The notes below the pieces were generated by a model. That model was not told the DNA's origin and searched no databases. It saw only the letters and a list, made by a program, of their open reading frames with translations. Both the position numbers and the translations under genes were made by a program. Of a stretch of 23,237 nt of DNA, positions 1 to 23,237 are shown piece by piece. The DNA is from an uncultured Bacilli bacterium (GTDB lineage: Bacteria > Bacillota_I > Bacilli_A > RF39 > UBA660), in NCBI GenBank assembly GCA_947629395.1, contig CANRDQ010000020.1, forward strand, positions 1 through 23,237. The letters run 5' to 3'. Within the stretch, counting starts at the first letter, position 1; the number at the start of each line of letters is the position of its first letter.

Positions 1-1266
1 GGTTATGATTTTTTACCTAAAGAACAAAAAATTAGAAATTATATAAACAATATTTTAAGAGAAACTTTTGAAGAATATGGCTATAATTCTATAGAGACAT
101 CTATTCTTTGTTATTACGATATGTTAAGTGATAAATATGATGAAGAAAATGATATTTTAAAAGAAATATATAAACTTAAAGACCAAGGAAATAGAAGTTT
201 AGGACTTCGTTATGATTTAACTGTTCCTTTTGCTAAATTTATAGTGTTAAATAAAAATAATATTAAAATGCCTTTTAAAAGATATGAAATAGCCAAAGTA
301 TTTAGAGATGGTCCTGTTAAAACTGGAAGAGATAGGGAATTTACACAATGTGATGTTGATGTAGTAGGTATATCTTCCCAAATGATAGAAGCAGAATTAA
401 TAATGCTTTTTGTCAAAGCTTTTAAAAAGTTAGATATAGATGTTACTATAAAATATAATAGTAGAAATTTAATGACAGGTATTATTCTAGAAAGTAAAGT
501 AGATGAGTCTTTAGTATCAGTAGTAACGACTATTATTGATAAAAAAGAAAAACTTACTAAACAAGAGTTTATTGATAATTTACTTAAAATAGGTTTAAAA
601 AAAGAACAAGTGGATTTACTACTTTCTTCATTTAATCTAACTTTAGAAGAGTTAAATAATAAATTTAAAGATACTACTAATGAAAAGATAATTTTAGGTT
701 TAAAAGAATTAAATGAATTATTAAATTATCTAAAAGAACTAGGTATTGATAAATATTGTAGTTTTACTTCGTCTTTAGCTAGAGGACAAAACTATTATAC
801 TGGTAATGTTTTTGAAGTATATGAAAATGGTGGTCTTTTAAATTGTAGTATTGGTGGGGGAGGTAGATATGATTCCATGATTACCGAATTTATTAATGAT
901 GGTAATGTGTACCCAACTGTAGGTATTAGTTTTGGTCTTTCTTGTATATATGAAATAATAAAAGATAGAGATATCTTTGATACTAGTTCTAATCTAGATA
1001 TTTATATTATTCCTATCGATACTAATGTTGAGAGTTTGAAATTAGGAACCACCCTTAGAGATATGGGGTATAAAGTAGAAATTGATATGGAAAACCGAAA
1101 ATTAAAAAAGAGTCTAGATTATGCCAATAAAGAAAATATTCCTTATGTAATCATATTAGGAGAAGATGAAATTAAATCTCGTAAAGTTATTGTTAAAGAT
1201 ATGAAAAATAAAGATAATATTACTTTAGATTTAGATAACATTCCAAGGGAAATCAAAGGCATTTAA
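1..1266 (+). CDS. hisS: Histidyl-tRNA synthetase, 5' end outside the window
   Basis: Class II aminoacyl-tRNA synthetase that charges tRNA-His in the cytoplasm. The frame is open from base 1, so the start codon lies upstream; the first residues read GYDFLPKEQKIRNYI, matching the family's N-terminal G-x-x-D-x-x-P motif. Motif 2 is visible as RDREFTQCDVDVVG. The histidine-specific signature appears as LARGQNYYTGNVFEVY, followed by the glycine-rich GGGGRYD of motif 3. From about base 990 the protein continues into the C-terminal anticodon-binding domain (IYIIPID...), which the regulatory paralogue HisZ normally lacks, so this should be the true synthetase. The stop is followed directly by the promoter of the next gene. 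Confidence 0.95.
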   Translation, partial: GYDFLPKEQKIRNYINNILRETFEEYGYNSIETSILCYYDMLSDKYDEENDILKEIYKLKDQGNRSLGLRYDLTVPFAKFIVLNKNNIKMPFKRYEIAKVFRDGPVKTGRDREFTQCDVDVVGISSQMIEAELIMLFVKAFKKLDIDVTIKYNSRNLMTGIILESKVDESLVSVVTTIIDKKEKLTKQEFIDNLLKIGLKKEQVDLLLSSFNLTLEELNNKFKDTTNEKIILGLKELNELLNYLKELGIDKYCSFTSSLARGQNYYTGNVFEVYENGGLLNCSIGGGGRYDSMITEFINDGNVYPTVGISFGLSCIYEIIKDRDIFDTSSNLDIYIIPIDTNVESLKLGTTLRDMGYKVEIDMENRKLKKSLDYANKENIPYVIILGEDEIKSRKVIVKDMKNKDNITLDLDNIPREIKGI

Positions 1267-1295
1267 TTGTCAAAAACTTTAAATAGTGTTAATAT
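1267..1295 (+). promoter_or_regulatory. Promoter for the adenosine deaminase gene
   Basis: TTGTCA (1267-1272), a 17-bp spacer, then TAATAT (1290-1295). It begins at the first base after the hisS stop codon, so add and the peptidase gene can be expressed independently of hisS. The start codon at 1328 is preceded by a purine-rich ribosome site (ATAGGAGA). Confidence 0.6.
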
Positions 1296-1327
1296 GTTAA
1301 TAAGTAGTATAGATAGGAGATATTAAC

Positions 1328-2323
1328 ATGAAAGAAAAAATAATTGATATTCCTAAGATAGTTTTACATCTACATTTAGATGGTTCTATTAATCTTGATT
1401 TAGCTTATAAATGGTTACTTGAAGATGGATATAATTATACTAAAGAAGAAGCTTATCAAAAATTGCAAGTAAATCCTAATTGTAAGAGTTTAGTCGAATA
1501 TTTAGAAAAGTTTGATTTACCATGTAAACTTTTAAATAGTAAAGAAAGACTTCTAGAATGTACTAAAAGACTTTTCTTAGATTTAAATAAAAGTAATGTT
1601 TTATATGCTGAAGTTCGTTTCGCACCTGTTAAACATCTAAGTAAAGATTTATCTTTAGATGAAGTCGTAACTGCTGTTATAGAGGGGATGAATTTAGCTA
1701 AAAAAGAATGTAATATTCGTGGAGGAATTATCTTATGTTGTATGAGAGATAGTTCTAAAGAAGATAATTTAAGAACTGTTGATATAGCTAAAAAATATTT
1801 AAATAAAGGAGTATGTGGGATTGATTTAGCGGGAGCTGAGAGTTTGTTTCCAACAGAAAATTTTCAAGATGTTTTTGAATATGCTAGAAAGTTAAATATT
1901 CCGTTTACTATTCATGCAGGGGAAGCTGATGGTATTAAGAGTATAGAAAAAGCTTTATCTTTTGGAACTAAACGTTTAGGACATGGTATTAGATGTATAG
2001 ATAGTTTAGATATGGTTGAAAAAATCAAAAAAGAAAATGTTTTACTAGAAGTTTGTTATACCAGTAATTATCAAACAGAAGCTGTAAAAGGTATTCATCC
2101 TTTAGAAGAATTATATAATAGAAAAGTAAAAATATCTTTAAATACAGATAATGATACAGTATCTCATATTGATATTGTTAGTGAATATGAAAAGATATTA
2201 AATGAGACTAATTTAACAATAGAAGATATTATTAATTGTAATTATAATTCAATAGATTTTATTTTTGTAGAAGAAGATAAAGATTATTTAAAAGATAAAT
2301 TAAATAAATATAGGGGAAGATAG
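1328..2323 (+). CDS. add: Adenosine deaminase
   Basis: Zinc hydrolase of the amidohydrolase superfamily that converts adenosine (and deoxyadenosine) to inosine in purine salvage. The 331-residue protein has the usual family length. Metal and catalytic signatures occur in order: HLHLDGS (H14, H16), HAGEA (H196, E199), LGHGIR (H219) and LNTDND (D274). The CYTSNYQT stretch (243-250) is the usual variant of the conserved C-P-T-S-N segment. The start has a good ribosome site, and the stop is only 3 bases before the following peptidase gene, so the two are probably co-transcribed. An adenine deaminase-like specificity cannot be excluded from sequence alone. Confidence 0.93.
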   Translation: MKEKIIDIPKIVLHLHLDGSINLDLAYKWLLEDGYNYTKEEAYQKLQVNPNCKSLVEYLEKFDLPCKLLNSKERLLECTKRLFLDLNKSNVLYAEVRFAPVKHLSKDLSLDEVVTAVIEGMNLAKKECNIRGGIILCCMRDSSKEDNLRTVDIAKKYLNKGVCGIDLAGAESLFPTENFQDVFEYARKLNIPFTIHAGEADGIKSIEKALSFGTKRLGHGIRCIDSLDMVEKIKKENVLLEVCYTSNYQTEAVKGIHPLEELYNRKVKISLNTDNDTVSHIDIVSEYEKILNETNLTIEDIINCNYNSIDFIFVEEDKDYLKDKLNKYRGR

Positions 2324-2326
2324 TAT

Positions 2327-3424
2327 ATGAATGAGATAATGACAGAATATGAATATGATGATTTAAATGAAGCTTTATATGAAGAAACAACTGATATTTA
2401 TAAAAGTGATTTATTTGAAACTCTTGATGAGGTAAAAAAATTGGCTCAAATAATTTTGGTTTCAACACCATTTATGCGAGGTGAAAAAGGATATCCAACT
2501 GTAGATTTAAATGATTCCATTAGAGATGTAAAAGATTTCTTCTATGATTTTGATTATGACTATGGACAAAGATTTGAAAATCTTTTAAGGGCAGAAGATG
2601 AGTTTGATGGTCAAAAAAGACCTATCATGAATTTTTATCGAGTATTAGATTCAACTCAGGAGCGTGTTTATCCTGAACAGTCTAAATATAAAAATTCTGG
2701 AGTTCGTAATGATGGTTATTTAAAAATAGATTATGATAATACTTTAGAAGATGAGTTTGCGATAGCTCATGAAGTTACTCATGAATTTTCTCAACAATAT
2801 AGGTATAATAGTTTATTGAAAAATTATCTAGGAGAAACTACTTCTATTACTATGGAAATGTTATTAGAAGATTATTTAGTAGAACATAACAAATTTCCTG
2901 AAGAAGAAGTTTTAAAAAATAGAAAAAATAGATTTATTAATACTTATAATGGGGCTTGTACAATCTTAATTGAATGTGCTTTAATTGATTTATATAAAAA
3001 GAATGGTTATATTAATGAAGAAATATATAAAAATTATCTTAATTCTTTAGAAGATAGTTCTGTAATGAAAAAAGTGTTAGTAGCTGTAGGACAAGAACAC
3101 TTAAAACAAATTGCTAGAACAGAAAGATTACAATTTCCAGTAATTCAAAACTATGTTATAGGTACAGTGTTAGCCTGTGATTTACATCATCAAATTACTC
3201 AAATGCCTGAAAAGAAAGAGACCTTAAAAACATTAATTGATGTATTAGGAAATAGTGATTTTGAAACTAAAGAGGATCTGGAAGTTTTAGAAAATATGGA
3301 TATTCCAGTTATTAAAGATGGAAAGTTTAGTATGGATGTGATGTCTTTAAGACGTTTACATTTGAATTATATAGACGAAGTTAATACTTTGAATAAAGTA
3401 AAAAAGAAAAGTAATCACTTATAA
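2327..3424 (+). CDS. Compact M3-like (oligoendopeptidase-type) zinc metallopeptidase
   Basis: Predicted soluble zinc peptidase of 365 residues with no signal peptide or membrane segment. The active-site motif HEVTH (H148, E149, H152) is followed by GETTSITMEMLLEDYL (169-184), which resembles the E-x-x-S-x-x-x-E-x-L-L-x-D-Y-L segment of M3 oligoendopeptidase F. By that alignment E170 is the third zinc ligand. The loop between HExxH and this glutamate is about six residues shorter than I expect for PepF, and the whole protein is far shorter than typical M3 enzymes (roughly 560-600 residues or more). The N-terminal 50 residues are acidic. It sits 3 bases after add, suggesting an operon, and ends at a bidirectional terminator. 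Family placement rests on motif reading; the substrate is unknown. Confidence 0.75.
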   Translation: MNEIMTEYEYDDLNEALYEETTDIYKSDLFETLDEVKKLAQIILVSTPFMRGEKGYPTVDLNDSIRDVKDFFYDFDYDYGQRFENLLRAEDEFDGQKRPIMNFYRVLDSTQERVYPEQSKYKNSGVRNDGYLKIDYDNTLEDEFAIAHEVTHEFSQQYRYNSLLKNYLGETTSITMEMLLEDYLVEHNKFPEEEVLKNRKNRFINTYNGACTILIECALIDLYKKNGYINEEIYKNYLNSLEDSSVMKKVLVAVGQEHLKQIARTERLQFPVIQNYVIGTVLACDLHHQITQMPEKKETLKTLIDVLGNSDFETKEDLEVLENMDIPVIKDGKFSMDVMSLRRLHLNYIDEVNTLNKVKKKSNHL

Positions 3425-3427
3425 AAT

Positions 3428-3455
3428 AAAAAATACGCTCAAGACGTATTTTTTT
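3428..3455. terminator. Bidirectional intrinsic terminator between convergent genes
   Basis: A 10-bp stem, AAAAAATACG (3428-3437) with CGTATTTTTT (3445-3454), and a 7-base loop. It has a T tract on the right and an A tract on the left, so it can end the peptidase transcript on + and the RNase HIII transcript on -. Confidence 0.8.
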
Positions 3456-3466
3456 GTTTAAGATAA

Positions 3467-4372
3467 TTACATAATTCTTGTTTTTAAAATTCTTTCCGTA
3501 TTAATAAAATTAACTTTCGCAATTTCATCTAATTTTTCAGGACCATATTTTTCAACAACTTCTTCACCGATTTTATCAACATCACGAGAAGCTCCTTTAA
3601 TTAAAGGAATATGAATCTCATCACAGATTTTATCAAATTCTTTTAAGAAAATATAACGACTAATAATAGAAGCACTAGCTACAGCTAAATTTTTATCTTC
3701 AGCTTTAGTCATAAAAGTAATACCTTTTTGAATTTCAGGACATTCTTGAATATAACCATAATATCTGTTTTCTTTGGCAAACTCATCTACAATAATATAA
3801 TCATATTTAGGATTTTCTTCATGAATTAATTGATATAAAGCTTTATTATGTAAAATAGCTTTAATCTTGTTCATATTTAATAGAGAACTATGATTTTCAT
3901 TATATTCTTTATTACTTAAAATAATACTACGATAAGTTATCTTTTTTGCTATTTGAGGGGCTATCTTTTTAATTTTTTCATCATTTAACTTTTTAGAATC
4001 AGCAACTCCTAATTCTTGTAAAAAAGGAATATCTTCTTTTTTTACGTAAGCTGCGGTAACAACGATAGGACCAAAATAATCTCCGGTACCAACCTCATCA
4101 CTACCTACAGAAGAGCAGTTATAATATTTACTAGCCATTTTATCTTCTTCTTTTTTTTCTTTCTTTTGTTCAATCATTCCCCACATACTAGCATCTACAT
4201 CAGCACTTACACCTTGAAACATAACTTTTCCAGATTCATACATAGTAATAACTGTATCTTCATCTTCTGCTTGAAAAACTACATAAGGAATAACCTTATC
4301 TCTTTTTTTATCTTTATAGTACTCAATCATCTTTTTCTTTGTTTCATCATCAACTTTAATTACAACGTTCAC
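3467..4372 (-). CDS. rnhC: Ribonuclease HIII
   Basis: Endonuclease that cleaves the RNA strand of RNA-DNA hybrids, acting in R-loop removal and primer processing. The 301-residue protein has the RNase HIII layout: an N-terminal substrate-binding domain (about 1-75), a lysine/glutamate-rich linker (69-79), then the catalytic domain starting with GSDEVGTGDYFGP. D92 and E93 start the active site; D196 in YIIVDEF and an acidic residue in KAEDKNLAVASASI (E225/D226) complete it. The GTG start at 4370-4372 is chosen because a GAGGTG ribosome site lies 5 bases upstream. The extended N-terminal domain and the SDEVGTGDYFGP motif distinguish it from RNase HII. It is divergent from cvpA. Confidence 0.95.
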   Translation of the reverse strand: MNVVIKVDDETKKKMIEYYKDKKRDKVIPYVVFQAEDEDTVITMYESGKVMFQGVSADVDASMWGMIEQKKEKKEEDKMASKYYNCSSVGSDEVGTGDYFGPIVVTAAYVKKEDIPFLQELGVADSKKLNDEKIKKIAPQIAKKITYRSIILSNKEYNENHSSLLNMNKIKAILHNKALYQLIHEENPKYDYIIVDEFAKENRYYGYIQECPEIQKGITFMTKAEDKNLAVASASIISRYIFLKEFDKICDEIHIPLIKGASRDVDKIGEEVVEKYGPEKLDEIAKVNFINTERILKTRIM

Positions 4373-4391
4373 GTTTACACCTCTTCTCTAT

Positions 4392-4430
4392 GTTATTATA
4401 GCATAAATTTTCTAAATAAGTTATAATAAC
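4392..4430. promoter_or_regulatory. Divergent rnhC/cvpA promoter region with perfect inverted repeat
   Basis: Left arm GTTATTATA (4392-4400) and right arm TATAATAAC (4422-4430) are perfect reverse complements around a 21-base centre. Each arm contains a -10 hexamer facing outward. On the minus strand TATAAT (4400-4395) is preceded by TGC, an extended -10 for rnhC. On the plus strand TATAAT (4422-4427) serves cvpA. I see no good -35 box for either. The symmetry may only reflect two divergent -10 boxes, or it may be an operator. Confidence 0.5.
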
Positions 4431-4449
4431 TCTAGGAAGGTGATAAAAT

Positions 4450-5169
4450 ATGAATATAATAGATGTAATTATTATATTATTAATGGGAATATCTATAGTC
4501 GCAGGTTTTCGTAAGGGAATTTTACAACAAGCGGTGATGTTCGCAGGAACTATTTTAGTTTATGTAATCGCATTTTTCTTAAAAAATCCTGTTGCTGATT
4601 TATTTTTTAAATATGCGCCATTTTTTAAATTCGCAGGAGATATAAAAGGAATAGTAGTGTTAAATGTAATAATTTATCAACTTATCGCATTTATTTTAGT
4701 CGCAGGTATATTATTTAGTATATTTGGTATTGTTGTGAAAACAACTGGTATTTTACAAAAGGCAGTTGATATGACAGTTATTTTAACTATTCCATCTAAA
4801 ATAGGTGGGGCTATAGTCGGTTTTTTTGAAGGATATATTATTTTATTCTTACTGCTAACTGTACTTATTATTCCGCTTTCAAGTATTGGACTTGGAGAAT
4901 CTGTTTTAGCTAATAAAATTATTTATGAAAGTCCACTGCTTACTAAATCATTAGGAGGAATAGGGGACGCTATTCACGATATCTTTACTTTAGTAGGAGA
5001 AGGATATGATGAGGAAATAGCTGTAAACCAAATGAATCTTGATACTATGGATACTTTATTAAAATATAATGTTATCAAACCTGAATCAGCTCAATTATTA
5101 ATTGATAATAATAAGTTAGAATCTGTACAGGGTATTCAAGAAATAGTTAATAAATATAAAGGAGAATAA
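4450..5169 (+). CDS. cvpA: CvpA family membrane protein
   Basis: Integral membrane protein of the CvpA (colicin V production) family; molecular role not settled. It starts with the family pattern N-x-x-D-x-x-I-I and a G-F-R-K-G motif (19-23). Predicted membrane segments lie at about 4-19, 26-44, 67-96 and 117-143. The C-terminal tail of about 80 residues is hydrophilic and helical, making it longer (239 residues) than the usual 160-180. The ribosome site AGGAAGGTG precedes the start. The stop is one base from the trxA start, so the two genes are translationally close and probably one transcript. Confidence 0.85.
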   Translation: MNIIDVIIILLMGISIVAGFRKGILQQAVMFAGTILVYVIAFFLKNPVADLFFKYAPFFKFAGDIKGIVVLNVIIYQLIAFILVAGILFSIFGIVVKTTGILQKAVDMTVILTIPSKIGGAIVGFFEGYIILFLLLTVLIIPLSSIGLGESVLANKIIYESPLLTKSLGGIGDAIHDIFTLVGEGYDEEIAVNQMNLDTMDTLLKYNVIKPESAQLLIDNNKLESVQGIQEIVNKYKGE

Positions 5170-5170
5170 T

Positions 5171-5470
5171 ATGATTAAACAACTAACAAATGAAAATTTT
5201 GAAGAAGAAGTAAAAAGTGGTAAAGTATTAGTCGATTTTTATGCAACTTGGTGTGGCCCATGTAAAATGTTGGCTCCTGTTTTAGAAGAAGTATCAAAAG
5301 ATCATGAAGATTTAAAAATCATTGAAGTAGATATTGATGAACATGAAGAACTTGCTAGAAAGTTTGGTATTATGGCAGTACCAACATTACAAGTTTATAA
5401 AGATGGAGAGTTAATTAATAAACAATCTGGATATGTTACTAAAGATATTATAGAAAGCTGGTATAAGTAA
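5171..5470 (+). CDS. trxA: Thioredoxin
   Basis: Small cytoplasmic thiol-disulfide reductant that keeps proteins reduced, itself reduced by thioredoxin reductase. The 99-residue protein is full length, with the redox site WCGPC (C28, C31) and the cis-proline P71 in AVPTLQVY. It follows cvpA by one base, with its ribosome site inside the end of cvpA. The last codons and stop (GAA AGC TGG TAT AAG TAA) belong to a 22-bp sequence repeated exactly about 2.25 kb downstream. The hairpin that would pair with these codons to make a terminator is found only at that downstream copy. The 3' end of trxA therefore seems to have been rebuilt during an insertion. Confidence 0.97.
   Translation: MIKQLTNENFEEEVKSGKVLVDFYATWCGPCKMLAPVLEEVSKDHEDLKIIEVDIDEHEELARKFGIMAVPTLQVYKDGELINKQSGYVTKDIIESWYK
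5445..5466 (+). repeat. 22-bp direct repeat, upstream copy (inside the trxA 3' end)
   Basis: Identical over 22 bases to 7693-7714, with core GAAAGCTGGTATAA. It covers the last codons of trxA and brackets helD with the second copy. Confidence 0.9.
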
Positions 5471-5478
5471 GTAATACT

Positions 5479-5534
5479 AAAACACATATATTTATCTATA
5501 CATAATGTAGTTAGATAGGTGGTATGTGTTTTTT
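5479..5534 (+). terminator. Long nested hairpin with T tract after trxA
   Basis: Outer 10-bp stem AAAACACATA (5479-5488) with TATGTGTTTT (5523-5532); middle stem TATCTA (5493-5498) with TAGATA (5512-5517); inner stem TACA (5499-5502) with TGTA (5506-5509). About 20 pairs are interrupted by small internal loops, and a T run follows. It should end cvpA-trxA transcription. It is much longer than the other terminators in the window and lies inside the helD segment. Confidence 0.7.
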
Positions 5535-5570
5535 GTTTGAAATAATATTAGTATTTCATTAAGAAACTTG

Positions 5571-5579
5571 TGATATAAT
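5571..5579 (+). promoter_or_regulatory. Extended -10 promoter for helD
   Basis: TGA-TATAAT (TATAAT at 5574-5579) is an extended -10 element, 22 bases before the helD start. No convincing -35 box at the usual spacing. AAAGGAGA follows as ribosome site. Confidence 0.6.
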
Positions 5580-5601
5580 TGTAATAAAAGGAGAACTTTC
5601 T

Positions 5602-7659
5602 ATGGCAATTAGTAAAAAAGAATTAGAACAAGAAAAAAAGTATTTACTAACTGTAAAAACTGTTGTTAAAAAATTGATAGACGAAATAACAAAATATGTA
5701 GATTACAAAAAGAAAAATTTAAATGATTTAAAAAAATTTATGTGGGATCAAATACACGATTATACAGACGGTGAACGTGCTATGACTATGTATGAGATGG
5801 ATAAAAGTGTTAATTTAACTAACCATCGAATTGATTCCATTAGAAAGTATAAACAAACTATTAATTCTCCTTATTTTGCCAAACTATTATTTAAAGAAAC
5901 TTTAGATGATGAAGAGATTCCTATATATATTGGGATTACAACTGTTCAAGATAATTCTCAATTCTATGTTTTTGATTGGAGAGCTCCTATATCTAGTATG
6001 TTTTATAATTATGAAATAGGTAAAGCTCAATATGAATCACCAAACAGAAAAGTAGAAGGAGAAATTATTTCAAAGATGCAATTTAAAATCGTAAATGGTG
6101 AAATTGTAAGATGCTTTAGAAGTGATATTAATATTGATGATGAGTATTTGCAGGAAATATTGGCTACTGCTTCTTCTGACAAAATGACTAATATTGTAAG
6201 CACTATTCAAAGGGAACAAAATGAAATAATTAGAAATGATAAAGATAAATATTTAATTGTACAAGGAATTGCTGGTAGTGGTAAAACATCAGTAGCTTTG
6301 CATAGAATAGCTTATTTGTTGTATAGAGATAAGAGTTTGAATTCTAATGATATTTTGATTTTTTCTCCTAATAATGTGTTTTCTGATTATATATCAGATG
6401 TTTTACCAGAGTTGGGAGAAGATAATGTTATGAAGTCTACATTTAGTGAATTTGCTTCTTCATTTTTAAAGTCATGTAAAAATATAGAGAACTATGCTCA
6501 ATTTTTGGAAAGAGCCTATAATAAAGGTCAAGATAAAGAAATTATTGATTATAAAATGTCAGATCAATTTAAGAATGATATAGATTTATTTTTAAATGAT
6601 TATGAAAATAATATTGTTCTTGGTAATGGTTTAGCCTATAGTAATATCATATTATCTAGATCAGAAATACTAGATATGTTAAATATAAAATATAAGAAGT
6701 TTCCAATGAAAGAAAGATTAGAATTAATTAGTGAAAGCATTTGCGATACATTAAGAATACCAAGAAAAACAGGAACTAAGGTTGTTTTTAATAGTTTATT
6801 AGATAATTCTAATATAGAACTTGATTATATAAAATTATATAAAAAGTTTTTAAATTCTGATTTTTGTAGAGTAAAAAATATAAATGCTTTTTCTCCTAAA
6901 AAGATTTCTTACGAAGACATAACTGGATTATTGTATATCAACTTTAAAATTAATGATTATCCAAGTTATACTAATATTAAGCAAATTGTCATTGATGAAG
7001 TTCAAGATTATACAAAGTTTCAAATAGAATTATTGAGAAATATATTTAAAAGTGCTTCTTTTACAGTACTTGGAGATATTAATCAATCTATAAATCCTAA
7101 TTACTCTTATGATAAACTAGCTGTGTTAACTGAATTATTTAAAGATTCACGTTATATAGAGCTTAATAAATCTTATAGATCAAGTGAAGAAATTATTAAT
7201 TATTCAAACAAAATATTAGGTATTAATCATCTATGTTCTGTTAGAAAATCTAACAATATACCGCTAGAGATTAAGTCTGTTGATTTGAACAATATAGCTG
7301 ATATATTAAAGAATGATATTATAGAGATGCAGCAAAATAACAATATTAAAAAAATAGCTATTATAACTAAAAATATTAAGCAATCAAAGAAGTTATATAG
7401 TAACATTGATTCGATTAAAGATATATTTAATATAGAGTTAATTTGTTCTGCTGATGATAGAGTACATAGTAAAATAATAGTTATACCTGCATATTTGGCA
7501 AAAGGTCTAGAATTTGATGGTGTAATTATGTACAATAATCCTTTAGATAGTTATACAGAAACTGAAAATAGGTTATATTATGTAGTTTGTACTAGAGCGC
7601 AACATCAACTTAAAATTTATAATGAACCACTAGAAATATTTAAAAACAAAGTAGATTGA
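5602..7659 (+). CDS. helD: HelD-type helicase-like ATPase, RNA polymerase recycling factor
   Basis: Superfamily 1 (UvrD/Rep-like) ATPase of the HelD family, which binds RNA polymerase and releases it from stalled or post-termination complexes. The N-terminal 85 residues are charged and helical, fitting the coiled-coil arm that enters the polymerase secondary channel. Next come the family-specific YVFDWRAPISSMFY (122-135), Walker A GIAGSGKT (222-229), FSPNNVFSDYI (254-264), Walker B VIDEVQD (463-469), GDINQSI (491-497), LNKSYRSSEEI (521-531), AKGLEFDGV and the C-terminal YYVVCTRAQHQL. At 685 residues it is somewhat shorter than Bacillus HelD. It is bracketed by a 22-bp repeat of the trxA tail, with its own promoter. 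TTG leucine codons look more frequent than in neighbours (by eye, uncounted), fitting acquisition by transfer. Confidence 0.9.
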   Translation: MAISKKELEQEKKYLLTVKTVVKKLIDEITKYVDYKKKNLNDLKKFMWDQIHDYTDGERAMTMYEMDKSVNLTNHRIDSIRKYKQTINSPYFAKLLFKETLDDEEIPIYIGITTVQDNSQFYVFDWRAPISSMFYNYEIGKAQYESPNRKVEGEIISKMQFKIVNGEIVRCFRSDINIDDEYLQEILATASSDKMTNIVSTIQREQNEIIRNDKDKYLIVQGIAGSGKTSVALHRIAYLLYRDKSLNSNDILIFSPNNVFSDYISDVLPELGEDNVMKSTFSEFASSFLKSCKNIENYAQFLERAYNKGQDKEIIDYKMSDQFKNDIDLFLNDYENNIVLGNGLAYSNIILSRSEILDMLNIKYKKFPMKERLELISESICDTLRIPRKTGTKVVFNSLLDNSNIELDYIKLYKKFLNSDFCRVKNINAFSPKKISYEDITGLLYINFKINDYPSYTNIKQIVIDEVQDYTKFQIELLRNIFKSASFTVLGDINQSINPNYSYDKLAVLTELFKDSRYIELNKSYRSSEEIINYSNKILGINHLCSVRKSNNIPLEIKSVDLNNIADILKNDIIEMQQNNNIKKIAIITKNIKQSKKLYSNIDSIKDIFNIELICSADDRVHSKIIVIPAYLAKGLEFDGVIMYNNPLDSYTETENRLYYVVCTRAQHQLKIYNEPLEIFKNKVD

Positions 7660-7673
7660 TATTATTATAGTGA

Positions 7674-7718
7674 TATAAGTTGGATAAAGAATATATTATA
7701 GAAAGCTGGTATAAATAG
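7674..7718 (+). pseudogene. Relic of a thioredoxin gene 3' end
   Basis: Between helD and its terminator one frame reads YKLDKEYIIESWYK then TAG. The intact trxA upstream ends TKDIIESWYK then TAA. The shared IIESWYK tail, the synonymous change AAG to AAA and the different stop codon mark this as a diverged copy of a thioredoxin C-terminus without the rest of the gene. The upstream part no longer resembles thioredoxin. It probably is what remains of the previous trxA end after insertion of the helD segment. Confidence 0.7.
7693..7714 (+). repeat. 22-bp direct repeat, downstream copy
   Basis: Exact match to 5445-5466. It lies in the thioredoxin relic and supplies the left arm of the terminator at 7701-7737. 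Confidence 0.9.
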
Positions 7719-7737
7719 CTTTCTTTTATTGTTTTTT
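7701..7737 (+). terminator. Intrinsic terminator built from trxA end codons
   Basis: Stem GAAAGCT (7701-7707) with AGCTTTC (7717-7723), a 9-base loop holding the relic stop codon, then a T-rich run to 7737. The left arm codes the E-S of the thioredoxin tail, so this was probably the original trxA terminator; it now ends helD. Confidence 0.75.
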
Positions 7738-7757
7738 CTAATTGATTATTATATAAT
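7729..7757 (+). promoter_or_regulatory. Promoter for the GrpB-family gene, overlapping the terminator T tract
   Basis: TTGTTT (7729-7734), 17-bp spacer, TATAAT (7752-7757). The -35 box lies within the T tract of the preceding terminator. Confidence 0.65.
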
Positions 7758-7786
7758 AAAATCGCTATAAAAAAGGAGGGATAGAT

Positions 7787-8332
7787 ATGGCACTTAAAAG
7801 AGGAACTGTAGAACTTGCTGATTACAGTACAGAATGGACACAAGAATATGAACAAGAAGCAAAACTATTAAGAGAAGTTTTGGCAGGAAAATTTATGGAG
7901 ATTAATCATGTAGGAAGTACCTCAATTCCAGGTTTAAAAGCTAAACCAATTATTGATATGCAAATAGTAGTTGAAAGTTTAGATATTGTACCTGAAATAG
8001 ATGAAATTCTAAAAAAGTATGATTATACAAATCGTGGAGGTCAAGGGCTTACAGATAGTATTTTATTTGTAAAAGGTCCAGAAGATGCTAGAACTCACTA
8101 TGTACATACTGAAGTATATAAAAGTGATAGCTATTATAATCATCTTTATTTTAAGAAATATTTATTAGAACATCCTGAGTATATAGAAGAATATTGTAAG
8201 TTAAAAGAAGAACTTGCTTTAAAATATCCAAATGAAAGACCTAAATATACACAAGGTAAAAATGAATTTATATCTAGTGTTATAAAGATGGCTAAAGAAG
8301 AATATGATAAACCTAAGGTTTTAACAAAATAA
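7787..8332 (+). CDS. GrpB family (UPF0157) nucleotidyltransferase-fold protein
   Basis: The 181-residue cytoplasmic protein carries the GrpB signature HVGSTSIPGLKAKPIID (41-57), a diverged form of the glycine-serine motif of the polymerase-beta-type nucleotidyltransferase fold. Length is typical of the single-domain family. No substrate is firmly established for these proteins, so no reaction is assigned. The ATG at 7787 is supported by AAAGGAGGG about 8 bases upstream. The gene stands alone between its own promoter and a strong terminator. Confidence 0.85.
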   Translation: MALKRGTVELADYSTEWTQEYEQEAKLLREVLAGKFMEINHVGSTSIPGLKAKPIIDMQIVVESLDIVPEIDEILKKYDYTNRGGQGLTDSILFVKGPEDARTHYVHTEVYKSDSYYNHLYFKKYLLEHPEYIEEYCKLKEELALKYPNERPKYTQGKNEFISSVIKMAKEEYDKPKVLTK

Positions 8333-8361
8333 TTGATATTAAATAAGTAAAATATTATTCC

Positions 8362-8400
8362 AAAAAAGATAGGAAACCTTTGCGGTCTCTATCTTTTTTT
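8362..8400 (+). terminator. Strong intrinsic terminator after the GrpB-family gene
   Basis: An 11-bp stem, AAAAAAGATAG (8362-8372) with CTATCTTTTTT (8389-8399), 16-base loop, T tract. The loop also contains the -35 box of the mutS promoter. Confidence 0.85.
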
Positions 8401-8408
8401 GGTACAAT
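8380..8408 (+). promoter_or_regulatory. mutS promoter embedded in the upstream terminator
   Basis: TTGCGG (8380-8385) lies in the terminator loop; 17 bp later TACAAT (8403-8408). It gives a leader of about 30 bases to the mutS start. Confidence 0.6.
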
Positions 8409-8447
8409 AAATAACGTACAGTTTAACTCAAGATGGGTGGGGTAGTA

Positions 8448-10997
8448 ATGAAAAGAGCAGAAGTTGATCGTAGTAAAATTAGTCCTATGATGTTACAATA
8501 CTTAGAAATAAAAGATAAATATGAAGATAGTATTATCTTTTTTAGACTAGGCGATTTTTATGAAATGTTTTTTGAAGATGCTGTAATCTGTAGTAGAGTT
8601 TTGGAATTAACTTTAACAGGAAAACAAGCTGGTCTTAGTGAAAGAGTTCCTATGTGTGGAGTTCCTCATCATGCTGTAACATCATATATAGATACTTTAA
8701 TTGATCAAGGTTATAAAGTTGCCATCTGTGAACAATTAGAAGATCCTTCTAAAACTAAAAAAATGGTTAAGAGAGATGTTATTCAAATTGTTACTAAAGG
8801 AACAAGAATTGATGATCGTATAGATTCACGTGATAATAACTTTTTAGCGAGTATTTATGATTTTGGTTATTGTTATGGTTTAAGCTATTCAGATATTTCA
8901 ACAGGAGAATTTTATGTTAGTTTAATAGATAAAAAAGAAGAAAATTTAATTAGAGAAGTAACTAAACATAACTTTAAAGAAGTAATCGTTAATGATGATA
9001 TGGATAGAGGTATCATTAATACTTTAAGAAGTAATTATCAAATATTAGTTACTATTCAAAAAAACACTTTAGAAAATGATGAATATTCTTACATTTATAA
9101 AGATTTAGAAGATGTTAGATTAGTAACAGTAATTAAACATTTATTATTTTATATATTAGATACTAAAAAAGGAGAACTAAAACATTTACAAAAAGCTATT
9201 TTCGTAAAGAATAATGAACACTTAATCTTTGATAATAATACAAAGAAAAATCTAGAATTAGTTGAGACAATTAGAAATCGTGAAAGAACTTATAGCCTAT
9301 TATGGTTACTTGATAAAACTAAAACAGCTATGGGAAGTCGTTGTTTAAAAAACAATATAGAAAGTCCTTTAACTAACGAAGAAGAAATTAATCGTCGTTA
9401 TGATATGATTGAAGTTTTACAAACAGAGTTTATTTTAAGAGATGAACTTATTAAAAATTTAGATGGTGTATATGACTTGGAAAGATTAGTTAGTCGTATT
9501 AGTTATGGTAATTTAAATGCTAGAGATATGCTTCAGTTAAAGAATTCTCTAAAACATTTACCAGTTATTAAAGAAATTTTAGAGAAACTAAAATATGATA
9601 AAAAGATAAATACTTTAGATGAAGTTTATGATTTATTAGAAAAATCTATTTATGAAGAAGCACCTCTTACTTTAAGAGAGGGTTCTTTAATTAAAGAGGG
9701 ATATTCTAAAGAACTTGATGAGATTAAAGCTATTGCTAGTGGTTCTAAAGAATTTATTTTAAATCTAGAACAAGAAGAAAGAAAAAGAACAGGTATTAAG
9801 AATTTAAAAGTTGGATTTAATAAAGTTTTTGGTTATTATATAGAAGTAAGTAATGGTTCTAAAAATATGATTAAGGATGAATTCTGTTATGAAAGAAAAC
9901 AAACTTTATCTAATTGTGAAAGATATATAACTCCTTTATTAAAAGAAAAAGAAAATATTATCCTATCGGCTGAAGAGAAAATTATTAATTTAGAATATAA
10001 ATTATTTATGGGTATTCGTGAAGTTGTAAAAAGATATATCCAAGATATTCAAGAAGTAGCTAAAATTATTAGTGAAGTAGATATGCTTCAATCCTTTTCG
10101 GTAGTATCTGAAATGGGTGGTTATGTTAGACCTACTATTACTAAAGATAAAGTTATTATGATGAAAGATTGTCGTCATCCTGTCGTTGAGAAAGTAATGA
10201 AAGATAAATATGTATCTAATAATGTTGATATGGGTGAAAATACAGATATCTTACTTATTACAGGGCCTAATATGGCTGGTAAAAGTACTTATATGAGACA
10301 GACAGCGATAACAATTATTATGGCTCAAATAGGGTGCTTTGTACCATGTTCTGCTTGTACAATTCCTATCTTTGATAAAATATTTACTAGAATCGGAGCT
10401 AGTGATGATCTTGTAAGTGGAGAATCTACTTTTATGGTTGAGATGAAAGAAGCTAATTTTGCTTTAAGTGAAGCCACTGAACATAGTTTAATTCTTTTTG
10501 ATGAATTAGGACGTGGTACAGCTACTTATGATGGTATGAGTTTAGCTCAAGCTATTTTAGAATATATTCATGATAAGATTAAAGCTAAAACTATGTTTTC
10601 AACTCATTATCATGAATTAACTGTCCTAGAACAAGATTTAAGTCGCCTTAAAAATGTTCATGTAGCAGCTAGTGAAGAAGATGGTAAAGTTACTTTCTTA
10701 CATAAAATTAAGCCTGGAGCTATTGATAAGAGTTATGGTATCCATGTCGCCGGAATTGCTAATTTACCAAAATCATTAGTAGATAGAGCTTTAGATATTT
10801 TAGATGTTTATGAAAAGAAAAAAGTTAGAAAAGAAACCTTTACTCAAACTAGTTTATTTGATAATATTGAAGAGGAACAAAAAGAAGAAAATCCAGTTAT
10901 AGATAAAATAAAAAATATATCTCCACTAGAGATGACACCTATGGAGGCTCTAAGTTTTGTTTATGAAATTCATAAAGAAGTAACAGATAATAAATAG
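8448..10997 (+). CDS. mutS: DNA mismatch repair protein MutS
   Basis: Recognises base mismatches and small loops and triggers repair with MutL. The ATG at 8448 is preferred over the in-frame ATG at 8433 because GGGTGGGG lies about 5 bases before it and would otherwise be coding; this gives 849 residues, normal for MutS1. The mismatch-reading motif GDFYEMF (F37, E39) is at the N-terminus. The ATPase domain shows Walker A TGPNMAGKST (605-614), then SGESTFMVEM, the Walker B region LILFDELGRGTATYDG and the FSTHYHEL switch. The conserved FYE motif separates it from MutS2. mutL does not follow; yceD and rpmF do. Confidence 0.97.
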   Translation: MKRAEVDRSKISPMMLQYLEIKDKYEDSIIFFRLGDFYEMFFEDAVICSRVLELTLTGKQAGLSERVPMCGVPHHAVTSYIDTLIDQGYKVAICEQLEDPSKTKKMVKRDVIQIVTKGTRIDDRIDSRDNNFLASIYDFGYCYGLSYSDISTGEFYVSLIDKKEENLIREVTKHNFKEVIVNDDMDRGIINTLRSNYQILVTIQKNTLENDEYSYIYKDLEDVRLVTVIKHLLFYILDTKKGELKHLQKAIFVKNNEHLIFDNNTKKNLELVETIRNRERTYSLLWLLDKTKTAMGSRCLKNNIESPLTNEEEINRRYDMIEVLQTEFILRDELIKNLDGVYDLERLVSRISYGNLNARDMLQLKNSLKHLPVIKEILEKLKYDKKINTLDEVYDLLEKSIYEEAPLTLREGSLIKEGYSKELDEIKAIASGSKEFILNLEQEERKRTGIKNLKVGFNKVFGYYIEVSNGSKNMIKDEFCYERKQTLSNCERYITPLLKEKENIILSAEEKIINLEYKLFMGIREVVKRYIQDIQEVAKIISEVDMLQSFSVVSEMGGYVRPTITKDKVIMMKDCRHPVVEKVMKDKYVSNNVDMGENTDILLITGPNMAGKSTYMRQTAITIIMAQIGCFVPCSACTIPIFDKIFTRIGASDDLVSGESTFMVEMKEANFALSEATEHSLILFDELGRGTATYDGMSLAQAILEYIHDKIKAKTMFSTHYHELTVLEQDLSRLKNVHVAASEEDGKVTFLHKIKPGAIDKSYGIHVAGIANLPKSLVDRALDILDVYEKKKVRKETFTQTSLFDNIEEEQKEENPVIDKIKNISPLEMTPMEALSFVYEIHKEVTDNK

Positions 10998-11016
10998 AAT
11001 AGAGGAGGTTATTAAT

Positions 11017-11484
11017 ATGGATATTGATTTATCTGCATTATATAGTAAAACAGTAGATAAGATAGAAGTAGATACTAATATTTCTTTTTCTAAAGAAGAA
11101 CTAGAAAATACTAAAATAAAAAAGTTAGATAATATTAGTATTAAGGGTTATATTTATATTGATACAAATGATTCATTAAAAGCAGATCTCGATTTTGCAG
11201 GAGTCATGGTTTTAGAGGATGATATATCTTTAGAGGACGTAGAGTACCCATTTTCAGGTAAAATTACCGAAATTTCTGAAGAAAATTCAAAAAGTTTTGA
11301 AAATATACTTGATTTAAAAGAAATTTTGTGGGAAAATATTGTACTGGAGATTCCCTTGAAGTTTACTAAAGTTGAAAATTTAGAAGAATTTAATGGGGAT
11401 GGATGGAAATTAGTTAGTGAAAATGAACTAAGCAAAAATAATAATCCATTTCAGGATTTGTTAAAAGATTTTAAAGAGGAGTGA
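11017..11484 (+). CDS. yceD: YceD/DUF177 protein (23S rRNA accumulation)
   Basis: The 155-residue acidic protein is identified partly by position: yceD (ylbN in Bacillus) immediately before rpmF is one of the best conserved bacterial gene pairs, and the two are linked to large-subunit rRNA accumulation and ribosome assembly. The length, beta-rich character and C-terminal NPFQDLLKDFKEE tail fit the family. No catalytic motif is expected. The start follows AGAGGAGGT. The TGA stop is 4 bases before rpmF, whose ribosome site lies inside the yceD end. A TGA stop here argues against the mycoplasma code. Confidence 0.82.
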   Translation: MDIDLSALYSKTVDKIEVDTNISFSKEELENTKIKKLDNISIKGYIYIDTNDSLKADLDFAGVMVLEDDISLEDVEYPFSGKITEISEENSKSFENILDLKEILWENIVLEIPLKFTKVENLEEFNGDGWKLVSENELSKNNNPFQDLLKDFKEE

Positions 11485-11488
11485 TATC

Positions 11489-11695
11489 ATGTTAGAATTA
11501 AACATTCAAATGTTTGCTGTTCCAGCTCGTAAAGTTTCTAAAACTAGACAAAGAACTAGAAGAGCTCATAGTGCTATGGAAGAACCAACAGTTACTAAAT
11601 GTAAAAACTGTGGTGCTCCAATAAAACCACATCGTGTATGTAAAGAGTGTGGAAGCTATAAAGGAAAAACAGTAGTAGCTAAAGATGCAGAATAA
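11489..11695 (+). CDS. rpmF: 50S ribosomal protein L32 with L27-like N-terminal leader
   Basis: Structural protein of the large ribosomal subunit. The body VPARKVSKTRQRTRR and the four-cysteine zinc ribbon (C38, C41, C51, C54) are typical L32. Unusually, the frame begins MLELNIQMFA before VPARK. L32 normally begins M-A-V-P. The ATG at 11489 has GAGGAG 7 bases upstream; the alternative ATG at 11510 has no ribosome site, so the extension is probably translated. LNIQMFA closely resembles the LNLQ(F/L)FA leader of L27 in Bacillota, which the Prp cysteine protease removes. Cleavage after FA would leave VPARK. Processing is inference. Confidence 0.93.
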   Translation: MLELNIQMFAVPARKVSKTRQRTRRAHSAMEEPTVTKCKNCGAPIKPHRVCKECGSYKGKTVVAKDAE

Positions 11696-11708
11696 TGCAT
11701 CTTTTTTT
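11681..11708 (+). terminator. Terminator overlapping the rpmF stop codon
   Basis: Stem AAAGATGCA (11681-11689) with TGCATCTTT (11696-11704), 6-base loop containing the TAA stop, T tract to 11708. Confidence 0.85.
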
Positions 11709-11739
11709 GTTTGATAATTTATAATAAAAAGTACAGCAC

Positions 11740-11769
11740 AAAAAAAAGAAGAATTAAGATTCTTCTTTT
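11740..11769 (-). terminator. Terminator of the arginase-fold gene (minus strand)
   Basis: An 11-bp stem, AAAAGAAGAAT (11744-11754) with ATTCTTCTTTT (11759-11769), 4-base loop overlapping the stop codon. The A run at 11740-11747 is the T tract on the minus strand. Confidence 0.75.
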
Positions 11770-12647
11770 AATTCATCTAGGAAACTAACTACTTTAGCTA
11801 AAATATTTAAAGATATTTGTTCTGTTTTTCTTTCAGGATCTTTAGTTGGATTAAACTCCACTAAATCGAAAGAAGTTAAACTTCTAGCATGAGCTAATAT
11901 ACTATCAATAAGTTCCATAGTTGTTTTCTCATCGATACCGTTATCTTCAGGAACAGAAACACCGATAGCAACACTAGGGTCAATTAAATCTAAATTAAAT
12001 ACAACATGGAATTTACTTGCTTTAGCACTTGCTGCCTTAAAGGCTTTATCAACAATATCTTTAGCACCATTACTTTTGATATCATCAGTAGAGAATACAT
12101 TAATATTTGCATATTGAATATTATCATTTTCTCTAGAATCTATATTTCTAGCACCTACGATTGATACACTAGTAGGATTAACTAAAGTTCCATTTTCATG
12201 AAAAGGCATCAATTCATTTTGATTTTGTCCTGTTACAGTTGCTAGAACCATACCATGAACATTTCCTGTTGGAGTAGTATCATAAGTGTTGTATGAAGGA
12301 TGTGCCCCAAACCAAATTACACCGATGTTACCATTATTCTTAACACTAGCTAATATAGTAGCAATCGAAATAGATTGATCTCCACCAATAGTAACAGGAA
12401 ATAATTGATTTTCAAACTTTTCACTAACAGTCTTATATAAAACCTTATTAAAAGAATTTATTTCTTCTTCATTTTTTCTTTTTTCCGCTAAGTTTCTATT
12501 TTTTATTATAGCGGTATTTTGGGTAATAGAAATAATTTCTCCCTTATAAAAACTACTTAAATCTCTAATTAATTGAATGGGTCCTGATGAAGCTCCATTG
12601 ATTTGAACTCCTAAGTCAGAGCCTGCGCCTATAACAACCGTCTTCAT
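11754..12647 (-). CDS. Arginase/ureohydrolase-fold protein, probable pseudoenzyme
   Basis: The 297-residue protein has the ureohydrolase fold by motif order, but the binuclear manganese ligands are mostly gone. GGDHS is GGDQS (Q91), DAHxD is GAHPS (G114, H116, S118), and the D-x-D of the last motif is NLD in VFNLDLIDPSV (N218, D220). Only H116 and D220 remain of six ligands. The neighbouring GNVHGM (H131) and the general fold motifs are preserved, so this is not random decay. Arginase or agmatinase activity is unlikely; a binding or regulatory role is possible. The ATG at 12647 is preferred over a GTG at 12656 because AGGTG lies 6 bases upstream. It has its own promoter and terminator. Confidence 0.85.
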   Translation of the reverse strand: MKTVVIGAGSDLGVQINGASSGPIQLIRDLSSFYKGEIISITQNTAIIKNRNLAEKRKNEEEINSFNKVLYKTVSEKFENQLFPVTIGGDQSISIATILASVKNNGNIGVIWFGAHPSYNTYDTTPTGNVHGMVLATVTGQNQNELMPFHENGTLVNPTSVSIVGARNIDSRENDNIQYANINVFSTDDIKSNGAKDIVDKAFKAASAKASKFHVVFNLDLIDPSVAIGVSVPEDNGIDEKTTMELIDSILAHARSLTSFDLVEFNPTKDPERKTEQISLNILAKVVSFLDELKEES

Positions 12648-12664
12648 ATTCTTCACCTATACTA

Positions 12665-12693
12665 ATTTTATCGTAAAAAATTGTATAATTCAA
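12665..12693 (-). promoter_or_regulatory. Promoter of the arginase-fold gene
   Basis: On the minus strand TTGAAT (12693-12688), 17-bp spacer, TAAAAT (12670-12665). The transcript would start near 12658, giving a leader of about 10 bases that is essentially just the ribosome site. Confidence 0.55.
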
Positions 12694-12725
12694 TAAAAAT
12701 AATTCCAAAAAAGTTTAGTTTACTA

Positions 12726-12731
12726 TATACT
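12726..12731 (+). promoter_or_regulatory. Possible -10 box for murE
   Basis: TATACT 23 bases before the murE start. The -35 position (TTCCAA, 12703-12708) is weak, so this is tentative. Confidence 0.3.
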
Positions 12732-12753
12732 ATACATTAGGAGGGTGGTAAAT

Positions 12754-14202
12754 ATGAAAAAACTGAATGAATTATACGACAATGTTCCTTACGAAACTGA
12801 AATTAAAGGTATTAAAATAAATTCTAAAGAAATAGAACCAGGAGATTTATTTGTTTGTACTAAGGGTGTTACTGTTGACCGTCATGATTTTATTGATGAG
12901 GCAATTAGTAGAGGTGCCAGTGCTTTAGTAGTTAGTAGAAAAGACTTAAAATATGATATTCCAATGGTTTATGTAGAAGATACAAATAAAGAGTTACCTT
13001 ATCTATGTTCAGCATTTAATGATTATCCTGAAGAGAAAATGAAAATGATAGGTGTTACTGGAACTGATGGAAAGACAACAGTATCAACTGTTATTCATAC
13101 TTTAATTGGTGATGATATATGTGGTTATTTAGGAAGTAATGGAAGAGATTGCGCTAAATTTAGTAGAGATACAGTAAACAGTACTCCAGATGCCGATAAA
13201 TTATATTTGTATTTTAAAGAGTTTTTAGATGCAGGATGTAAATACGTTTCTTTTGAAGCTAGTAGTGAAGGCTTTTATCGTGGACGTTTAGCGGCTATTA
13301 ATTTTGATGTAAGTGTCCTAACTAATATTACGGAAGATCACTTAAATATTCATAAAACAATGGATAATTATATAGATTGTAAGTGTAGACTATTTTCACA
13401 AACAAAAGCTGATGGATTTTGTATTTTAAATAAAGATGATACTTATTATGAAAGAGTTAAAAGACATTGTAATGGTACAGTTTTAACTTATGGAAAAGAT
13501 GCAGATTGTGATTTACAAATAGTTGATTATACTTTAAAACCTAAGTTTACCAAAATAAAAATAAAATATAAAAATAAAGAATATGATGTAGAAAGTTCTT
13601 TACTTGGGGAATTTAATGTTTATAACCTTGCCGCAGCTTTACTAGCTACTTTAGCGTTAGGCTTTCCAATGAAAGAACTATTAAAGAGAACATCTAAATT
13701 AGAAGTAGATGGAAGATTAAAAGTATTAAATACTAATACTCCATATACAGTAATGGTTGATTATGCTCATACTACGAATGCTGTTAAAAGTGTTTTGGAT
13801 TTTGTACATACACTTGATGTTAACCGTTCTATTGTAGTAATTGGTTCGGCTGGACGTCGTGAAAAGGAAAAACGTCCTATTATGGGTAAAGTAGTAGCGG
13901 ATAATGCTACTTATGCTATATTCACTGCTGATGATCCAAGAGATGAAGATCCAAAACAAATTGCTTTAGAAATGGCTTCACAGATTGAGGATTATGATAA
14001 TTACGAAATTGAAGTAGATAGAAAATTAGCTGTTCAAAAAGCAATTGATATGGCTAAACCTAAAGATATTGTTTTATTACTTGGTAAAGGTTGTGAAACT
14101 GAACAAAAATTAAAAGATGGTCCTATTTATTATTCAGATAGTGATTCAGCTTATGAAGCAGTAGCCTTAAGAGAAGCTAGAGAAGAACAAGAAAACAACT
14201 AA
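12754..14202 (+). CDS. murE: UDP-N-acetylmuramyl-tripeptide synthetase (Mur ligase)
   Basis: Cytoplasmic ATP-dependent ligase that adds the third residue, a diamino acid, to the UDP-MurNAc peptide of peptidoglycan. The ATG at 12754 follows AGGAGGG by 8 bases; upstream in-frame GTG and GTA codons overlap that site and are rejected. The protein of 482 residues shows the MurE N-terminal domain with the I-x-x-x-S-x-x-x-x-x-G-D-L-F-V pattern, the ATP loop GVTGTDGKTT (100-109), the substrate motif STPDA, TNITEDHLNIH and a C-terminal domain with VMVDYAHT. The diamino-acid motif reads DDPR (393-396) instead of the usual DNPR of meso-diaminopimelate enzymes. The arginine favours diaminopimelate, but the Asn to Asp change makes this uncertain. 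Confidence 0.93.
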   Translation: MKKLNELYDNVPYETEIKGIKINSKEIEPGDLFVCTKGVTVDRHDFIDEAISRGASALVVSRKDLKYDIPMVYVEDTNKELPYLCSAFNDYPEEKMKMIGVTGTDGKTTVSTVIHTLIGDDICGYLGSNGRDCAKFSRDTVNSTPDADKLYLYFKEFLDAGCKYVSFEASSEGFYRGRLAAINFDVSVLTNITEDHLNIHKTMDNYIDCKCRLFSQTKADGFCILNKDDTYYERVKRHCNGTVLTYGKDADCDLQIVDYTLKPKFTKIKIKYKNKEYDVESSLLGEFNVYNLAAALLATLALGFPMKELLKRTSKLEVDGRLKVLNTNTPYTVMVDYAHTTNAVKSVLDFVHTLDVNRSIVVIGSAGRREKEKRPIMGKVVADNATYAIFTADDPRDEDPKQIALEMASQIEDYDNYEIEVDRKLAVQKAIDMAKPKDIVLLLGKGCETEQKLKDGPIYYSDSDSAYEAVALREAREEQENN

Positions 14203-14208
14203 AATATT

Positions 14209-14235
14209 AAGAGATTTTCCATAAAATCTCTTTTT
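14209..14235 (+). terminator. Terminator after murE
   Basis: A 10-bp stem, AAGAGATTTT (14209-14218) with AAAATCTCTT (14223-14232), 4-base loop, T run. Confidence 0.8.
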
Positions 14236-14237
14236 GT

Positions 14238-14266
14238 TTGATATTTAATAGAAAATGTGCTATAAT
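14238..14266 (+). promoter_or_regulatory. Strong promoter for the first small membrane protein
   Basis: TTGATA (14238-14243), 17-bp spacer, TATAAT (14261-14266) preceded by TGC (extended -10). It begins right at the end of the murE terminator T tract and is among the best-matching promoters in the window. Confidence 0.75.
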
Positions 14267-14299
14267 GTGGGCGTAAATATTTATGAGAGGGGGATTATC

Positions 14300-14590
14300 A
14301 TGAAAGATACTGAAAAAGAAGAGAAAAGAAGAAAAAGAGAGAAGAAAATCGATAACCTAGTAGTTAACTTTGAAAAATTTTATGAAAAGGGAAGACTTGT
14401 TCTTTTAGCAATCGGTGCAATAACAGGATTAGGTTATATAGCAACACACGGTGATGAAATAAAGGAATATCAACGTGAAATTTCAAACAGAAATAGAGAA
14501 CAATATGAAGATTCTATTGATTATAATCCAAATGAACAAAGCTTTGATATGACTACAAAAGATGGTCAAAAGATTAATGTGTTAAGATAA
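14300..14590 (+). CDS. Small single-span membrane protein, first of a pair
   Basis: Unrecognised protein of 96 residues. The start at 14300 follows GAGAGGGGGA; an in-frame ATG further upstream (14255) overlaps the promoter and is rejected. Layout: a very basic N-terminus (about 1-20, rich in K, R and E), one hydrophobic segment LVLLAIGAITGLGYIA (about 34-49), then a polar C-terminus ending TTKDGQKINVLR. The positive-inside rule predicts the N-terminus in the cytoplasm. The next gene has the same plan and a similar ending (DGKVYKVERP), so they may be paralogues. Flanked by murE and sigK and driven by a strong promoter. No function can be assigned. Confidence 0.75.
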   Translation: MKDTEKEEKRRKREKKIDNLVVNFEKFYEKGRLVLLAIGAITGLGYIATHGDEIKEYQREISNRNREQYEDSIDYNPNEQSFDMTTKDGQKINVLR

Positions 14591-14595
14591 TCTTC

Positions 14596-14618
14596 AAAGT
14601 GGATTTATTCCACTTTTT
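14596..14618 (+). terminator. Terminator between the two small membrane protein genes
   Basis: Stem AAAGTGGA (14596-14603) with TCCACTTT (14609-14616), 5-base loop, short T tract. As no clear promoter follows, some readthrough into the second gene is likely. Confidence 0.65.
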
Positions 14619-14643
14619 CTATGAGTTTATAGGGGGGTAACTT

Positions 14644-14946
14644 ATGAAAAAAGAAAAGAAAGATAGAATAGTTAGATTTAGTTTTAATATCGATCAATTT
14701 CAAAGAACTATTAAAAAAGGTTTAGCTTTTACTTTAGTTGGTGCGACTATGGTTGGAGGAATCATCGTAGGTGGAGATGTTTTTCTAGAAAGAGAAGAAA
14801 AACATTTACAAGCTATGAAAGAACAAGATGAAAGATGGGAACAAGAATATGAAGAAGGACAAAATTCTATTCCTGATAGTATTGTTTTAGAAGATGGTAA
14901 AGTTTATAAAGTAGAAAGACCTAAAGACAAAATTTATACACGTTAA
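14644..14946 (+). CDS. Small single-span membrane protein, second of a pair
   Basis: Unrecognised protein of 100 residues, preceded by AGGGGGGTAA. Layout: basic N-terminus (1-24), a glycine-rich hydrophobic segment from about residue 25 to 48 (ending GGIIVGGDVF), then a highly charged helical stretch (LEREEKHLQAMKEQDERWEQ) and a tail SIVLEDGKVYKVERP. Size, topology and the D-G-x-x-x-x-V ending parallel the preceding gene. The charged stretch could form a short coiled coil outside the membrane. A role in envelope or spore formation is only a guess from the neighbours murE and sigK. Confidence 0.75.
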   Translation: MKKEKKDRIVRFSFNIDQFQRTIKKGLAFTLVGATMVGGIIVGGDVFLEREEKHLQAMKEQDERWEQEYEEGQNSIPDSIVLEDGKVYKVERPKDKIYTR

Positions 14947-14969
14947 AAGTGAAGAAATTCACTTTTTTT
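14945..14969 (+). terminator. Terminator with GAAA tetraloop
   Basis: A 9-bp stem, AAAAGTGAA (14945-14953) with TTCACTTTT (14958-14966), closed by GAAA, T tract to 14969. The left arm overlaps the stop codon of the preceding gene. Confidence 0.85.
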
Positions 14970-15043
14970 ATTTTGATAAATATAAAAGATATGAACTTTA
15001 TTTAAAAGTTTTGTTTATTCGATTATAAGAAGACATAATTCGA

Positions 15044-15051
15044 CATATAAT
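15044..15051 (+). promoter_or_regulatory. Possible mother-cell (SigE-type) -10 box before sigK
   Basis: CATATAAT matches the SigE -10 consensus CATACAAT at seven of eight positions, 15 bases before the sigK start. The upstream box is weak (GATTATA at 15021-15027, spacing 16). SigE control of sigK is known in Bacillus; here it is tentative. Confidence 0.3.
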
Positions 15052-15066
15052 TACTTAGGTGATAAG

Positions 15067-15768
15067 ATGTTTTTAGAATTAATAGAGCTTTTAAAGAATT
15101 TTATAGGGTTAACGGCGTCATATTCTAATCAAGTGTTTAAAGAACCTTTATCTAGTGAAGAAGAACAAAAATGTATAGAGAAGACTTTATTAGGTGATAA
15201 AGAAGCTAGGAATAAATTAATAGAACATAATCTCCGTTTAGTAGCTCATATCGTTAAAAAGTATGAAAGTAAATACGTTGATCAAGATGATTTAATTAGT
15301 ATTGGTACTATTGGTTTAATTAAGGGAATAGATTCTTTTTCTAATAAAAAAGGTACAAAACTGACTACTTATTGTGCTAGATGTATCGAAAATGAGATCC
15401 TTATGTATTTTCGTAGTAATAACAAATTTAATAAGAATATTTCTATTAATGAATCTATTGGTTTTGATAAAGATGGTAATGAAATCTCTATTTTAGATAT
15501 TTTAAAAGTACCATCTGTTGATTTTATAGAAAATATTACTTTAAAAGATAACGTAAATTTGTTAAAAAAATATATTAAGATACTTACGCCTAGAGAAAAA
15601 GAAATTTTAATTAGAAGGTATGGCTTAAACAATCAAGATGAACAGACCCAAAAGGTAATTGCTAAAGAGTTGAAAATATCTAGAAGTTATGTTTCAAGAA
15701 TTGAGAAAAGAGCTTTAACTAAGATTTTAAGAGAATTTATAAAAAATAATAATTATGAATCTGAATAA
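15067..15768 (+). CDS. sigK: RNA polymerase sigma factor SigK (late mother-cell sporulation)
   Basis: Sigma-70 family factor that directs late mother-cell genes during sporulation. The 233-residue protein matches SigK rather than SigE at diagnostic stretches: EHNLRLVAHIVKKYES (53-68), DLISIGTIGLIKGIDS, TYCARCIENEILMY and the region 4.2 helix-turn-helix ISRSYVSRIEKRALTK. The N-terminal 20 residues (FLELIELLKNFIGLTASYS) are hydrophobic and correspond to the pro-sequence of Bacillus pro-SigK, slightly shorter, so activation by membrane-embedded proteolysis is likely. The frame is uninterrupted with no skin-type insertion. AGGTGA precedes the ATG. Confidence 0.9.
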   Translation: MFLELIELLKNFIGLTASYSNQVFKEPLSSEEEQKCIEKTLLGDKEARNKLIEHNLRLVAHIVKKYESKYVDQDDLISIGTIGLIKGIDSFSNKKGTKLTTYCARCIENEILMYFRSNNKFNKNISINESIGFDKDGNEISILDILKVPSVDFIENITLKDNVNLLKKYIKILTPREKEILIRRYGLNNQDEQTQKVIAKELKISRSYVSRIEKRALTKILREFIKNNNYESE

Positions 15769-15780
15769 GGTTCTTTTTTT
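15757..15780 (+). terminator. Weak terminator overlapping the sigK stop codon
   Basis: Short stem GAATC (15757-15761) with GGTTC (15769-15773), one G-T pair, loop containing the TAA, then seven T. Short stem, strong T tract. Confidence 0.5.
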
Positions 15781-15781
15781 G

Positions 15782-15811
15782 TTGACAAATAAGACAATTT
15801 ATCTCGATAAT
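15782..15811 (+). promoter_or_regulatory. Upstream promoter of the deacetylase operon
   Basis: Perfect TTGACA (15782-15787), 18-bp spacer, GATAAT (15806-15811). Confidence 0.6.
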
Positions 15812-15824
15812 AATGTTCTAAATC

Positions 15825-15853
15825 TTTACATTATAAAGAAAAAAAAGTATAAT
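15825..15853 (+). promoter_or_regulatory. Downstream promoter of the deacetylase operon
   Basis: TTTACA (15825-15830), 17-bp spacer, perfect TATAAT (15848-15853), 24 bases before the start. Tandem with the promoter at 15782. Confidence 0.65.
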
Positions 15854-15877
15854 AGGACTAGTTAGTGAGGAATAGAT

Positions 15878-17365
15878 ATGGAAGGTAAAGATCTTGATTT
15901 TTTAGAAGATGAAGATGATTTAGATATAAAATTGAGATCATCTCACAATATAAAAATTAAAAAGAGAATTAAAGAAGAAAAGTTTACTAAATTCTTATTA
16001 AGTGGTACAGTAGTTGTTTGTATGCTTTTAATTTCTTGCCTAGTTATTTATTTTTTAATGCCTAAAATAACTTTAAAAGGAAAAAAAGAAATGGTAATCT
16101 CTTGTGATGATAAGTATAAAGAACAAGGATATAAAGCATCTTATTTTTCAAAGAATCTTACTAAAAAAGTTAAGGTTAAAGGAAAAGTTAATCCTCAAAA
16201 ATTAGGAAAATATAAATTAACTTATTATGTAAGTAATGGTATCTTTACTAAAAAAGTTATTAGAACTGTTATAGTTACAGATACTACCAAGCCTGTTATA
16301 GAATTAACAGGGGGTAAATTAACTTATGTTTGTCCTAATGATGAGTATGTTGAACCTGGCTATAAAGCTAATGATAATTATGATGGAGACCTTACAAAAA
16401 AAGTTTTAGTGAAAAATCAATCTAACAAAATAGTTTATGAAGTAAGAGATAAATCTAAAAATTATACTAAAGTAGTTAGAAAGATTGAATATAAAGATGT
16501 AGAAGGTCCTACTATTAAACTTATTGGTGGAGATATTATGTCTGTTTTTGTAGGTGAAAGCTATACAGACCCAGGATATGAAGTTAATGATAATTGTGAT
16601 AAAAGCATCAAAGATAAAGTAGAAGTTACAGGTACAGTTAATACTGCCGTCGCAGGAACTTATACTATTACTTATAAAGTAGCTGATAAAGCAGGAAATA
16701 GTACTGAAGTAAAAAGAACTGTAATCGTTGCTAAGCACGGTCAAAAAGGAACTATTTATTTAACATTTGATGATGGACCACAAAATGGTACTACTAATGT
16801 TATTTTAGATATTTTAAAACAGAATAACGTTAAAGCTACTTTCTTTGTAACTAGTAAAGGACCAGATGATTTAATAAAAAGAGAATTTGATGAAGGCCAT
16901 ACAGTAGCGCTTCATACTGGAAGTCATAATTATTCTTATTTATATTCATCTAAAGAAGCTTATTTTGAAGATTTACAAGCTGTCAAATCTAGAGTTGATA
17001 GAATTACAGGTCAAGATAGTAAAATCATCCGTTTTCCTGGAGGATCTAGTAATACTGTAAGTCGTAAGTATACACCAGGATTAATGTCTTACTTAACCGA
17101 TGAAGTCTTAAAAAGGGGTTTCCGTTACTATGATTGGAATATCGAAAGTGGTGATGCTGGTAGCTTGAGAGATTCTACAGCAATATATAAAAATGTAATT
17201 GGAAAACTTAGAAAAGATAGAGTTAACATGATATTAATGCATGATATTAAATCATATACTAGAGATGCTTTAGATAGAATTATTAAATATGGAAAAGAAA
17301 ATGGTTATGTTTTTGATAAAATAACTAATGAAACCGAGATGGTTAGACAAAGAGTAAATAACTAG
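15878..17365 (+). CDS. Membrane-anchored polysaccharide deacetylase with three Ig-like domains
   Basis: Extracellular NodB-family deacetylase, likely removing acetyl groups from peptidoglycan sugars (PgdA-like). The 495 residues comprise a cytoplasmic acidic then basic N-terminus (1-37), one membrane anchor (about 38-61), and three DUF5011-like Ig-fold repeats of about 75 residues, each built around a D-x-Y-x-x-x-G-Y-x-A/V motif (about 65-137, 138-213, 214-290). The catalytic domain follows: TFDDGP (296-301, D298 and D299), metal histidines in HTGSH (H346, H350) and RFPGGS (385-390). The gene has tandem promoters and is followed 9 bases later by yqeG. Whether the target is peptidoglycan GlcNAc or another glycan is not shown. 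Confidence 0.9.
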   Translation: MEGKDLDFLEDEDDLDIKLRSSHNIKIKKRIKEEKFTKFLLSGTVVVCMLLISCLVIYFLMPKITLKGKKEMVISCDDKYKEQGYKASYFSKNLTKKVKVKGKVNPQKLGKYKLTYYVSNGIFTKKVIRTVIVTDTTKPVIELTGGKLTYVCPNDEYVEPGYKANDNYDGDLTKKVLVKNQSNKIVYEVRDKSKNYTKVVRKIEYKDVEGPTIKLIGGDIMSVFVGESYTDPGYEVNDNCDKSIKDKVEVTGTVNTAVAGTYTITYKVADKAGNSTEVKRTVIVAKHGQKGTIYLTFDDGPQNGTTNVILDILKQNNVKATFFVTSKGPDDLIKREFDEGHTVALHTGSHNYSYLYSSKEAYFEDLQAVKSRVDRITGQDSKIIRFPGGSSNTVSRKYTPGLMSYLTDEVLKRGFRYYDWNIESGDAGSLRDSTAIYKNVIGKLRKDRVNMILMHDIKSYTRDALDRIIKYGKENGYVFDKITNETEMVRQRVNN

Positions 17366-17374
17366 GAGGTCAAT

Positions 17375-17887
17375 ATGTTAATACCTGATATGTATAAGCA
17401 ATCAATATTTGATATTAATTATCCCTTATTAAAGGAAAAAGGTATTCGTTGCTTAATATTCGATTTGGATAATACTTTAGCACTTTATGATGATAAAGAA
17501 TGTCCAGAAAAAGTTATACAGTTAGTAGAAGAACTAAAAAAAGATTTTAAAGTGTTGATTATTTCTAATAATGTTAAAAAAAGAATTGAACCTTATGAGA
17601 AAGCATTAGGAGTTGATTCAATTAGTTTTGCTTTAAAGCCACTAACTAAAGGGCTTAGACAAGTAATTAAAAAGCACAAGTTAAAAAAAGAAGAAATGGT
17701 AATGATAGGAGATCAAATACCAACAGATATTCTTTCTGGTAAAAGGTTTAAGATAATGACTATATTAGTTGAACCTCTTGCTAAGAAAGATTTGAAAATA
17801 ACAAGTCTTAATCGTTTATTTGAAAAAAGAATAATAAAACATTATGAGAAAAAAGGGGTCTTTAAAAAAGGAGAATATTATGAATAA
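17375..17887 (+). CDS. yqeG: YqeG family HAD-type phosphatase
   Basis: Haloacid dehalogenase superfamily protein of 170 residues. The nucleophile motif DLDNT (30-34), the S-N-N motif (64-66) and the acidic motif GDQIPTD (112-118) are intact, so it should be an active phosphatase; the substrate is unknown. The start follows AGGAGGT. Its 3' end overlaps the yqeH start by 8 bases (ATG at 17880, stop at 17885-17887), matching the conserved yqeG-yqeH order of Bacillota and implying translational coupling. The C-terminus is strongly basic. Confidence 0.92.
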   Translation: MLIPDMYKQSIFDINYPLLKEKGIRCLIFDLDNTLALYDDKECPEKVIQLVEELKKDFKVLIISNNVKKRIEPYEKALGVDSISFALKPLTKGLRQVIKKHKLKKEEMVMIGDQIPTDILSGKRFKIMTILVEPLAKKDLKITSLNRLFEKRIIKHYEKKGVFKKGEYYE

Positions 17888-18884
17888 TAAAAAGTGTCAA
17901 GGTTGTGGAGTAGAGTTACAAGTTGATAATATGTTACAACCTGGTTATGTAACTAGCTTAGACCAAGATTTATGTCAAAGATGTTTTCGGTTGAAAAATT
18001 ATGGAGAATATCAAGTCGTAGTTAAAAAAACTTCTGAATATATAGATATATTGAAGAGTGTAGGTCAAACTAAAGATTTAGTTCTTTATGTTACAGATCT
18101 TTTGAATTTAGAAGAAGATATTTCTAAAATCAGAGAATATATTCCTAATAAGATGATTTTGGTTTTAAATAAAAAAGATGTTTTACCTAAATCTATCAAA
18201 GAAGAAAAATTAATTGAATATTTTAAAAATTTAAATATGAACTTAGAAGATATTATTGTAGTAAGTGTAGAGAAAAACTATAATATAGATCACTTAATGA
18301 ATAGAATGAAGATGCTTCAAACATCTAAAAGAGTTTATATTGTAGGAAGAACTAATGCTGGAAAGAGTACCCTTATTAATAAACTTTTAAGTAATTATTC
18401 TGAAAAAACTAGTGAACTTACTATTTCACCACTTCCAGCGACAACATTAAGTACTATATCTATGGATTTAAATGAACATTTAACTTTAATAGATACACCA
18501 GGTTTTGTAGATTCTGGGTCTATGACTAATTTTGTAGATAAAAATATGTTAAAGAAAATATTACCAAAACGTGAAATAAAGCCAAGAACTTATCAATTAA
18601 AAAAAGGACAAGCTATTGTTATTGAAGATTTAGTTAGAATTGATTATGTTGAAGGAGAAAAAAATAGTTTTACTGTTTTTGTTTCTAATGATTTAAAAAT
18701 AAAAAGAATTTTCAATAGTAGAAATTCTTCTTTAAAAAGTCTAACTAGACATAGTTTTGATGTTAAATATTATGAAGATTTAGTAGTTGATGGTTTAGGT
18801 TTTGTTAAGATGGTTAACAAAGGTAAAATAGATGTTTATGTTGATCAAAATATAAAATTATTTTTAAGAAGTTCAATCATCTAA
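17880..18884 (+). CDS. yqeH: Circularly permuted GTPase YqeH (30S assembly)
   Basis: GTPase needed for small ribosomal subunit maturation in Bacillus. The start at 17880 is chosen because AAAGGAG lies just upstream and the zinc finger begins right after; an in-frame ATG at 17844 lacks a ribosome site. In the 334-residue protein the N-terminal treble-clef zinc site has C6, C9, C32 and C35. The GTPase motifs come in permuted order: G4 NKKD (97-100), G5 around SVEK (129-132), G1 GRTNAGKST (156-164), then G3 DTPG (205-208). The C-terminal region binds RNA in this family. aroE and nadD, which often follow, are absent; a convergent gene overlaps its last 12 bases. Confidence 0.94.
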   Translation: MNNKKCQGCGVELQVDNMLQPGYVTSLDQDLCQRCFRLKNYGEYQVVVKKTSEYIDILKSVGQTKDLVLYVTDLLNLEEDISKIREYIPNKMILVLNKKDVLPKSIKEEKLIEYFKNLNMNLEDIIVVSVEKNYNIDHLMNRMKMLQTSKRVYIVGRTNAGKSTLINKLLSNYSEKTSELTISPLPATTLSTISMDLNEHLTLIDTPGFVDSGSMTNFVDKNMLKKILPKREIKPRTYQLKKGQAIVIEDLVRIDYVEGEKNSFTVFVSNDLKIKRIFNSRNSSLKSLTRHSFDVKYYEDLVVDGLGFVKMVNKGKIDVYVDQNIKLFLRSSII

Positions 18885-19394
18885 AATATCGATACCATAT
18901 TTTTGATGTTCAGTATCATAAAAGAAATCTATTTTTGGGGGATTATAAGTTAAATAAGCAAATAATATATATGAAAGTACTAGTAAAATAAAACTGATAA
19001 TATTTAAATATTTATAATCTTGATATAGTGGTAGTACAGACATGATTATTTCTGTTATGAATATTGAAATAAATAAAATTATTAAAGTTACAATGAGTAT
19101 TTCTCCAAATATAGAGTGAATAGGTAAATAAATAAGTAAAAGAATAGATGTTAAGATTATACATCTTAAAAAGCAACGTAAAAATAAATTATTTTCTTTA
19201 TGATGGAAAAAGTAAGTTATAAAAGTAAAAGCAATTTCTGATGTAAATAGTATTTTTATATGTTCAAATATACTTTCATTAACTGGGAAAAATATACTAG
19301 TAAAAAAGCAGGGAATAGTTGTGTAGGCGAAATGGCTTAAAGATGCTAAGACAAATATGATTATAGAATTAACAAAAGCTTGTTTAAGATTCAT
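18873..19394 (-). CDS. Five-helix membrane protein with VNESxxEH motif (DUF6512-like)
   Basis: Integral membrane protein of 173 residues with hydrophobic segments at about 8-30, 46-64, 75-92, 96-116 and 130-149. The motif VNESIFEH (38-45) and the soluble tail NPPKIDFFYDTEHQKYGI resemble a family of small membrane proteins from Firmicutes that I recall as DUF6512; this label is from memory. No function is known to me. The ribosome site AGGAGGT sits 7 bases before the ATG, and TATACT (minus strand) could be its -10 box. The stop codon lies inside the end of yqeH, so the two transcripts collide tail to tail and no clear terminator separates them. Confidence 0.75.
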   Translation of the reverse strand: MNLKQAFVNSIIIFVLASLSHFAYTTIPCFFTSIFFPVNESIFEHIKILFTSEIAFTFITYFFHHKENNLFLRCFLRCIILTSILLLIYLPIHSIFGEILIVTLIILFISIFITEIIMSVLPLYQDYKYLNIISFILLVLSYILFAYLTYNPPKIDFFYDTEHQKYGIDILDD

Positions 19395-19432
19395 TTTTTA
19401 TACCTCCTATTATTAGTATATAAGTAAATACT

Positions 19433-19460
19433 TTGAAGTATACCTAGAAGAATATATGAT
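19433..19460 (+). promoter_or_regulatory. Promoter of the dnaG-sigA-trmK operon
   Basis: TTGAAG (19433-19438), 16-bp spacer, TATGAT (19455-19460). It lies 27 bases before dnaG, between divergent genes. Confidence 0.5.
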
Positions 19461-19486
19461 AAAATAATAAACAAAGGAGGAATTTT

Positions 19487-21211
19487 ATGAATAATCAAGA
19501 CACTATCGGACTAATTCGTAGTAAAGTAGATATTGTTGATGTGGTTGGTCAAAGAATTCCTTTGATAGCAAGAGGGAAGAATTATTTTGGAATATGTCCA
19601 TTTCATGATGATGATAATCCTTCTTTATGTGTTTCTCGTGAAAAACAAATATATACTTGTTTTTCTTGTCATGCGACGGGAAATGTTTTTACTTTTTTAA
19701 TGAATTATGAACATAAAGATTTTTATGATGTTTTAAAGTATTTAGGGGATTTAGTAGGAGTAGAAGTTAAAGGTAAAAAACAAGCCTCTACTAATACTAA
19801 ATTTGCCAAATATTATGAAGCTTATGAATTTGCTGAAAATTATTTTCAAAATAATTTACTTACTAAAGCCGGAAGAACAGCTAAAGAGTATTTAAAAAGT
19901 AGAAATATAGATGATAAAGTTATAAAAGAATTTAAAATAGGTTTTGCTTTAGATGAAAGAGATGATTTAACTAATTTATTAGAAAAGAAAGGTTTTGGTT
20001 TATCAGAGTTAAATAACTATGGACTTTCATCTAATAATTATGATATTTATCGTGATAGAATTATTTTTCCATTATTTGATATTTCAGGACATACTGTAGG
20101 ATTTAGTGGACGTATTTATAAAGATATTGATCAAAATAAGTATTTAAATACTAAAGAAACAGCAGTCTTTAAAAAAGGTTTACTTTTATATAATTATCAT
20201 CGTGCTATTGAAGAATGTCGAAAAGCACATAGTGTTATTTTAATGGAAGGTTTTATGGATGTTATTAGAGCTAGTACCATTGGTATTAGAAATACGGTAG
20301 CCTTAATGGGAACAGCTTTAACTAAAGAACAAATAAAGTTAATTAAAAGATTATCTCCTCAAGTTATTTTATGTTTAGATGGAGATGGTCCTGGTCGTAA
20401 AGCAGCTCTTCTTAATGGAGAAGCTATGCTTAAAGAAAAAATCGAAGTAAAAGTCGTAACTATTCCTAATGATGATGATCCAGATAGTTATATTGTTAAA
20501 AATGGTAAACAGAAATTTCAAGGTTTGTTAGATAATGCTATTTTATTTTCTGATTACAAGATGAATAGTTTACGCGAAAATACTAATTTTAAAAGTGTAG
20601 AAGAAAAAACTGATTATATTAATAAAGTTTTAAAAGAAATAAGTTTATTAGATGATGAAATTAGAATAGAAATAATGTTGAAAAAACTTGCAAAAGAGAC
20701 AGATATAGGGTATAATACCCTAGAAAAAAGGTTTAGAAGTTTAAAAACTATTAAACCAGAGCACGTTGTTATAAAACAGAACAATACACAAAAACGTAAG
20801 GATAAATATCAAAAGGCAATAGAACAAATAATTTACTCTATGTTAAATCAAGAATTTGTTATTTCAGCAGTAGAGGAGGAACGTTTAGTTTTTCCAAAAG
20901 AAATTCAAAGAATAATGATAAATGAAATATGTTATTTCTATAAGAAATATGGAGTAATTAATATTGCAGATTTTTATACTTACATTCAAGATAAGAAGGA
21001 ACTTTTAGGATTTCTTAATGATATTTTAGCTTCTAGATATCGAGATGAGATAAGTAAGAATGAGTTGCAAGAATACTTTGAAGTTATTCGTGAGAATAGT
21101 TTAAGATTAGAAATTCAAAGACTGCAAAAAAAGATTGAAGAAGAAACTGATCCTCTTGAACAAGCTAAAATTAGTGAAAGAATTAGAAAGTTACGAATAG
21201 GAGAGTTATAA
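19487..21211 (+). CDS. dnaG: DNA primase
   Basis: Makes RNA primers for the replicative polymerase at the fork, working with the DnaB helicase. The 574-residue protein has the CHC2 zinc ribbon (C37, H40, C58, C61), then the catalytic core with [18 protein letters not shown] (219-236), the TOPRIM glutamate in MEGFMD (E254) and the metal-binding DGDGPG (D298, D300). The C-terminal third is helical and diverged, as usual for the helicase-binding domain. AAAGGAGG precedes the start. sigA begins one base after its stop, with its ribosome site inside the dnaG end. Confidence 0.97.
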
Positions 21212-21212
21212 G

Positions 21213-22301
21213 ATGGTTGGAGAGATTAAGACAATTGATGAAAGAAAAGAAAAGTTATTAGAAATTGGTAAAAAACAAGGTAACATAACTTATGAACAAC
21301 TAGCAGAAGAACTTAAAGGTTTAGAGATTGATAGTGATACTTTAGATGATTTATATAATTACTTCATTAATGAAGGCATAGAAATTGTATCTAGTGATGA
21401 TACAATAGCTACTGGTGAAGAAATTACAGATGATATTAGAGCCGAAGATTTAACATTATCAAAGGATATTAAAATTAATGATCCTGTAAGAATGTACTTA
21501 AAAGAAATTGGTCGTATCAACTTACTTACCAGTGATGAAGAATTTGAATATGCATGTCGTGCCGTTGAAGGAGACGAAATGGCTAAAAGAGTTTTAGCAG
21601 AATCTAACCTTCGTTTAGTTGTATCAATTGCTAAACGTTATGTTGGACGTGGAATGTTATTCTTAGATTTAATTCAAGAAGGAAACATAGGATTAATGAA
21701 AGCTGTTGATAAATTCGACCCTGAAAAAGGATACAAGTTTTCTACTTATGCAACTTGGTGGATTAGACAAGCTATTACTCGTGCTATAGCAGACCAAGCT
21801 AGAACTATTCGTGTTCCTGTCCACATGGTTGAAACAATTAATAAACTTGCCCGTGTTCAAAGACAATTAACTCAAGAGTTAAATCGTGAACCAACTGATG
21901 AAGAACTTGCTAAAAAGTTAGGAATTACAGTTGATAAAGTTCGTGAAGTATATAAAATTTCTCAAGATCCAGTTTCACTTGAAACACCAATCGGAGAAGA
22001 AGATGATTCTCATTTAGGAGATTTCGTACCAGATGAAAGAACAATGGGACCTGAAGAATATGCAACTGTAGAAATGCTTAAAGAAGAATTAAGTTGTGTA
22101 CTACTTACACTTACAGATAGAGAAGCTAAAGTTTTAAGACTTCGTTTTGGATTAGATGATGGACAATGTCGTACTCTAGAAGAAGTTGGACAAATCTTTG
22201 GTGTAACAAGAGAAAGAATTCGTCAAATAGAAGCAAAAGCTCTACGTAAATTAAGACATCCATCACGTTCTCGTAAATTAAAGGATTTCTTAACTGATTA
22301 A
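21213..22301 (+). CDS. sigA: Primary sigma factor SigA/RpoD
   Basis: Housekeeping sigma factor for promoter recognition. The 362-residue length matches Bacillus SigA. Region 1.1 is short (about 1-60); region 1.2 starts at [11 protein letters not shown] (90-100). Region 2 has [18 protein letters not shown] and the -10 reading helix with [14 protein letters not shown] (179-192). Region 3 and region 4 follow, with the -35 helix-turn-helix [20 protein letters not shown] (321-340). It is translated from AGGAGAG inside dnaG, and its TAA overlaps the trmK ATG by one base (TAATG). The macromolecular synthesis operon arrangement is conserved in Bacillota. Confidence 0.98.
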
Positions 22302-22972
22302 TGAAAATCGGATCAAGACTAGAAGCTGTTGCTTCTTTTGTTCCTAAGGGAGCTAAAGTTTTAGATGTTGGCTGTGATCATGCTAAACTAGATATCTTTT
22401 TAGTAGAAAATAATATAGTTTCTAAAGCAGTCGCTTCTGATATTAAAGAAGGACCACTTGCGGGTGCTCGTAACAATATTAAAAGACGTAAACTTACTAG
22501 AGAAATAGAAGTAAGATTAGGTGCGGGACTTGATACTTATACTAATGATTTAGATACCGTAGTAGTATCAGGACTTGGTGGTAAAACTATGATGGGAATT
22601 TTCCGTTATAGCAGAAAAAAATTAAAAACAATAAAGACGATTATTATTTCTCCAAATAATTACCAAAGCGATATAAAAAAATGTCTTACTCAATTAGGAT
22701 ATTATATTGCCGATGAAATGTTAGTAAAAGATGGTAAATATATTTATCAAGTAATTAAACTTGAAAAAGGTAGAAAATTTTATACCAAAACGCAAATGTT
22801 TTTTGGACCTGTACTTCTTAATAAAAAAGATAACCTATTTAAGGAGTATTATGGACGAGAATTAAAAAGTAGAGAAATACTTTTAGATATTTTACCAAAA
22901 AATTATAGATTGAAAAAATTTCAAACAAAATTAGAAATAAAGAAAATAAAAAAGGAATTAGAAAATATTTAA
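22301..22972 (+). CDS. trmK: tRNA (adenine22-N1)-methyltransferase TrmK
   Basis: S-adenosylmethionine-dependent methyltransferase that makes m1A22 in tRNA. The 223-residue protein has the SAM-binding motif LDVGCDHAKL (21-30), SGLGG (90-94) and the SPNN motif (117-120), in the family order. The location directly after sigA is the conserved position of yqfN/trmK. Translation is coupled to sigA through a TAATG overlap and I see no independent ribosome site. The C-terminal helical domain is basic (KKFQTKLEIKKIKKELENI), suited to tRNA binding. The stop codon is part of the following terminator stem. Confidence 0.92.
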   Translation: MKIGSRLEAVASFVPKGAKVLDVGCDHAKLDIFLVENNIVSKAVASDIKEGPLAGARNNIKRRKLTREIEVRLGAGLDTYTNDLDTVVVSGLGGKTMMGIFRYSRKKLKTIKTIIISPNNYQSDIKKCLTQLGYYIADEMLVKDGKYIYQVIKLEKGRKFYTKTQMFFGPVLLNKKDNLFKEYYGRELKSREILLDILPKNYRLKKFQTKLEIKKIKKELENI

Positions 22973-22991
22973 AGAGCTTAGGCTCTTTTTT
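22971..22991 (+). terminator. Terminator of the dnaG-sigA-trmK operon
   Basis: Stem AAAGAGC (22971-22977) with GCTCTTT (22982-22988), 4-base loop, T tract; the left arm includes the last two bases of the trmK stop codon. Confidence 0.8.
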
Positions 22992-23030
22992 ATATTCCAT
23001 TATTAAAAAGTTAAATTAAAATACAAATAG

Positions 23031-23062
23031 AAAAGAACAACAGTTAGCTTGTTGTGTTTTTT
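23031..23062 (+). terminator. Second hairpin with T tract upstream of the ABC transporter gene
   Basis: ACAACA (23037-23042) with TGTTGT (23050-23055), one mismatch, then AAAAG (23031-23035) with the T run (23057-23061). It may be a backup terminator, and it overlaps the next promoter. Confidence 0.55.
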
Positions 23063-23080
23063 AAGAAAAAAAGTTATAAT
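23052..23080 (+). promoter_or_regulatory. Promoter of the ABC transporter gene
   Basis: TTGTGT (23052-23057), 17-bp spacer, TATAAT (23075-23080). The -35 box is part of the right arm of the hairpin at 23031-23062. Confidence 0.65.
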
Positions 23081-23098
23081 CAAAAAGAGGCGAGAAGT

Positions 23099-23237
23099 AT
23101 GAAATTAATAGTTGAAAATTTAAAAAAAAGTTATGGTGATAAAGTTGTTTTAGATGATGTCAATATGACTTTTGAAGAAGGTAAAATTTATGGTTTAATA
23201 GGTAGGAATGGAGCAGGGAAAACTACTTTCTTTAATG
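23099..23237 (+). CDS. ABC transporter ATP-binding protein, 3' end outside the window
   Basis: The first 46 codons of an ABC ATPase. It opens MKLIVENLKKSYGDKVVLDD, the usual A-loop region (Y12), and contains Walker A GRNGAGKTT (38-46). The frame runs off the window end, so the signature motif, Walker B and the transporter type cannot be seen. The start follows GAGG and has its own promoter. Confidence 0.85.
   Translation, partial: MKLIVENLKKSYGDKVVLDDVNMTFEEGKIYGLIGRNGAGKTTFFN

Follow-up and report, generated by a model that had tools for sequence, protein, structure and literature searches.

We analysed a stretch of 23,237 nucleotides from an uncultured Bacilli bacterium (contig CANRDQ010000020.1), here called the window, in which rpmF, the gene of the large-subunit ribosomal protein L32, follows directly on a YceD-like gene. 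The locus contains the following features:

11017..11484, forward strand: YceD-like gene (PF02620), directly 5' of rpmF; context, outside the leader.
11476..11481, forward strand: Shine-Dalgarno sequence GAGGAG with a spacer of 7 nt to the long start; read from the sequence.
11489-11695, forward strand: rpmF (L32) with its ATG at 11489; the translation begins MLELNIQMFAVPARKVSKTRQ...
11489..11515, forward strand: leader MLELNIQMF, 9 codons, with Leu at P6, Gln at P3 and Phe at P1; from the sequence and comparison with relatives.
11513..11518, forward strand: predicted Prp cleavage site Phe9/Ala10, derived from the F/A cut of known substrates and from position 1 of the Pfam profile falling on Ala10.
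11516..11695, forward strand: predicted mature L32, AVPARK..., plus stop codon; PF01783, residues 10-64.

The rpmF product matches PF01783 (Ribosomal_L32p) with 76.6 bits (cut-off 21.3) over positions 1-55 of the 56 in the profile, i.e. near full length, and is a bL32 by Pfam score and length. As the domain spans residues 10-64 with profile position 1 placed on Ala10, residues 1-9 extend an L32 that is complete without them. A first-pass annotation of this DNA had proposed that rpmF encodes an L27-like leader ahead of the L32 body, and this is borne out by the translation and the Pfam boundary. We consider it very probable, judging from sequence comparison, that these nine residues are a cleavage leader of the type that the protease Prp removes from L27. 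The YceD-like ORF upstream scores 32.6 bits against PF02620, marginally below the cut-off of 33.2, and the rpmF Shine-Dalgarno sequence sits within its last codons. Elsewhere in the window, two adjoining ORFs at 14255-14590 (111 aa) and 14644-14946 (100 aa) have no Pfam match at E 0.001.

The GAGGAG 7 bases upstream, assigned to the long form by the same annotation, is confirmed at 11476-11481, and in 69/69 leader-bearing relatives the long start has an SD-like sequence ahead of it, under a loose definition accepting several purine-rich words. The window also has an in-frame ATG at 11510, at which, or elsewhere, L32 might begin with the long start being unused. We regard this as extremely unlikely and reject initiation at 11510: an ATG at this internal position (P2) is present in 16 of the 69 leaders, none of which has an SD-like sequence 5' of it, and is missing from the other 53. 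Moreover, the amino-acid motif of the leader is kept while its codons change, the conserved positions varying synonymously across the 69 leaders with CAA/CAG for Gln, TTT/TTC for Phe and four different codons for Leu at P6. L012, a relative with short L32, shares this SD context, but its ATG is followed at once by GCN; the leader thus acts like an insertion or deletion placed in frame behind the start codon.

Leader-bearing and short L32 forms occur side by side among the relatives. Among 31 rpmF loci in genome contigs, 13 carry the leader (L001-L011, L013, L014), the rest being short with the start codon abutting the body; L031, an actinobacterial short form, was left out of later counts. Protein relatives of the window L32 (120 listed of 246) comprise 93 with the motif, 26 short forms and one, P0112, with His for Gln. 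Relatives of a QRF-type L32 (120 listed of 810) comprise 43 with the leader, 74 short forms and three fitting neither rule, namely P0141 and P0143, which are short forms read from a farther-upstream start, and one protein beginning MAGP. In a sample of 385 genomes from the order of relative G001, which we take to be RF39, an L32 match was found in 363 and a Q-x-F-A-V-P pattern, belonging to L32 or not, in 135. Of 150 listed L32 matches in this sample, 91 coincide with Q-x-F-A-V-P, 52 start late and seven start early without the pattern. The seven early starters are four F/G leaders with an altered body start (G391, G149, G206, G313), one reading QRF/GVP (G345), a normal leader (G302) and a short form (G078). 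Fetching 13 additional Q-x-F-A-V-P matches yielded 11 L32 proteins with leader and two that are not L32.

Parsing of L32 starts in 115 related genomes, i.e. those whose L32 was retrieved and parsed (the sequences of G095 and G338 were retrieved but stayed unparsed), gave 69 with the leader, 46 short forms and none with any other extension; 69/115 is no frequency, as many genomes were chosen for having, or lacking, the leader. The invariance of Gln and Phe among the 69 leaders is partly by construction because the motif belonged to the rule defining a leader, and P0112 shows that His can stand for Gln. In all 46 short forms the start codon, 45 times ATG and once GTG, stands directly before AVP, hence the leader is absent and not degraded. 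Relatives without the leader, which the first-pass annotation had named as speaking against its reading, thus do exist, and in the 69 others the leader is conserved together with its SD sequence. Read from their genomes, the short forms show that the leader is dispensable in these relatives, which says nothing against its use where it is present.

Five L32 leaders (L181-L185, from G391, G149, G206, G313 and G345) end in F/G, four of them reading QLF-GALPARR or QLF-GPLPARR with a changed body start and one reading QRF-GVPFRR; the residue after the Phe of L27 is Ala in 109/109 cases read. If Prp cut ahead of Gly, this would break the F/A rule; the F/G ending also lies outside the published motif.

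No L32 leader was found outside the order in a class sample (395 genomes) or a phylum sample (295 genomes), both searched with a narrower pattern allowing only P2 codons with a middle T, so QRF, QAF and QTF leaders would escape it. The pattern occurs in 30/395 genomes of the class sample, where 13 of 33 matches are L32, and in 23/295 genomes of the phylum sample, where four of 26 are L32. All of these L32 matches belong to genomes of the order sample, and those that are not L32 are unrelated frames. By these searches the leader is found in one order-level group.

The motif at the start of L32 is more than a chance match. L/F-x-x-Q-x-F-A/G/S within the first 25 residues was found in 0/261 control ORFs (at least 100 aa, both strands, from the window and L001-L031). 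Genome-wide searches of relatives G002 and G006 with L-x-[hydrophobic]-Q-x-F-A returned the L32 and L27 leaders only, among the matches listed; other genomes searched in this way gave extra matches in numbers similar to a reversed-pattern control. A third leader-bearing protein was not found among 20 stretches read around motif places, again among the matches listed, none of them resembling a leader followed by a protein of any size. Second QTFAVP matches in G139, G156 and G382 were rejected as leaders, being internal to other frames.

As to the site of cleavage, the initiator Met of a protein is generally removed when Ala stands second. An F/A cut fits better than FA/V because its product, AVPxRK, would equal the ordinary short L32 after Met removal. 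The first-pass annotation had placed the cut after FA, with the body running from VPARK. We reject this position, since two papers document Prp cutting between F and A in the parts available to us (PMC5744158, PMC9405229) and the Pfam boundary lies at Ala10. The mature L32 of the window would therefore begin AVPARK.

The candidate protease and its known substrate are present in the same genomes. L27 starts could be read in 62 genomes with the L32 leader and in 44 with short L32; all 106 carry the L27 leader. Prp was found in 62/62 of these leader genomes, G001-G003 included (relatives, not the window's own genome), each time with intact H-x8-D-x2-C, the same spacing as the catalytic residues His22, Asp31 and Cys34 of S. 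aureus Prp described in the available text of PMC9405229. The first-pass annotation had called for a check for Prp together with a leader-bearing L27, and both are encoded by every leader relative with readable L27. The drafts of the remaining seven of the 69 leader genomes yielded no L27 or no L27 start. By batch, L27 was found in 25/30 leader genomes, 30/30 short-L32 genomes and 27/30 genomes of a further batch. Among the first 30 genomes, L27 and Prp each occur once in 29 and lie no more than 120 b apart in 29/29, with a single Prp match per genome; the G017 draft is without both. Short-L32 genomes likewise have the L27 leader (44/44) and Prp (43/43 among those with Prp read), so the presence of Prp alone is no argument for cutting of L32. 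In G030, Spiroplasma sp. TIUS-1 (L048, L082), the L27 leader has diverged to LGLQYF/ASKKG and the active-site stretch of Prp differs too, reading GHANAGKFGNDLICAGVT.

The two leaders also resemble each other genome by genome. Wherever L32 carries Q-R-F and L27 is readable, L27 carries it as well (11/11 genomes), compared to 3/51 of the other leader genomes with readable L27, and the P4 residue is identical on L32 and L27 in 52/62 genomes. Fisher values for the agreement are 7e-10 and 2.7e-6, kinship among the genomes being ignored. On a tree of Prp, the L27 body and L21 (108 rows, built with a quick method), Arg at P2 needs two changes on L32 and four on L27, placing the QRF agreement close to a single event. 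Mismatches occur, with L27 QRF accompanying L32 QLF in G148, G243 and G302 and L27 QLF accompanying L32 QKF in G387, and P2 of L32 is often Met, Thr or Ala where L27 carries Leu or Phe. The Prp leader motif given in the available text of PMC9405229, MLxx(D/N)LQ(F/L)F'A, is matched by the window's MLELNIQMF'A, in which P4 has Ile in place of Leu and P2 has Met. Ile at P4 is the state of most L27 proteins in the same genomes, and Met at P2 occurs once in L27 (G024).

The same source reports that C. difficile Prp failed to cut an S. aureus peptide (PMC9405229, seen in part). Prp being matched to the substrate of its host, a single enzyme acting on both proteins would call for matching leaders within a genome. 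G167 and G325 (L264, L272), two related genomes in which L32 is short, have the L27 leader LDIQKF with Lys at P2, which again suggests a clade-specific taste of Prp.

From the conserved leader, its likeness to that of L27 and a Prp with intact catalytic spacing we infer the cut itself, Prp as its agent and an effect on assembly; one protease probably trims two ribosomal proteins, L27 and L32, as far as genome comparison tells. Since the enzyme is assigned from sequence, another protease of similar taste might remove the leader instead. We hold this to be very unlikely, given that the motif and its changes track the L27 leader of the same genome and that 29 of 30 genomes have a single Prp match. 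A further alternative, likewise unlikely although less so, is that the leader stays on, or that it serves as a chaperone or an assembly tag and its cutting does not matter, as reported for the capsid and scaffold proteins of S. aureus phage 80alpha: uncleavable versions of capsid or scaffold leave the phage viable, and the scaffold needs its leader until it is cut, according to the parts of PMC5744158 available to us, and 46/115 of the relatives read do without an L32 leader. Against this, the leader bears the Prp recognition residues, ends exactly at the ordinary L32 start and has P2 and P4 residues that go with those of L27. These observations favour removal by Prp, and the Prp-type leader claimed for L32 by the first-pass annotation is supported by its conservation with the SD sequence and by L27 leader and Prp in 62/62 genomes, the cleavage being predicted.

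The presence of the leader changes at least eight times across the 105 labelled rows of the tree (62 with, 43 without); three of the 108 rows have no leader label, and G348 appears as short only because its L32 was not included, its match to L32 coinciding with QxFAVP. Eight gains or losses are a minimum, taken from a quickly built tree in which many forks are weak and the root cannot be relied on.

We propose the following model. Translation of pre-L32 would begin at the upstream ATG; Prp of the host would recognise L-[DN]-[IL]-Q-x-F and cut before Ala10, releasing AVPARK..., the same start as that of short L32 after methionine removal. Left uncut, pre-L32 would bear nine additional residues on the N-terminal arm, so cleavage probably licenses the protein for assembly into the 50S subunit, in the way known for L27. 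The uncut form of L27 would interfere with tRNA binding, and an uncleavable L27 was not viable in S. aureus (PMC9405229, in the text available); by analogy uncut L32 should assemble badly. In E. coli, bL32 adjoins uL22, and particles without both can misplace H61 and domain IV, as stated in the accessible part of PMC11723945; our search for the location of the L32 tail found nothing closer than this source.

The closest known system is long bL27, processed in S. aureus and B. subtilis by Prp, a cysteine protease of family C108. Both share a leader of about nine residues with L-[DN]-[IL]-Q-x-F and an F/A site, located at the N-terminal end of a large-subunit ribosomal protein, with the same Prp gene available. 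In contrast to long bL27, the carrier here is L32, which is unrelated to L27, some relatives have the leader and others lack it, and cleavage is predicted. The capsid and scaffold proteins of phage 80alpha share the leader motif with L27, and the host Prp cleaves them at F/A; unlike L32, they are phage proteins with leaders of 13 and 14 residues, and viable capsids form without cutting (PMC5744158, in part). FlhB, proposed as a Prp substrate in flagellated bacteria in the available text of PMC9405229, is likewise a host protein other than L27 with an L27-like start, but it is a membrane protein of the flagellar export gate and was proposed from its sequence only. In mitochondria, an N-terminal part of MrpL32 has to be removed by the m-AAA protease before ribosome assembly (PMC5438985, in the part seen). 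That protease is ATP-dependent, removes 71 residues in yeast and has its site set by fold and not by a motif, and we imply no common origin.

L27 is the one ribosomal substrate known for Prp, a protease considered as a drug target in the available text of PMC9405229, which mentions L32 once, as an exit-tunnel protein; the accessible parts of PMC7737663 and PMC4014445 add nothing on L32. The first-pass annotation knew of no Prp-type leader on L32, and our literature search on Prp with L27, L32/rpmF, Mollicutes or RF39, with the founding Prp papers outside its scope, likewise found no paper with an L32 leader or L32 as substrate. With FlhB proposed and the phage capsid and scaffold known as Prp substrates, what would be new is the ribosomal substrate, the protease being known.

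With somewhat less than even confidence, we put forward a wider model according to which Prp gates 50S assembly at two points, i.e. bL32, acting with uL22 in the folding of domain IV, and bL27 at the peptidyl transferase centre. Ribosome output would then scale with Prp activity, and the leader would have been gained or lost repeatedly, in parallel to mitochondrial L32 maturation without common origin. Should L32 indeed be a second ribosomal substrate of Prp, this would show that a bacterium, here of an uncultivated gut lineage, can put two ribosomal proteins under one processing step, and the processing of mitochondrial MrpL32 would have a counterpart in bacteria. The natural paired substrates with QLF, QMF, QRF, QAF and QTF may serve for reading the specificity of Prp, and the presence of the leader on some related L32 bodies and its absence from others offer a way to ask what purpose it serves.
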